From contig SVFS01000006.1 of NCBI GenBank assembly GCA_015056725.1, positions 1-64,000 of the forward strand: a stretch of DNA of 64,000 nt, read 5' to 3'. Source of the DNA: Lachnospiraceae bacterium (GTDB taxonomy: Bacteria > Bacillota > Clostridia > Lachnospirales > Lachnospiraceae). The notes below the pieces were generated by a model that did not search any database, was not told where the DNA came from, and worked only from the letters and a program-made list of their open reading frames with translations. Positions within the stretch are counted from its first letter, which is position 1; the number at the start of each line of letters is the position of its first letter. Shown here piece by piece: positions 1-64,000 of the stretch. The translations under genes were made by a program, and so were the position numbers.

Positions 1-511
1 ATTGAATTCCTTCTCTAAGGACACTTCCTCTATTGCATTCATATGGAATATCCTTCTCATACTGAAATCCCAATTTCTTTAATACGTTTCCAGAACTAGG
101 ATTCTCTTTTGCATATCGTCCTACTATTTCGTTTATTTCAAGCTCATCATGTGCAAAAGCAATTATTTCTCTCATAGCCTCTGTAACATAGCCATTTCCC
201 CAATATGCTTTTCCTAGGTTATATGCAATTTCCCAACAATCCACTTCGTCTTCAAAATAGATTAGTCCGGTTCCAATCAATAAACCACTTTCTCTAAGAA
301 CAATCGCAAATCGATACCAATTCGAATCATTAACTTTATCCTGCTCTTTTCTTACCCAGTTCTTAGTTTTCTCAATATCATTATGGCTACACCAAAACAT
401 ATATTTTGCCACATCCGGGTCACTCTCCCAGCATTCAAATACGTTTTGAGCATCTTCAACTGTAAAAGGTCTTAATTCAAGACGTTCTGTATGTAATATT
501 GGTGTTCTCAT
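1..511 (-). CDS. GNAT family N-acetyltransferase (RimJ/RimL-like), C-terminus truncated by window edge
   Basis: Manual translation of minus strand from ATG at 511: MRTPILHTERLELRPFTVEDAQNVFECWESDPDVAKYMFW...GLIYFEDEVDCWEIAYNLGKAYWGNGYVTEAMREIIAFA; typical RimJ/L pattern. Confidence 0.85.
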   Translation of the reverse strand, partial: MRTPILHTERLELRPFTVEDAQNVFECWESDPDVAKYMFWCSHNDIEKTKNWVRKEQDKVNDSNWYRFAIVLRESGLLIGTGLIYFEDEVDCWEIAYNLGKAYWGNGYVTEAMREIIAFAHDELEINEIVGRYAKENPSSGNVLKKLGFQYEKDIPYECNRGSVLREGIQ

Positions 512-524
512 GCTATTATCCTCT

Positions 525-1445
525 CTATGCTTCAAAACTTTTTACAAAAGCATGTAATGATTGTTTATCTTCAAGTCTATATAATTCTTCAAAGTCTTCA
601 TTTTCAAGCGCTTTTAATTTTCTTCGTTTTGCTGTACTCGTTGCTCCACCGATATATATTTGATACAATACATATTCTGGCTCATCATGTGAACCATCAG
701 ACAATTCAATATATCTTAAGTGTGGATAAAACTTTTTCGAAAGTTTTATCACCTCTATTGCCATATCCACTGGAACTTCACTTCCTAGCCATATAGCTTT
801 ATGTTCGGCGTTGGAAACTAGTCTTTTTGTTTCGAATGGGTTGTAATATATTCCTGCAAAAAAACCTTTACTTTCTAATTCTTCAACCAAATAATTGGCT
901 TTATACATTGGACTAATATCTACTTTTAATGTTTCCTCCTCTTCTTCCATCTCAAACAAGTAATCATCAATAGAAGATACATATTCTTCTTTTTCATCTT
1001 CAGTCAATGTAGAATTTTGAACCGACGGAACAATCTTCTTCTGCATTTCCATAATCTTAACCAAAGCATCGCTCATTAACGCAACTTTGTCCATTTGATC
1101 CATTTCACGTTCTATGTTCTGCTCATTTGTAACTCTTTTTATCTCATCTTTTCTTGTTGTGTTATTATAAGACTTTACAAAGTTCTGTTCATCTCTATAA
1201 TCTGACGGGGAATATAACTTTTCATGATGTTTGGTAACAAGAAGATAAAACACCCCTAACACAAGGCATGGAAACAATACTATAAACCATACCAATATTG
1301 TATTCTGACTCTTCTCTAACGTACTTTGAACTATAACAATACTGGCAATGGCTTCTACCAATACCAAAAATACACCTATTACTCCAATTGGATTTTTAAA
1401 GAAATTACTCTTATCTCCCAAATTATTCATTTTCAGTTCTCCCAT
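525..1445 (-). CDS. Hypothetical membrane protein (two N-terminal TM segments, acidic linker, C-terminal soluble domain)
   Basis: 306-aa ORF; hydrophobic segments near residues 20-42 and 50-70. Confidence 0.7.
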   Translation of the reverse strand: MGELKMNNLGDKSNFFKNPIGVIGVFLVLVEAIASIVIVQSTLEKSQNTILVWFIVLFPCLVLGVFYLLVTKHHEKLYSPSDYRDEQNFVKSYNNTTRKDEIKRVTNEQNIEREMDQMDKVALMSDALVKIMEMQKKIVPSVQNSTLTEDEKEEYVSSIDDYLFEMEEEEETLKVDISPMYKANYLVEELESKGFFAGIYYNPFETKRLVSNAEHKAIWLGSEVPVDMAIEVIKLSKKFYPHLRYIELSDGSHDEPEYVLYQIYIGGATSTAKRRKLKALENEDFEELYRLEDKQSLHAFVKSFEA

Positions 1446-1522
1446 CTTTTGAATTTATAGAAATACTCTTCATAAAAAGAATTGTATCATGTTCCAACAA
1501 AATTTTCTGTAATAATTCATTT

Positions 1523-2233
1523 TTAACCCTTCTTTATTGAATACTTTTCCCTAAACGCTTCATAATCTGCTTTTGCAATTTTATATTGCTCTCCTACCTG
1601 CTCCTCATTCATTGAATATTCTGACTCCTGTGCCTCCCCTTGTAATGCATCAGAAATAATCCTTCTCAAGTACTCCCTCTGGTCGTAGTTAGCCATAACC
1701 AACGAATCCCTCACATACATCGGATTATTCCGCAGCAGTGCTACTTGAAAATCTACACCTTTTCCCTTTAAATAATGCCACAGAAATGTAATGCAAGTTC
1801 TGGTGTTCCCTTCTCTGAAAGGATGAATACTCCATAATTCCAATAAGAAATCAGAAACCACATCTCCCTTTTTCGTAGTCTTCATCCAATCGAAATCTAC
1901 ATATTCTTGCAACAATCTCTTTAAGCGGTTCTCAATCTCGTGATAGTCTGCATACTCTGCAGAACCACCGGACAAAACACGCTCACTCTTATACAGATTC
2001 TCTTTTCGAAATGTTCCTGCCCATTCATAAATATCCCCAAATAAATACTTATGAATGTTTACCATGTGCTCCACATCATAAGTATAGGCAATCCTTGTCG
2101 GCTTCACATTCAACCCTAGCAACTTCGCAAATACTTTCTGTATTTCAAATTTTTCCAAAAGTTGCTTATCACGAATGTTATATTTATTGATAAGAACATC
2201 ACTTTCCGGATAACAATTTCTTCCACCACTCAT
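1523..2233 (-). CDS. Fic/DOC family protein (putative AMPylase toxin)
   Basis: Fic motif HPFREGNTR; 3 bp downstream of HTH gene. Confidence 0.9.
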   Translation of the reverse strand: MSGGRNCYPESDVLINKYNIRDKQLLEKFEIQKVFAKLLGLNVKPTRIAYTYDVEHMVNIHKYLFGDIYEWAGTFRKENLYKSERVLSGGSAEYADYHEIENRLKRLLQEYVDFDWMKTTKKGDVVSDFLLELWSIHPFREGNTRTCITFLWHYLKGKGVDFQVALLRNNPMYVRDSLVMANYDQREYLRRIISDALQGEAQESEYSMNEEQVGEQYKIAKADYEAFREKYSIKKG

Positions 2234-2236
2234 ACA

Positions 2237-2596
2237 CTACGCTCCCAAATACTCAAATCTGTCAATTCTGACTTCCATCTCTTCCAATGTTATTTTGCCA
2301 AAGATATAGGAATCCAAAACCTCCAAAAACAATTCATCCGGTCCATTGGTCGCACTTAGCATAATAGCCATAGCATTTTCTACGCTTCTTCTTCTTGCGT
2401 CACATGCTTCCACATAACTTTGACTGATAATCATTCCTTTATATTGCAAAATAGTTCTCATCATATTAATAACGTATGCCGGAGGATTTCTTCTTTCCTG
2501 TTCCCAATCTTTCAAAGTAGAAACCGGTACATCAAACATTTTGGCAAATTTACTCTGACTTAATCCTGTTTGTAAACGTAATTCTCTTACTCCCAT
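2237..2596 (-). CDS. XRE-type HTH protein, putative antitoxin/regulator paired with Fic
   Basis: GVRELRLQTGLSQSKFAKMFDVPVSTLKDWEQERRNP HTH; GGAGGT RBS supports start at 2596 rather than 2638. Confidence 0.8.
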   Translation of the reverse strand: MGVRELRLQTGLSQSKFAKMFDVPVSTLKDWEQERRNPPAYVINMMRTILQYKGMIISQSYVEACDARRRSVENAMAIMLSATNGPDELFLEVLDSYIFGKITLEEMEVRIDRFEYLGA

Positions 2597-2681
2597 GATA
2601 TTACCTCCACTCATTTCTCTATATATAGTATACGGCATTGCCTACCATTATACAAGGTGTTTCAAGAATTATGTCATTTCA

Positions 2682-2727
2682 AAAAATGCACACAGTATTA
2701 GTAAAAAAGAATACTTTGTGCATTTTT
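2682..2727. promoter_or_regulatory. 18-bp inverted repeat upstream of HTH-Fic operon (candidate autoregulatory operator)
   Basis: AAAAATGCACACAGTATT (2682-2699) and AATACTTTGTGCATTTTT (2710-2727), one mismatch, 10-nt loop; a TTGTAT-N17-TATACT promoter lies between it and the HTH start. Confidence 0.6.
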
Positions 2728-2754
2728 CGAAACTTAAAAAATTTTTTATTTTCG

Positions 2755-2797
2755 AAAATAAAACACCCATGCACCGCCTCCCGGCAAGCACATGGGT
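2755..2797 (-). terminator. Putative rho-independent terminator after degV-family gene
   Basis: Minus strand ACCCATG...GCCGGGAGGC...CATGGGT followed by GTTTTATTTT. Confidence 0.55.
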
Positions 2798-2864
2798 CTC
2801 TACACCGTTTCAATATGATATTTGACGTCTCCGCCCCTAAACCAGCTACACTCTACTACACCCT

Positions 2865-3716
2865 TTACGCACCCTGTACAAAAAGTACTCCCAGCGTTCC
2901 CGGTCCACAGTGGGAGGAAATAACGCCACCGGCTCTGGTAATCAAAATCTCATCAAAATAGTCTAACTCTTTCAGATAATTGTATACGCTATCGATTACT
3001 CTCCGGTCACAACCCGAGTGCGTGATAAATACGCGCTCTTTCCGTGCATGTAAAAGTTCATCATGCATATCTTCTACATAATCAATGATGACTTTTTCAA
3101 TACTGCCCCGATACTTTTTCGTTGGAGCCATCTGACCATCTCTTACGACAATCTTAGGATGTATTTTTAATACCCCTCCTGCCATAGCTGAAAGTCCGCT
3201 GCATCTGCCACCTCTATACAGATATGTCAGCGTATCGACCACAAAACTGGAACGGACATCTTTCTTTAAGACTTCTATTTGCTCACAGATTTCTTTTCTG
3301 CTCTTGCCTTCCTTGGCAAGACAAGCTGCCTCTAACATAAGAAGCCCAATGCCTGTAGATAGGTTTGCAGATTCCATTACCGTTACTTTATCTTCAATTC
3401 CCAATTCCTGCGCCGCCATACGGAAAACGCTTGGTGTTACAGACATTTTTTCTGAAATCGTAAAGACAATTGCCTCATCCGAACTGCCATCAATGCATTC
3501 CAAGCTCTTCATCGCATCTTCTATACTAACTGCGGATGTCTTTGGCGTTGCTTTGTGTTCATCTGCCCATGCATATATTTCATCAGGGCCAATCTCAACT
3601 CCATCCAGATATTCTTTATCATCCAATACAATATGTAATGGTACTACTGTAATATCGTATCGCTTTACTAATTCTTCTGACAAGTCACAGGTGCTGTCTG
3701 CAAATATTTTGACCAT
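2865..3716 (-). CDS. DegV family fatty-acid-binding protein
   Basis: MVKIFADSTCDLSEELVKRYDITVVPLHI; DegV hallmark sequences; RBS before 3716. Confidence 0.92.
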   Translation of the reverse strand: MVKIFADSTCDLSEELVKRYDITVVPLHIVLDDKEYLDGVEIGPDEIYAWADEHKATPKTSAVSIEDAMKSLECIDGSSDEAIVFTISEKMSVTPSVFRMAAQELGIEDKVTVMESANLSTGIGLLMLEAACLAKEGKSRKEICEQIEVLKKDVRSSFVVDTLTYLYRGGRCSGLSAMAGGVLKIHPKIVVRDGQMAPTKKYRGSIEKVIIDYVEDMHDELLHARKERVFITHSGCDRRVIDSVYNYLKELDYFDEILITRAGGVISSHCGPGTLGVLFVQGA

Positions 3717-3784
3717 ATTATCATCTCCTACTGTTTTTGCCAAATCCCCTTGCTCATTGAAATCACAGCTTCCTATCCCACATT

Positions 3785-4705
3785 TTAGCCAAGTGCAGAT
3801 GCAATATCTGCTTTCATATCAAGCACTGCCTGACGGGATGCTTCCGCAAAACCTTCCGCACCAAACTTCGCGTACTGTTCCTGTTTGTATGCAGCGATAA
3901 TACCACGGGAAGAGTTTACAATCGCACCAAGTCCGTCTTCATTAAAGAAATGTACAAGGTCCTTTCCTTTACCACCCTGTGCACCGTAGCCCGGTACAAG
4001 AATATAAGATTTTGGCATTACTTTACGAAGTACTTTACCCATTTCTGGATAAGTAGCACCTACTACTGCTCCGATATAGCTGTAGGAATCACCCATATGT
4101 TCTTCGCCCCAAGCTGCAACCTTTTCGCCAACCCATTCATATAATGGTCTGCCGTCAATCAAACGATCCTGGAATTCACCACTACTTGGATTAGAAGTTT
4201 TAACAAGAATGAATAAACCTTTATTTTCTTCTTTACATACTTTAATAAATGGTTTAATACCATCAGAGCCAAGGTACGGATTTACTGTAGCAAAATCTTC
4301 ATCAAACGCTGAAATTTTCTGGCTTCCAACCTGTACTTTTCCTAAGTGACCTACCGCATACGCTTCAGAAGTAGAGCCGATATCGCCACGTTTTACATCA
4401 CCAATTACTACCAAATCTTTTTCTTTACAGTAAGCAACTGTCTTCTGGAATGCCTTTACGCCTTCTACTCCAAACTGCTCATACATCGCAATCTGTGGTT
4501 TTACTGCCGGAATCAAATCGTATGTTGCATCTACAATTTCTTTATTATACTGCCAGATAGCTTCTGCAGCACCTTCCAACGTTTCACCAAATTCGCTGTA
4601 AGTCTTTTTCAAAATATGCTCCGGAATATAGGAAAGCATCGGGTCAAGTCCTACTACGATAGGTGCATTTGTCTTTTTAATTTTGTCTACTAATTTGTTA
4701 ATCAT
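3785..4705 (-). CDS. pyrF: Orotidine-5'-phosphate decarboxylase
   Basis: VGLDPMLSYIPEH...VIGDVKRGDIGSTSEAYA motif; RBS GGGAGATAAG. Confidence 0.95.
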   Translation of the reverse strand: MINKLVDKIKKTNAPIVVGLDPMLSYIPEHILKKTYSEFGETLEGAAEAIWQYNKEIVDATYDLIPAVKPQIAMYEQFGVEGVKAFQKTVAYCKEKDLVVIGDVKRGDIGSTSEAYAVGHLGKVQVGSQKISAFDEDFATVNPYLGSDGIKPFIKVCKEENKGLFILVKTSNPSSGEFQDRLIDGRPLYEWVGEKVAAWGEEHMGDSYSYIGAVVGATYPEMGKVLRKVMPKSYILVPGYGAQGGKGKDLVHFFNEDGLGAIVNSSRGIIAAYKQEQYAKFGAEGFAEASRQAVLDMKADIASALG

Positions 4706-4771
4706 GTCTTATCTCCCTGATATTTATTCTTTGTATATTGACAGTCCTCACTGCCTGTTTTCCTATCTGTT

Positions 4772-5818
4772 CTAACGTGTTTTCAAAAACTCATATTCCC
4801 TCTGTGCTTCCGCATCATCCGGATAATTCTTTACATAAACTCCCATCAATGTAGCTGCTTTTTTGAAATCACCTTTAAATTCATAAATAACAATCTGATT
4901 ATATAACAGCGTCTGCTTCAGACTCGCGTCTTCCAGCTTCAGGCCTTCTTCAATTGCCGCAAGTGCCGCATCATATTCCTTAAGCTGCATCTGGCAAAGT
5001 GCAAGCTGATTATAAATAAGTGCACTCTCGTCCTGATCCTTTAAATAAGAACTATACACACTGGCTGCATAATTGTATTCACCAAGAGCTTCCCACGTTC
5101 TTCCAAGATAATACGCTGCCTGGGCATCTCCTGCATCTCTTGCCTGTTCCAGATAATTTCTTGCAGATTCAAAATCTTCCAGATAAAAGTACATACGTCC
5201 TTTATCATAGTTGCTCATATCTTTTGATGAAGCCTCAAGAGTTCCCTGTAAATATTCATTTCCCACTTCACGATAACCAAATTTTTCAAGCACTTCATAA
5301 ATTGCCACAATCTGGTCATAATTTGTGGGCATCAGACTAATTGCCTTGTCAAAGTCAAGTCTTGCCTTTTCATAATCTCCAAGCTCAAGAAGTACACTTC
5401 CGCGAAGAAAATATGCATCATGCTCCTTATCCTTCATAGAGAGCACTGCATCATACACCTTCTTTGCATCCTCAAGCCTTCCTGTTTTATAGTAAGCTGT
5501 AGCAAGATAGTAATTAATGTCATATACCATCGCATCAGGAATACTACTGCTGATTTCCAGACAACGCTCAAAATTAGCAATCGCACTTTCATAATTTGTC
5601 AGACCAAGATAAGCAATTCCCTGTCCACGACAAATCTCTCGTTCATCCTCTCCCGCTACTGTTGCCTGTTCAAAATATCCTAATGCCTGTTCGTATTCAA
5701 GCGTCTCTATTGCTGTAAAGCCAAGCTCTATATTTGATTGTGCTTCTTCTTTGCCGCAGCCCATGCAATACAATATTGCAATAAGAACAACCAGCATTAC
5801 TCGTATCTTATTTTTCAT
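4772..5818 (-). CDS. TPR-repeat lipoprotein
   Basis: Lipobox VVLIAILYCMGCGKE followed by repeated TPR units (FERCLEIS..., YYLATAYYKTGRLEDAKKVYDAVL). Confidence 0.85.
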   Translation of the reverse strand: MKNKIRVMLVVLIAILYCMGCGKEEAQSNIELGFTAIETLEYEQALGYFEQATVAGEDEREICRGQGIAYLGLTNYESAIANFERCLEISSSIPDAMVYDINYYLATAYYKTGRLEDAKKVYDAVLSMKDKEHDAYFLRGSVLLELGDYEKARLDFDKAISLMPTNYDQIVAIYEVLEKFGYREVGNEYLQGTLEASSKDMSNYDKGRMYFYLEDFESARNYLEQARDAGDAQAAYYLGRTWEALGEYNYAASVYSSYLKDQDESALIYNQLALCQMQLKEYDAALAAIEEGLKLEDASLKQTLLYNQIVIYEFKGDFKKAATLMGVYVKNYPDDAEAQREYEFLKTR

Positions 5819-5906
5819 CGTTTCATTTGTCCTATGAAAAGTCACTTACTTCTATTGTATTGTACCAAATCCTTTAAACTGCTTCAATTCTCATTTTTAC
5901 GGACAT

Positions 5907-6935
5907 TTATCTTAACTCAGCCAATTCGTAGATGAGTTTTTCCGTCTTTTCCCATCCCAGACACGGATCTGTAATAGATTTTCCATAACAGTGCTCGCCT
6001 ACCTTCTGGGCACCATCTTCGATATAGCTTTCTATCATCAAACCTTTTACCAGCTTACGGATATCCGAAGATACGCGACAGCTATGCATAATGTCTTTAC
6101 TGATTCGGATTTGTTCTTCGTATTGCTTTCCTGAATTTGAATGATTCGTGTCAATAATGACTGCCGGATTTACCAAGTCTTTATCTGCGTACAATTCCAT
6201 TACATGACGAAGATCCTCATAATGATAATTTGGAATATTACGTCCGAATTTATCTACATAACCACGCAAAATGGCATGTGTATGGGGATTTCCTTTTGTT
6301 CTTACTTCCCATCCTCTGTACAAGAAAGTATGACCACTCTGTGCTGCAATAATAGAATTCATCATTACCGTCAAATCACCGCCTGTGGGATTTTTCATTC
6401 CAACAGGAATGCCAAGACCGCTTGCCGTCAAGCGATGCTGCTGGTCTTCCGCAGAACGTGCACCAACTGCTACATACGCTAATAAATCCGACAAGTATCT
6501 GTGATTTTCCGGATATAACATTTCATCCGCACAAGTAAACCCGGTTTCTTCTACAGCACGTTTATGAAGCTGTCTGATAGCAATAATGCCTTTAAGCATG
6601 TCTGTTCCGCGTTCCGGGTCCGGTTGATGAAGCATCCCTTTATAACCGGCTCCGATGGTACGAGGCTTATTTGTGTAAATTCTCGGTACCATAAAAATTT
6701 TATCGCTTACTTTATCCTGTACCTTGCGTAGTCGGCTGATATAATCAATAACTGCATCTTCATGATCCGCTGAGCAGGGACCGATAATTAACAACAATCT
6801 GTCATCTTTTCCTTCGAAAATATCTCTCAGTACGATATCTCTCTCAGCTTTAATCTCTGCAATTTTATCACTTATCGGATACTCTTCCTTCAATTCCTTC
6901 GGTGTCGGAAGCTTCCGCAAAAATTCCATATCCAT
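5907..6935 (-). CDS. 3-deoxy-7-phosphoheptulonate synthase (class I DAHP synthase)
   Basis: LLLIIGPCSADHEDAVIDYISRL...MVPRIYTNKPRT...GYKGMLHQPDP. Confidence 0.95.
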   Translation of the reverse strand: MDMEFLRKLPTPKELKEEYPISDKIAEIKAERDIVLRDIFEGKDDRLLLIIGPCSADHEDAVIDYISRLRKVQDKVSDKIFMVPRIYTNKPRTIGAGYKGMLHQPDPERGTDMLKGIIAIRQLHKRAVEETGFTCADEMLYPENHRYLSDLLAYVAVGARSAEDQQHRLTASGLGIPVGMKNPTGGDLTVMMNSIIAAQSGHTFLYRGWEVRTKGNPHTHAILRGYVDKFGRNIPNYHYEDLRHVMELYADKDLVNPAVIIDTNHSNSGKQYEEQIRISKDIMHSCRVSSDIRKLVKGLMIESYIEDGAQKVGEHCYGKSITDPCLGWEKTEKLIYELAELR

Positions 6936-6946
6936 AGTCTGTCTCC

Positions 6947-7849
6947 TTATAGGTCAAATATAAATTCTGCACATTTATCAATCGCTTCACCGGACTTTTT
7001 CAGTGGTGACATCTGAAACACATGCCACATGCCATGAAACACATCAAGTTTAACACTTACTTTGGCTTTTGTCATTTTTTTCGCAAGAAGTTCCGCATCA
7101 CTTAAAAGTACTTCTTCATCGCCTACCTGAATGTAAGTCGGTGGAAAACCTGTAAAATCTGCAAATAATGGTGATACCAATGGATTCTGCAATAGTTCCA
7201 AATCGATTTGCATAAACTTTTGTGCCAGATAGTTTTCAATCATTCCTTCCAGATACTGTGCATTCAAAACCGGGTCAACACCTTCTTTATTCTGATGTGA
7301 TTTACCGGAAGATGTCAAATCTGTCCATGGCGAAAATAATAACAATGCTTTTGGAAGCATTCTCTTATTTTCCCGTAATAAATAAGTCAAAACCAGTGCC
7401 AGATTTCCTCCTGCCGAATCTCCTGCAAGAATCACATCCTCTGCACCATACCCCAACAGCATCAGGTAATCCCATGCTTTCTCCGCATCTTCAAGCTGTG
7501 CCGGATAAGGATATTCCGGTGCCAACCTGTAATCAAAGCACAATACATCAAGAGAAGTTGCTGCCGCAAGCTTCGTTGTCACTGCTCTTGCATAAGTACT
7601 GCTGCCTGTAGAATAGCCACCACCATGACAATATAAAATCACTTTTTTCTTATCATGCGGTCTGTTTACTCTAATCCATTCAGCATGTATATCATCTATC
7701 AAAATGTCTTCATATATCATATCCTTGCGCGTTGACAATAATGCCGCAAACTGATCCTGCGACTGTCTGTGTTTTTCCAAATCTGTGTTTTCTACCAATT
7801 TATGCGCTTTTTGAATTAAGTTCAAAAGTCCCTGTTGTTTATCCGGCAT
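6947..7849 (-). CDS. Alpha/beta hydrolase (HSL-like esterase)
   Basis: HGGGYSTGSS oxyanion motif and GDSAGGNLA nucleophile elbow. Confidence 0.9.
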   Translation of the reverse strand: MPDKQQGLLNLIQKAHKLVENTDLEKHRQSQDQFAALLSTRKDMIYEDILIDDIHAEWIRVNRPHDKKKVILYCHGGGYSTGSSTYARAVTTKLAAATSLDVLCFDYRLAPEYPYPAQLEDAEKAWDYLMLLGYGAEDVILAGDSAGGNLALVLTYLLRENKRMLPKALLLFSPWTDLTSSGKSHQNKEGVDPVLNAQYLEGMIENYLAQKFMQIDLELLQNPLVSPLFADFTGFPPTYIQVGDEEVLLSDAELLAKKMTKAKVSVKLDVFHGMWHVFQMSPLKKSGEAIDKCAEFIFDL

Positions 7850-7945
7850 TTTTCAACCTCCAATTCTTTTTATAGTATCTCTCATATTTCATCAACATGC
7901 AAGAATTCGATTGTTTTTCCCTAAAAAAATAGATATACTTATCAC

Positions 7946-9256
7946 ATGAAAAATGCTCATGAAAAAAAATCAATTTCAAAATATTCCCGCAAGACCTGGT
8001 ACAAGCTGGATTTGTCGGCAATTGTTTATCCTACGCTTCAGCGAAAGGATTTTTCTTCGGTATACAGACTTTCTGTTGTGCTAAAGGAGCCTGTCAAACC
8101 GGAAATTCTGCAGACAGCACTGGATATGACACTTCCGCGTTTTCCTACTTATAAGGCAGCAATCCGAAAAGGCTTATTTTGGCGCTATCTGGAGCCCAAT
8201 AACAGACCCGGTCCATATGTTCAGGCGGACATCAACAATCCCTGTATGCCGATGCCGTTTAAGGCTAATAACCGCTATCTGCTGCGTGTGTATTACCACA
8301 ATTGCAGAATTGCATTGGAGGCCCACCACTCTTTAGGTGACGGTACAGGTGGCATGTGTCTGCTTCATACCCTGGTCGCCCAGTACCTTCGGTTACTCGG
8401 TCATGATATCGGGGTCGGCGGATTTATTTTAGACATTAACAGCAATCCCGATCCGGAAGAACTAGAAGATGCCTATCTTCGCTATTCCAACGCAAAGGTC
8501 CGTCCACCAAGACCAAGCGAAAAAACTTACCGTGTACGCGGCACAAAAGAGCCTTTTTATACCTTAAACATCATTGACGGAATCATGTCTGTCTCTGAAG
8601 TCATGAAGGTTGCCAAAGAGAAATATCATGTAACCATAACAGAATATCTGAATGCCGTATTATTATATGCCTTACTGCAAAAGCAGGAAAGCGAACGGCA
8701 TTTCCGCTTACGCCCTGTCCGTATCGCGATGCCGGTAAACTTACGGAGATTCTTTCCTTCTAAGACTCTCCGCAATTTCATTACCATGATTTATCCTGTT
8801 ATCGATCCCCGTCTGGGTGATTTCAGCTTTGAAGAAATCACAAAGCATGTACACTATTACATGCAATATTTCATTAATGAAAAACATTTACGCGGTGATA
8901 TCACTACAAATGCTGCCACACAGCAAAACCCATTTATCCGTGTTGTGCCGCTTTTCTTAAAAGACCTTGTTGTAAGAACCTTTTATGCCAGAGTGCAGGA
9001 TAAAAACTCCTCTGCAGGACTTACCAACATGGGGGCTTTAAAGGTTCATCCGGATATGGCTCCTTATTTGGAACGGTTTGACATCTATATGGGGCAGCCG
9101 TTTTCCAGCAGAACCAACTGTGCCATTATTAGTTTTAATGACATTCTGACGGTTAATTTTGCCAGCAGCATCAAAGAAGCAGATGTAGAAAAGTTCTTCT
9201 TCTGCAAACTCAGACAAGATGGTATCCACGTCAAAATTGAAAGTAATCGAACCTAA
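7946..9256 (+). CDS. Condensation-domain-fold acyltransferase (alcohol acetyltransferase-like)
   Basis: HHSLGDGTGG = HHxxxDG active-site motif in a 436-aa protein. Confidence 0.75.
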   Translation: MKNAHEKKSISKYSRKTWYKLDLSAIVYPTLQRKDFSSVYRLSVVLKEPVKPEILQTALDMTLPRFPTYKAAIRKGLFWRYLEPNNRPGPYVQADINNPCMPMPFKANNRYLLRVYYHNCRIALEAHHSLGDGTGGMCLLHTLVAQYLRLLGHDIGVGGFILDINSNPDPEELEDAYLRYSNAKVRPPRPSEKTYRVRGTKEPFYTLNIIDGIMSVSEVMKVAKEKYHVTITEYLNAVLLYALLQKQESERHFRLRPVRIAMPVNLRRFFPSKTLRNFITMIYPVIDPRLGDFSFEEITKHVHYYMQYFINEKHLRGDITTNAATQQNPFIRVVPLFLKDLVVRTFYARVQDKNSSAGLTNMGALKVHPDMAPYLERFDIYMGQPFSSRTNCAIISFNDILTVNFASSIKEADVEKFFFCKLRQDGIHVKIESNRT

Positions 9257-9279
9257 CTATTATATGAACGGAGAATACT

Positions 9280-9984
9280 ATGTCCTATTGTGTACATTGT
9301 GGCGTAGAGCTGGATGCATCCTTAAAAAAGTGTCCGCTTTGCCAAACCCCTGTTTTAGATCCAAACGTTATTCCTTATTATGAAGCGACTTCTCCCTATC
9401 CCCCTTCACGCGGACAGGTTGAGCAGGTTAAACGAAAAGATATTGCTATTGTTATCACAAGCTTACTCATTGCAACATCCATTACTTGTAGCCTTTTAAA
9501 TCAATTTGCTTTTCCGCAGACTCGCTGGTCACTTGTTGTAACCGGCACCTGCATGCTCATATGGGTATTTTGTATTCCTTTTATGATTTATCGCAAAATC
9601 TCCTCCTACCTCGCTGTCTTTCTGGACGGAAGTATAGTCGCCATATATCTTTATATGATTTCGCAACTTACTGCCAACAAGTCCTGGTGCAGTTATGTTG
9701 CTTTACCGATTACGGCACTTTGCACAGGACTGATTTTGCTATCCATGTTTCTGTACCGTAAGTATAACCGTGCTATTTTCTACAGCATTCTGTATTTTTT
9801 CGCTGATTTGGCAATCCTGTGTACTGCAATCGAACTTCTATATAAGAATTATGCAGGTAAAGAGCTTGCCCTCACATGGTCTGCCGTAGTCCTTACGGTC
9901 TGTGCCATTTTCGGCATAACAATTCTTGTCATGCTCTCAAGGCCAAGATTACGCGAAGCTGCCCGTCGCCGGCTGCACTTTTAA
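9280..9984 (+). CDS. Zinc-ribbon multi-pass membrane protein (DUF6320-like)
   Basis: YCVHCGVELDASLKKCPLCQTPV zinc ribbon then about 6 TM helices; 23 bp after acyltransferase. Confidence 0.75.
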   Translation: MSYCVHCGVELDASLKKCPLCQTPVLDPNVIPYYEATSPYPPSRGQVEQVKRKDIAIVITSLLIATSITCSLLNQFAFPQTRWSLVVTGTCMLIWVFCIPFMIYRKISSYLAVFLDGSIVAIYLYMISQLTANKSWCSYVALPITALCTGLILLSMFLYRKYNRAIFYSILYFFADLAILCTAIELLYKNYAGKELALTWSAVVLTVCAIFGITILVMLSRPRLREAARRRLHF

Positions 9985-10023
9985 TCTCTTGGCATCTCAA
10001 TAAGAAAAATGCGTACGAAACAG

Positions 10024-10065
10024 AAAAACTGTCACTTTACCAATCGTAAAATGACAGTTTTATTA
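10024..10065. terminator. Bidirectional rho-independent terminator
   Basis: AAAACTGTCActTTTAC-caatc-GTAAAaTGACAGTTTT flanked by A and T tracts. Confidence 0.8.
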
Positions 10066-10094
10066 TATTTCCTTATTCCTTTATAAAGATTCTC

Positions 10095-10895
10095 TTATAT
10101 AAATTCATTTACAAATTCATCAACACAGAAGCCATGTACCAAAAATCGTTGATTTCCACTACTTGCACCTGCACAAGTTGATAATGTAACCATCGTGCTG
10201 TATTGCTGTGTTACCGTATTTCCCGCAAAAGCGGAACGTCTGTAGACTCTGTCTACATATGCATCATATTCCTCTTCTGTAGATACGAGTTCATAGCTAT
10301 CGCTCGTGTCTGTTGTCAGATAATAGGAAAAAATCTGATATTTCAGCACTTCTCCTGTAGGAAGATAAATGTAAAAGTACGGATTTTGTTCGCAAACACC
10401 CTCTTCTTTATAATAGCGTTTCAGTGCACCAAACATTGTGTTGTTTTTCATATTATGTCCGTACAGGAACGTATTAAAATCGTAAAAATCCGGTGTGTTT
10501 TCATAATCCATAAAAATCGCACCACTGGAATTTACCTGTTTTTCCACAGTATGATCCAGATAATAATCATTATCTACTGTCTGTACAATCGGATAAGATA
10601 TCCCTACTCCCTCTACATACAGCCAGCCGAGTACATCCGGATTCAATGTCTGTAATGCCTCAAAATCAATATTCAATTTTGGATATGGACTTTGTTCTGT
10701 TATCGCTACCGCATCGTCATTTTCTGCCAAAACAGTTTCCGGTGTTTCTTTCTGCACATAAGTTGCTTCCAGACTTTCATACTCTGCTTCCGCCTGATTA
10801 TATTGTCTGGTTTCCAAAAACAACTGGTACCCTGAAAAGACAAATACTGCCACAAGAACAATCAGTACAATTTTCTTTATCTTCTCTTTTGACAT
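10095..10895 (-). CDS. srtB: Class B sortase
   Basis: TFLYGHNMKNNTMFGALKRY and catalytic TLSTC; N-terminal TM. Confidence 0.9.
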   Translation of the reverse strand: MSKEKIKKIVLIVLVAVFVFSGYQLFLETRQYNQAEAEYESLEATYVQKETPETVLAENDDAVAITEQSPYPKLNIDFEALQTLNPDVLGWLYVEGVGISYPIVQTVDNDYYLDHTVEKQVNSSGAIFMDYENTPDFYDFNTFLYGHNMKNNTMFGALKRYYKEEGVCEQNPYFYIYLPTGEVLKYQIFSYYLTTDTSDSYELVSTEEEYDAYVDRVYRRSAFAGNTVTQQYSTMVTLSTCAGASSGNQRFLVHGFCVDEFVNEFI

Positions 10896-11398
10896 TAATT
10901 TTTACCGCAGCACTTTTTATACTTTTTACCACTTCCGCATGGACATGGATCATTTGGATACACTTTTTCTTCTTTAACAACTGTTGTCGAAGATTTCTGT
11001 TCTTTATATAAAGCTTTTCTTGTTTCTTCATCAAAGATAGCTTCCCATTCTTCTAATTCATATAACCAGTCAGCACCTGCTGCCACCATATTTTTATAAA
11101 GAAGTTCTTTGTCAAAACCAAGATTAACAACAGTATCTTCTTCCATTTCTTCAATAGGATTTGCTTCTTTTAAGCTATCATTGATACCATCCAGAAAACC
11201 TGTCATTGTCAAAATCGTAACACCAAACTTGTCCGCAAGTTCTTTTACGGTACCTGTCACTACTTCATCCGGTTTCTGTAAAAGTTCTGCATAAATATTT
11301 TTTTCATCATCAAAATATTTCTGCCACATTCTCTGTAAATCGCCTTTGTTTGTTGTTTCAGAATATGCAGCGTCTCTCCACTGTTTTAATAAAGCCAT
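10895..11398 (-). CDS. SEC-C metal-binding domain protein
   Basis: C-terminal [24 protein letters not shown] overlap with srtB. Confidence 0.88.
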
Positions 11399-11474
11399 AA
11401 TCATTACCACCTTTACTTTTAATTCTTATTCAGATTAGTATTCAGTATATATCATAAACCACCTTTTTCGCAAT

Positions 11475-11508
11475 ACAAAAAGCACTCCTGTTAGGAAGTG
11501 CTTTTTGT
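11475..11508 (-). terminator. Rho-independent terminator after CAP-domain gene
   Basis: ACAAAAAGCACT...AGTGCTTTTTGT perfect 12-bp inverted repeat. Confidence 0.8.
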
Positions 11509-11551
11509 AAAGTTTCAGCCACGCTCTATGTACACTAAAATCTAGTAGGTT

Positions 11552-12115
11552 TTAGTAACCAAATTCCTGTGCCCAGTACCATTTTCCATCGTCTGCTTTA
11601 TATACAGCAATGCCTAATGTTTTGAAGCCAGGTTCCATGATGTTAGCTTTGTGTGTAGGAGAAGCCATCCATGCTTTTACAGCTGCATCTGCAGAAGAAT
11701 AACCTTTTGCAAGATTTTCGCCATACATAAGATTGCTGTTAACTGTCCACCAATCGCTTCCATCCGGTCTGGTATGAGAAAACGTTCCTACGATTTCCTG
11801 TGCTCTTACACCTGCTGCCATTGCAAGTCCATCTGACCACGCAAGTGCCGAAAGTCCTGCTGCTGCTCTTTCCTTATTAGATAATGCAAGTGCTTCCTGT
11901 GCTGCCTGCTGTAATGCCGGGTCCTGTAAAGACAACGAACCAGCAAGTGCAATTGCTTCATCATCAATATAAATGATATCGTCATCTTCTTCGGATACTA
12001 CCCTTGCAACTGCATCGCCTGTGATTTCGCCTTTTGCTTTTCCACAAGCTACACAACTGAGCATAGTAACTGCCACGAGCGATAAGCAAAGAATTTTCTG
12101 AATTCTGCTCCTCAT
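11552..12115 (-). CDS. CAP/SCP-domain lipoprotein
   Basis: Lipobox LSCVACGKA; NKERAAAGLSALAWSDGLAMAAGVRAQEI...FSHTRPDGSDWW...GENLAKGYSSADAAVKAWMASPTHKANIM. Confidence 0.92.
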   Translation of the reverse strand: MRSRIQKILCLSLVAVTMLSCVACGKAKGEITGDAVARVVSEEDDDIIYIDDEAIALAGSLSLQDPALQQAAQEALALSNKERAAAGLSALAWSDGLAMAAGVRAQEIVGTFSHTRPDGSDWWTVNSNLMYGENLAKGYSSADAAVKAWMASPTHKANIMEPGFKTLGIAVYKADDGKWYWAQEFGY

Positions 12116-12194
12116 CTCAATTCCTCCTTTTATGGTTTACTGCCGACACTATGTCGGCATATAATACCCTTCATAATATAAGACACCCACAAAA

Positions 12195-12229
12195 TAACAA
12201 AAAGCCCAATTTTTTTCAAACCAGGCCTT
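12195..12229 (-). terminator. Intrinsic terminator between riboswitch aptamer and CAP-domain gene (expression platform)
   Basis: Minus strand AAGGCCTGGTTTGAAAAAAATTGGGCTT stem (one bulge, G-U pairs) followed by TTTTTGTTATTTT. Confidence 0.7.
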
Positions 12230-12257
12230 AAAAATCATAAATTTTTATTTGATTCCC

Positions 12258-12338
12258 ATTCGGCAACTGGCTATCCACCTATTTGGTTAGGACCCTTTAG
12301 CTTTGCGTCACTGCCTTCCGACAGCTTTGCCCATTACT
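12258..12338 (-). ncRNA. Cyclic di-GMP-I (GEMM-I) riboswitch aptamer
   Basis: Minus strand: GGGCAAAGCTGTCGGAAGGCAGTGACGCAAAGCTAAAGGGTCCTAACCAAATAGGTGGATAGCCAGTTGCC; GGGCAAA, GACGCAAAGC and GGT-GGATAGCCAG-TTGCC are GEMM-I signatures. Confidence 0.93.
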
Positions 12339-12455
12339 ACTTAGTTATAATTATAGTACAATATGTAAGAAAGAAATACAAGTACTTCACGTAATTTTCT
12401 TTCATTTTTTTACATTTTATGATATGTTAATATAACACTATTTCAGGAGGTCATC

Positions 12456-12650
12456 ATGAATTTAGATAAGCTCAAAAAATACGTTGCTATCGGGACAGTT
12501 GTTGTCCTTGTATTACTTTATATTGTCACATTTGTACTATCTATCGTCGATTCATCCGCATCAGGCAGTCTGTTTATTGCAAGTCTGTTTGCTACGGTTA
12601 CCTTACCCATCATTGTATGGGTTATTCTGCTTCTTGCGAAGCGAAAATAA
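12456..12650 (+). CDS. Small hypothetical membrane protein (64 aa, two TM)
   Basis: AGGAGG RBS 7 nt upstream of ATG; two hydrophobic helices. Confidence 0.7.
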   Translation: MNLDKLKKYVAIGTVVVLVLLYIVTFVLSIVDSSASGSLFIASLFATVTLPIIVWVILLLAKRK

Positions 12651-13521
12651 TATCAAGAAGTCCTTGTGCAGCAGAAGATACCGGTCTTCTGCTGTCTGCA
12701 ACTACACAGAATTTTCTTTGCGGAATCGGTTTTGCAAACTGCAATTCAAATAAATTTCCTGCTTTAATCTCTTCATCCGCAAAGCTTTTCATAACCATGC
12801 CGACTCCAAGATTTCTCAGAGCAAACTGTACAATCATATCACTCGTAGCCAGTTCAAATTCCGGAGACAATACCACATTTTCTTTTGCTAGAAACTCATC
12901 TACATAAGCTCTACTGCTTGTTTTTCCTTCCAAAGAAATAATTGGCAGTTTTCCCAATTGTTCAAAAGAAATAATCTTTCCTTTTAATTCTTCAAATTTT
13001 CTTCCGCATACAAAAGTATCCTGAATATCTTTTACACAACGCACCTGGACATGCTCTTGTATTTCAAACGGTGTGGATACTACACCGAAATCTATTTTAC
13101 CATTTTCCAGATATTCCAATGTTTCCGGTGACGGAGCATTTGTTACCACTACTTTGATTTTCGGATACGCTTCATGGAATTTTTCCAGATATGGAAGCAA
13201 AAAGAAACGCAGCGTCATATCACTGGCACCAATATGAATTTCTCCCGCTTCTAAATTCGTCATCTCTGCCAGTTTCTTTTCTCCGAGTATAATCTGCTCA
13301 TATCCCTGAGAAACATAGCTAAAAAGCACTTCTCCTTCCTGCGTCAATTTTACTCCTTTCGGAGTCCTTGCAAAAAGCATCGTTCCAAGCTGCTTTTCCA
13401 GCTGTTTCAAAGACTGGCTTACTGCCGGCTGTGAAATATTCAGTTTCGTTGCCGCATCGGTAATTCGTCCCAGCTTGGCAACATAATAAAACACTTTATA
13501 ATATTCTAAATTTGTTGTCAT
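12622..13521 (-). CDS. LysR family transcriptional regulator
   Basis: YYKVFYYVAKLGRITDAATKLNISQPAVSQSLKQLEKQLG HTH. Confidence 0.95.
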   Translation of the reverse strand: MTTNLEYYKVFYYVAKLGRITDAATKLNISQPAVSQSLKQLEKQLGTMLFARTPKGVKLTQEGEVLFSYVSQGYEQIILGEKKLAEMTNLEAGEIHIGASDMTLRFFLLPYLEKFHEAYPKIKVVVTNAPSPETLEYLENGKIDFGVVSTPFEIQEHVQVRCVKDIQDTFVCGRKFEELKGKIISFEQLGKLPIISLEGKTSSRAYVDEFLAKENVVLSPEFELATSDMIVQFALRNLGVGMVMKSFADEEIKAGNLFELQFAKPIPQRKFCVVADSRRPVSSAAQGLLDIIFASQEAE

Positions 13522-13558
13522 TTCCTAACTCTCTTTTCAGATGTAAAATAACGGTTAT

Positions 13559-14764
13559 CTATTTCTCCTGACGTTCGTAAATCCCTATCATATCCAGTAT
13601 TTCCTGTGCATATTGCGGATATTGCTTACTGATTTCCGTAATTTCATCTTTTGCGGTCTTTGCCAGTTTCTGATTATGCTCCATCTGCTCACGGAGTGCC
13701 TGTCTGTTCGTAATCAGCCCATGCCTTAACTCTACCATTTCTTTTGGATCGATAATAGCTGCTGTCTGATGAAGCCATACACTCGTATCCTTGATGCGGG
13801 ATGTTCTTAACAATCTAAGCAAATCTTTTTGGTAGAAAGTATAATCCTGTTGCGCCCTCTGCAGTTTCTCCCGTTCTTCTTTTTCCTCTACATAATCGTT
13901 CCAGCGTTTTTGCAATTCTTTAGAATTCTGGGCATGGTATTTCATCTGTAAATAATTCTGAAGGTTCTTATTATTTACATACCGTATTTTCACACGGTTC
14001 AGTAATGTAATGATACGGTTCAAATCTCTTTCCACAATATCAATTTCTTTTTGTGCATCCGTATGCTTTATAAACAATCGGATAATGAGCAATGCCATAA
14101 CACATACAATCAGTACATAGCCAAGCTTTGTATCAAATTCAAGCAGCAGCTGGAGAATAAATAAAAGTGCCAGGCATCCTGCCATTGCAAAAAAGCAGAC
14201 AAATGCCAAACCTTTATAGTTTTCTACTTCCTCCCACAGCTCGTTTAGACGATACTGATATGCCATTTTTTCGCCATTTAATCTACGCAGATCACTTTTC
14301 ACCTTTTTGTGATATTCTTCTGTTTCGCTAAGCTTTGCGATTCCGTCCGATATTTGTTCTTCCAGCGCTTCCATATCTTTGAACTGCTCGTCCGTCATAT
14401 GCTTCTTTCTCTGATAAGACGCTGTATCTGTATCAATCCTTGTGATATGCCCTGCCGTTTCTTTTATTTCATTTAAAATGTAATCCGGAAGTCGCTCCAG
14501 CTCTTCAATATCTGTCAGTCTGGAAGTTACAATACTATATTCGTAATGCAGCTGCTCCAGTTCCTTTTCCGCATCCTTCATTTGTTGAAGACACCCTGTA
14601 ATATATTGCTTTCTCTGCTCACTGTCATGTATTTTCAAATGCGTACGCTCGAAAACAATATCCTCCCAGTCCGGTTCTCCATCCGGCTGCATAGACAGGA
14701 CTTGACCTAATTTGGTTCTTATTCCGTTATTTTTCCGTTTAAACAAATTCTGAAAAAAACTCAT
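13559..14764 (-). CDS. Coiled-coil protein with two central TM helices, unknown function
   Basis: Start MSFFQNLFKRKNN at 14764 (ATGA overlap with upstream gene); TM pair LAFVCFFAMAGCLALLFILQLLLEF / YVLIVCVMALLIIRLF flanked by long coiled coils. Confidence 0.75.
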   Translation of the reverse strand: MSFFQNLFKRKNNGIRTKLGQVLSMQPDGEPDWEDIVFERTHLKIHDSEQRKQYITGCLQQMKDAEKELEQLHYEYSIVTSRLTDIEELERLPDYILNEIKETAGHITRIDTDTASYQRKKHMTDEQFKDMEALEEQISDGIAKLSETEEYHKKVKSDLRRLNGEKMAYQYRLNELWEEVENYKGLAFVCFFAMAGCLALLFILQLLLEFDTKLGYVLIVCVMALLIIRLFIKHTDAQKEIDIVERDLNRIITLLNRVKIRYVNNKNLQNYLQMKYHAQNSKELQKRWNDYVEEKEEREKLQRAQQDYTFYQKDLLRLLRTSRIKDTSVWLHQTAAIIDPKEMVELRHGLITNRQALREQMEHNQKLAKTAKDEITEISKQYPQYAQEILDMIGIYERQEK

Positions 14765-15603
14765 GGTTCTGTAATCATCTCCCGATAATTCCACTTCATC
14801 GTTGCAACTCTTTTAGAGAGTTCGTCATAAAATAGTCTGACATCCTCTGTTTTATATCTTTGGTCAAGTAGTTCTTCTAACTGTTTCTTTTCCTCTGATA
14901 ATACAAATTCATTCTTACATTCTGTCATCCTGCGCTCTAACTCAAGTGACGGCTCATACCACATTTTATGATCTGCTATAAAAGAGATATACTCCTCATC
15001 ACTGTAAAGCATGCGCAGTGCTCCCAGGTACTGTACTTCCGAATCCCGATTCGACGGATCTTCTTCAACCGCCTTCAAGAAGCTCTTAGCAGCTTCTGAA
15101 AAATTAAACAGGCGACACATCGCAACACCCCGGTTATGATAAAGCTTCGAACGTTCCATCGGAGATAACGATCTCATCTCATCCAATATGGAATCATATT
15201 CTGTAACGGCATGTGCATATCTGCCATTTAACACTAAATGATCCGCATAATTTTTTCGTTTTGTACAGATATCCATATCTGCACTCTCCCGAAACAGTTC
15301 TTCTACCTCCCGCTGCTCCTGTTCATTACCATAATGCACATAGTTCAGCACAATTCCCACAAGTGCACTCGGAGACCCCTTTTGATGAACAAGTGTATAC
15401 ATAGATTTTGCCAGGTCTGACAAGCCGCATTCCTCATCTACCCACTTTGCCAATTCGAGACTTACAATACTTTTATCCAGAAGAAACGCATTATTACAGA
15501 AAACATAACAAAGTTCTTCTATACAATATACATTTACGTCCACGTGCGGAATGTGAAACGGTTTTTCTGCATAATTGCCTACTGCTTCAATCAGTTTTCC
15601 CAT
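14761..15603 (-). CDS. TPR-like protein, unknown function
   Basis: KLYHNRGVAMCRLFNFSEAAKSFLKAVEEDPSNRD TPR unit. Confidence 0.8.
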   Translation of the reverse strand: MGKLIEAVGNYAEKPFHIPHVDVNVYCIEELCYVFCNNAFLLDKSIVSLELAKWVDEECGLSDLAKSMYTLVHQKGSPSALVGIVLNYVHYGNEQEQREVEELFRESADMDICTKRKNYADHLVLNGRYAHAVTEYDSILDEMRSLSPMERSKLYHNRGVAMCRLFNFSEAAKSFLKAVEEDPSNRDSEVQYLGALRMLYSDEEYISFIADHKMWYEPSLELERRMTECKNEFVLSEEKKQLEELLDQRYKTEDVRLFYDELSKRVATMKWNYREMITEP

Positions 15604-15625
15604 TACGTTCTCCTTTCATTATATT

Positions 15626-16930
15626 TTAAGTCAGTATAATCGTCTTTTTCCAAACCTGATGTGTCGGTTTTACGATTTCACCAAACCCCAAGTCTTCTAC
15701 TTCTATTTGTACTGTCTGTACATCTGTCATGCTGGCACTAAGCTCTAACCTGGTTGTTTTTTTCGGGCGTTCCGGTAAGCCCTCCAAGGTAATCTCTTCA
15801 TAAATAACAGGATATTTACCGCCTGCCTGCTGGGTTGCCCTGATATTCGTTAGCGGTGTTATCGCTACATATATTTTATTGCCGCTTTCCAAATAAAATT
15901 GGCATTTTGCTTTTGCATCATACCAGTTCACACCGGCATCCAGTAAGGTTTTATAGGACTCCCTTCCCTCTCGTATCATCTGAATTCCCAGATTGGATTT
16001 CAGTTTCTGTACGCCTAAAAAAACATATTCTTTTCCGCGCTTTGATGGACATAAACGCTCTACTGCCCCATAAGCCGCCCCTTTGCTATATAAATTATTT
16101 CCTTTAAAGGTTCTGCGGCCTCCTTTGCATAAAAAGCGCAAAGACACATCCATACTGTCCTGCTTAAAACCGTCTCCAATCAGAAAAACTACAGAAACTT
16201 CACGTCCGTACATAACGGATGCTGCCACTTCATAAAACTCCTGATCCATAGAGTTTTCATCTGCAATCGGAAATTGCGAAAAATCCGCTTCGCAGGAAAA
16301 TGTAACTGTCGGAATGGTTCTCTTATTGCATTCTAAGATATATGCAGTCATCTTATCCTTCTGCATATCAAATATCACCGGTTCGCCTGTCCACAATTCT
16401 GCCGGCTGGTGGAGCATGTAATAATAAAAACTTTCTTTATAGCTTTGGAAAAATATCCGTTCCGTCTTTAGTCCAAGTCCTGCTACTACCTGTTCAAGCA
16501 CCGATACAATCGGACCATCCAAATCCCTTACGGTAATTACGAGTATTTCTATCTTATCTAAAGAAGCCTGCATACTAAATAAGCCAAAGCTTCTTTTCAC
16601 AAACAATGTCAGCAACGCAACCGGATCATACTCTCTGTCTTCAATCTCTACCATTTCTCCCCGGCAGGCTTTTTCCAGCAGTCCGGTAACTAACGTACCC
16701 TCCTTCATGTCTGCCACACGCAAAGCTTCTTTTCCATAAAACCACTGACTTACTTCCATTCGCTTGCAAAGCACGGTAGGAATATTGTACTGCTCCGAAC
16801 CGGCTACAACAGGAATCGTTTCTGCTGCCGGATTTACCAGACTGCAATAGCTGATCTGCGACTCATATTCCCCCAGGTCATAGCCTACCATATAACGATT
16901 ATTCTTTTTTTCCAAACCATCAAACAGCAT
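15626..16930 (-). CDS. Hsp70/actin-fold-like protein (DUF5716-like)
   Basis: N-terminal VGYDLGEYESQISYCS resembles phosphate-1 loop; FLIGDGF...KGNNLYSKGAAYGAV resembles Hsp70 adenosine/connect region. Confidence 0.7.
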   Translation of the reverse strand: MLFDGLEKKNNRYMVGYDLGEYESQISYCSLVNPAAETIPVVAGSEQYNIPTVLCKRMEVSQWFYGKEALRVADMKEGTLVTGLLEKACRGEMVEIEDREYDPVALLTLFVKRSFGLFSMQASLDKIEILVITVRDLDGPIVSVLEQVVAGLGLKTERIFFQSYKESFYYYMLHQPAELWTGEPVIFDMQKDKMTAYILECNKRTIPTVTFSCEADFSQFPIADENSMDQEFYEVAASVMYGREVSVVFLIGDGFKQDSMDVSLRFLCKGGRRTFKGNNLYSKGAAYGAVERLCPSKRGKEYVFLGVQKLKSNLGIQMIREGRESYKTLLDAGVNWYDAKAKCQFYLESGNKIYVAITPLTNIRATQQAGGKYPVIYEEITLEGLPERPKKTTRLELSASMTDVQTVQIEVEDLGFGEIVKPTHQVWKKTIILT

Positions 16931-16934
16931 AGCC

Positions 16935-19900
16935 TTACCTCAATTTGAACAGTTCATTTTGCAGATAATCGGTCTCTGTATACTCCAGCAACATCTGATT
17001 AACTGCTTCATAGTCTTGTAATGTTTCCGATATAACAACATCATTAAGCATTTCAAAACGTGTTGATACGATAGAGTGTCCTATATCATTACGGGAAACA
17101 CTGTCGCTTTCTGTAAGCTCTGCATTTCCATCTCGCTCTTCCGTAATGTAATAAAACAGCTTCTCACCAAAGAAAAGCACAAACATGCTGCAGCACACCC
17201 CGCCATACATGTCCTTCATTTCCATCGTATGATATTCTCCGCCTTTATTTTCTTTGTGTTCAATCATATAATGAATGATTGCCTTTGTTCCCGGTTTTGT
17301 TTTGTATTCAATGATGGTCTTATCCAAAAACCTCGTCATAAACGGGAACATATCCGCATAATCCGCATAATACGCTAAAACACAGCCTTCCCTCGTTAGC
17401 TCTTTCAGACATCTTTTTAACAGCGGTCTCTGTATCTGTGTGATTTTTTCCTTATGCTCCGCAAAATATTTTGTGTATGCAAGCAGACATACCTTCTGCA
17501 TTTTGTGTCCAAGAAGCAGTAGTCTTTGTACATCTTCAAACACCACTTCATTCATGAGCTTATCTTTTACAAAATAGTCATAGCAGTTTTGTGACAAGAA
17601 CGCGATTTCCAGCGAAATATCCGCAGGACCGGATATATATTTCTTAAAAATATCCATCTTTTCGCCAACAAAACACCCTGTATACAGCATTTGCTTTAAT
17701 ATTTTTTCACTCAATGCATGTACATCCAGTTCTTTCTCTACCGCAGCTTTCCAAATATTCCGAAGCGTTTTTGTACTTCCTTCAAAATGCTCCATCAGAT
17801 ACTGTAATGTAGTCAAATCATACTTTCCACGCTCGAAGCCGTACAGACACATATTTTCCAGCATCGGACTTGGCATTTGCTTTTCAATCATTTTTTTGGC
17901 AAGGCGTACAATCGTTTTCGGCTCTATTGTTCCTATACCGTACTCTAAAATCCATTCTGCTGCTTTTTCAAGATAGCCTCTGAGCACCATGAAACGAATA
18001 ATTTCCATACGCTGAACAGAGGTCAGTTCTGTCGGATGAAGTTTTTCCAAAAATGCATCCAGTTTTTCTATCTGATCCTGGTCGTAATAGAACTGAATCA
18101 GCTTCGGAATCAGAACCTGTCTGTACTCCTGCTGCACCTCTTCACTATCAATAACAGACTCTATACGGCCCACATTATCTGTTGTAATTTCCTGCTCATA
18201 TCGGTCAATTCCGCATAAGCTGACCTGCAAGGAAACCGTTATCTTATCCGCTTCTGTCACAAGTGTTGTCATTTTACCCGGTTGAATCAGACGCTGAATA
18301 TGATACTCTATATTAGATGCATAGCGATTACCGTCTATATCCTCAAACAAGAGCGTATAATCCTCTCCGTATAGAGGTACCATCGCAATATCATCCACTA
18401 TCTCATATTTTCTCTCCGTAAGTTCCATCGGATGATACACAACTATCTTGCGCATCCGTTTATCTACTACCGTTATCTGACATGTATATACAAGCTTCGA
18501 AAGCTTCATCGCAAGCTCCTCGTCAAGCATCTGCGGTGTTACAATTTCTTTATATAAATATGCCAAATCTTTATTTATGCGACCTTCCCGAATCATACGC
18601 AACGTGAATTCTTCTATTTTGAACCGTTGCGTTTCATACAAATCACTATACTCCTGTTTCATTCGTACAAGTGAAGCATATAAATAAGCACATTGTTCAT
18701 AATTAAGAGCATTATTATAAGAAAAGTACATAAATACCATCTTGGGTATTTCTACCACAGACTGTAAATCCATACTTTCCATATAATATTCATATAAACG
18801 TGTAATGCGAAGATTTTTCTTCACTCCTGCTTCATAATATGCAAAATACTCTTTTCCGATTTTGCCGCCTTTCACAAGCATAGAGCAAATACACTGCAGC
18901 GTTTCATCATCCTCCCTTGCTGCATACGCATACTGCATGATTCTGAAAAGACGCGGCGAATACTCTTTTATACGCGGAACCAGATAGTGTAGCTGCATCA
19001 GCATATCATCCGTCAGGAGTTCATGCTTAGCCGCATAAAGAAGCGTTTGTACCTCAAACTCATCCAGCTGCATAAAAAGAGACGGTTCCAGACGCATCAA
19101 AAGCAACGCCTCTATGTAAAATACCGGGCTGTTACAGCCTCTTTCAAACTGCTTTTTAATAAACAGCCATTTCTTTACATAAGACGAACTGTATTCCGGT
19201 GATAAATACAGAAGCAGCCAGGCAATACGCCAATTGTTTGGCTCTATCTCGTAGCTTTGTTCCACTTCTTTTGCAATTTTATTTACGAAAACTTCATCTC
19301 GATTTCTTAACGAATTCAGGTACAAATAATAACACCAAATGTCACTACTCATATCCTTACTCTGCATAATGGCATTTTTGGCATGCTCAAGTACCCACAC
19401 AGCTTCGTTATAACGCTCTTCCGTCATTAAAAGATGCGCATGGAACAGCTTTGGTTCCGGATCTGTGTCATCATACTCTATCCATTTTTCAATCAGCTCA
19501 TAGTTTTTCTGAAGCCATGTTTTGGTGCTGATTTTTTTCATACGGAAAGCACCATAATACTCCATAATCTGAGCTGTCAATCTTTGCTTTTCCTTTTCAA
19601 CAATCTGCGTTTTGGATTTTGCTTCACGCGGACGCATTTCTATCGGCAAACGGATATCAACAGACGTATTTTTGAAGCGCAGTTCTCCATAATTCACACC
19701 ACTATGCACCTTGTCATAGTCTACATAGTAGTAGCACATGCATCTGTTTCCGATAAAATCATCATCGGTCAGACAATCCTTTTCCAAGCGAAGAAAATCT
19801 CCCGATGCTTCCAGTTCAAGATAGGTATACCCCCAGCCATTTCTCGTAATTAACACTTCATGACGTTGTATGTTGCGGTCCTCTTCCAAGCGAATCCTAT

Positions 19901-20492
19901 CTTCATCAACGATAAAATTCACCTTATCCTTTTTATGAATTGCAATCAAAAATTCCTCTACGTTACGCTCGTCAAAATACTGCTTTGACAGTCCAAGATA
20001 TGTACTGTAGTATTTTTTCTCATTATCCGAAAAAATACGGTGAAAATCCGGTGAATAAAATAATTGCACCGCTTCTAGCCAATTACTTTTTGCAAGATTC
20101 GTAAAATGGAACAGATTCTTAATACTTCCAAGACTTGAATCCAATACAAAATGGGATATCATAACCGAAAACGGCAGTGTATATTCACCCTGATTACTGA
20201 TAATGTGGAAATTCCCTTTAATTACATCTCCTTCTTCAAGGCCGGTCCCGTCAAACACAAAAGCGACTTCCTCTGTTGTACCTGAAAAATGCTCCGACAT
20301 GCATTTCATACGACTGTCGGATGAATAGATATAACCTTCTATAATACGGTCTTTTGAACCGGTAATTGTAAAGCTTCCCTCATAAGACTCACCCTGCATC
20401 AGCGTCAGTTCTATTTTAGAACGTGAAAAGTCCAAACTGCCATTATCATATTCAAATTTTCCATCTAATATCCGATTAATTATTTCATTCAT
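16935..20492 (-). CDS. Large helical-solenoid protein with N-terminal beta domains (DUF5717-like), unknown function
   Basis: 1185-1194 aa; N-terminal beta-rich region LTLMQGESYEGSFTITGSKDR...; central alpha-helical repeats; AGGAGG RBS before 20492. Confidence 0.75.
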   Translation of the reverse strand: MNEIINRILDGKFEYDNGSLDFSRSKIELTLMQGESYEGSFTITGSKDRIIEGYIYSSDSRMKCMSEHFSGTTEEVAFVFDGTGLEEGDVIKGNFHIISNQGEYTLPFSVMISHFVLDSSLGSIKNLFHFTNLAKSNWLEAVQLFYSPDFHRIFSDNEKKYYSTYLGLSKQYFDERNVEEFLIAIHKKDKVNFIVDEDRIRLEEDRNIQRHEVLITRNGWGYTYLELEASGDFLRLEKDCLTDDDFIGNRCMCYYYVDYDKVHSGVNYGELRFKNTSVDIRLPIEMRPREAKSKTQIVEKEKQRLTAQIMEYYGAFRMKKISTKTWLQKNYELIEKWIEYDDTDPEPKLFHAHLLMTEERYNEAVWVLEHAKNAIMQSKDMSSDIWCYYLYLNSLRNRDEVFVNKIAKEVEQSYEIEPNNWRIAWLLLYLSPEYSSSYVKKWLFIKKQFERGCNSPVFYIEALLLMRLEPSLFMQLDEFEVQTLLYAAKHELLTDDMLMQLHYLVPRIKEYSPRLFRIMQYAYAAREDDETLQCICSMLVKGGKIGKEYFAYYEAGVKKNLRITRLYEYYMESMDLQSVVEIPKMVFMYFSYNNALNYEQCAYLYASLVRMKQEYSDLYETQRFKIEEFTLRMIREGRINKDLAYLYKEIVTPQMLDEELAMKLSKLVYTCQITVVDKRMRKIVVYHPMELTERKYEIVDDIAMVPLYGEDYTLLFEDIDGNRYASNIEYHIQRLIQPGKMTTLVTEADKITVSLQVSLCGIDRYEQEITTDNVGRIESVIDSEEVQQEYRQVLIPKLIQFYYDQDQIEKLDAFLEKLHPTELTSVQRMEIIRFMVLRGYLEKAAEWILEYGIGTIEPKTIVRLAKKMIEKQMPSPMLENMCLYGFERGKYDLTTLQYLMEHFEGSTKTLRNIWKAAVEKELDVHALSEKILKQMLYTGCFVGEKMDIFKKYISGPADISLEIAFLSQNCYDYFVKDKLMNEVVFEDVQRLLLLGHKMQKVCLLAYTKYFAEHKEKITQIQRPLLKRCLKELTREGCVLAYYADYADMFPFMTRFLDKTIIEYKTKPGTKAIIHYMIEHKENKGGEYHTMEMKDMYGGVCCSMFVLFFGEKLFYYITEERDGNAELTESDSVSRNDIGHSIVSTRFEMLNDVVISETLQDYEAVNQMLLEYTETDYLQNELFKLR

Positions 20493-20662
20493 AATGGAGC
20501 CTCCTTTCCACGTAATCATACTCCTTATAGTATAGCATTATAGCTACTGTTTCCGCAATAAGTTGTAGGTATACAAATCACTATTTTTAGTATCAGATTT
20601 TACTTTTTCTTGTTATGACACACAAAATATTGTATACTTTATCGCATAAAGGAGGAATGCTT

Positions 20663-21373
20663 ATGGATTATTCTAGACCACTTGTCGAGATAGCTCATCT
20701 GACAAAAGTATACGGCAACAGTACCCTTGCCGTTAACAATATGAATCTCGTACTTCCACGAGGAAAAATCATTGGACTCCTTGGCCCAAACGGCAGTGGA
20801 AAATCTACTCTTATTAAAATGATAAACGGACTTCTTACTCCTACCGACGGACATGTCCTTATCAACGGAGAACTCCCCGGACCTGATACAAAAGCAGTTA
20901 TTTCGTATCTTCCGGAACGGACCTATCTTCTAAGCGGAATGAAGGTAGACGATATCATCCGTTTCTTTGCGGACTTTTATGCGGACTTTTCCGTTGACAG
21001 AGCTTATACCATGCTAAACTCTCTCGGAATCCCGCCTCATGCACAGCTCAAAACCCTTTCCAAAGGAACAAAGGAAAAAGTACAACTTATTCTTGTTATG
21101 AGCCGCCAGGCACAGCTTTACATATTAGATGAGCCGATTGCAGGTGTAGACCCTGCTGCAAGAGATTATATTCTGCGTACAATTATGACTAACCACAATC
21201 CAAACTCTTCTATATTGCTTTCAACACATTTAATTTCAGATATAGAAGAAATTTTGGACGACGTCATTTTCATCCGAAACGGACAGGCTATTATGCATTC
21301 ACCTGCAGATTTAGTGAGACAGACACATGGAAAATCTGTAGATGCTTATTTCAGGGAGGTGTTCGCATGTTAA
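20663..21373 (+). CDS. ABC transporter ATP-binding protein
   Basis: Walker A GPNGSGKST, signature LSKGTKEKV, Walker B LYILDEP; AGGAGG RBS. Confidence 0.95.
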   Translation: MDYSRPLVEIAHLTKVYGNSTLAVNNMNLVLPRGKIIGLLGPNGSGKSTLIKMINGLLTPTDGHVLINGELPGPDTKAVISYLPERTYLLSGMKVDDIIRFFADFYADFSVDRAYTMLNSLGIPPHAQLKTLSKGTKEKVQLILVMSRQAQLYILDEPIAGVDPAARDYILRTIMTNHNPNSSILLSTHLISDIEEILDDVIFIRNGQAIMHSPADLVRQTHGKSVDAYFREVFAC

Positions 21374-22182
21374 AAAAGCTTTTTAAACACGAATGGCACA
21401 GTTTTTATTTTGTGCCAACCCTCGCCTTTATTATCTTTGCAGTCATCAGTATACTATTGGATGTCAGTATATTTACTCCTGTCTGGGACAGTGAAAATCC
21501 ATTTTTCTTATTGTTTGATATTATGATTATCATGGTATATTACTTTGGCATAATCGCTATAGTACTGATACCTCAAATCATCTGTGTTGTCCGTTTTTAC
21601 AAAAACCTGTTCACAGATGAAGGTTATCTGATGTTCACGCTTCCGGTAAAAACTTCGGATTTGTTAAACGCAAAGCTTCTTGTTTCTTTCACATGGCAGC
21701 TTATATCATATGGCGCAGTTTTTATCAGCCTGGGAACACTGGGCATTGCGTTAATTAACAGACTTTCCGATTCCGTACAGGAATTCTTCAGAGATTTTAT
21801 TGAGTTCTTTGAAGAATTGGGCGACGCCATTGTGGAGACCTTATGTGTTCCTTCCTGGACTTTCGTTCTATGGCTTATCCTGATAATATTGGTAAGTAAC
21901 CTGCTGAATATCTTATATTACTATACCTGTATCTGCCTTGGGCAGTTGTTTAATAAACATAAAATTTTAGGTGCTATCGGCGTATATTTCGGTTTAAACA
22001 TCGTCACACAATTCCTTAGCCGTCTGATTCTTCTTCCTATCATAATGATGGAAGATATTGATGTTACAGCCGGACTCGTTATTACGCTTGGACTTCTCCT
22101 GTTGTTGGTATTTACCGGTATCTGTATTGGCATGTACTATTTATGCAGTCATATTATGAAGAACAAGTTGAATTTAGAATAG
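21367..22182 (+). CDS. ABC transporter permease (ABC-2-like membrane protein)
   Basis: About 6 TM helices; overlaps ATPase gene. Confidence 0.85.
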   Translation: MLKKLFKHEWHSFYFVPTLAFIIFAVISILLDVSIFTPVWDSENPFFLLFDIMIIMVYYFGIIAIVLIPQIICVVRFYKNLFTDEGYLMFTLPVKTSDLLNAKLLVSFTWQLISYGAVFISLGTLGIALINRLSDSVQEFFRDFIEFFEELGDAIVETLCVPSWTFVLWLILIILVSNLLNILYYYTCICLGQLFNKHKILGAIGVYFGLNIVTQFLSRLILLPIIMMEDIDVTAGLVITLGLLLLLVFTGICIGMYYLCSHIMKNKLNLE

Positions 22183-22188
22183 AAAGTG

Positions 22189-22247
22189 CAAGAAAACCCA
22201 TTCTTTCAGCTTTGCGATGCAAAAGCTCTTGAGAATGGGTTTTCTTC
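22189..22247. terminator. Bidirectional rho-independent terminator
   Basis: AGAAAACCCATTCT...AGAATGGGTTTTCT between convergent genes. Confidence 0.8.
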
Positions 22248-22282
22248 TATCTATGTTTTATGGCATTCTTATTCTTGTTTTA

Positions 22283-23626
22283 TCAAGTCCCTGCCTCTGA
22301 AATACGACTCACTCCGACAAAAATAGCAGAAATCTTATACCATGTAGGATAATCTACAATTCCGGACTGGGGAAGTCCAAAGATACGTTGGAATGTCCGA
22401 ACTGCTTCTGCTGTTTTCGGACCATATATTCCATCTGCCGAAATTCTGGGAAGTGCCGGATAGTTCTGTGCAATACGATTAAGCTGTGCCTGCATCTGCT
22501 GAACCTTACTTCCCCGTGAACCCACTGTTAAATTGTAACCGGGCCAGGAGCTTGGAATGCCTGCAATCTGACTGGCTGTATTGATATACATATTACTTCC
22601 GTAATAATATCTGAGAATTTCAATCGCACTATACCCTTGGTCTCCCAAATACTTACTTCCCCACTGGGATAGGCCTCCACAGGTTGTCGTCGTACCATTG
22701 CAATACGAAGTAAAGATAGGCTGTCTTACTCCGGGTCTTGACAGATAGTTGGCAAAGATGCTGTCTACCAGATAGTCAATATTACGGTATATGTTTCGTC
22801 CATATATCCACTTCTGGTCATACGCTGTGGAGCTGGTAATCGTAAAATTATAGCCCCGGTTCCGGTACCATTCCGTATACACCCTATTTAAAGTAAACGA
22901 CATAATCGCAAGAGTATTGGCATAAATCGTACTTTCCGGCCATGTCGCATAAATTTCTGAACTGACTACGTTTTTAATGTAATCCCGATAAGGAACGTAA
23001 TAATTTTTTGCTGTCTGATCCGGTGTACCATCATGTACTACTATCGTTTCCGGTATTACCACACGGCTAAGGACAATTTCGCCTGTCTCCTCAATATCTT
23101 TTATTTCATCTTCTTCAATTTTAGGCGGATAATCACCATACAATGTATGGCTTGGAATAATAATATCTTCTTCCAATTCTGTCTCGATTTCCTGTGGAAT
23201 CATTTTAACCGGCTGCACAGCTTCTACCTCCGGTAAAATCTGTGTTCCTTCAATCACTACTTTTTCATATCCCGGTGCAGTAATTTCAATCGTATAATTT
23301 GCATACGGTCTGATTTCGCTTGGTTCAAGCGAATATTCGATAGGCGGTGCGGGAAGCTCCACCGTTATCGTCTGACCTGAAACATCGGTATTCAACGATT
23401 CTGTCATTCTTTTTGAGCCATCAGGAAGCTCTTCATATATGTCTACTCTTGCATCATCTACCGGAATCAGACCAATGGAAGAAGTCACATCAATCTGTAA
23501 ACTTCCTCTGTCTGTATTATCTGTTCTCGGTCCGGCATTTCTAATCAGTACATTTCCATTTCTTATTGGATTTTCTCTGTTTTGCTCATTCTCATCAAGC
23601 GGTATTCCCATCTGGTTGCTATCCAT
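22283..23626 (-). CDS. SpoIID/LytB-like protein with C-terminal peptidoglycan-binding domain
   Basis: YVPYRDYIKNVVSSEIYATWPESTIYANTLAIMSFTLNR...; C-terminal GSRGSKVQQMQAQLNRIAQNYP...DGIYGPKTAEAVRTFQRIFGLPQSGIVDYPTW. Confidence 0.8.
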   Translation of the reverse strand: MDSNQMGIPLDENEQNRENPIRNGNVLIRNAGPRTDNTDRGSLQIDVTSSIGLIPVDDARVDIYEELPDGSKRMTESLNTDVSGQTITVELPAPPIEYSLEPSEIRPYANYTIEITAPGYEKVVIEGTQILPEVEAVQPVKMIPQEIETELEEDIIIPSHTLYGDYPPKIEEDEIKDIEETGEIVLSRVVIPETIVVHDGTPDQTAKNYYVPYRDYIKNVVSSEIYATWPESTIYANTLAIMSFTLNRVYTEWYRNRGYNFTITSSTAYDQKWIYGRNIYRNIDYLVDSIFANYLSRPGVRQPIFTSYCNGTTTTCGGLSQWGSKYLGDQGYSAIEILRYYYGSNMYINTASQIAGIPSSWPGYNLTVGSRGSKVQQMQAQLNRIAQNYPALPRISADGIYGPKTAEAVRTFQRIFGLPQSGIVDYPTWYKISAIFVGVSRISEAGT

Positions 23627-23723
23627 AAAAAACTCCGCACATACTTTTTTATAGTATATGCGGAGTCTGTAATATCGTTCGTATTCTTTTCTTTCGTATC
23701 CAATGCATACAAGCCGTAACGTT

Positions 23724-25772
23724 CTATTCTTCCTTCGCCAGAAGCATCATAATGTCATTACTTCTTTCTACGAATTTCGCCATAGCATCGCCACTTAACG
23801 GTGCATTCTGCAGTTTTGCAAGGTCATATAACTGTTCACAAATCATGCCTGTATTTTCATCCTCTTCATGATTCATAACATACTGTACAAGTGGATGATT
23901 TGCATTTAACACGAGTGTTTCTCCTTCGCCGCCAAACATGCCCATATCCATACCATTCATGGCATACATTTTCATCATGTCCTGCATCCTGCGCGTTTCC
24001 TCGGATACTGTCAGCATAGAAGAAATCTTTTTATTTTTCAGCTTTTCAATTTTCACTGCAAAAGCTTCTTTCTTTAACGCTTTCTTCATTACATCAGCAA
24101 TCTTTTCTGCCGCCTGAGTAAATTCCTTTTCTGCCTTTTTGGACGTTTTGGATTTCAAATCGTCTGTCAAATCCGCATCAATACGTTTAAAGGTAATACC
24201 TTCATTTTTACTTTCAAGCTGCTGTACAAACGGCTGGTCGATGTTGTGTGTAAGAATCACTGCATCCATCTTTGCTGCCTTAAACATATTGATGTACTGG
24301 CTCTGCTGCTGTTCATCGGTTACATAGTAGACGACTTTTTCTTTCTTTTCGTCTGTGTCCTCTATCTTATCATCATCTTCTACGATTTCTGCTTCTACCT
24401 TTTCGCCATTTTCATCGACTGCAGATGCTTCTTCCACATCGATTTTGTTTACTTCCAGGCATTCCGGCAGAGTCAGATATTTTCCGTCTAAGTTCTTAAA
24501 CAGAATATAATCTGTCATTTTTTCACAGAACTTATCATCCTTTAAGCAGCCAAATTTAATAAACGGACTAATATCATCCCAGTATTTATCGTATTCTTCC
24601 TTATCTGTCTTACACATTCCGGAAAGCTTGTCTGCTACCTTCTTTGTAATGTAATCGCTGATTTTCTTTACAAATCCATCGTTCTGAAGAGCACTTCTGG
24701 ATACATTCAGCGGTAAATCAGGACAATCAATTACACCCTTTAAGAGAAGTAAGAACTCCGGAATTACTTCTTTAATATTATCTGCGATAAATACCTGATT
24801 GTTATACAATTTAATCTTTCCTTCGATAGATTCATATTCCATGTTGATTTTCGGGAAATATAAAATACCCTTCAGGTTAAACGGGTAATCCATATTTAAA
24901 TGAATCCAGAACAAAGGCTCTTTATAGTCGCGGAATACTTTACGATAAAATTCCAAATATTCTTCCTTTGTACAATCATTTGGACGTTTTGCCCAAAGCG
25001 GCTGTGTGTCATTCAAAAGCTCAGGACGCTTCACTATTTTCAGTTTCTGCTCATCTTCGTCCTTTTCTTTTGCAATTTCTTCAACTACAACATCTGATTC
25101 CAATTTTTCAGACGCAGAAATCACCTGTGTATCTTTTGTGTTTTCCTTAGCTAAATAAATCTCTGTCGGCATAAAGGAACAATATTTCTGTATAACGCTT
25201 CTTGCTTCATACTCATTACAGTATTTCAGGCAATCTTCGTTTAAGAATAACGTAATGACTGTACCAACCTCTGCCTTATCGCCATCTTCCATTGTAAACT
25301 CTGTACCACCGTCACATTCCCAATGTACCGGCACTGCGCCTTCTTTATAAGAAAGGGTATCAATATGCACTTCGTCTGCAACCATAAATGCAGAATAGAA
25401 GCCAAGACCAAAATGACCGATAATCTGGTCTTCATTTGTCTTATCCTTATACTGTGCGATAAAATCTGTTGCTCCTGAGAATGCAATCTGATTAATATAT
25501 TCTTCTACTTCGTCTGCTGTCATACCAAGACCATTATCCATAATCTTGATTGTCTTCTTTTCAGGATCAATCATGACCTGAATTTTGGCTTTAAACTCAT
25601 CCGGAAGAGTATATTCTCCCATCATATCCAGTTTTTTTAGTTTTGTAATTGCATCACATCCATTGGAGATTAATTCTCTGTAAAAAATATCCTGGTCGGA
25701 ATATAACCATTTTTTGATAATTGGAAAAATATTATCACTGTTAATTGATAAACTTCCGCTTTTCGCTGCCAT
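23724..25772 (-). CDS. htpG: Molecular chaperone HtpG (Hsp90)
   Basis: YRELISNGCDAITK...IMDNGLGMT...IGHFGLGFYSAFMVAD; full-length Hsp90. Confidence 0.97.
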   Translation of the reverse strand: MAAKSGSLSINSDNIFPIIKKWLYSDQDIFYRELISNGCDAITKLKKLDMMGEYTLPDEFKAKIQVMIDPEKKTIKIMDNGLGMTADEVEEYINQIAFSGATDFIAQYKDKTNEDQIIGHFGLGFYSAFMVADEVHIDTLSYKEGAVPVHWECDGGTEFTMEDGDKAEVGTVITLFLNEDCLKYCNEYEARSVIQKYCSFMPTEIYLAKENTKDTQVISASEKLESDVVVEEIAKEKDEDEQKLKIVKRPELLNDTQPLWAKRPNDCTKEEYLEFYRKVFRDYKEPLFWIHLNMDYPFNLKGILYFPKINMEYESIEGKIKLYNNQVFIADNIKEVIPEFLLLLKGVIDCPDLPLNVSRSALQNDGFVKKISDYITKKVADKLSGMCKTDKEEYDKYWDDISPFIKFGCLKDDKFCEKMTDYILFKNLDGKYLTLPECLEVNKIDVEEASAVDENGEKVEAEIVEDDDKIEDTDEKKEKVVYYVTDEQQQSQYINMFKAAKMDAVILTHNIDQPFVQQLESKNEGITFKRIDADLTDDLKSKTSKKAEKEFTQAAEKIADVMKKALKKEAFAVKIEKLKNKKISSMLTVSEETRRMQDMMKMYAMNGMDMGMFGGEGETLVLNANHPLVQYVMNHEEDENTGMICEQLYDLAKLQNAPLSGDAMAKFVERSNDIMMLLAKEE

Positions 25773-25821
25773 ATAAATCGCTCCTTTTCTTTCTATATTT
25801 TCTATTTATCATATATCCCCA

Positions 25822-25880
25822 AAATGACCGATTCATCTATGTCATTTTTTCTACATAGTAGTTTATCTCTTTCCCTTTCT
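25822..25880 (-). promoter_or_regulatory. Predicted sigma-A promoter of htpG
   Basis: Minus strand TTGACG-N17-TAAACT just downstream of CIRCE; approximate bounds. Confidence 0.6.
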
Positions 25881-25895
25881 ATCGTCAAGGCAAAA

Positions 25896-25922
25896 TTAGC
25901 ACTCAAAACTTTTGAGTGCTAA
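25896..25922. promoter_or_regulatory. CIRCE operator (HrcA binding site) upstream of htpG
   Basis: TTAGCACTC-N9-GAGTGCTAA, perfect consensus. Confidence 0.95.
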
Positions 25923-26023
25923 CAATTCCTTGTAACCCCTTATAAAATGGGCATTTCTGCAATTCTAAAATTTTTATGAACTCCTTCATAATCTATAAAA
26001 TCACATAATCATTCCGTCTGTTT

Positions 26024-27064
26024 CTATGAATTATATATGTCAAAGAAATCTGCCGTTGTGATTTTCTCATCCTTCAGCATGGAGATTTCGCTCCATACTT
26101 CCTCATTCATATTACGAATCAAAGTATTTACAAAACTGTCATATTCCTGACTAAAAATATCATTCCGTCGTTGTTCTACTATTTTAATCTTGTTAGCATC
26201 GGTCTCTTCTTTATTAAACGTGCTGACACATTTCAAAAGATAGTAGCCGTCCTCCAATTCAAAAATGCGGCTCAGTTCTTCATTACCAAGGTTAAATGCA
26301 ATCTCTTCGTATTCCGGATCCATTTCTCCTTTTCCAAAAGAAAGCGTATGCTCCTGCGAATCGCTGTACTCATCCATCAATGCTTCAAAATCCTCTCCTG
26401 CAGCTGCTCTGGTTACTGCCCCTGTCAGTTTCGAGTATGCATAACGCTTTTCCGCTTCATCCAGCGGAATCTGCTTTCCGGAAGCATCACGTCTATACGT
26501 ACGCACCACAATCTGCTGTACTGTTATTTTACGGGCTTCATCATCACTGATTTCAGGATTCACATCCTGAATAATATATTCATATACTTTATTGGCAATA
26601 GCATATTCTGTATATAATCGCTCGATGGTCGCTTTGGATACATCCATCGCTTCTTTTTCCGTATCATTCAATGACTCAAAGTACTGCTTTGCCGATGCCT
26701 CTACTTTTTCCTTTTCCGCATCATTCAATTGCACATCATAGTTTTCTGCCATCAGATTCATTGTCTTAATCTGTGCAAGCTGGGCAAGTACGGATTGTTT
26801 AATACTCTCTTCCAGAGAAGCTCCTCCGGTATCTACATCCCATATTTCTTTTCCGTACACCTGCTCGTATTGATTTTGCATATTCGTCAGATATACCATT
26901 ACCTCCGGCTTATAACAGGAGGCTGTTTCTATACGAAACACTTCATCCTTTGCAAATCCGGTGGTCAAAACGATTTTCGTATCTTCATTCAATTTTCCGC
27001 AGCCTGTCAGTAAGAATCCTATCATAAGAACAGGCAATATTAATTTCGTTATTCTATTTTTCAT
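26024..27064 (-). CDS. PrsA-like foldase lipoprotein (parvulin-type peptidyl-prolyl isomerase)
   Basis: Lipobox IGFLLTGCGK; rotamase-like ITVQQIVVRTYRRD...DFEALMDEYSDSQEHTLSFGKGEMDPEYEEIAFNLGNEELSRIFELEDGYYLLKCV. Confidence 0.85.
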   Translation of the reverse strand: MKNRITKLILPVLMIGFLLTGCGKLNEDTKIVLTTGFAKDEVFRIETASCYKPEVMVYLTNMQNQYEQVYGKEIWDVDTGGASLEESIKQSVLAQLAQIKTMNLMAENYDVQLNDAEKEKVEASAKQYFESLNDTEKEAMDVSKATIERLYTEYAIANKVYEYIIQDVNPEISDDEARKITVQQIVVRTYRRDASGKQIPLDEAEKRYAYSKLTGAVTRAAAGEDFEALMDEYSDSQEHTLSFGKGEMDPEYEEIAFNLGNEELSRIFELEDGYYLLKCVSTFNKEETDANKIKIVEQRRNDIFSQEYDSFVNTLIRNMNEEVWSEISMLKDEKITTADFFDIYNS

Positions 27065-27132
27065 GTATCCTGCTCTCCGATACCTTCTTTGTCGGCTATC
27101 TTCTAATCATTGCGTCTTATCCGAAGCCTGAA

Positions 27133-27621
27133 TTATTTGCGTTCATACTTCACAAAATGATAGGTCAGGTCAAAATACACCTGTTCATCACTTGCAGCCG
27201 TAATCTGCCAAGCCTCATCTTCGTCAAGATTCGGATGATATGCATCTGCATCATATGCCATATCTATTTTTGTGATATGTGCCACATCACAATACGGAAG
27301 CATTTGCTTATATATACTTTCGCCACCGATAATATATATATCTTCACTTGGGTAATTCTTCAATTCTTCCAAAAGCTCTTCGATGCTATGTACGACAACA
27401 GCACCCTCTGCTTTATAGTCTTTGTTTGTAGAAAGTACAATATTTGTACGATTTTTTAATGGTTTTCCGCCGGGGAAAGTTTCCATTGTCTTTCTACCAA
27501 GCACGACTACCTTTCCTGTCGTTTCTTCCCTGAAAAATTTCTGGTCACTCGGAATTCTGACAAGTAATTCGTTTTTATTTCCAATCGCCCAATTTTCATC
27601 TACTGCTGCAATTAAATTCAT
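27133..27621 (-). CDS. folA: Dihydrofolate reductase
   Basis: MNLIAAVDENWAIGNKNELLVRIPSDQKFFREETTGKVVVLGRKTMETFPGGKPLKNRTNIVLS. Confidence 0.96.
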   Translation of the reverse strand: MNLIAAVDENWAIGNKNELLVRIPSDQKFFREETTGKVVVLGRKTMETFPGGKPLKNRTNIVLSTNKDYKAEGAVVVHSIEELLEELKNYPSEDIYIIGGESIYKQMLPYCDVAHITKIDMAYDADAYHPNLDEDEAWQITAASDEQVYFDLTYHFVKYERK

Positions 27622-27692
27622 ATCTGTTTTCTCCAGTCTTCTTATTAACGCATGGGTTATTCTTATCTTTCATTTTCCCACGCCCTTAGCTA

Positions 27693-28541
27693 CTATATCG
27701 CAATCGGAATGTTAAGCACCTGAGGTCCCGTAATATAGTTTTCTACTTTCACATCATCTCTTGTAAACTGATAGAAGTCTTTTATTTCAGGATTCAGCCA
27801 GAACTTTGGTGCTTCATAGCATTCTCTCTGAATCAGTTCTTCAATAATCGGAATATGTCTGTCATAAATATGCGCATCCGCAATCACATGGACAAGCTCG
27901 CCTACCTGCATATCGCAAACCTGTGCAAGCATATGCACAAGTACGGCATACTGTACTACATTCCAGTTATTTGCAGCCAGAATATCCTGTGAACGCTGAT
28001 TTAAAATGGCATTTAATGTAAGCTTCTCTTCGCCCTTTTTCTGCGTCACGTTAAAGGTCATGGAATACGCACACGGATAAAGACGCATTTCGTGTAAATC
28101 CTGATGTACATAGATATTTGTCATAATACGGCGGCTGAACGGATTATTCTTAAGGTCATAAATGACTCTGTCAACCTGGTCCATCATGCCTTCCTTGTAC
28201 TGGTGCTTTACACCCATCTGATAACCATACGCTTTTCCGATAGAACCGTTTTCATCTGCCCACTCATCCCAGATATGACTATGAAGATCATGAATATTAT
28301 TGGATTTTTGCTGCCAAATCCAAAGCATTTCATCCGTTGCACTTTTTAATGCTGTTTTGCGCAGTGTTATCAGCGGAAATTCCTTGGACAAGTCATACCG
28401 GTTAACTACACCGAATTTTTTAATTGTATAGGCCGGTGTACCGTCTTCCCAATGAGGTCTTACCTTTTCTCCTTCCGTACTTGTACCATTTTCCAAAATA
28501 TCCTTACACATATCAATAAAAATCTTATCTGCTAAACTCAT
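27693..28541 (-). CDS. thyA: Thymidylate synthase
   Basis: ELPCAYSMTFNV-type RLYPCAYSMTFNVTQ, LNQRSQDILAANNWNVVQYAVLVHMLAQV; RBS before 28541. Confidence 0.95.
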   Translation of the reverse strand: MSLADKIFIDMCKDILENGTSTEGEKVRPHWEDGTPAYTIKKFGVVNRYDLSKEFPLITLRKTALKSATDEMLWIWQQKSNNIHDLHSHIWDEWADENGSIGKAYGYQMGVKHQYKEGMMDQVDRVIYDLKNNPFSRRIMTNIYVHQDLHEMRLYPCAYSMTFNVTQKKGEEKLTLNAILNQRSQDILAANNWNVVQYAVLVHMLAQVCDMQVGELVHVIADAHIYDRHIPIIEELIQRECYEAPKFWLNPEIKDFYQFTRDDVKVENYITGPQVLNIPIAI

Positions 28542-28549
28542 ACGTTCTC

Positions 28550-30148
28550 CTATCTGTCCCATTTATCACATAATGCATTAATCTGGTCCGCAAATTTTGC
28601 CAGGTCTTTATTTGTACCGCCCTGATTCCGTTCAATGACTGCCATCAGACGCTTGCCTGCTGCCACAAGTCTGCTGTATACACCTGAAACAATAACCGCT
28701 TTCTTCTTAACCGGTACCGGTGAAGCCTCAAACAGAAGCTTATCCGTAGCCATATCAAACTCTGTTCCCGAATACGGTGCGTACGTTCTGTATCCATACT
28801 CTACCTTCAGACATTCTGCAAAGGATTTACATACACCATCTTCGCCGTGCACGATAAAGACACGTCTTGGTTTTTCTTCAAAACCGCCAAGCCATGCTAT
28901 CAGTCCGTTTTTATCCGCATGTCCCGAAAGTCCCGGGATTGTCTGAATGTTTGCACGAACTTCGATTGGTTCCCCAAACAGTCTGACCATCTCCGCACCT
29001 TCCAAAATAGCACGTCCCAATGTTCCGATTGCCTGATAGCCCACGAATAAAATCGTACATTCTTCCCGCCACAGATTATGCTTCAAATGATGTCTGATAC
29101 GGCCTGCTTCACACATACCGGAAGCTGAGATGATAACCTTCGGCTCATTATCAAAGTTAATCATTTTGGATTCTTCACTTGTAATGGAAAGCTTTAAGCC
29201 CGGGAATCTAATAGGATTAATTCCCTGCTTTACAAGTTCCATTGCTTCTTCATCAAAGCAGCTGTTAATGTTTCTATTAAAAATCTCTGTAGCTTCAACT
29301 GCTAACGGACTGTCTACAAAAACAGAAAAATCTTCATGTCCTTTTATCATTTTATCCATTTTAATCTGGCGTAGGAAGTATAGCATTTCCTGTGTTCTTC
29401 CTACAGCAAAGGAAGGAATTACCACATTACCGCCCTTATCGAATGTCTCCTGGATAATCTTAGCAAGCTCTGCCACATAGTCGATACGTTCCTCCGAATG
29501 CAGGCGATCTCCGTAAGTAGATTCCATGACAACATAGTCTGCGTCTTTTGTAATTTCCGGGTCCTTAATAAGTGGCTGGTTTAAATTGCCGATATCGCCG
29601 GAAAATACAATTTTCTTCGTTTTATCTACTTCTGTTATCCATATTTCAATACTTGCCGAACCAAGCAGATGTCCAATATCTGTAAAGCGGATATCAATAC
29701 CTTCACAAAGCTCTATTCTCTGACCATATTCACACGGAACCAGCTTTCTGATAATACCGTCTGCATCCTCCATCGTATAAAGCGGCTCTACTACTGACAT
29801 CTGGGAACTTCTTTTGGCTTTTCTGTTTTTCCATTCTGCTTCCTGCATCTGAATATGGGCGCAATCACGAAGCATGATACTACACAAATCTGTTGTAGCC
29901 TCTGTTGTCAGCACCTGTCCTCTAAAGCCTCTTGCATAAAGAAGCGGCAGCATTCCCGAATGATCCACATGTGCATGTGTCAAAAGCACATAATCAATAA
30001 GTGCTTCCTGCACAGGCAGCTCCACATTCTCAAAAACGTTAATTCCCTGCTCCATTCCATAATCCACAAGAATGTGTTTCCCACAGGCTTCCAGATAATG
30101 ACAGCTTCCCGTAACCTCATGAGCTGCACCGATAAACATTAATTTCAT
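28550..30148 (-). CDS. MBL-fold/beta-CASP metallohydrolase (putative RNA-processing nuclease family)
   Basis: LTHAHVDHSGMLP; GHLLGSASIEIWI; VFSGDIGN; beta-CASP motifs VIISASGMCEAGRIRHHLKHNL. Confidence 0.93.
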   Translation of the reverse strand: MKLMFIGAAHEVTGSCHYLEACGKHILVDYGMEQGINVFENVELPVQEALIDYVLLTHAHVDHSGMLPLLYARGFRGQVLTTEATTDLCSIMLRDCAHIQMQEAEWKNRKAKRSSQMSVVEPLYTMEDADGIIRKLVPCEYGQRIELCEGIDIRFTDIGHLLGSASIEIWITEVDKTKKIVFSGDIGNLNQPLIKDPEITKDADYVVMESTYGDRLHSEERIDYVAELAKIIQETFDKGGNVVIPSFAVGRTQEMLYFLRQIKMDKMIKGHEDFSVFVDSPLAVEATEIFNRNINSCFDEEAMELVKQGINPIRFPGLKLSITSEESKMINFDNEPKVIISASGMCEAGRIRHHLKHNLWREECTILFVGYQAIGTLGRAILEGAEMVRLFGEPIEVRANIQTIPGLSGHADKNGLIAWLGGFEEKPRRVFIVHGEDGVCKSFAECLKVEYGYRTYAPYSGTEFDMATDKLLFEASPVPVKKKAVIVSGVYSRLVAAGKRLMAVIERNQGGTNKDLAKFADQINALCDKWDR

Positions 30149-30258
30149 GCTACTACCTCCTTTACACACTTTATTCCATGCATAGCATATATTACTTTAT
30201 ATTATATCAACTCTACTGATATTTTTCACTTGTTTTATTGTGTTCTTTCATTAGAAAT

Positions 30259-31005
30259 TTAACCTATAACCGTTCTTACAAAATAGAGAATCAGTAAATG
30301 CAGCGGATAAAATGCATAGCAGAAATACTGCCATATTTTTCCTCCAGGACCTTTCTTGCCACGATATAGAAGCGGCAGCGCAAAACCGGTAATGGTAAAC
30401 GGATTCCCAATAAGTACACAAAAGCCTAAAAGCTGTCCGACAATTCTATACTGCCAAAACTCATACATTGCGGCAATAATCAATACTCCTTTATAAGAGT
30501 AATCTGTTTTCATAAGCCAGGCAATGCCCATACCTGCTGCCAATACGAGCAAACGCAGCAAGCCTCTCTGCCACTCCTTTTGAATTTTCACGCTCTCACG
30601 AATCTGCTTCAGGCCACAAATCACACCAAATCCGATTAGTAAGGTAAAAAACACGTTCTGCTTTTCCCATATTCCCAGTACGTTGGATGCCATATCATAT
30701 ATGCCTTCTGAAAGTAATGCAAATCCTGCAAGGCGAAGTGCATACTTTTTCTTATTCTTTGTATGCAGCAATCCTTCTACTAACAGGAAACAATATATTG
30801 GAAATGCTGCCCGGCCAATATTTCTAAGAACTCTGTAAAATACATAAATATCCTCCGGAATCCCTTGCCCCTTAACCGCATACGGATAATATATCAGTAT
30901 GGCTCCAATATGATCTATGAACATAGTAATCATTGCAATCAGTTTCAATGAAAATGCTGATAATTCTATATTATTTCCTATACTACTTTTTGTTTTCATC
31001 ATCAT
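30259..31005 (-). CDS. TraX-family acyltransferase-like membrane protein
   Basis: FSLKLIAMITMFIDHIGAIL; RNIGRAAFPIYCFLLVEGLLHTKNKKKYALRLAGFALLSE. Confidence 0.85.
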   Translation of the reverse strand: MMMKTKSSIGNNIELSAFSLKLIAMITMFIDHIGAILIYYPYAVKGQGIPEDIYVFYRVLRNIGRAAFPIYCFLLVEGLLHTKNKKKYALRLAGFALLSEGIYDMASNVLGIWEKQNVFFTLLIGFGVICGLKQIRESVKIQKEWQRGLLRLLVLAAGMGIAWLMKTDYSYKGVLIIAAMYEFWQYRIVGQLLGFCVLIGNPFTITGFALPLLYRGKKGPGGKIWQYFCYAFYPLHLLILYFVRTVIG

Positions 31006-31159
31006 AACATTCCACTTTCAAAATATATTTCATTCCTTGTCTTTACTGTTTAATATATTAACACATCTATCCTTTGGATTCATCCATGAAATATGTGATT
31101 GTATGCCTTTCTTTTCTATAGTAAAATAGATTTATAATAAACTACAAAGGAGGCATCTC

Positions 31160-31549
31160 ATGTACGAATTTCTTGATGATTATGTAACAGGTATTGAATC
31201 TATTGACGACGAACACAGACGCTTATTTGAAATTGCAGACGAAACATATCGTTTAAGTAAGGAAGAATTCTTAGTTGATAAGTACGATCAGGTACGTCAT
31301 ATCCTAGGCGAATTAAAAGATTATGCCCTACTGCATTTTGAACACGAAGAAGCCTATATGGAAAGTATCAACTATAAGAAAATGTTCATGCAAAAAGTAC
31401 AGCATGACCAGTTCCGTGAAAAAGTAAATAATCTCGATTTAGATCATCTGGATGAAAATTCCGATGAAATGATTGATGAAATCCTTACTTTCCTGACCAA
31501 TTGGTTGATTAATCATATCTTAGAACACGACAAACAAATCGGAATGTAA
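31160..31549 (+). CDS. Bacteriohemerythrin
   Basis: GIESIDDEHRRLFEI...HFEHEEAYMESINY...HILEHDKQIG. Confidence 0.93.
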   Translation: MYEFLDDYVTGIESIDDEHRRLFEIADETYRLSKEEFLVDKYDQVRHILGELKDYALLHFEHEEAYMESINYKKMFMQKVQHDQFREKVNNLDLDHLDENSDEMIDEILTFLTNWLINHILEHDKQIGM

Positions 31550-31560
31550 CATATAACACA

Positions 31561-31596
31561 AAGAAGTATCTGCCATAAGCAGATACTTCTTTTTTA
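31561..31596 (+). terminator. Rho-independent terminator after hemerythrin
   Basis: AAGAAGTATCTGC-cataa-GCAGATACTTCTTTTTT. Confidence 0.85.
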
Positions 31597-31660
31597 TCAT
31601 CGCTCATATCTTCAAACACTACCTCTTACTGTTATATTTTTACCTCTTGCTAAAAACCTA

Positions 31661-31688
31661 TTTACATTTTTCCCTATTCCTTTATACT
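31661..31688 (+). promoter_or_regulatory. Predicted promoter of LytTR-LiaF-like operon
   Basis: TTTACA-N16-TATACT. Confidence 0.55.
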
Positions 31689-31709
31689 TAACTCATCCCG
31701 GAAGCAATA

Positions 31710-31733
31710 TCGCAAGCACACACTCTCTTGCGA
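31710..31733. promoter_or_regulatory. Inverted repeat TCGCAAG-N10-CTTGCGA, candidate operator
   Basis: Perfect 7-bp arms just downstream of predicted promoter. Confidence 0.5.
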
Positions 31734-31771
31734 ACACAAAGAGCTTCTATGTGTAAAAAGGTGGTGAGAAT

Positions 31772-32233
31772 ATGAAAATACGAATTGAAATGGAGGACGC
31801 TTTGGAAGAAGACGAAATCATTATCAGGTGTAGTCAACTGACAGAAGAAATCATCCGGCTGCAGAGGATGCTTCAACAGGAAAGCAACAATTCAGGTCAA
31901 TTCATATTGTATAAGGAAGATACGGAATACTACGTACCGCTTACTGACATTCTTTTTTTCGAAACTGAATCGGGAAGTGTGCGCGTACATACCAGAGCCG
32001 AAGTATACGAAACCAAATATAAGCTATACGAATTGGAAGAAATCCTTCCCGGCCATTTCCTTAGAATTTCTAAATCTGCTATTGTCAATTGCGACCAGAT
32101 TTATTCTGTCAGCCGAAATCTGACAGCATCCAGTCTGATTGAATTCCGCAATACGCATAAACAGATTTATGTTTCCAGAGCATATTACAAAGTATTAAAA
32201 AGTAAATTAGATGAAAAGAGGTTATTAAAATGA
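31772..32233 (+). CDS. LytTR-family DNA-binding regulator
   Basis: DILFFETESGSVRVHTRAEVYETKYKLYELEEILPGHFLRISKSAIVNCDQI. Confidence 0.92.
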   Translation: MKIRIEMEDALEEDEIIIRCSQLTEEIIRLQRMLQQESNNSGQFILYKEDTEYYVPLTDILFFETESGSVRVHTRAEVYETKYKLYELEEILPGHFLRISKSAIVNCDQIYSVSRNLTASSLIEFRNTHKQIYVSRAYYKVLKSKLDEKRLLK

Positions 32234-32967
32234 GTAAAAGAAAAATTGGATGGGGTTTATTATTTATCGCAGCAGCAATCTTTTTGGTTGTCAACCATTT
32301 AGGATTATTAAGTGCAGACATCAGTGTCTTACGCGTATTCCTTGCCGCTGCCTTTCTGTGTGGTCTTGTAGATGGTATTAAAAACAGAAGTTTTCCGGGT
32401 ATTTTCTTCTCAATTGCTTTCTTGTGGGCTACTATCGATAATGTCCTTGGTGTACCGGAACTTTCTTTATGGATTTTATTATCTGCAGCATTATTTTTAT
32501 CAATCGGATTTTCTTTCCTGTTTCCGGAATCGTATAAACGAAAATACGAAAAACATATGCATGACCAAAAATGGAAAGATTATGAAGACGGTGATAAAGT
32601 CGGCGAACACCAGACCGTTATTGATGAAACCGCTTCTGAAGAAGTATATTGTTTCAACCGTTTTGGTGCTACTACCAAATATGTCAATACAAGCAATTTA
32701 AGAAGTGCCCGTCTGGAAAATCACTTTGGCGAAATGAAAGTCTACTTTGATCACGCTGAAATCACACAAAATCAGATCACCATTTCCGTTGATAATTCAT
32801 TTGGTGAAATGCAGTTATATTTCCCACGCCACTGGAATGTACAGGTAAATGTAAATGCTACTCTTGCTGACGTAAGTGAGAAAAACGCAAAAGCTTCCGC
32901 TGAATTTCCACGTGTTCTCTTAACAGGAAATACCAGTCTTGGAGAAGTAGCTATTTTCTATATTTAA
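32230..32967 (+). CDS. LiaF-like membrane protein
   Basis: N-terminal TM domain GWGLLFIAAAIFLVVNHLGLL; C-terminal beta-repeat NHFGEMKVYFDHAEI...SFGEMQLYFPRHWNV...SLGEVAIFYI; ATGA overlap. Confidence 0.85.
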   Translation: MSKRKIGWGLLFIAAAIFLVVNHLGLLSADISVLRVFLAAAFLCGLVDGIKNRSFPGIFFSIAFLWATIDNVLGVPELSLWILLSAALFLSIGFSFLFPESYKRKYEKHMHDQKWKDYEDGDKVGEHQTVIDETASEEVYCFNRFGATTKYVNTSNLRSARLENHFGEMKVYFDHAEITQNQITISVDNSFGEMQLYFPRHWNVQVNVNATLADVSEKNAKASAEFPRVLLTGNTSLGEVAIFYI

Positions 32968-32996
32968 CTCTAAGAACATTTCGCGTAGTAAAAAAC

Positions 32997-33055
32997 AATA
33001 CCGGCCGCCCAAAAATCAGACCAACTATCTGACTGGGAACGGTCGGTATTTTTAT
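32997..33055. terminator. Rho-independent terminator
   Basis: AATACCGgCCG...CGGtCGGTATTTTTATTG. Confidence 0.7.
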
Positions 33056-33078
33056 TGTTTCTTTCTATTCCATTTTTC

Positions 33079-34401
33079 CTATTCCATTTTTCTGTAATGC
33101 CGGTAATTAATGAATCCACGGAATCCTTCATCTAAAAATAACGTGATATAAACAGCCATCATATCCATATGAAACAGTTTAATCAAAACCGTAGATACAC
33201 TAATCACAATAGCAGAACCATATATCTGGGAAATCAGCATCCATTTGGAATCTCCTTTTGCCTTGATTCCATTCCCGCACAAGGTATTCATACTCTGAGG
33301 GAACATGATAATTCCAAGAAAAATCAGATACGGTACCCCTTGTCGGATAATTTCTGCATCATTAGAAAATAATCCCAGAAGGCTTTGTGGCATAATCATA
33401 AAACAGCCTGCTGCTATCGATACAATCAAAGCATTCAACATAACACAGGCATAAAACTTCTTATTTGCATCTTTTCTCTTGCCTGCTCCGATATCATGAC
33501 CAATCAGTACCAGTGTCCCTCTGGATGTAGCCGCAAAAACAGCATATACCATGCATTGGCAGCCAAACGTGATAGAATATATTGCCATACTCTGATAACT
33601 GAATCCATTGATAAAACGAATCAGTATCAGGTTTGAGAAATTCCACAAAAAGTATTCCAGACCGCAAGGAATTCCAAGTTTTAAGATTTCCTGATAGCTT
33701 CTTGCATCCAGCCATTCTCGCGAAGGAACTACAAGCGCATATTCTTTTTTCTTAAACACCATGCAATAAAACAATAAATACACTGTCGATAACACATTTG
33801 CTATCAAAGTACCAATTGCTGCACCTCTTACATACAGAGCCGGAAAGCCTAATTTTCCGAATATCAATATCCATGAAAGTACAATGTTTACGATTACTTT
33901 CATAACCCCCGCATACATAATCGGTTTTGTATTTCCAATCCCCTGTAAATAAGATTGCAACGTACTGTCAATACCAATCAATAGCATAAACCAGGAGCAT
34001 ATTCGTATGTATGTTGCAGCATATCCAATCGTTTCAGAGGATACCTGAAAGAACGCAAGAACCGGATATGCACCGAACTGCCAGAGCAAAAATACCAGCA
34101 TTCCCAAAAGACTGCTGTAAAACAAGCTGCTTCGCACCTTTTCTTTCAGTTCATCAAACTGCTCTGCTCCATACAATCTGGAAACAATGATGGTAAGCCC
34201 CATGCTGATTGCTATCAGACTATCTGCTATGGATATCAATGGTCCCTGTGCACTTCCTATGGCTGCCACATATTTCGTATCCAGATTTCCCAAGAAAGCC
34301 TTATCTGTCAAGGATTGCAGTTGAAAAACGATTCCCTGTACCATAAGCGGAAATGCAACCACAATTATTTTTTTAATATCCTTTATTATTCCTGTTCCCA
34401 T
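33079..34401 (-). CDS. MATE family efflux transporter
   Basis: 12-TM MatE protein, VAFPLMVQGIVFQLQSLTDKAFLGNLDTKYVAAIGSAQG. Confidence 0.93.
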   Translation of the reverse strand: MGTGIIKDIKKIIVVAFPLMVQGIVFQLQSLTDKAFLGNLDTKYVAAIGSAQGPLISIADSLIAISMGLTIIVSRLYGAEQFDELKEKVRSSLFYSSLLGMLVFLLWQFGAYPVLAFFQVSSETIGYAATYIRICSWFMLLIGIDSTLQSYLQGIGNTKPIMYAGVMKVIVNIVLSWILIFGKLGFPALYVRGAAIGTLIANVLSTVYLLFYCMVFKKKEYALVVPSREWLDARSYQEILKLGIPCGLEYFLWNFSNLILIRFINGFSYQSMAIYSITFGCQCMVYAVFAATSRGTLVLIGHDIGAGKRKDANKKFYACVMLNALIVSIAAGCFMIMPQSLLGLFSNDAEIIRQGVPYLIFLGIIMFPQSMNTLCGNGIKAKGDSKWMLISQIYGSAIVISVSTVLIKLFHMDMMAVYITLFLDEGFRGFINYRHYRKME

Positions 34402-35333
34402 TGATTTGTAATCCTCATTTTTAAACCTTTTTTATAATATGATGTAATATTTTCCACAATTTGAATTCTCGGAAGTCTGTCTACGGGTATTTTCTCAGAA
34501 AGCATGTTTATTAGTTCCTTTTCCAGTCCGCAATAGCATTCATCTCCGGAAATCAATATCTCCGGCAAATCCATCACAAGAGTCAGCGAAAGAATGCATG
34601 TAACCAACGTCTGTCTGACATCCTGCAAGTTCTCACACAAATATTCCAATTCTCCGGCATATCCCCTTGCTCCTTCCATAATGGTACCTTTATAAATGAT
34701 TCCCACACCGATACAATGATTGATATAAGCAATATGGGCAAAGCTCGTTCTTCCTTCTCTCTCCGCAAAGGCAATGGCATTCGTATCATTTTCTACATAG
34801 AAATCCATACCAAGCTCTTCGATACAATATTTTGCAAGTTCCGTCCCCTCAAGCAACGGATAATACGGCAAACAGACAATCTCCTTCTCCAAAGTAACAC
34901 CCGGAATTCCAAGCACAATAATCGTAATACTTGGATAAGATTCCAAAAAATCCTGTATGATACCGATAACATCTTCCACAGAAATATCACGTCCTGCCTG
35001 ATATTCCCTAATTTCAATCTCGTTTTCACAGTAATCATACACACAGCATTTGAGATATTCATTTTCAAAATACATAAGCAATGCCTGCTTATATTCTGTG
35101 TGAATCCTGTATCTTGCTCCCGGCCGTCCGCCACAGCTGGTCTTTTCTTCACAGAGAATGACTATATTTTGCGCTATCAATTCCTTTAAAAGTTTCGATG
35201 TCGTTGGATATGACAAGCCGGTACATTTTGCTATGTCAGCAATTTTCATCTCCTTTTGTCTGCGCAACAAATTTCGAATCTGCCGTATATTCTGTTCCTT
35301 AATATTTTCTAAATGTAATGCGTTCTTTTCCAT
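34386..35333 (-). CDS. ROK-family transcriptional regulator with N-terminal winged HTH
   Basis: MKIADIAKCTGLSYPTTSKLLKELIAQNIV HTH; ROK-like VLGIPGVTLEKE...ENDTNAIAFAE. Confidence 0.85.
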   Translation of the reverse strand: MEKNALHLENIKEQNIRQIRNLLRRQKEMKIADIAKCTGLSYPTTSKLLKELIAQNIVILCEEKTSCGGRPGARYRIHTEYKQALLMYFENEYLKCCVYDYCENEIEIREYQAGRDISVEDVIGIIQDFLESYPSITIIVLGIPGVTLEKEIVCLPYYPLLEGTELAKYCIEELGMDFYVENDTNAIAFAEREGRTSFAHIAYINHCIGVGIIYKGTIMEGARGYAGELEYLCENLQDVRQTLVTCILSLTLVMDLPEILISGDECYCGLEKELINMLSEKIPVDRLPRIQIVENITSYYKKGLKMRITNQWEQE

Positions 35334-35384
35334 CGCTCAACCCCGACTTTTTAAACACTGTTGAAAAAGTGCTTTTACTATAAA

Positions 35385-35430
35385 AAAAAACTTTTTAAAA
35401 GTCAATCAGATTGCTTTTAAAAAGTTTTTT
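35385..35430 (-). terminator. 17-bp perfect inverted repeat: terminator of ddh and possible ROK operator
   Basis: AAAAAACTTTTTAAAAG-N12-CTTTTAAAAAGTTTTTT. Confidence 0.75.
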
Positions 35431-35442
35431 ATACTTATAAAA

Positions 35443-36423
35443 TTAAAGCATATGAGCTCGTAATTCTTCTGCTGAGCAAGGGCTCAAATATGCAGGTGCG
35501 ATGTCAAACACTGTCTTACAGCCTGTCATACCTTCCTGTTTCATGCGATATGCAGCTCTTGCATACGCTACGATAACAGAGGCTGTAAATTCCGGATTGG
35601 AATCCAGTTTTAAGCTATATTCGATGATATGGCTGTTTTCTTCATTCCAGCCTGTTTTGCCGCTACGGATTACAAAACCACCATGTGGAATTCCGCTATG
35701 GTCACGCTGTAATTCTTCTTCTGTAATAAAGTTTACTGTTGTATCATAATCTGCAAAATAGTTAGGCATTGTTTTGATTTCTTCTGCGATTCTATCTTTG
35801 TCTGCGCCTTCTTTTGCAACTACATAGCATTCTCTTGTATGTTTTTCTCTTGTAGTAAGTTCAGGATTTTCACCATTACGCACTTTTTCAAGCGCTGCAT
35901 CTACCGGTACAGTGTACTGTTTTGCATTAGCCACGCCATCAATGCGACGGATTGCATCGGAATGCCCCTGGCTGACACCTTTTCCCCAGAATGTATAATC
36001 TGCTCCGGATGGAAGAATACAGCTTGCATATAAACGATTTAAGGAGAACATGCCCGGATCCCAACCGCAGGAAATAATTGCTACATTTCCATTTTCTTTT
36101 GCTGTAGCATCTACGTTTGCAAAATGCTCAGGAATACGTGCATGTGTATCAAAGCTGTCAATTACTGTAAAATATTTCGCATATTCCGGAGTCTGTGTCG
36201 GTAAGTCTGTTGCACTTCCTCCGCAAAGAATCAGAACGTCTATTTCATCCTTCATTTTGATTGCATCATCAACAGAATATACTTTAACACCTTCTGTCAA
36301 AATCTTTACGGTGCTTGGTTCTCTACGGCTGAATACCGCTACAAGCTCCATGTCCTTGTTCTGTTTGATGGCACACTCGATTCCTTTACCGAGATTACCA
36401 TAACCCATGATTCCAACTCTCAT
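35443..36423 (-). CDS. ddh: meso-Diaminopimelate dehydrogenase
   Basis: VGIMGYGNLGKGIECAI...SCGWDPGMFSLNRL...FWGKGVSQGHSDAIRRIDGV. Confidence 0.95.
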   Translation of the reverse strand: MRVGIMGYGNLGKGIECAIKQNKDMELVAVFSRREPSTVKILTEGVKVYSVDDAIKMKDEIDVLILCGGSATDLPTQTPEYAKYFTVIDSFDTHARIPEHFANVDATAKENGNVAIISCGWDPGMFSLNRLYASCILPSGADYTFWGKGVSQGHSDAIRRIDGVANAKQYTVPVDAALEKVRNGENPELTTREKHTRECYVVAKEGADKDRIAEEIKTMPNYFADYDTTVNFITEEELQRDHSGIPHGGFVIRSGKTGWNEENSHIIEYSLKLDSNPEFTASVIVAYARAAYRMKQEGMTGCKTVFDIAPAYLSPCSAEELRAHML

Positions 36424-36521
36424 TTTTTCATATCCTCCTATTTCGGTTCATTCTATCTATATCCTGATTATTTTTTTTGAAGTCCTGTACTGTTTCCGAA
36501 CCTGCATGTTCCTTTCAAGGC

Positions 36522-37016
36522 TTATGTCTTCTTTCGAAACCATCTCGCAATCCATACAATGGCTACAATACCGGTAAATGCGCCTGCCAAATCCAGCAGT
36601 ACATCCAAAATACTTCCAAATCTGCCCGGAACAAAAAGCTGATGAATCTCATCCATTGTGGCATATGTGCCGCACCACAGCAGTGCATACCATTTCAGTC
36701 TTTTCTGCTTATCTATACACACCATTTTCTTTCGGATTCCACCCATATCCTTAAACGTAAGGCAGGTCAGTCCGCCAAGAATCATGTATTCACAGAAATG
36801 CGCCGATTTGCGTACTACATGGTCTATCATTTCAATATATTGCAGACGTTTTAATTCCTCCATCTGCTGAAAACCATTCACCACAATACTGCAAATTAGT
36901 TTTCCAATACTCATTGACTGCTCTGAGGAAACAGTATCCGGTTGTGCCGACAGCCAATATATCAAAGCCATCCAGAAAATCCATATTGTAAAGATTATCG
37001 TTTGCTTTTTTATCAT
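36522..37016 (-). CDS. VanZ-family protein
   Basis: RKSAHFCEYMILGGL...MDEIHQLFVPGRFGSILDVLLDLAGAFTG. Confidence 0.9.
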   Translation of the reverse strand: MIKKQTIIFTIWIFWMALIYWLSAQPDTVSSEQSMSIGKLICSIVVNGFQQMEELKRLQYIEMIDHVVRKSAHFCEYMILGGLTCLTFKDMGGIRKKMVCIDKQKRLKWYALLWCGTYATMDEIHQLFVPGRFGSILDVLLDLAGAFTGIVAIVWIARWFRKKT

Positions 37017-37048
37017 GTAAATTTTCTCCGACATATTTCACACAAACG

Positions 37049-37078
37049 ATTATAACTCTATTTTTTTTTTTTTGTAAA
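37049..37078 (-). promoter_or_regulatory. Predicted promoter of VanZ-family gene with poly-A spacer
   Basis: Minus strand TTTACA-[A12 TAGAGT, 18 nt]-TATAAT; 13-nt homopolymer at 37061-37073. Confidence 0.6.
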
Positions 37079-37080
37079 TA

Positions 37081-39819
37081 CTATTCTGTCTCTTTAAAAC
37101 CTGCACGCCTTATTGCTTCCGCAACAGCATATTGTTTGTGCTCTTTCTGCTTATCCAGATACTCTTCCTGAATCTGCTGATTCGTATACTCTATTTCTTT
37201 TTCAAACTCTCTGGCGGACATGAGATGACAGCCTTGTCCCAAAATAATAATCTGTTCCAGACCATCCGAAGTTGCTACTGTCACATCATACTTCCGCCCA
37301 TGTTCATGAGCAAACTTTTCGATGTACCTGTCAGCCGTTTCTGCTTCTTTTGTATAAACGACATGAATGTTATGATAATCCAGTATTTCTGTATCATGCC
37401 CTTTCACACGATAAGCATCAAATACTGCAATTAAGTCGCAGCCTTTCGTCGCCTGATAATTGCAAAGAATATCAAGAAGTTTTCCTCTGGCACTGTCAAT
37501 ATTAACCTCCGCAAATTCTTTCAATTCCTGCCATGCGAATATAATATTATAGCCATCTACGAGAAAATATGATTTATCTTTATTTTTTGGTCCGTATTCA
37601 TAAGTTCGGCTTGCACTCCTTTCGGATGCCATTGCCCTGTTCTGTCCATAAGAACCATATTCCTTGCTGTTTTCGCCCTTGCTGTAAGAAGACCATTTTC
37701 TCGTACCAACTTTACTTTGACTGTTGGCGTGACTTGTCCTTGCAAGAATCGCATCAATTTCTTCTGTACCGATTGCCATTTCTGCTTTTTCTTCCGGGCG
37801 CTTTGGCAAAACGGTCATGGCATTTCTTATCATTTCTTCATCCGTAATCTGATGCTTCTTGGTAAGGACGCTTTCCAAATGCATATACTCTTTCACTTCA
37901 TACCATGGAATAATCACCCCGGCTCCATGTGCACAAAATACAGAAGAAGATGGATTCTCCAAATCTGCCTCCGGCTCATAGCCTATCTTTTCCATGACCT
38001 CCTCAGTGTTATGACAAACATCATAGCCTGACAAGATACAGGCAAGTTTTCCCTGCCCCTGCGTATATCCTACCAATTCCGTCTGATAATGCTGCATTAA
38101 AGAAACCGGAGCTTCTCCTGTCAAAACAGCAGTTCCGTTTTGGATATCCGGCGTATCAAACCTTCCCTGCATGTGCTCCACATCCGTCATTGCACGTCCA
38201 ATCATTTTTTCAGGCACTTCGATTTCAAAACGGTAATACGGCTCTAAGAGAACACACTGTGCCTGCATTAAGCCTTGTCTGATAGCACGATACGTTGATT
38301 GTCTGAAATCTCCGCCTTCTGTATGCTTCAAATGTGCCTTACCCGCCTTTAGGGTAATCTTCATGTCTGTAATCGGAGAACCTGTCAGTACACCTACATG
38401 CTCCTTCTCTTCAATATGGGTCACGATCAAACGTTGCCAGTTCAAATCCAATTCGTCCACAGAACAATCCACGTCAATCTGAATACCACTTCCTCTTTCG
38501 AGAGGCTCCATCAGAAGATGCACTTCTGCATAATGGCGCAGCGGCTCAAAATGTCCCACACCCTCGACTGTAGAAGCAATCGTTTCTTTATACAGGATGC
38601 TTCCGCTTCCGAAATCTACGTTTACCCCAAAACGTTCGGCAATCATGCTTTTTAATATTTCCAGCTGCACTTCGCCCATAACCTGAATGCGGATTTCCTG
38701 TGTCTTCTCATCCCATAGGACATGAAGCTGTGGATCTTCCTCTTCCAGCTGACGCATCTTCTGTATCATTGTTACAGAAGATGTATCCTCCGGTAATAGC
38801 AGCTTATAAGTTAAAACCGGTTCCAGAATCGGTAAAATCTCTTCTGTTTCTGCCCCAAGTCCCTGCATTGGATATGTTTTGGTAAGACCGGTAAGTGCTA
38901 CAACCATGCCGGTCTCAGCCTCTTCCGTCAGCTCATATTTCTCACCGGAATAAATACGGATTTGATTTACTTTCTCCTGCCATTTTTCCTGCTTTGTAAT
39001 TCCTTCTAATACACTCTTTACTTTTAAACTTCCTGACGTAATCTTACAAAAGGTAAGCCTGTTTCCTTGCTCATCTCTGGAAATCTTGAATACGCGTGCA
39101 GCAAACGCATCCTGCTTCTCTGCCGTATCTTTTGTATACTCCTCAAGCCCCTGCAGTAATGTCTCTACGCCTTCCATATGGAGTGCTGCACCAAAAAAAC
39201 ATGGGAATATCTTTCTTTCCGCAATCCAGACTGCGATATCACTTTTACTTATTACTTCCTGTGCATTTTCTGAAAGAAGCATATTCTCCAGCAAGTCTTC
39301 ATCTTCACTGCACAAAATTACATTTTCGATAAACTCGTCGCTTTCCCGGTTTGTAAAGTCTATAATATTTTCAGAAAGCAACATTCTACACTGCTGTAGA
39401 AGACTATCCCTGTCCGCCTGCTCCTGGTCCATTTTATTAAAGAAAATAAACGTTGGGATTTCGTATTTCTCCAAAAGTCTCCATAGAGTTTTCGTATGCC
39501 CCTGTACACCATCCGCACCGCTAATCAGCAGGACTGCATAGTCGAGTACCTGAAGTGTCCTCTCCATCTCTGCTGAAAAATCCACATGTCCGGGGGTATC
39601 CAGCAGCGTAACAGACATATTTCCCATTTCAAACACAGCCTGTTTGGAAAAAATCGTAATGCCACGCTGTCTTTCCAAGTTATAGGTATCTAAAAAAGTA
39701 TCTCCTTTATCTACCCTTCCAAGATTTCTGATGGCTCCCGTTTTATATAAAATTGCTTCTGAAAGTGTTGTTTTGCCCGAATCAACATGGGCCACAATAC
39801 CTATTACTTTTCGATTCAT
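37081..39819 (-). CDS. Tet(M)/EF-G-like ribosomal GTPase fused to C-terminal YacP/Rae1-type NYN endoribonuclease domain
   Basis: G1 AHVDSGKTT, G3 DTPGHVDF, G4 NKMD; C-terminus SYFLVDGYNIIFAWQELKEFAEVNIDSARGKLLDILCNYQ...DLIAVFDAYRVKG...VVYTKEAETADRYIEKFAHE...VTVATSDGLEQIIILGQG. Confidence 0.95.
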   Translation of the reverse strand: MNRKVIGIVAHVDSGKTTLSEAILYKTGAIRNLGRVDKGDTFLDTYNLERQRGITIFSKQAVFEMGNMSVTLLDTPGHVDFSAEMERTLQVLDYAVLLISGADGVQGHTKTLWRLLEKYEIPTFIFFNKMDQEQADRDSLLQQCRMLLSENIIDFTNRESDEFIENVILCSEDEDLLENMLLSENAQEVISKSDIAVWIAERKIFPCFFGAALHMEGVETLLQGLEEYTKDTAEKQDAFAARVFKISRDEQGNRLTFCKITSGSLKVKSVLEGITKQEKWQEKVNQIRIYSGEKYELTEEAETGMVVALTGLTKTYPMQGLGAETEEILPILEPVLTYKLLLPEDTSSVTMIQKMRQLEEEDPQLHVLWDEKTQEIRIQVMGEVQLEILKSMIAERFGVNVDFGSGSILYKETIASTVEGVGHFEPLRHYAEVHLLMEPLERGSGIQIDVDCSVDELDLNWQRLIVTHIEEKEHVGVLTGSPITDMKITLKAGKAHLKHTEGGDFRQSTYRAIRQGLMQAQCVLLEPYYRFEIEVPEKMIGRAMTDVEHMQGRFDTPDIQNGTAVLTGEAPVSLMQHYQTELVGYTQGQGKLACILSGYDVCHNTEEVMEKIGYEPEADLENPSSSVFCAHGAGVIIPWYEVKEYMHLESVLTKKHQITDEEMIRNAMTVLPKRPEEKAEMAIGTEEIDAILARTSHANSQSKVGTRKWSSYSKGENSKEYGSYGQNRAMASERSASRTYEYGPKNKDKSYFLVDGYNIIFAWQELKEFAEVNIDSARGKLLDILCNYQATKGCDLIAVFDAYRVKGHDTEILDYHNIHVVYTKEAETADRYIEKFAHEHGRKYDVTVATSDGLEQIIILGQGCHLMSAREFEKEIEYTNQQIQEEYLDKQKEHKQYAVAEAIRRAGFKETE

Positions 39820-39911
39820 TTTGTACCCTTACCATAAATTTATGCTAACGCCATTATACGTTTTCCTTGACACAGGCGCAATGTATTTCCCATCCACTTT
39901 TTATTGTCTTA

Positions 39912-40751
39912 CTATTTTTTACAAATATCCGAAAGTTCTCCGAAGCGATACCCCATTCTCTCCCATTCAAATAATAATTCATCCAGTATCTCCCCATTTG
40001 TTTTGGAAGTGTTATGCAGCAATACAATTGCTCCCGGATGAATTTGTCCAATCAGGCGTTTATATGCCTGTTCCTTTGTCGGTTGTGCGTCTTGTTTCCA
40101 GTCAACATACGCAAGGCTCCAAAAGAATGTTTTATACCCTAATTCCTTTGCCATTTGCAGATTATCAATACTATAGCTTCCCTGAGGTGGCCGATAAAAC
40201 CGTGTCATTTCTTCTCCGGTAATTTCTTTATACTTCTCCTCTACGGAACGCATTTCTTCCATAAAAACACTTTTATCCTGATTCGCTGCCATATCCTTAT
40301 GGTGATACGTGTGATTTCCTACTGTATGACCATCTTTTACCATTCTTTCGACTATTTCAGGAGCTGACTCCAGATAGTGTCCTACTACAAAAAAGGTTGC
40401 TTTTGCATTATGCTTTTGAAGTGCATCCAAAATATTTTCGGTATAACCGCTTTCATATCCGCAGTCAAAAGTCAAATAAATCACTTTATCCATCGTATCA
40501 TCCACATAATAGGCATCCAATATTTCCATATCTTCTGCTCTTAAAGAACCGGTTGGCTTTGTCTCCGTTCCGGTTTCACCAAACCCAAGCCCCCAGGAGC
40601 CACTGGATGTACCGACTGCTTTTACCATTTCCCCATGCAATTTCTTTTCTGCTATTTTCTCTCCCCATAAGCAATATTGTACCGTACATACACCGGATAA
40701 AATTGCCAGTACCGGTATAAGAAACACATATTTTTTCATTCTTTCCAACAT
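39912..40751 (-). CDS. Polysaccharide deacetylase, delta-lactam-biosynthetic de-N-acetylase (PdaA-like)
   Basis: IYLTFDCGYESGYTENILDALQKHNAKATFFVVGHYLE...VGNHTYHHKDM...RFYRPPQGSYS. Confidence 0.9.
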   Translation of the reverse strand: MLERMKKYVFLIPVLAILSGVCTVQYCLWGEKIAEKKLHGEMVKAVGTSSGSWGLGFGETGTETKPTGSLRAEDMEILDAYYVDDTMDKVIYLTFDCGYESGYTENILDALQKHNAKATFFVVGHYLESAPEIVERMVKDGHTVGNHTYHHKDMAANQDKSVFMEEMRSVEEKYKEITGEEMTRFYRPPQGSYSIDNLQMAKELGYKTFFWSLAYVDWKQDAQPTKEQAYKRLIGQIHPGAIVLLHNTSKTNGEILDELLFEWERMGYRFGELSDICKK

Positions 40752-40801
40752 AAAAAAGACCTACAAAAGTATCCTTGTAATACTATACTTTTATAGGTCT
40801 T
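40752..40801 (-). terminator. Rho-independent terminator after ZIP gene, abutting the next ORF start
   Basis: Minus strand AAGACCTAtaAAAGTAT...ATACTTTTgTAGGTCTTTTTT. Confidence 0.75.
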
Positions 40802-40816
40802 AAAATATGTCTGTTT

Positions 40817-41593
40817 CTAGCCAAGTGCAACATCCAAAATCATCATCAGTACGAATCCGATTGCAAACACAATCGTTCCCAAATGAGAATGCTCGCCTTC
40901 TGCCATTTCCGGAATCAGCTCTTCTACTACTACATACATCATTGCACCTGCCGCAAAGCTAAGGCAATAAGGTATCCATGGTATAATGCTTCCTGCCACA
41001 AGTACAGTAAGAAGAACACCAAGAGGTTCTACAATACCGGACAAAACACCATAAAGGAATGCTTTCGGCTTTGATACCCCTTCTGAAATAAGAGGCATCG
41101 AAATTATCGCACCTTCCGGGAAATTCTGTATTGCAATTCCAAGTGCCAATGCAAAAGCCCCCATCAACGTAATTTCCTCTACACCGCTAAGCCAGCCTGC
41201 AAAAACAACGCCCACAGCCATTCCTTCCGGAATGTTGTGTAACGTTACCGCAAGGACAAGCATCGTCGTTTTTTTTAAATTGCTTTTTGGTCCCTCTGCC
41301 TCATCATATCCCGCATGTAAATGCGGAATTACATGATCCAGTAATAACAAAAAAGCAATACCACCGAGAAATCCAATCACTGCCGGAACAAATGACCATT
41401 TCCCCATATCTTCACACTGCTCCAGTGCCGGAATCAAAAGGCTCCACACCGAAGCTGCCACCATAACTCCCGCAGCAAATCCAGCTAAGCCTCTTTGCAG
41501 TGCTTTATTCATTTTACGTTTTAAAAAAAATACACATCCCGCACCTAACGCCGTTCCAAGAAAGGGAAGTGTCATAATTGCTAACATTTCCAT
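40817..41593 (-). CDS. ZIP family metal transporter
   Basis: HNIPEGMAVGVVFAG...QNFPEGAIISMPL. Confidence 0.93.
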   Translation of the reverse strand: MEMLAIMTLPFLGTALGAGCVFFLKRKMNKALQRGLAGFAAGVMVAASVWSLLIPALEQCEDMGKWSFVPAVIGFLGGIAFLLLLDHVIPHLHAGYDEAEGPKSNLKKTTMLVLAVTLHNIPEGMAVGVVFAGWLSGVEEITLMGAFALALGIAIQNFPEGAIISMPLISEGVSKPKAFLYGVLSGIVEPLGVLLTVLVAGSIIPWIPYCLSFAAGAMMYVVVEELIPEMAEGEHSHLGTIVFAIGFVLMMILDVALG

Positions 41594-41604
41594 ACCACTC
41601 CATT

Positions 41605-42477
41605 TTACTCCGTCGTATTATTATATGAATCCAAAAAATGATGTTTCACACCATTTTCTTTATATGCAATAATGGTACTTAAATTTACATTCTCCACGCT
41701 CTTAAAAATATTAGCTTCTACATACGGATTGACTTTTTTCAGCTCTGCAATCAACTGCTTGATTTCCATACGTTTCGATTCACTGCTGCCATCCTCATAA
41801 ACAGTACAGCAATTTTCCGTAAATCTGCATGCACATTGTATGAAATTCAAACGGTTATAATCTCTCCAATGCTGAATATCTTCTTCACGTATCAGATACA
41901 ATGGCCTGATTAATTCCATCCCTTCAAAATTCGTGCTATGGAGCTTCGGCATCATCGTTTGTACCTGTGCTCCGTAAAGCATTCCCATTAAAATTGTTTC
42001 AATCACATCATCATAGTGATGCCCCAAAGCAATTTTATTACATCCAAGCTCCTTTGCTTTGCTATACAAATAACCTCTGCGCATCCTTGCACATAAATAG
42101 CATGGGGACTTATCAATTTCATATACCGAATCAAATATCGTGGACTCAAATACTGTAATCGGCACACTCATCATTTTAGCGTTATATTCTATCATTTCCC
42201 GATTGATTTTATTATAACCGGGGTCCATCACAAGAAATACTAATTCAAACGGAAATTTGTCATGCCTTTTCAGTTCCTGAAAAAGCTTTGCCATGAGCAT
42301 GGAATCTTTTCCACCCGATATGCAAACTGCAATCTTATCATTTTCCTGCACTAAGTCATATACATTGATTGCTTTAGCAAATTTGGAAAATATATTTTTA
42401 TGAAACTTTTTTCGTATGGAAAGTTCAATTTCTCTTGTCCTTTCCTCTATCAGCTCACTTGTCAGTATCTCTTCCAT
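41605..42477 (-). CDS. TtcA-like PP-loop tRNA thiolase family protein
   Basis: CISGGKDSMLMA PP-loop, CYLCARMRRG CxxC, LGHHYDDVIET. Confidence 0.85.
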   Translation of the reverse strand: MEEILTSELIEERTREIELSIRKKFHKNIFSKFAKAINVYDLVQENDKIAVCISGGKDSMLMAKLFQELKRHDKFPFELVFLVMDPGYNKINREMIEYNAKMMSVPITVFESTIFDSVYEIDKSPCYLCARMRRGYLYSKAKELGCNKIALGHHYDDVIETILMGMLYGAQVQTMMPKLHSTNFEGMELIRPLYLIREEDIQHWRDYNRLNFIQCACRFTENCCTVYEDGSSESKRMEIKQLIAELKKVNPYVEANIFKSVENVNLSTIIAYKENGVKHHFLDSYNNTTE

Positions 42478-42489
42478 TCACAATCCTTC

Positions 42490-44775
42490 TTAATTCTCTC
42501 TGTCTTCCTTCGTCACACTACCTTCTGCTGCATACTTTCCAAGTATCGCCTCGAACTCTTCTACCGAACACGGTTTTTCATAAAAGTATCCCTGAATAAT
42601 ATCACAGCCAATCTTTGAAAGAAATTCTGCCTGCTCCAACGTTTCTACACCTTCCGCAATAATCGGCATCTTGAGCTTTTGTGCCATAGATACAACCATT
42701 TGCAGAATATCCGCACCACGCTTATAAATATCCTTTCCGGACATAAACGCCATATCCATCTTGATTACATCAACCGGTGTATTCTTTAACGTATTCAAAG
42801 AGGAATAACCGCTTCCGAAATCATCCATTTCAATTATAAATCCTGCTCTTTGCAGTTTTTCTACCGTTTCTATCTGTTTTACTTCGTCAATTGCAAATGC
42901 ACTTTCTGTAATTTCCAGTTTCAAATTCTTTTCCGAAATCTGATATTCTGCAATTAATCCTGTAAACACCTCATATAAATCTTCATAATAAAAATCTTTT
43001 GTAGAAATATTAACAGAAATAGATAAATGCTCCTTGCCCTCATCCTTCCATTTACGAAGCTGTCTGCATGCCAGTCTCCATACATGCTTGTCCAGCATGG
43101 AAATCATACCCCTGCTTTCCAAAAGCGGAATAAATTCTCCCGGTGCAAGCAAACCTTTTGTAGGATGCTGCCAACGCACTAACGCTTCTGTTCCTACGAT
43201 TTCCTGTGTCCGGTGATTTACCTGCGGCTGCAAATAGATTACAAACTGATCCTCATCAAATGCATTCTGGATATCATCCAGAATTTCCTGATCTTTCCGG
43301 CGTTTAATCTCCATTGCCTCATCATAAAAACTCACTACGCTTTGATACGTTTCTCTAATTTCTCCAAGTGCAATCATCGCTCTGTCACACATCATGGATA
43401 CCGGCATAAAATGATCCTTTACTTCATAGATACCAAGATGTACAACAATATGAAGACGCATATTAACCTTGTACTGCGCACTTCCTATAAAAACTTTCGC
43501 ATCAAAATCTTCTTTCGGCATACAAACAGCAAAGCTGTCTCCGCCGACACGTCCGTAAACCGTATTCTCGCCACCAAGCTTCTTTAAGTTATCTGCCATC
43601 AGTTTCAGGAAGGTGTTACCTACTTCTTCCCCGAAGATTTCATTAATACGCTTAAACTGTTTAATGTCCGAACAGATAATATAATATGGCTTATCCGGAT
43701 TTTTCTGTAACACAACTGCCGAACGTTCAAAAAACGTATTCCGGTTAAACACATTGGTCAGCTGATCACGCGTTGCCAGAAGATGCTGCTTTTTGCGCAT
43801 TTCACGCTCATAGGTCATATCATGGAAAATGTAAAAGCAACCGCTGTATCTGCCTTTTTCATCATCCAGCACGATATACTCAATATTGTAATGTCTCTTT
43901 TTTCCATCAACAACAATACTGCCATTATTCTGTATTACATTGCTGAAGTATTCATTCTTTTTAAACTCTTCTAATGTATTTAATTCTGTTCCAAACCATT
44001 CTTCTGCTTTGGCATTTTGGAAAATACAGGTATTGATATCATCAAATAAAACAACACCGTCTGTCATCTGGTTCAGCAAAATAGACTGTACATTTGACCG
44101 GAGTTTTTTAGGAATATAGTAAATACTGCAATATGTAATTACGATTGCTATGATAGCAAAAGAAATCGTCGTCTTATCAAACCAGCTTCTGTAAAAAGCA
44201 GAAGAAGCATTGATTAATACTGCTACTCCTATTGCCGATAATATCATGATGTATTTGGAACGAAATACCGCGGACGATTTTATCAGTCCTACAATCAGTA
44301 TTCCTATCGATATGACAACCAACGCATAACAAATCAGCAAATGGATAACGAAACCTGTGCGGATTTCATAGATATAAAAAGCATTTCCATCGTAATCCGA
44401 AGGATTAAAAACTGCTACATGGTGCCATACCATATTCAATAAGATAGATAGGGAATCCAGCATACATAATGCTTTAAACACTTTCCCCATTTTTTCATTC
44501 TTTTTCTCATACCTCGCAAGTGCATAGGTATAATCCACAAGCGTATAGCATGCCCAGTCCAGACTTATCCAATAAACAGAATATCCAAACACTGCCACAT
44601 AATAGTCATCTGCCATAAGCACAAGCATTGCACCTGTTGTTGCATACACTGCGGATACAAGCACTTTCCATAAGTGTTTCTTGGAGCCACTCATATCCTT
44701 TTTGGTCATATTTGCACATATAATGAGAATTGCTATAACTACAATATGAAGGATTATGAACAAGATTTTCTGCAT
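42490..44775 (-). CDS. 7TM-PAS-GGDEF(degenerate)-EAL c-di-GMP phosphodiesterase
   Basis: Degenerate active site GRVGGDSFAVC; intact EAL GTEALVRW...LKLEITESAF...DDFGSGYSSLNTLKNTPVDVIKMD. Confidence 0.92.
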   Translation of the reverse strand: MQKILFIILHIVVIAILIICANMTKKDMSGSKKHLWKVLVSAVYATTGAMLVLMADDYYVAVFGYSVYWISLDWACYTLVDYTYALARYEKKNEKMGKVFKALCMLDSLSILLNMVWHHVAVFNPSDYDGNAFYIYEIRTGFVIHLLICYALVVISIGILIVGLIKSSAVFRSKYIMILSAIGVAVLINASSAFYRSWFDKTTISFAIIAIVITYCSIYYIPKKLRSNVQSILLNQMTDGVVLFDDINTCIFQNAKAEEWFGTELNTLEEFKKNEYFSNVIQNNGSIVVDGKKRHYNIEYIVLDDEKGRYSGCFYIFHDMTYEREMRKKQHLLATRDQLTNVFNRNTFFERSAVVLQKNPDKPYYIICSDIKQFKRINEIFGEEVGNTFLKLMADNLKKLGGENTVYGRVGGDSFAVCMPKEDFDAKVFIGSAQYKVNMRLHIVVHLGIYEVKDHFMPVSMMCDRAMIALGEIRETYQSVVSFYDEAMEIKRRKDQEILDDIQNAFDEDQFVIYLQPQVNHRTQEIVGTEALVRWQHPTKGLLAPGEFIPLLESRGMISMLDKHVWRLACRQLRKWKDEGKEHLSISVNISTKDFYYEDLYEVFTGLIAEYQISEKNLKLEITESAFAIDEVKQIETVEKLQRAGFIIEMDDFGSGYSSLNTLKNTPVDVIKMDMAFMSGKDIYKRGADILQMVVSMAQKLKMPIIAEGVETLEQAEFLSKIGCDIIQGYFYEKPCSVEEFEAILGKYAAEGSVTKEDREN

Positions 44776-44940
44776 ATATTAACCACCTTTTTAAAAAAGA
44801 AAAATTGCGAATATAAAAATATTATATATTATAGCATACTTTCCCTTAATATAGGCACTTTTTTGTTGTTTTTCATTTGAGAAAATGACAAATTATGCTA
44901 TAATTTCTCTAGTCCTGTTTTTTGTCGTGGAGAAAGCATT

Positions 44941-46119
44941 ATGAAATATATAAATAACAAAGTGATTACAACATATGTTATCTTTTTTATCATATTAGGA
45001 ATCGGTTATGTCATTCTAAATTATCAGATATGGAGTCCTTCGCAGCATCCGATTACTTATAACATAAACAGCGATGCCCAAACCGAGAATGATATGTTAT
45101 CTATCCATATGGAAGCCTCCAAATCCTGGAATGATACCTATGATACCGGCGAAGCCTGTGTAGGTGCCCAATATGACGGTCTCATTACCAACAATTCCGA
45201 CAAAAGCTTTTATAATTGGACATTAGATATTCAATTACCGGAAGATGCCAAAATTGACAGCTCCTGGAATGGTACATATGTAAATAAGCATTCCCATATT
45301 ACGATGTCACCTATTGATGATATCCTGACTATTGAACCCGGAGAAACCGCTTCCTTTGGTTTTGTTCTCCACTCCGATTCGTTACTGACTATACAGGAAT
45401 TTACAATTATTGGTTATCAGTATATTCCGCTTACACAATATCCTCTCTTTTGGATTTTGATTATCGCAACTGCTTTTTGGTGCATCGCCATTATATGTTC
45501 TCTTTCTTTTGGTATCAGAATTTATCGTCTCCAAAAGCAGCGTCAAAATGACGAAGCCATTATTTTACAGTCTATGCAGACATTTGCTAATCTGATTGAT
45601 GCAAAAGACCCCTATACAAGAGGTCATTCCACAAGGGTTGCCGCATACACAAGACTTCTTTGTAAAGAAATGAAGCTGGATTCCCAGACTACAAAGCAGT
45701 TTGGCTATATCGCACTAATGCACGACTGTGGCAAAATCGGAATTCCCGATGAGATTCTGAGCAAACCGGGTTCTCTTCTGGAAGAGGAGCGCAACATTAT
45801 TAAATCGCATACAATAATCGGCGGAAACGTTCTTTCTGATTTCAATGCCATTGACGGAATTTCGGAGGGTGCCATGTACCATCATGAACGCTACGACGGA
45901 AAAGGCTATCCTGCCGGTTTAAAAGGTGACGAAATCCCTTTATGTGCCCGTATCATCTGCGTAGCGGATTCCTACGATGCCATGAACTCGGACCGTGTTT
46001 ACCGAAGCCGTTTGAGCAAATCGGATATTTTGAAAGAACTGCGCCTTAACAGTGGTACACAGTTTGATCCGCAAATCGTAGCTCATATGGTATTTCTAAT
46101 TGAAATTGGAAAAGTATAA
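44941..46119 (+). CDS. Membrane HD-GYP domain protein with extracytoplasmic CBM2-like domain
   Basis: Two TMs; HD...LMHDCGKIGIPDEIL; HHERYDGKGYPAGLKG; N-terminal ITNNSDKSFYNWTLDIQLPEDAKIDSSWNGTYV...LTIEPGETASFGFVL. Confidence 0.88.
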   Translation: MKYINNKVITTYVIFFIILGIGYVILNYQIWSPSQHPITYNINSDAQTENDMLSIHMEASKSWNDTYDTGEACVGAQYDGLITNNSDKSFYNWTLDIQLPEDAKIDSSWNGTYVNKHSHITMSPIDDILTIEPGETASFGFVLHSDSLLTIQEFTIIGYQYIPLTQYPLFWILIIATAFWCIAIICSLSFGIRIYRLQKQRQNDEAIILQSMQTFANLIDAKDPYTRGHSTRVAAYTRLLCKEMKLDSQTTKQFGYIALMHDCGKIGIPDEILSKPGSLLEEERNIIKSHTIIGGNVLSDFNAIDGISEGAMYHHERYDGKGYPAGLKGDEIPLCARIICVADSYDAMNSDRVYRSRLSKSDILKELRLNSGTQFDPQIVAHMVFLIEIGKV

Positions 46120-46152
46120 GTAAAGCCCTCACACGCATGTGAGGGCTTTACT
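46119..46152. terminator. Bidirectional rho-independent terminator
   Basis: AGTAAAGCCCTCACA-cgca-TGTGAGGGCTTTACT. Confidence 0.85.
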
Positions 46153-46153
46153 T

Positions 46154-47122
46154 TTATTTTTCAATCATACAAATTGTCACTTCATACTTCTGGCTTTCAC
46201 CCGGCTGCAAGAATTTCAGCATACCTGTTTTACGCATCACATCACGTCCGTCCGGATAACAGTTTCCACATTCCAGACCAAGCACATAATCGCGTACTCC
46301 CATCATTTTCCATTCTACAAATCCGTCTAGGCTTTCTGCATCAAATAACATCTCCAATCCCATTTTAAGCTTAGGCTGATAAATGGATGCATATCCGTTC
46401 TTATCCGCAAATTTGTGATAGTAGCACATTTCCTGATAACCGGAGGTCGGCTTTTGCATATGCATCCAGTTTTCAATATCTGTCTGTGCGTGTTCATCTC
46501 TTGCCGTTACGGTCTGTGCCGGAATCTTAATCACACTGTCTTCGTCTAACAACGGATATCCCATGTTCATATGATATAAAATTTCAAACGGCTCTTCCTT
46601 ATCCCCTGTATTCATAATTTCATCGCAAATAACAAACTTGTTTTCTGTAAGAGATACTTTAATATCACGTACTAACCGGAGCTTTCTTCCAAAAATCGTT
46701 TCATCACAGGTCATGGTATGTACAATTAGCCAGTCACCTTCTTCGTAATAATACGCATGTTCGCTTGGAATATTTCCAATTGTTCCATGCAGCGGAAAAG
46801 CCTCTCCCTCGTCTACACATGGAGAACCTACTGCATCCAAACCACATGTTGTCAAAAATCCTGCTGTAAAAGATTTGAGCCACTGCGTACCCACATTATC
46901 ATAATATGCCGGTGCCACATAGCCTGCAGGTGTCATATAGCTCATATTTTGTCCTTTAAATCTAAGACGTGTGATATCACCGCATCTGTCAGGAGAAATC
47001 GTTAATTCCAAGCCTTTCCCGTTATTTACCTGATACAATCTCATTCCATCGCCTTTTCCGCCAATCAAGCGATGTTCTTCTACTCCGTAAAGCTGTGATG
47101 CATGTCCTATATATGGATTCAT
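46154..47122 (-). CDS. Aldose 1-epimerase superfamily protein (DUF4432-like)
   Basis: LELTISPDRCGDITRLRFKGQNMSYMTPAGYVAPAYYD...GLDAVGSPCVDEGEAFPLHGTIGNIPSE. Confidence 0.85.
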   Translation of the reverse strand: MNPYIGHASQLYGVEEHRLIGGKGDGMRLYQVNNGKGLELTISPDRCGDITRLRFKGQNMSYMTPAGYVAPAYYDNVGTQWLKSFTAGFLTTCGLDAVGSPCVDEGEAFPLHGTIGNIPSEHAYYYEEGDWLIVHTMTCDETIFGRKLRLVRDIKVSLTENKFVICDEIMNTGDKEEPFEILYHMNMGYPLLDEDSVIKIPAQTVTARDEHAQTDIENWMHMQKPTSGYQEMCYYHKFADKNGYASIYQPKLKMGLEMLFDAESLDGFVEWKMMGVRDYVLGLECGNCYPDGRDVMRKTGMLKFLQPGESQKYEVTICMIEK

Positions 47123-47288
47123 CTTTTGTACCTCCTATTATGTTTATTTCCCATAATGCTTTGCATCCATTCGCATTAAATATCTATCCTTATTTTCTCA
47201 TAAAAATCCCTTCCCTGCTATCGTTGATATCCTACAAAATAACCTGACTATTTTTGGAACAACTTCCAATAGCTTCTTCATTAGTTTC

Positions 47289-49070
47289 TTAAGTTCTATA
47301 CGGCAGACTGCGTTCTACACAAAGCGCACCCCAGCCTGCTCTTTCATTCGGATAATCCAATATGCCTCTAAGCTCCTTTGCACCACGACATAAATACGCT
47401 TTTACTTTTTCCCCATACAGATATGGATCATTCCCTCTTACAATTCCCCATTCCATCAAAAGTGCGGCTGCCGCTGTTACAAATGGTGCAGCAAAGCTGG
47501 TGCCCGATACTACCTGAAAGCCTCCGCGTCCGTCACGAACCAAAATATCTACTCCCGGTGCACATAAATCCGGCTTTTGTACCCTTGTCTTCCATAAACC
47601 ACTTTCCCTACTGACCGTTCCTTCCCTTCTCTCATTCTCCGAAAATAAAGCATAGCCTCTGCCCGAAAAATCCGCATACTCTTCATATACAATGTCATAT
47701 GCACCAACCGTAATTACTTTATTTGCTGTAGATGGAATTGTCAGAGTCGTATCACTTGTTGCCCTATAAAAATTCGTTCCACTTCCCAGCACAACAGCGG
47801 ATGGCATATACAAACTACAATATCCGTCTACTACATTGACCGGACTAATCAATAATTTCCATATCCCTGTTGAAATCTGTCCATTCCCTTGTATTTCATC
47901 GATTGCCTGAAACTCAAAATAATATTCCTGCAATTGTGAATAGGGTGTCGGTTCTCCGATATATAGTATCAATCGTGTATTTTCCAGTATTATCTCCTGT
48001 TTTCCCGGTTGTGAAAGCTGCAACTTTTCACGTTGTCCTGATGGTGATACAAGTGTCAGACTAATTTGGTCAATATAATTCTTCCAAAAGGATATATTTA
48101 TTGCCTCCTGGAACGGCACAATACTCCATTCTACTTGTGTCTCTTCATCACAAACTAATGCTATATGTCCTGCTGCTGCTCCTTCATTTCCGCTTCCTAC
48201 ACAAATCACAGTTTTATACACATCTGCCGCCGTATCCAGAAACGTTTCAAGTAAAGTAGTTCCGTCATGGGCTCCATAAGTATTTCCATAGCTGATATTG
48301 ATTACTAACGGCTTCTCCAGTTCACTTGCCTTCTGAAGCATCCATGTGATTGCTCTCATCAATTCTGTTGTTCTGGAAAATCCCTGCTCATTTCCGCTTC
48401 CCAATTTTACAATTAACAGTTCACTTTCATCAGCAGCGCCTTCTCCAACACATATATCCGCTATTGCCGTCCCATGACCAGAACGGTCAAACGTGATTTC
48501 CGTATCATTTACGATACTTTGGTTAATCTCCTCTCCTGAAAACTCTGTTCCTCCATAAAATCCCACCGGAGCTCTTCCTTCTTTCGTCTGATCCCACAGA
48601 TAAGCAATCTTTGTATTTCCATCCGGAGTAAGAAATGCCGCATCCTTATAATCAATTCCCGAATCCGGTATTCCTATCAACACACCTTTTCCTGTCAAAA
48701 ATGGTTCCCTCAATGTAACTTCTGCAACACAGGAACTCCTATTTGCCTGATCGATTGATACCGCCTCTTCATACAATGCTTTCGGCTTTTCTATATAATC
48801 AATTTCCGGCAAATCTGATATACTGTCCAAATATCTTCTGTTCACTGTCAGTATGGCATATCCGGGCAATAAAAACTCCGTTTGAAAGGAAGTCGCATAC
48901 TGCTTTTCTAACTGTTCCAGTTTTTCAGCCACATTCCCATGATACTTAACAATAATTTCCCACCGGTCACCTTCCATAACTCCTACATTCAGCTCTAACG
49001 ATTTTTGTCGTTCCTCTTCTGTTACCTGTAGTGCAAGGTTTAATAAATTCTCCCGTTTCTGTGATTCCAT
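47289..49070 (-). CDS. S8 family serine peptidase (CspB/subtilase-like)
   Basis: Asp GIPDSGIDYKD, His DRSGHGTAIADI, Ser VVSGTSFAAPFVTAAAALLMEWG. Confidence 0.9.
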   Translation of the reverse strand: MESQKRENLLNLALQVTEEERQKSLELNVGVMEGDRWEIIVKYHGNVAEKLEQLEKQYATSFQTEFLLPGYAILTVNRRYLDSISDLPEIDYIEKPKALYEEAVSIDQANRSSCVAEVTLREPFLTGKGVLIGIPDSGIDYKDAAFLTPDGNTKIAYLWDQTKEGRAPVGFYGGTEFSGEEINQSIVNDTEITFDRSGHGTAIADICVGEGAADESELLIVKLGSGNEQGFSRTTELMRAITWMLQKASELEKPLVINISYGNTYGAHDGTTLLETFLDTAADVYKTVICVGSGNEGAAAGHIALVCDEETQVEWSIVPFQEAINISFWKNYIDQISLTLVSPSGQREKLQLSQPGKQEIILENTRLILYIGEPTPYSQLQEYYFEFQAIDEIQGNGQISTGIWKLLISPVNVVDGYCSLYMPSAVVLGSGTNFYRATSDTTLTIPSTANKVITVGAYDIVYEEYADFSGRGYALFSENERREGTVSRESGLWKTRVQKPDLCAPGVDILVRDGRGGFQVVSGTSFAAPFVTAAAALLMEWGIVRGNDPYLYGEKVKAYLCRGAKELRGILDYPNERAGWGALCVERSLPYRT

Positions 49071-49174
49071 ATTTTTCCGTTTTTTTGCTTCAATTTATTT
49101 ATAATATATGACATAACCTTCATTTCATTCCTATATTGCTTGACGAAAAAAAGTCCAATTTGTAGAATAGAAAC

Positions 49175-50131
49175 ATGAAAAGAAATGCACAAAAAGACAC
49201 GAAAGAAAACTTCATAAAACACGCAAATGCAGGAAACGAATACCCTGTTACAGTTTCCTATCATGACCTGTCTCAAAATCGTAATGACACCAGATGGCAT
49301 TGGCATGAAGAAATGGAAATTACCATCGTAAACAGTGGTGTATTGTCTGTGCGTACAGAAGAGGATTCGTTATCTTTGACCGCCGGTCAGGGTATCATTT
49401 TTTCCCAGAATACCATGCATTCCCTTCAGGCCGGTTCAGACAAAATGTGTAATTTCTATTCTGTAGCATTTAAGCCGGAATTTCTGTTTGGATACGAGCA
49501 GCCATTTTTAGCACAAAAATATCTCCGTCCGCTTCAGTCCGTACCAATAAAACATCTCTTATTAGATGAAAGCAATTCTTGGGATGAAGAAGTTTTAGAT
49601 GTTATTAATAATTTAATTGCTGCAAATGTTGCCAAGAAAAATGGTTATGAGCTTTCCAGTAAAGCATACTTATATCATTTCTGGGTACTGTTATTAAAGA
49701 AATATTCGGAGCAGATATCATCTACAAATGAACCCGCTGAATCGCCTAAGCATGACACAGAGCGTCTCAAAAATGCCCTGACTTATATCGAACATCACTA
49801 TTCTGAAAATATAACTTTAGACGACATTGCAAACAGTATTCATGTCAGCAAGAGTGAATGCTGCAGATGTTTTAAACGAAGTTTAAATACAACACCGTTT
49901 GAGTTCATTATGAAGTACCGCATCATGGAAGCAACGCGCATTATTGTCGAACAGCCGGAAAGTATTTCCTTTTCTGATTTGGCAATGACCTGCGGTTTTA
50001 ACAATGCGAGTTATTTTAATAAGATTTTTAAAAAATATATGGCTTGTACGCCTAGCGAATACCGAAATGCTGTGTTGCAGGCACAGATTTCCGGCATTGC
50101 ATACGCAAGCTTTAAAGCATATGAATTTTAA
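49175..50131 (+). CDS. AraC family transcriptional regulator with cupin domain
   Basis: RWHWHEEMEITIVNSG cupin; HHYSENITLDDIANSIHVSKSECCRCFKRSLNTTPFEFIMKYRI HTH. Confidence 0.93.
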   Translation: MKRNAQKDTKENFIKHANAGNEYPVTVSYHDLSQNRNDTRWHWHEEMEITIVNSGVLSVRTEEDSLSLTAGQGIIFSQNTMHSLQAGSDKMCNFYSVAFKPEFLFGYEQPFLAQKYLRPLQSVPIKHLLLDESNSWDEEVLDVINNLIAANVAKKNGYELSSKAYLYHFWVLLLKKYSEQISSTNEPAESPKHDTERLKNALTYIEHHYSENITLDDIANSIHVSKSECCRCFKRSLNTTPFEFIMKYRIMEATRIIVEQPESISFSDLAMTCGFNNASYFNKIFKKYMACTPSEYRNAVLQAQISGIAYASFKAYEF

Positions 50132-50172
50132 AACGCAGCCGAAGGTGGAAGCACCTCTTGGCTGCGTTTTCA
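50129..50172. terminator. Bidirectional rho-independent terminator
   Basis: AAAACGCAGCCgaaGGTG-gaag-CACCtcttGGCTGCGTTTT. Confidence 0.85.
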
Positions 50173-50174
50173 AT

Positions 50175-51035
50175 TTAGATGATATTGCGTATGCCATCAC
50201 AGATTTTGCGTGCAACAGCAGGATTATTCATAGTATATAAGTGGATACCATCCACATCATTTGCCAACAAATCTATAATCTGACTAAGCGCATAAGACAT
50301 ACCGGCATCGTACAATGCCTGCTTATTATCTCCATAGCGTTTGATAATCTTTTCAAATTTCGGTGGCAGAGATGCTCCACATAAATTCACCATTCGCATA
50401 ATCTGTGCACCGTTAATTACCGGCATAATTCCCGGTGTGATTGGTACATCAATACCACCAATCCGACAGTCATCCACAAAACGGTAAAAGTAGTCGTTGT
50501 CAAAGAACAATTGTGACAACAATACTTCTGCCCCTGCATCCACCTTCTTCTTCAAATTACGGATTTCCGAAACTCTGCTTTCTGATTCCGGATGACATTC
50601 CGGATAACATGCACCAGCAATACAAAAATCATAATTTGTATTTAAATGCTTCACAAGATTAGACGCATATCGGAAATCCGGCTTTTCCGGAAGATTCGGA
50701 TTTCTGTCTCCGCGAAGAGCCAGTACATTTTCAATACCCTCTGCCTGAAGCACTTTTGCAAATTCATCAATTTCCTGCTTGTCATAGCATAAGCAAGTAA
50801 GATGAACCACCGGTTCCACATGATATTCATGCTTGATTTTCTTTGCCAAGTCAATCGTTTTATTGTTATTGGAACTGCCACCGGCACCAAATGTAACACT
50901 GATATAATCCGGATTCAGTTCACACAAAATTTCAAGTGTTGCATCAATATTTTTCAGTTCATCATCTTTCTTTGGCGGAAAAATTTCAAATGACAACACA
51001 TTTTTCTTTTCTTTATAGATATCTGCAATTCTCAT
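50175..51035 (-). CDS. metF: Methylenetetrahydrofolate reductase
   Basis: LSFEIFPPKKDDEL...YISVTFGAGGSS...VLALRGD; AAGGAG RBS before 51035. Confidence 0.95.
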   Translation of the reverse strand: MRIADIYKEKKNVLSFEIFPPKKDDELKNIDATLEILCELNPDYISVTFGAGGSSNNNKTIDLAKKIKHEYHVEPVVHLTCLCYDKQEIDEFAKVLQAEGIENVLALRGDRNPNLPEKPDFRYASNLVKHLNTNYDFCIAGACYPECHPESESRVSEIRNLKKKVDAGAEVLLSQLFFDNDYFYRFVDDCRIGGIDVPITPGIMPVINGAQIMRMVNLCGASLPPKFEKIIKRYGDNKQALYDAGMSYALSQIIDLLANDVDGIHLYTMNNPAVARKICDGIRNII

Positions 51036-51081
51036 AATACTCTCCTTATTTTTTTTATAAGAATTTTTGTACACAAATCAA

Positions 51082-51759
51082 TTATATATCTGCCTGCATA
51101 CGGAGCTTATCCATTTTATAGTCTAATTCCATACTCAATCTCGCACATTCAGCAAGCTCCTGCTCCATTTCTTCTGTAAATTCTTTCTCTTTCTTATATC
51201 GAAGCTGATGCTCAAGGCTTGCCCAGCAGTCCATCGCAATCGTACGAAGTTGAATTTCTACCTTCATAAGACGTTTTTCATTTTCCAAAAAAATAGGAAC
51301 CGATACAATCAGATGCAAGCTTCTATAGCCGTTTTTCTTTGGATTTTGTATGTAGTCTTTCTTTTCTAATAAAGTAATATCATCCTGCTTTAAAAGAGCC
51401 TCCGCAAGGGTATATACATCCTCCGGAAATCCGCAAATTACACGAATTCCTGCTACATCATTCAAATTATTCTCGATAGCTTCTACAGTCAAAGGCAAGT
51501 CTTTACGTTCCAATTTTTCCATAATACTTGGAATTTTTTTAATTCTGCCTTTTATACTATTGATAGGATTTCTATCGTGCTGCAAAGAATATTCTTCATC
51601 CAACACTTTAAATTTTGTTTCGATTTCCATCATAGCACACTTATAATAAGACATCAGTCTCTGCATTTCCATGCCTTTCTGTTTTGCCCAGCCGAGTGCC
51701 TTGTCATTGGCAAGCCCCATCATAAGTTTCCCAAGCATACCCTCTTTATCCAATTTCAT
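51082..51759 (-). CDS. Small alarmone synthetase (RelA/SpoT synthetase domain)
   Basis: NLNDVAGIRVICGFPEDVYTLAEALLKQ...KDYIQNPKKNGYRSLHLIV...VEIQLRTIAMDCWASLEHQLRYKK. Confidence 0.92.
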   Translation of the reverse strand: MKLDKEGMLGKLMMGLANDKALGWAKQKGMEMQRLMSYYKCAMMEIETKFKVLDEEYSLQHDRNPINSIKGRIKKIPSIMEKLERKDLPLTVEAIENNLNDVAGIRVICGFPEDVYTLAEALLKQDDITLLEKKDYIQNPKKNGYRSLHLIVSVPIFLENEKRLMKVEIQLRTIAMDCWASLEHQLRYKKEKEFTEEMEQELAECARLSMELDYKMDKLRMQADI

Positions 51760-51771
51760 TTCTAAATTCCT

Positions 51772-52890
51772 CTAACAGTATTCACCATATTCGCATCCGA
51801 TGTTTTCTGCCAGAATTTCATCAAGCAGCTTACCGTCACGATACAGTTTAACGGTTCCTTTTCCGTTACCGCCATTCCAAAGACGATTATGGAATTTGTC
51901 CCCATTAGGTGCTTCATAATTTACTAAAAGCATATCTTTCTTTTCACAGGTAATATCTGTTACCATTTTATTACGCCATGTCTTTTGCTCTACATGCCAG
52001 ATGATCTGAGTATCTGTTTCTTTACAGTCAAAGAATGTCCTTGCAAACGTCCAGAATTTTGAAAAGTTAAACTCATATGCTTTTCCTTCATACCAGAATG
52101 CAGATAACAGTTTTCTCGAAAGTGCAACAGGTCCGATTTTCGGTCTGCCTCCACCAATATCAAATACACTGTCTGTCAGCTTTTTACCGGTAAGCTTACT
52201 AGTCAGGTTATTGGAAGATAACCATACCCATGGAGAAGTAAAATTTTTACCCCAGTTCTTATCAGCATATCCGTAGCTGTTTTCTTTGCTGACCTTATAT
52301 GTTTCTCCATTCCAGATTACTTCTCCTTCAAAAGCAGATTTCATCCCCTCTGCATGCCAGAACATCTCAAACGCCTGCATTCTCCGAAACGGTGTACTTG
52401 CTCCATATCCAACATTGAAGGCTGTCACCTTATCTATTTTCAGATTCCAGCTCATCTCCCCGGATTCACACATATATTCAGGATGATTTTGGGCATCCTC
52501 TGCACTCACTTGTACATGCCCGTAAGTACTTATTTCATCCACATAACATTCGTCTGCCTTTACATGAAACGGAACACCAAAATCTACTTCTATCTGATTC
52601 CATCCGTAAAATCTATGTAACTGTGTCGCATCTTCGCCCCAAGCCCCTGCTTTTACCATTAAGTAGGATGGTTTGATGCCCTTTTCCTTATTTGAAGGAA
52701 GTTGTCCGAAAATCGGTTCATCGCCACCACTTTCCGGATTACATAAGAAAAATTCTATAAAAAACGGCTTCGCCTCACCTGTCAGGGCATGATAGCCGGT
52801 AAAAGAATGCCACCACCAATCATAACCGCACTTTGCCTGACCACCGGTAAGCATACATTCATTTCTTCTGATATCGTGTTTGTTAAACAT
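51772..52890 (-). CDS. Tocopherol cyclase-like protein
   Basis: GYDWWWHSFTGYHALTGEAKPFFIEFFLCNP; SYGYADKNWGKNFTSPWVWLSSNNL. Confidence 0.8.
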   Translation of the reverse strand: MFNKHDIRRNECMLTGGQAKCGYDWWWHSFTGYHALTGEAKPFFIEFFLCNPESGGDEPIFGQLPSNKEKGIKPSYLMVKAGAWGEDATQLHRFYGWNQIEVDFGVPFHVKADECYVDEISTYGHVQVSAEDAQNHPEYMCESGEMSWNLKIDKVTAFNVGYGASTPFRRMQAFEMFWHAEGMKSAFEGEVIWNGETYKVSKENSYGYADKNWGKNFTSPWVWLSSNNLTSKLTGKKLTDSVFDIGGGRPKIGPVALSRKLLSAFWYEGKAYEFNFSKFWTFARTFFDCKETDTQIIWHVEQKTWRNKMVTDITCEKKDMLLVNYEAPNGDKFHNRLWNGGNGKGTVKLYRDGKLLDEILAENIGCEYGEYC

Positions 52891-52931
52891 TGCTTCTCCT
52901 TATTGTCTATCTTTCAATTCATCATTTTACT

Positions 52932-53190
52932 TTATCGCTTTATTATAGCAAGGTTTTCCCGGATGGGAAATATGTTATTAAAAAATGATTCTGCATAATC
53001 AAAATAGGAATCATCTGCTCGATATCCTATAATCACATCATAAGCATTTACATTAATACTAAAATTATCAAGCAAATACTTTTTTGCTCTCCCTGCAACA
53101 GGTGTTTTCATAGAAAGCAGACGATACTCAACCAATACCGCAATCCAATTAAATTCTTTCTCCCCTTTCAGAATTGCGTATCTAAAAGAA
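52932..53190 (-). pseudogene. 5'-truncated remnant of a DUF3990-like gene
   Basis: Reading frame upstream of ORF start stays coding-like: ILKGEKEFNWIAVLVEYRLLSMKTPVAGRAKKYLLDNFSINVNAYDVIIGYRADDSYFDYAESFFNN; no N-terminal half. Confidence 0.55.
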
Positions 53191-53241
53191 AAAAGTGTAT
53201 AATATTACAAAGATACCGTTTTACAATCGGAGGTGGATGTG

Positions 53242-53619
53242 ATGTGGTTTTGGTGGTTTATGTTTGTGTGTGATTTAATAATACCAATTCTTTTAATTAT
53301 CGCAGGCAGAATGATGTGGAAGCATTGCCCGCAAAAAATAAATGGTATCTATGGATATCGAACAAGACGTTCCATGAAGAATATGGACACTTGGAAATTT
53401 GCTCATGATTATTGCGGACGCCTTTGGTGAAAAAGTGGTTTATTGATGTTAATTCCATCTGTTTTGATACATTTTCCTTTCATCCACAGTAATGAAGATG
53501 TGATTGGAACTGTCGGTGCAATTCTTTGTATAATTCAAGTGACTGTTTTGATAGCCACTATCTTTCCAACCGAAGCCGCTCTGAAAAAGACATTTTTTGA
53601 GGACGGAACTCGAAGATAA
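53242..53619 (+). pseudogene. SdpI-family membrane protein gene interrupted by in-frame TGA
   Basis: MWFWWFMFVCDLIIPILLIIAGRMMWKHCPQKINGIYGYRTRRSMKNMDTWKFAHDYCGRLW-TGA-KSGLLMLIPSVLIHFPFIHSNEDVIGTVGAILCIIQVTVLIATIFPTEAALKKTFFEDGTRR*, same frame throughout. Confidence 0.75.
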
Positions 53620-53625
53620 AATGGA

Positions 53626-54252
53626 ATGCAGATCTCAAAAGACTACCTAATCCAAAAGAAGAAAGAACTGAAAGGCGCTGAATTCTTATCTGGATTTTCC
53701 AAGGATGATAAAATCTATCCCATAATCACATTGACCGTATATTTTGGTTCTGAAAAATGGGATGCTCCGAGAAGTCTAAAGGAAATGTTCCCCTCAGATA
53801 TCGAAGATATTGTACTAAATCAAATAGAAGATTATCGCCTTCATTTAATTATTCCAAGCGAAATCGAAGATTTTTCCATATTTAAGACGGATTTAGGAAA
53901 AGCATTAAAGTATATCAAAATGTCTGATAAACCGGATGGGATAAAGCAATTAAGACTGGATGAGAATTTTCAACAGATGAGTGTGGATACTATACAGCTT
54001 ATCAACGAATTCACAAAAAGTAATATCGAAATACCCGAAGAAGAGGAGGAAATAAATATGTGTGTAGCATGGGATACTTTTGAAAGAGAATGTACGGAAA
54101 AAGGCCGCCGCGAAGGTCACCGCGAAGGTGTACTGTCCACATTAACAGAATTAGTTGAAAAAGGCATTCTAAACATGGAAGACGCTGCAAGCCATGCATC
54201 CATTCCCTTAGAAGACTTTAAGCAGCTCATAGGAAATGCCTCTAAAATATGA
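53626..54252 (+). pseudogene. C-terminal part of Rpn-family (PD-(D/E)XK) recombination-promoting nuclease, N-terminus missing
   Basis: AEFLSGFSKDDKIYPIITLTVYFGSEKWDAPRSLKEMF is the internal/C-terminal Rpn signature; catalytic N-terminal half absent upstream. Confidence 0.65.
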
Positions 54253-54385
54253 TATGTATTAATCAAAAATTTATATAAGATATCATTTGCCCGTAACATC
54301 AAGATTGTGCATACTTTTTTCTATTCTGCAAATACTATGGAAGCAACGAAAAAACATTTCAACACAATATAGGATGGAGCAAATA

Positions 54386-54694
54386 ATGAACAAAGACACA
54401 AAGCAAAACCAAAATGCAGCTTCCGAACTTGCCTACGCTGCACTTGATGAAATTCCCACTCCAAAATCGGATGCAAAAGAAATCGTGGGACTCGTAAAAT
54501 CAAGTGGTAAAGTCACCGGATATCAGCTCTCTGATGGCTCCACAGTTTCCAAAGACGAAGGAGTCAGTATGGCGAAATCAGGAGATATTCAAGGTGTCGG
54601 TGTGGCACACCGTAAAGATTCCGAATATCTAAAATCCTTACCGGATGGAACCGAAGAAAATAATTTAGGCAACCTGCCTTCTATCAGTGGCTGA
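54386..54694 (+). CDS. DUF3892-like small protein
   Basis: GLVKSSGKVTGYQLSDGSTVSKDEGVSMAKSGDIQGVGVAHRKDSEYLKSLPDGTEENNLGNLP. Confidence 0.75.
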   Translation: MNKDTKQNQNAASELAYAALDEIPTPKSDAKEIVGLVKSSGKVTGYQLSDGSTVSKDEGVSMAKSGDIQGVGVAHRKDSEYLKSLPDGTEENNLGNLPSISG

Positions 54695-54713
54695 AGCATT
54701 CAGCCACTTCTAT

Positions 54714-55598
54714 TTATGCCAAACAAATCATCCGCGCATATTTTTTTTCTGAATCTTCCACAACTTTTATTTTTCCTTCGGAAATAAAGTGATTAATCCG
54801 TTTTGCATACCACCAATCGCCTATGCCCAATGGATAGTATCCTAGTATATTACCAATAAGTCTAGCTTCTTTTATGGGCTCATCAGTAAGCCGTTTCCAA
54901 ATCAGAAAATCATAAAAGGATTCCGATACACCTACCAGCTGCCCATTCACAACAGCACGCAGTGGACTATTCTCTTCTTGCAGTTCACTCCAAAAACCTG
55001 CATTCATCCTGATTTCCTGTTTCGATAACTTTTTTTCATAAGGTAAAAATGCTGCAAATTCCTCTGCTGACACTTCTCCCCAGCTTTGGTAACGCTGTAT
55101 CGTATTTCCACGAATTTCATACTCCGGCATTTTCACCACCGAAATATCATTTTCATACTTTTGCAAAAGACCACACAACATATAGAATCCACATCTGGAA
55201 TAAGGTGCATCACTATACCATATTCTTATCGATTCACCATCTTCAAGATAATGTTGTAAACGCACCAATTCATTTGCATAAGCATCTGTCGCCTCTCGTA
55301 ATTCTCTTTCTAATTCAGCATCTCTTCCCCATTGCTCCTGCGCATACAGAGAGCAAATCAATTTCTTACGATAATCACTATTCACTTCCTGTCTGATATC
55401 CCCCACATCCAGTAAAAAAGAAAGACCGATTACTTCTCTGGATGTTCCGGGTATCCAGCCGGCAAATGACTTTTGTGGTGGTTTCTTTTTTCCGACAAAC
55501 CATACAGAAGTTGGACCGTCTGTTTTTCCATGCATTATTGTATTTTTAGCCACTTTCATAGCCGCAGTTTCACTATCTGCAAATAGTACTTCTATCAT
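54714..55598 (-). CDS. DUF1835/DUF3658-like protein
   Basis: MIEVLFADSETAAMKVAK...IRIWYSDAPYSRCGFYMLCGLL...WGEVSAEEFAAFL. Confidence 0.75.
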   Translation of the reverse strand: MIEVLFADSETAAMKVAKNTIMHGKTDGPTSVWFVGKKKPPQKSFAGWIPGTSREVIGLSFLLDVGDIRQEVNSDYRKKLICSLYAQEQWGRDAELERELREATDAYANELVRLQHYLEDGESIRIWYSDAPYSRCGFYMLCGLLQKYENDISVVKMPEYEIRGNTIQRYQSWGEVSAEEFAAFLPYEKKLSKQEIRMNAGFWSELQEENSPLRAVVNGQLVGVSESFYDFLIWKRLTDEPIKEARLIGNILGYYPLGIGDWWYAKRINHFISEGKIKVVEDSEKKYARMICLA

Positions 55599-55605
55599 AG
55601 CTTCC

Positions 55606-55776
55606 TTACCTTTCATCATCCATTTTTAGTAGTTTTCCCCATTCCTGTACCAGCCTTTCTAAACCCCATGCCGCATTCGCCGGACTGGTCGATGGAAGAC
55701 ATATTGCTTCCTTTTGCAGCAGGGGATAGATATTTTTTTGATAGAGTTGCTGTGCTTTCTCTCCGCGAATATTATA
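55606..55776 (-). pseudogene. C-terminal remnant of DNA-deoxyinosine glycosylase (UDG superfamily)
   Basis: Manual translation YNIRGEKAQQLYQKNIYPLLQKEAICLPSTSPANAAWGLERLVQEWGKLLKMDDER*; LPSTSPANAA motif; stop codon directly upstream. Confidence 0.65.
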
Positions 55777-56623
55777 TCACAAAAGCATTTTCCATCGAAT
55801 TATATTTTGCTGTTAGCCGAAGCTCTGTTGCAAAATTTTTCAAATCATTTCTCAAATACTGCTCTAAGGCTACATCCCCTTTATACGCATTATCGACTAA
55901 TACAGTCAGACATTGTTGTAAGTTTTCATTTAAAGACCTCTTTTTTCTTACACTACTGTCATTTCCAAAAAACAGTACTATTTTCCGTAATTTTTCGTAA
56001 TCTTCCTTTGTACTCGTTTCTTCCAGTGATTTCCCAAGCATAATATGACACATAAGATTTCTAAATACTATATTACATATATTATAGTATTGACTTGCAT
56101 AGTCACTATCAAATTGATAAAGTATCTGTCGCACATACGCTTCTGGTAAGGCATTTAAAAACTTTTGCTCCAAACAAATGGCATCTACATATTTTGAAAT
56201 TGCTTGTATACCGCATTCACCATACAACGAAGTAAGTATCGGATAATCCATTGTTATGCCCGTTTCCTGCGGTGCATATCGAATGTCATAATAATGAAAA
56301 AATCCCGGTATAGCCTGTTCTACAGTCAATTTATAGTTTTCATTTCCATAGGCATGAAATGTTAATAACATCTCATTATACCGTTTTTGTGATTCTTTTA
56401 CTTTATTAAACACGCACTCATAGCCATACTTATACGCCTCCTGTGCTGACAATTTCTGTTTTCCAATCGGTAGCCCACTATGCTCGCCAACATCTATGCA
56501 ATATAGCACTGCTTCCATTAATTGATTCGCCTTCGTATATGAAATGGATGTACTTTCATTCATTGTATATTTGTCTGCTAATGCCGCTACTAACGGCACA
56601 AGTTCTTCCAGCTGATAATTCAT
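55772..56623 (-). CDS. Hypothetical protein (possibly DUF6179-like)
   Basis: Start MNYQLEELVPL at 56623 overlapping upstream stop by ATGA. Confidence 0.65.
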   Translation of the reverse strand: MNYQLEELVPLVAALADKYTMNESTSISYTKANQLMEAVLYCIDVGEHSGLPIGKQKLSAQEAYKYGYECVFNKVKESQKRYNEMLLTFHAYGNENYKLTVEQAIPGFFHYYDIRYAPQETGITMDYPILTSLYGECGIQAISKYVDAICLEQKFLNALPEAYVRQILYQFDSDYASQYYNICNIVFRNLMCHIMLGKSLEETSTKEDYEKLRKIVLFFGNDSSVRKKRSLNENLQQCLTVLVDNAYKGDVALEQYLRNDLKNFATELRLTAKYNSMENAFVI

Positions 56624-57039
56624 TCTTGCCTCCATTCCCAATTTTCCAGACATGCACTTTCCAAATAATCCAAATCCCCACCACAAAACTGCTCATATTG
56701 TGCATACATAAACTGCAATATTTCGGTATCAGGTATTTCATCTCCAAGTTCATTTTTAAAGGTATAAAAAATTGCCTGTAAACGTACAATTGTTTCCGCA
56801 TAATTATCAGCGTAGATATATGCTGAATTGCAAAACTCCATAATCAACTTTGGCAGAATCCCCTCCCCAAATTCAACCCTCTGCTGTCTCTTTAATTCAT
56901 TTTTTCGTTCTTGAAGCAGCATTTCTATCTCTTCTTTTGATAAGACTAATCCATACTCTATCGTCGCTGCATTCATTTCCAGCAATAGCCTTTTCTGTTG
57001 CCCATCCTGCATATGTTCTAACCAGTCTCTTGCTTCCAT
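56620..57039 (-). CDS. Hypothetical protein (possibly DUF6323-like)
   Basis: MEARDWLEHMQDG...LVLSKEEIEMLLQERKNELKRQQRVEFGEGILPKLIMEFCNSAYI; AAGGAGG RBS. Confidence 0.65.
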   Translation of the reverse strand: MEARDWLEHMQDGQQKRLLLEMNAATIEYGLVLSKEEIEMLLQERKNELKRQQRVEFGEGILPKLIMEFCNSAYIYADNYAETIVRLQAIFYTFKNELGDEIPDTEILQFMYAQYEQFCGGDLDYLESACLENWEWRQE

Positions 57040-57266
57040 TCCATCGCTCCCCTCCTTATAAAGTAATTGTTTTCCGCTCTCCTCTTTAATCACTGTATAT
57101 TAGTGGAGATTTTTCGATTGTACCTCTCATGGCTCACTATTGGTAGACTTGAAAAAAACAGCATTTTGTGGTAATATAAACGTAGAAAGGGAAGAAAATT
57201 TTTAATTTTCTTCCCTTTATCATGTCAACAGTATACTTTTTTCATATCTTTACCACAGCTATCTTT

Positions 57267-57755
57267 TTACGCTTCGTCACATATAATATCACACAGTTCA
57301 AACCGCAAAGCTTTCTGAAGTTCCTGCAAAGAAAGTTCTACCTGGTAGCCTATTTTTCCAGCACTAAAAAAGATCGTCTCAAAACCTTGTGCTGACTCAT
57401 TGATTATTGTTTTAAACTGTTTTTTCATACCTATAGGAGAGCAACCACCATGAATGTAACCTGTAAGTGGTAATAACTCCTTAGCCTTAATCATTGCAAT
57501 GCTCTTTTCTCCTACCGCTTTTGCCGCTTTTTTCAAATCAAGCTCCTTATGGACCGGTACAAGAAAAACATAATAATTTTTAGAAGGAGCCTGCGTTACT
57601 AATGTTTTGAATACCTGCTCAGGATTCTGTCCTAATACTTCTGCTACTTCCACACCACTAATTGCATCTGTATCAGCATAGAAATGACTATTATAGTTTA
57701 TCTTCTTCTGGTCTAATGACCTCATGACATTTGTTTTTTCAATTCCTTTTTTCAT
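57267..57755 (-). CDS. ybaK: Cys-tRNA(Pro)/YbaK-type deacylase
   Basis: VFKTLVTQAPSKNYYVFLVPVHKELDLKKAAKAVGEKSIAMIKAKELLPLTGYIHGGCSPIGMKK. Confidence 0.93.
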   Translation of the reverse strand: MKKGIEKTNVMRSLDQKKINYNSHFYADTDAISGVEVAEVLGQNPEQVFKTLVTQAPSKNYYVFLVPVHKELDLKKAAKAVGEKSIAMIKAKELLPLTGYIHGGCSPIGMKKQFKTIINESAQGFETIFFSAGKIGYQVELSLQELQKALRFELCDIICDEA

Positions 57756-57823
57756 ACATTTTCTACTCTAGATATCTTCCGGTAATTTTCTCAGTTTTTT
57801 CATTTCCATATCAAGGGCACTAT

Positions 57824-58789
57824 CTAGCCATTTTCCAGCAGATATCCAAAAATATGCATACCCAGTTTCAGCACATTATGACGCAGCAGATTGTTTTTTA
57901 CCGTTACATAATCATCACTGATAATCCGTTCAACCAATGCTTTTGTTTCTTTCTTGTCAAGCTCCACCGGATCTTTTTGTTCTAATGACTCATAACGTTT
58001 TGCCATATCTTCATCTATTTTTCCATTATTGGCAATAACAACATCTATCTTACGTTTTCCAAGATATTGATTTAGAAGTTTAATGTGATCAGACACCTTG
58101 AAATCCTCTGTTTCGCCGGGCTGCGTTACCATGTTGCAGACATACATGATTTTTCCCTTGCTCCTGTCAATAGCATCTACGATTTCATCACAAATCAGAT
58201 TCGGAATAATGCTCGTAAATACACTTCCCATACTAAGCAAGATCAAATCCGCATCCTCTAACGCTCTTACCGCTTCTTTCGTTGGTACCGGCTTTTCCTT
58301 GTAAAAGATACGTTTAATCCCCTTATTTGTCATGGTGATATTATGCTCGCCTTCCACAATACTGCCATCTTCCATTTCTCCCATTAAGACAACATTGTCT
58401 TCTGTCAATGGTACTACTTTTCCTTTTAAATTAAACACCTTACTCAAAGCTTCAATCCCGTCAGAAAGGTTCCCTGTGATTTCTGACGATGCTGTCAGTA
58501 ATAGATTCCCTACCGTATGACCATCTAAGTCACTGGTTGTATGGAAACGATAATTAAACAGCTCCATTACAAGAGGCTCTGTTTCTGATAATGCTACTAA
58601 GACACGTCTAATATCTCCCACTGCCGGAATGCTGAATTCTTCACGAAGCACCCCTGTACTTCTTCCATCATCGCAAACTGACACGATAGCTGTTATGTCC
58701 AGTGGAAATTCTTTTAATCCTCTAAGCAATGTGGACGAACCTGTTCCACCGCCTAAAACTACAACTTTTCTTTTCATACTATTTGCCAT
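57824..58789 (-). CDS. yvcK: YvcK/gluconeogenesis factor family protein
   Basis: KVVVLGGGTGSSTLLRGLKEFPLDITAIVSVCDDGRSTGVLREEF. Confidence 0.93.
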   Translation of the reverse strand: MANSMKRKVVVLGGGTGSSTLLRGLKEFPLDITAIVSVCDDGRSTGVLREEFSIPAVGDIRRVLVALSETEPLVMELFNYRFHTTSDLDGHTVGNLLLTASSEITGNLSDGIEALSKVFNLKGKVVPLTEDNVVLMGEMEDGSIVEGEHNITMTNKGIKRIFYKEKPVPTKEAVRALEDADLILLSMGSVFTSIIPNLICDEIVDAIDRSKGKIMYVCNMVTQPGETEDFKVSDHIKLLNQYLGKRKIDVVIANNGKIDEDMAKRYESLEQKDPVELDKKETKALVERIISDDYVTVKNNLLRHNVLKLGMHIFGYLLENG

Positions 58790-58875
58790 TCTTTCTTCTT
58801 TTTACAAATATCTTTTACTTATATATCACATTATTTACTGATTTTCATTTGTAATCATATTTCTTGCATGCTGTT

Positions 58876-59358
58876 TTACAAGCTGTACTTCAAATACACA
58901 AGCCCTTGCATCGGACTATTATTGTAGCTTTCGATTTCTACAAATCCATATCTTTTATACATCATAATCGCACTTTCCAAAAATGGAAATGTATCAAGAA
59001 GTATGTTTTGATAACCAATTTCTTTTGCATCTTCTATGATTTTCTTAACCATCTGACTTGCAATATGCTTACCGCGAAACTCCGGCTTAACATACAGACG
59101 TTTCATTTCACAATTATCATTATCTATCTTGCGAAGTCCTATACATCCTGCAAGTTTTCCTTCATAATATGCTAAATACAGTCTACCCTGCGGCTTGCCG
59201 TATTTCACTTCCAAATGTGCGATTTCTTCATCATAATTTTGAAGTGCCAGATAATCTTTGAAACCGGGATTTTCTGCTATCAGCATTTCTGTATATTCTT
59301 TGAAAAGTATACTAACCTCCTGCGGAAAATCGTACGCAGGGATAATCTCTAAATTCAT
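58876..59358 (-). CDS. GNAT family N-acetyltransferase
   Basis: MKRLYVKPEFRGKHIASQMVKKIIEDAKEIGYQNILLDT. Confidence 0.93.
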   Translation of the reverse strand: MNLEIIPAYDFPQEVSILFKEYTEMLIAENPGFKDYLALQNYDEEIAHLEVKYGKPQGRLYLAYYEGKLAGCIGLRKIDNDNCEMKRLYVKPEFRGKHIASQMVKKIIEDAKEIGYQNILLDTFPFLESAIMMYKRYGFVEIESYNNSPMQGLVYLKYSL

Positions 59359-59395
59359 TCTATTTATCCTCTATTCCACTCAAAACATTCAGCAG

Positions 59396-59855
59396 TTACA
59401 TAACATCAACTTCAATTCCATTCTTGAACAATATTTCTTTTTTCTGTTCAAATCGTTTCTTGTTTTGTACTCCTATTGCATTACATAACAGTTTTACGCT
59501 ATATCCTGGCTTTTTTGCATCAAGTGCCGTGCTTGCGACACAATAATTGCCATCCACACCTATTATTTCAAGGTTGTTGACTTCATGTTCTTCCAAAAAT
59601 ACTAATCAATGCTCTATTTGAAAATGCACTTGCTGTTTTTTTCAGAAAAACATGTGTTGAACATGCCATTAAATCATCTGCAAAATCGCTACATTCATCC
59701 CCACTTCGCAATTGCTTTACATTTTTAATATATATGATAAGGCTACTATCATTAGCTGCCGTTTGTATGTTATTATTTATATGTGACAACAAATCTTCAT
59801 TATATTTTTTCATATATTCTTTTTGTACGTCAATTACCAATAATGCCTCTTTCAC
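59396..59855 (-). pseudogene. Isochorismatase/cysteine hydrolase family gene split by a frameshift
   Basis: ALLVIDVQKEYMKKYN...SNRALISI | LEEHEVNNLEIIGVDGNYCVASTALDA; frames join if one base is removed from A5 at 59595-59599. Confidence 0.75.
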
Positions 59856-59937
59856 AAATTCTCCTTTTATTGCATTGACAACTGGATTATATTATGTTAT
59901 TTAATATTAAAAGTCCTCACGCTCTTTTAATTCCATC

Positions 59938-60432
59938 TTACGGATGGGTCGAGTAATTTGGGACTTTTTTCTTTTCATCAATATTGTGTATCCAAAACCA
60001 ATTGGATGTCACTTTTTTTCTTATTGATATTCTTATAGACACTACTTCCCCATCAATTATCAACTCATTTCTCAAATATGCATATGTATCCCCACTAACA
60101 TCATGATAATTTTCAATATTGTCAGCAATTAGTTCTGCACTTTCAATTATTTTTTTCAAATGGCGTAATGTTGCTATTTTATACTTTTTCAGTGTTTTGG
60201 GCAATGCTTGGAATCGTTTTCCAGCTCCAACCGTCTCCTTTATTCCTTTTGCATTAATCATAATATGTATTCCTGTTTTTCTGTTTATAATATCATTATT
60301 TGCAAAAAATGCTTCTTTCCGCAGTACTTTTAATACCTCTTTTTGAACTCCAATATAATCATTCCATTTTTCTTCGAGATTATATCTAGACAATTCTTCT
60401 ACCATATTAATACTTTCCATAATAGACCTCAA
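59938..60432 (-). CDS. Hypothetical protein, possible BECR-fold (barnase/EndoU/colicin-like) nuclease domain
   Basis: RKTGIHIMINAKGIKETVGAGKRFQALPKTLKKYKIATLRHLKKIIESAELIADNIENYHD...NELIIDGEVVSIRISIRKK. Confidence 0.5.
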   Translation of the reverse strand: MRSIMESINMVEELSRYNLEEKWNDYIGVQKEVLKVLRKEAFFANNDIINRKTGIHIMINAKGIKETVGAGKRFQALPKTLKKYKIATLRHLKKIIESAELIADNIENYHDVSGDTYAYLRNELIIDGEVVSIRISIRKKVTSNWFWIHNIDEKKKVPNYSTHP

Positions 60433-60593
60433 TATTAAATTTTTATTGCTTGGAATAACTGGCGAACGCCTCGACCAAGTAGAAAAGCTAACGCTTCAAG
60501 ATATGAACATTATAAACATTATCACTTATTTATGCAATCTTTTCATAAGTTTCTTTCTCTAATCTCATATACTATTCCAGATAGAGTCATGCT

Positions 60594-61061
60594 CTATCTG
60601 CGTAATTTTTTATAATGACTAAGATGAATGCCAATATGCCCAATGCCTAAGATAATCGTCGAAATCATAAGAAACACATTCTTTTCATACACACCAAGTA
60701 AGAAAAAGGCACACACCGGCAAAGTAGCCCCTGCTACCGGAACGCCGCAAAGACTTCTGTAAAAATCAGACATTCTCTTTTCACTTTTAAAATATCTTAC
60801 CCAATAAATTTCATATAAAATCATTAACAAAAAAGATGCATACAGCCAAATACTCCATGCCTTATCAAGTGACAATTCAGAGCTTGGTACGATTATCACA
60901 AAACAACATACTAATACCTCGCCTACTTTTTCAAATATCTGTAATATTCTATTTTCATTTATCACATATTTATTGTAATCTGTTGGCTGATTTTTTGTCC
61001 AAATTATATTGGGTATAAACAGCATCAAGAGATACACCACTCCAATAAGCATCCTCTTCAC
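60594..61061 (-). CDS. Hypothetical 4-TM membrane protein
   Basis: 155-aa ORF, hydrophobic helices; overlaps next gene. Confidence 0.65.
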   Translation of the reverse strand: MKRMLIGVVYLLMLFIPNIIWTKNQPTDYNKYVINENRILQIFEKVGEVLVCCFVIIVPSSELSLDKAWSIWLYASFLLMILYEIYWVRYFKSEKRMSDFYRSLCGVPVAGATLPVCAFFLLGVYEKNVFLMISTIILGIGHIGIHLSHYKKLRR

Positions 61062-61384
61062 CTAACCAAATCATAGCTTTCTGCTATCATTCTCTCCAAT
61101 TCTTTTCTCGGCACCGTTCCATTCAAAATTACCGTGTTCCAATGCTCTTTATTTTGATGGTACCCCGGCAGTACAGCATCATAAGTATTTCTCCATAAGT
61201 CTCGCCACTCAGGATCAACTTTTATGTTGATGCAAAGCTGTCCTTCTTTTTCATATGTCCACAAAAAAGCCTTCTTATTTTTGCGAATTCTTACGAGCTG
61301 CCAGTTTTCATCATGAAATGGAGCATCCTGATAAGTATCCGGAAAAGAAAGCCCATATTGTAATACCTCTTGTCGTGATTTCAT
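61058..61384 (-). CDS. MmcQ/YjbR family protein
   Basis: YGLSFPDTYQDAPFHDENWQLVRIRKNKKAFLWTYEKEGQLCINIKVDPEW. Confidence 0.9.
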   Translation of the reverse strand: MKSRQEVLQYGLSFPDTYQDAPFHDENWQLVRIRKNKKAFLWTYEKEGQLCINIKVDPEWRDLWRNTYDAVLPGYHQNKEHWNTVILNGTVPRKELERMIAESYDLVR

Positions 61385-61503
61385 CGTTTATCCTTTCAGC
61401 ATTCTATAAGAACGGATTATGTACTCCATTTTTATTCCTCAATAATTCTTTTTTATCTAGCTATTATACGCTTGATGCTTTTTCCTTTCAACAGCTTTCC
61501 CAC

Positions 61504-61536
61504 CAAAAAAGGACTATATATTTATATAGCCCTTTT
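61504..61536 (-). terminator. Rho-independent terminator overlapping a stop codon
   Basis: Minus strand AAAAGGGCTATATAAATATATAGTCCTTTTTTGG. Confidence 0.7.
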
Positions 61537-62007
61537 GACACAAAGCTCCTTTTCAATCACGCTTTTGATGAACTCTTTACTATCATCTTCCACTAACCAA
61601 AAGAAAGCGCTGTTTTTACATTTCTTGTAATTCACACCATCCATCACGAAATCATAACCTGCCGTACATGTCGGACTACATTCTGACACTCCTGTCAGCT
61701 TCTTGCAATCGCCTGCTTTTATTACACTTTGTTTCATCTTCTCCGGAAGTAAGTCAAGCAATCCTTGATACATCTGTACATGTCTTGCATAAATTCTGAC
61801 CAGCATTCCACTCTTGCGAAAAACGTAATTCATAACCGCAATTCTTTTCTTATCCTTCATGTATACATATGTAATTACATACCCTTGCTTTGCCTGCTTA
61901 ATTTCCAGTTTGCATCCACTGTCCAAAAACATTTTATGGACTTCATCAACGAATGGAATATGATTTGCTTCTACCGTTCCAAGAAAATCTTCATAGGTTA
62001 TTGCCAT
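61522..62007 (-). CDS. Conserved hypothetical protein, Cys-containing
   Basis: MAITYEDFLGTVEANH...GDCKKLTGVSECSPTCTAGYDFVMDGVNYKKCKNSAFFW. Confidence 0.7.
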   Translation of the reverse strand: MAITYEDFLGTVEANHIPFVDEVHKMFLDSGCKLEIKQAKQGYVITYVYMKDKKRIAVMNYVFRKSGMLVRIYARHVQMYQGLLDLLPEKMKQSVIKAGDCKKLTGVSECSPTCTAGYDFVMDGVNYKKCKNSAFFWLVEDDSKEFIKSVIEKELCVKRAI

Positions 62008-62009
62008 CC

Positions 62010-62870
62010 CTAAATACCTTCTTCCTCTCTCTTTACAACCGGAATCCATACTTCATACTTCATATTCATCGGATCTGCATTTAAGTATACTTCTATATCC
62101 GGCCCGTTTGCATACTCATATCCTGATGTCGGAAGCCAGTCCGTTATGATACGACATTCCATATCCTGAATAGATGTTTCTGCACCTTCCCCTGAAAATA
62201 CTGCCCATGTAAAACCAGGAATGACACGTTCCTCCATCCCTTCCGGAGCATTTTGTGTGCTGGCAACCGCAATATAATATTTCCAGTCTTCATCATCATT
62301 ACACATGCAGACACCTAATATCCCTTGCATGTCGTCACTCATTATTCCAAGTATTTTGGGGATAATTCCGTCCATATGTGCCTTTTCCCACATCTGAGGG
62401 ACCTTCTCAAAATTCTTTTCCATTTCCCTCTCAAGCGGCATTGAAATACCCACAATTCTAAATGCTTCTTTTTTTTCAATTCGATAATTCATTTCGTAGT
62501 CTCCTTTAATTGATATATGGAAACGAATCGGAGGATAAGACTTAACCATTGCACCTTTTTCTGACACTTTAGATGGTGCAATACCATGAATGTTTTTAAA
62601 AGCTCTATTAAAAGCCGTCGGAGAATCATATCCATATGAAAGTGCCACATCCATTACTTTTTCACCGGAAAGCAGTTCAACTGCTGCAAGTGACATTCTT
62701 CTTCTACGGATATATTCCGACAATGTAACATCTGCCATGTATGTAAACATTCTCTGAAAATGATAGGAAGAACAGCCTGCTATTTTCCCAAGCTCTTCCA
62801 TGTCAATCTCACTCTTCATATGTTCTTCCATATAATTGATTGCACTATTAAGTCTGTTTATCCAATCCAT
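62010..62870 (-). CDS. AraC family regulator with GyrI-like effector-binding domain
   Basis: INYMEEHMKSEIDMEELGKIAGCSSYHFQRMFTYMADVTLSEYIRRRRMS; C-terminal GyrI-like. Confidence 0.93.
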   Translation of the reverse strand: MDWINRLNSAINYMEEHMKSEIDMEELGKIAGCSSYHFQRMFTYMADVTLSEYIRRRRMSLAAVELLSGEKVMDVALSYGYDSPTAFNRAFKNIHGIAPSKVSEKGAMVKSYPPIRFHISIKGDYEMNYRIEKKEAFRIVGISMPLEREMEKNFEKVPQMWEKAHMDGIIPKILGIMSDDMQGILGVCMCNDDEDWKYYIAVASTQNAPEGMEERVIPGFTWAVFSGEGAETSIQDMECRIITDWLPTSGYEYANGPDIEVYLNADPMNMKYEVWIPVVKREEEGI

Positions 62871-62985
62871 ACTTCATCTCCTGTTGTTAATATAATGCAT
62901 ATACTTTATCGTTTCCTCGCATTTTACGTGCAGAAATAGCGAGCATGAATAAATCAAATTTTTGACAAGGCTACCATCTTTACTT

Positions 62986-63807
62986 TTATTCCTTCAAAAG
63001 ATTTCCCACATGTTCTGTCTCAAAAAACAAATCTTTATTCGTTAAAACAACAATAATAGCAGCAATAAAGACAAATAATGTCTCTATACATTTTGTTTCG
63101 GGAGTCATATTAATTTTCTCTTGCATGATATTAATGAAGATATGGAAAATTATTGTAGCCAGCATACTTCTATTGTTTTTCACATATACCCATGTCTGTA
63201 AAAAATCAAGCGGAATCACACTCAAGAGGAAATTCAGTACATAGATAATCCCCATCTCTCTAAGACCATATTGGTATGTACCCGGAACCCAAAACAGGGG
63301 AATATGCCAGCAAGCCCATATCACACCAAAAATGATTGACTCTTTAAACCAACTGAAATATGCACCAACTGCATCCTCTCCATACCCTCTCCAACCTAAT
63401 TCTTCTATGCTTGAAGCAAGTAGTATAGTAAGCAAAGCCGAGGTTCCCCCAACCGAAAAAGAGAAATCTTCCGTAAAAGAAAATTGCTTGACAGAACCAC
63501 CAAATAGTATGGAAGTTCCTATGGACGCAGCTACGACTATAGCAAACAAGCCAACTGCCAGAATAATATATCGTGGCTTTATACGATAAAAACCAACAAT
63601 TTTTCTCTTGAAGTCCTGTTTCAACGCCATGTTCTTTGATGTAAATACAGTAATAACAGCTACCACCGCCGGAGTTATCAATCCTAAAAACATAAACAAG
63701 AACAAGGTAGAATTCTCTTTACATAATATTGCTATCAGCCAGAAAAACCATGTTACTGAAAAAACAGTAATATAAAACCGAAAAGGCCTGTAAGTATAAC
63801 GTTCCAT
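62986..63807 (-). CDS. CPBP family intramembrane metalloprotease
   Basis: SSIEELGWRGYGEDAV...FGVIWACWHIPLFW. Confidence 0.92.
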   Translation of the reverse strand: MERYTYRPFRFYITVFSVTWFFWLIAILCKENSTLFLFMFLGLITPAVVAVITVFTSKNMALKQDFKRKIVGFYRIKPRYIILAVGLFAIVVAASIGTSILFGGSVKQFSFTEDFSFSVGGTSALLTILLASSIEELGWRGYGEDAVGAYFSWFKESIIFGVIWACWHIPLFWVPGTYQYGLREMGIIYVLNFLLSVIPLDFLQTWVYVKNNRSMLATIIFHIFINIMQEKINMTPETKCIETLFVFIAAIIVVLTNKDLFFETEHVGNLLKE

Positions 63808-63808
63808 C

Positions 63809-64000
63809 TTACGCCTCCTCTCTGGTAATGTACAGCTCGCTTTTCATACCATTCAATTCAATATAATTGTCCGCATCCTCCAAAGAAAAAGCTTCTACTC
63901 TCTCGCTGTGTTCTTCATAGTATATTGCTGTACCAATTCCCTTTTTCTTTGCACGAAAAACAAAATTCATCGGTACTTTTACTTTCGATATTGCAGAAAT
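63809..64000 (-). CDS. Hypothetical protein, N-terminus beyond window
   Basis: Open frame to edge: ...ISKVKVPMNFVFRAKKKGIGTAIYYEEHSERVEAFSLEDADNYIELNGMKSELYITREEA*; its 3' end carries the RBS of the CPBP gene. Confidence 0.55.
   Translation of the reverse strand: MSAISKVKVPMNFVFRAKKKGIGTAIYYEEHSERVEAFSLEDADNYIELNGMKSELYITREEA

Follow-up and report, generated by a model that had tools for sequence, protein, structure and literature searches.

A CBM2-fold outer domain joined to an HD-GYP domain in a putative glycan-sensing membrane protein of a Lachnospiraceae bacterium

The window analysed here, a 64,000-nucleotide stretch of Lachnospiraceae DNA (contig SVFS01000006.1), contains on its forward strand an open reading frame at 44941-46119 that, from its ATG start, encodes a 392-residue protein in which a first transmembrane helix (TM1), an outer domain of ~140 residues, a second transmembrane helix (TM2) and an HD-GYP domain follow in that order. 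Judged from its sequence and predicted model, the outer domain is indeed a CBM2-fold module, and the identity of the protein as a combination of CBM2 and HD-GYP lies far beyond chance. We consider it moderately probable that the protein is a one-component transmembrane receptor and c-di-GMP phosphodiesterase that carries a glycan-binding CBM2 domain outside the cell. The gene and the parts of its product are the following:

44941..46119, forward strand: CBM2-TM-HD-GYP receptor gene (open reading frame, Pfam, AlphaFold2 model)
44962..45018, forward strand: TM1, residues 8-26 (hydropathy; AlphaFold2 helix 2-34)
45022..45444, forward strand: predicted extracytoplasmic CBM2-fold domain, residues 28-168 (Pfam, ectodomain model, Foldseek)
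45163-45411, forward strand: PF00553 match within the ectodomain, residues 75-157 (Pfam)
45442..45606, forward strand: predicted unbroken helix, residues 168-222, a signalling helix that carries TM2 (172-190) on into the HD-GYP domain (AlphaFold2, hydropathy)
45580..46077, forward strand: HD-GYP domain, residues 214-379 (Pfam, PmGH alignment)

In terms of topology, the hydropathy profile peaks at residues 8-26 and 172-190. The N-terminus carries two Lys/Arg and no Asp/Glu, the ectodomain four Lys/Arg and 19 Asp/Glu, and the stretch after TM2 four Lys/Arg and two Asp/Glu; this acidic loop with basic residues on both of its inner sides is consistent with an ectodomain outside the cell. In the AlphaFold2 model of the full protein (nine sequences, mean pLDDT 86), the strands of the outer domain start ~10 residues after TM1. 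In relatives, a gap of 7-17 residues lies between the last strand and TM2, and in most sensors 31-48 residues separate TM1 from the first conserved tryptophan. A comparison of linker lengths with enzymes (p=0.01) was not relied on, as that set also contained cleavable signal peptides and five rows from kinases. The order of transmembrane helix, ~140-residue ectodomain, transmembrane helix and HD-GYP domain proposed in the initial annotation is thus borne out by hydropathy, charge pattern, Pfam and the AlphaFold2 model.

The assignment of the outer domain, which that annotation had called CBM2-like and proposed to compare with PF00553, comes from both sequence and fold. Pfam matches residues 75-157 of the full protein to PF00553 (CBM_2) with E=1.6e-10 and 41.7 bits, against a curated cut-off of 24, and the ectodomain alone with E=1.2e-11; a phmmer search of the PDB matches CBM2 chitin- and cellulose-binding domains. 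Foldseek finds the outer and inner halves of the full model independently, the outer half matching the CBM2 structures 6qfs and 3ndy (TM 0.78-0.82) and the inner half the HD-GYP structures 4mcw, 4r8z and 9rbz. When the ectodomain is folded alone (23 sequences), the CBM2 structures 3ndy and 6qfs are again the top matches (TM 0.76-0.82). The ectodomain shares its predicted fold with the C. fimi Cex CBM2a (1exg, 6qfs) and the C. cellulovorans EngD CBM2 (3ndy), with a TM of ~0.8 to 6qfs and 3ndy, at a sequence identity of 18-23% and with a longer loop after W63. None of the refuting outcomes that the initial annotation had set at the level of sequence or fold was observed.

The inner half matches PF13487 (HD_5) over residues 214-379 with E=2.7e-37 and contains both motifs, H261 D262 and HHERYDGKGYP at 314-324. 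Its fold and catalytic residues are common to PmGH (4mcw) and PA4781 (4r8z), the sensor domains of which differ. In an alignment with PmGH, the ligand list of which served as reference (PMC4159591), D223, H229, H261, D262, K265, H290, H314, H315, D343 and D346 are kept, amounting to 7/8 metal ligands plus the equivalents of PmGH D183, K225 and D308; the position of the E185 ligand is occupied by Tyr225. By this alignment, the catalytic set is complete for the described Y/F subfamily, in which the tyrosine replaces the E185 ligand, and the HD-GYP assignment of the initial annotation holds in motif, site and fold. In one relative (L002) the HD motif at ~residue 280 lacks its histidine (LMLDCGKIGI, with LD for HD), and this sensor may have no catalytic activity.

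The gene appears to form a unit of its own, adjacent to a second gene of c-di-GMP turnover:

44877..44904, forward strand: sigma-70-type promoter match, TTGAGA-16-TATAAT with an extended -10 (consensus only, 11/12)
46118..46153, forward strand: strong bidirectional terminator with a 16-pair stem, closing the single-gene unit
42490..44775, reverse strand: 7TM(HisKA_7TM)-PAS-GGDEF-EAL protein, the second c-di-GMP turnover protein (open reading frame and Pfam)

Promoter-type matches number 8 where shuffles give an expected 6.4, and the one bounding this unit upstream is well placed. The GGDEF-EAL gene diverges from the receptor gene, the two sharing an intergenic region of 165 bp. Beyond the terminator, the window encodes at 47289-49070 on the reverse strand a subtilase with a CspB prodomain, a germination-type protease. 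Among 78 neighbour proteins around relatives, no recurring partner was found (GGDEF in 4/78, sigma-70 regions in 3/78), and a conserved neighbourhood was rejected as a pointer to the ligand.

The architecture recurs. Within 397 Lachnospiraceae genomes, PF00553 matches 98 and a profile of the ectodomain 112, and by a reading of the loci at least 42 encode the CBM2-like HD-GYP architecture; in a class-wide sample the ectodomain profile matches 32/388 genomes, enzymes included. GH5 cellulases make up 66 of the 73 complete non-HD-GYP CBM2 proteins in the family. Named carriers of the sensor include rumen and gut Lachnospiraceae, Oscillospiraceae and metagenome-assembled genomes (MAGs) labelled Treponema or Spirochaetales, with binning taken as labelled; in the HD-GYP tree, two Treponema-labelled proteins group closely with each other, apart from the rest. 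The sensor domain is absent from 8/8 congeners searched, which argues that it is not part of core physiology. CBM2 enzymes are commoner in genomes with the sensor (18/42 versus 72/355; odds ratio 2.9, Fisher p=0.003), a statistic that covers the matches listed in hand-assembled lists and ignores ancestry.

The same ectodomain is found on complete hybrid histidine kinases with HisKA, HATPase and receiver domains, one recognized by Pfam (L168) and two by length and sequence (L170, L174), and this points to a role as an input module. Two proteins that resemble degenerate kinases (L164, L176) carry it as well. In all five, the CBM2-like ectodomain is long and carries an insert of the form IHQ...IPLxxGDxxIYYPS. 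No GGDEF partner was found among the proteins fetched by the ectodomain profile. In a second, long class of HD-GYP proteins, large inserts extend the ectodomain; L149, L155, L157 and most of L221-L249 form a distinct HD-GYP clade of ~34 rows (support 99) with ectodomains of ~200 residues, which PF00553 does not detect in the members tested and which keep the tryptophan pair. By their sequences, these are probably a CBM2-derived sensor family that has no Pfam model. In the HD-GYP tree, 41/110 branches are weak and left open; by parsimony, the compact class needs at least six changes (two forced by starred branches) and the long class eight (four forced). A single fusion origin is thus neither shown nor cleanly excluded.

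From a CBM2 fold with two conserved tryptophans, we infer every further step, namely glycan binding, the kind of ligand, signal transfer and enzyme activity. The CBM2 domain would bind a β-1,4-linked glycan, either a soluble oligosaccharide or a wall or matrix glycan near the membrane, which would lie across the two invariant tryptophans W63 and W109; on binding, TM2 would move together with the unbroken helix that leads to the HD-GYP domain, and this movement would change c-di-GMP hydrolysis in either direction. As a member of the Lachnospiraceae, the cell is Gram-positive, and the CBM2 domain, since it is held close to TM1 and TM2 at its two ends, would sit on the membrane, under the wall. 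Because the receptor, unlike RsgI, has no trans-wall linker, a soluble oligosaccharide or a wall or matrix glycan is favoured over a crystalline fibre as its ligand.

One of these two ligand classes can be read more narrowly, with the protein as a sensor for envelope glycan made by the cell itself, either peptidoglycan or exopolysaccharide as it emerges, that feeds back on the state of the matrix or wall. Peptidoglycan is a chitin-like β-1,4 GlcNAc-MurNAc polymer, and the chitin-binding CBM2-fold members 2rtt and 2cwr are among the best matches of the ectodomain in both sequence and structure. A membrane-proximal position would likewise suit wall or emerging glycan, as would a genome in which no plant-polymer enzymes of the CBM2/GH5 type were found. 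However, the patchy presence of the sensor, with its absence from the congeners, is unlike that of a wall-state sensor, and wall or matrix genes form no conserved neighbourhood with it, so that this narrower reading is a possible but doubtful one.

The following positions of the candidate binding face and of the fold core were compared among relatives:

45127..45129, forward strand: W63 codon, matched by way of cellulase CBM2s as intermediates to Trp17, a binding residue of C. fimi CBM2a (36/36 scorable compact sensors)
45217..45219, forward strand: W93 codon, core tryptophan of the CBM2 fold in NWTL (39/39 compact sensors)
45265..45267, forward strand: W109 codon, equivalent of binding Trp54 (39/39 sensors, 93/93 other CBM2s; PDB alignment)
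45319..45321, forward strand: D127 codon, where the third binding aromatic (Trp72) would be and is lost (alignments)

Trp17, Trp54 and Trp72 are the residues we take to be the binding tryptophans of C. fimi CBM2a. When a profile of 23 related ectodomains is aligned to that domain, W109 falls on Trp54 and Asp127 on the position of Trp72; the mapping of W63 to Trp17 is less direct and uses a tryptophan at the end of strand 1, reached through CBM2s of cellulases from the same family. The receptor thus shares the equivalents of W17 and W54 with the C. fimi and EngD domains and differs from both at the third. T66, at +3 of W63 and so at the 2a/2b determinant position near the first binding tryptophan, is neither Gly nor Arg. 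According to PMC2914790, Gly or Arg separates CBM2a from CBM2b, and conserved tryptophans are the main contact sites of CBM2 domains.

In a set of 39 distinct compact CBM2-HD-GYP proteins, tryptophan occupies the W63 position in all 36 scorable rows and the W109 position in all 39, a conservation to be read with the caveat that the rows were gathered with profiles that themselves contain these residues. The third aromatic site is Tyr in only 18/39 of these sensors, about half, whereas an aromatic residue (Tyr, Trp or Phe) fills it in 83 of the 87 scorable members of a set of 93 other CBM2 domains, mostly from GH5 enzymes. This relaxation, together with the large inserts of the long-class ectodomains, would fit a CBM2 fold re-used for a role other than glycan binding, such as protein contact, dimer packing or a small ligand, in which the tryptophans are structural. 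Against such re-use, a similarly spaced pair of tryptophans persists in 44/44 HD-GYP relatives with long ectodomains, and the core tryptophan at the W93 position is often Phe in that class. That the binding-position pair outlasts the core tryptophan suggests selection on a binding face and is the best evidence here that argues for a ligand-binding role, and we regard a non-glycan role as unlikely. For the planar aromatic binding residues that the initial annotation had proposed to check, the sequence offers two conserved binding-type tryptophans (W63, W109) as candidates, with Asp127 at the third position of the three-aromatic face.

The annotation had gone further, to a receptor that couples contact with polysaccharide to second-messenger turnover, possibly for attachment to a substrate in the gut; read as a receptor for crystalline plant polysaccharide, its CBM2 domain would touch cellulose fibres outside the cell and report attachment. 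CBM2a domains do bind crystalline cellulose according to PMC2914790, and MAGs from rumen and herbivore gut are the source of many relatives; only this habitat suggests attachment in the gut. The geometry speaks against crystalline contact, since the short spans given above tie the domain to the membrane on either side, with no wall-spanning linker, whereas RsgI sensors have a trans-wall region (PMC12203970). The planar three-aromatic face is incomplete, and Treponema-labelled relatives, binning again as labelled, would lie under an outer membrane. No GH5 cellulase or other CBM2 protein was found in this genome (85.6% complete), and such enzymes therefore gave no clue to the ligand. Contact with crystalline polysaccharide is thus not sustained, and we consider a fibre-contact receptor very unlikely.

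For the receptor with an oligosaccharide or a membrane-near glycan as its ligand, the output would be c-di-GMP. The genome has two c-di-GMP-I riboswitches, 24 GGDEF matches, 4 PilZ matches and 14 matches to this HD-GYP protein, which support, at the level of sequence, the use of c-di-GMP by the organism. Both riboswitches keep, by eye, a G at the position that we take to mark aptamers for c-di-GMP rather than cGAMP. Among HD-GYP sequences in the PDB, the closest is that of V-cGAP3, an enzyme named as a phosphodiesterase of 3'3'-cGAMP, which leaves some doubt about the nucleotide; we infer that the protein should hydrolyse c-di-GMP. That the receptor has no control over c-di-GMP, its HD-GYP domain being inactive or acting on 3'3'-cGAMP instead, is hardly to be expected: V-cGAP3 and the tyrosine at the E185 position would allow it, but the near-complete metal site with the D183, K225 and D308 equivalents, the presumed c-di-GMP-type G of both riboswitches and the many GGDEF proteins speak against it.

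One of these riboswitches (64.5 bits; window 12259-12341, reverse strand) precedes a gene for a CAP-domain lipoprotein, which is followed by genes for a SEC-C motif protein and then a sortase (genes 10095-12115, reverse strand), together a probable c-di-GMP-controlled surface unit. The second (L292, G000:C110:5906-5981, reverse strand) lies just upstream of a gene for a membrane GGDEF protein, an arrangement through which c-di-GMP might feed back on its own production.

The receptor is reminiscent of the RsgI anti-sigma-I factors of Clostridium thermocellum, with CBM3, CBM42, PA14 or GH10 ectodomains and the best known among receptors of the CBM type, in that an outer carbohydrate-binding module steers inner signalling in clostridia (PMC12203970). 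RsgI, however, has one transmembrane helix, a periplasmic domain, a trans-wall region and CBM3 or CBM42 modules rather than CBM2, and its output is the release of a sigma factor by proteolysis, in contrast to the cyclic-dinucleotide turnover expected here. Only 7 residues precede TM1 of the receptor and its inner part is HD-GYP, leaving no SigI-binding N-terminal domain, and its structured domain begins where a trans-wall linker would lie. The likeness is in the idea of the input only, and the protein is not a member of the RsgI family. One-component c-di-GMP receptors with extracytoplasmic domains such as dCACHE or SBP_bac_3 likewise combine, in one membrane protein, a sensor outside and a c-di-GMP enzyme in the cytoplasm; in the passages searched of PMC8846402, the main review on inputs to c-di-GMP, their established ligands are small molecules, and there is no mention of a carbohydrate-binding module or polysaccharide as an input, although supplementary domain tables may list the pair. 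Lachnospiraceae GH5 cellulases (for example L049, L061, L062 and L073) have a homologous CBM2, often behind an N-terminal anchor or signal, but carry their catalytic GH5 domain outside, where the receptor has a second transmembrane helix and an HD-GYP domain inside instead.

In the open literature searched, we found no description of a protein joining CBM2 to HD-GYP and no publication that brings Lachnospiraceae together with c-di-GMP, HD-GYP and cellulose; the passages searched contained no link between CBM2 and a signalling protein. The parts are thus known, and automatic annotation would show both domains, while their combination is a recurrent architecture for which that literature yielded no description.

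Bacteria have many c-di-GMP enzymes, the inputs of most of which are unknown, above all in gut Firmicutes, and a CBM2 sensor offers a concrete class of ligand, β-1,4 glycans. With a confidence somewhat short of even, we propose a family of membrane-proximal CBM2 sensors in gut Lachnospiraceae, Oscillospiraceae and perhaps spirochaetes that would turn a β-glycan, from fibre products or the cell's own envelope, into a second-messenger level through HD-GYP or a phosphorelay through hybrid kinases, a cellulase accessory module having been recruited as a general input domain. If so, that module would have become the input for two different signalling outputs, and surrounding fibre or wall glycan would be coupled straight to the sessile/motile switch of a gut bacterium. 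The architecture suggests that a major switch of bacterial lifestyle may take its input directly from sugar polymers or their fragments.
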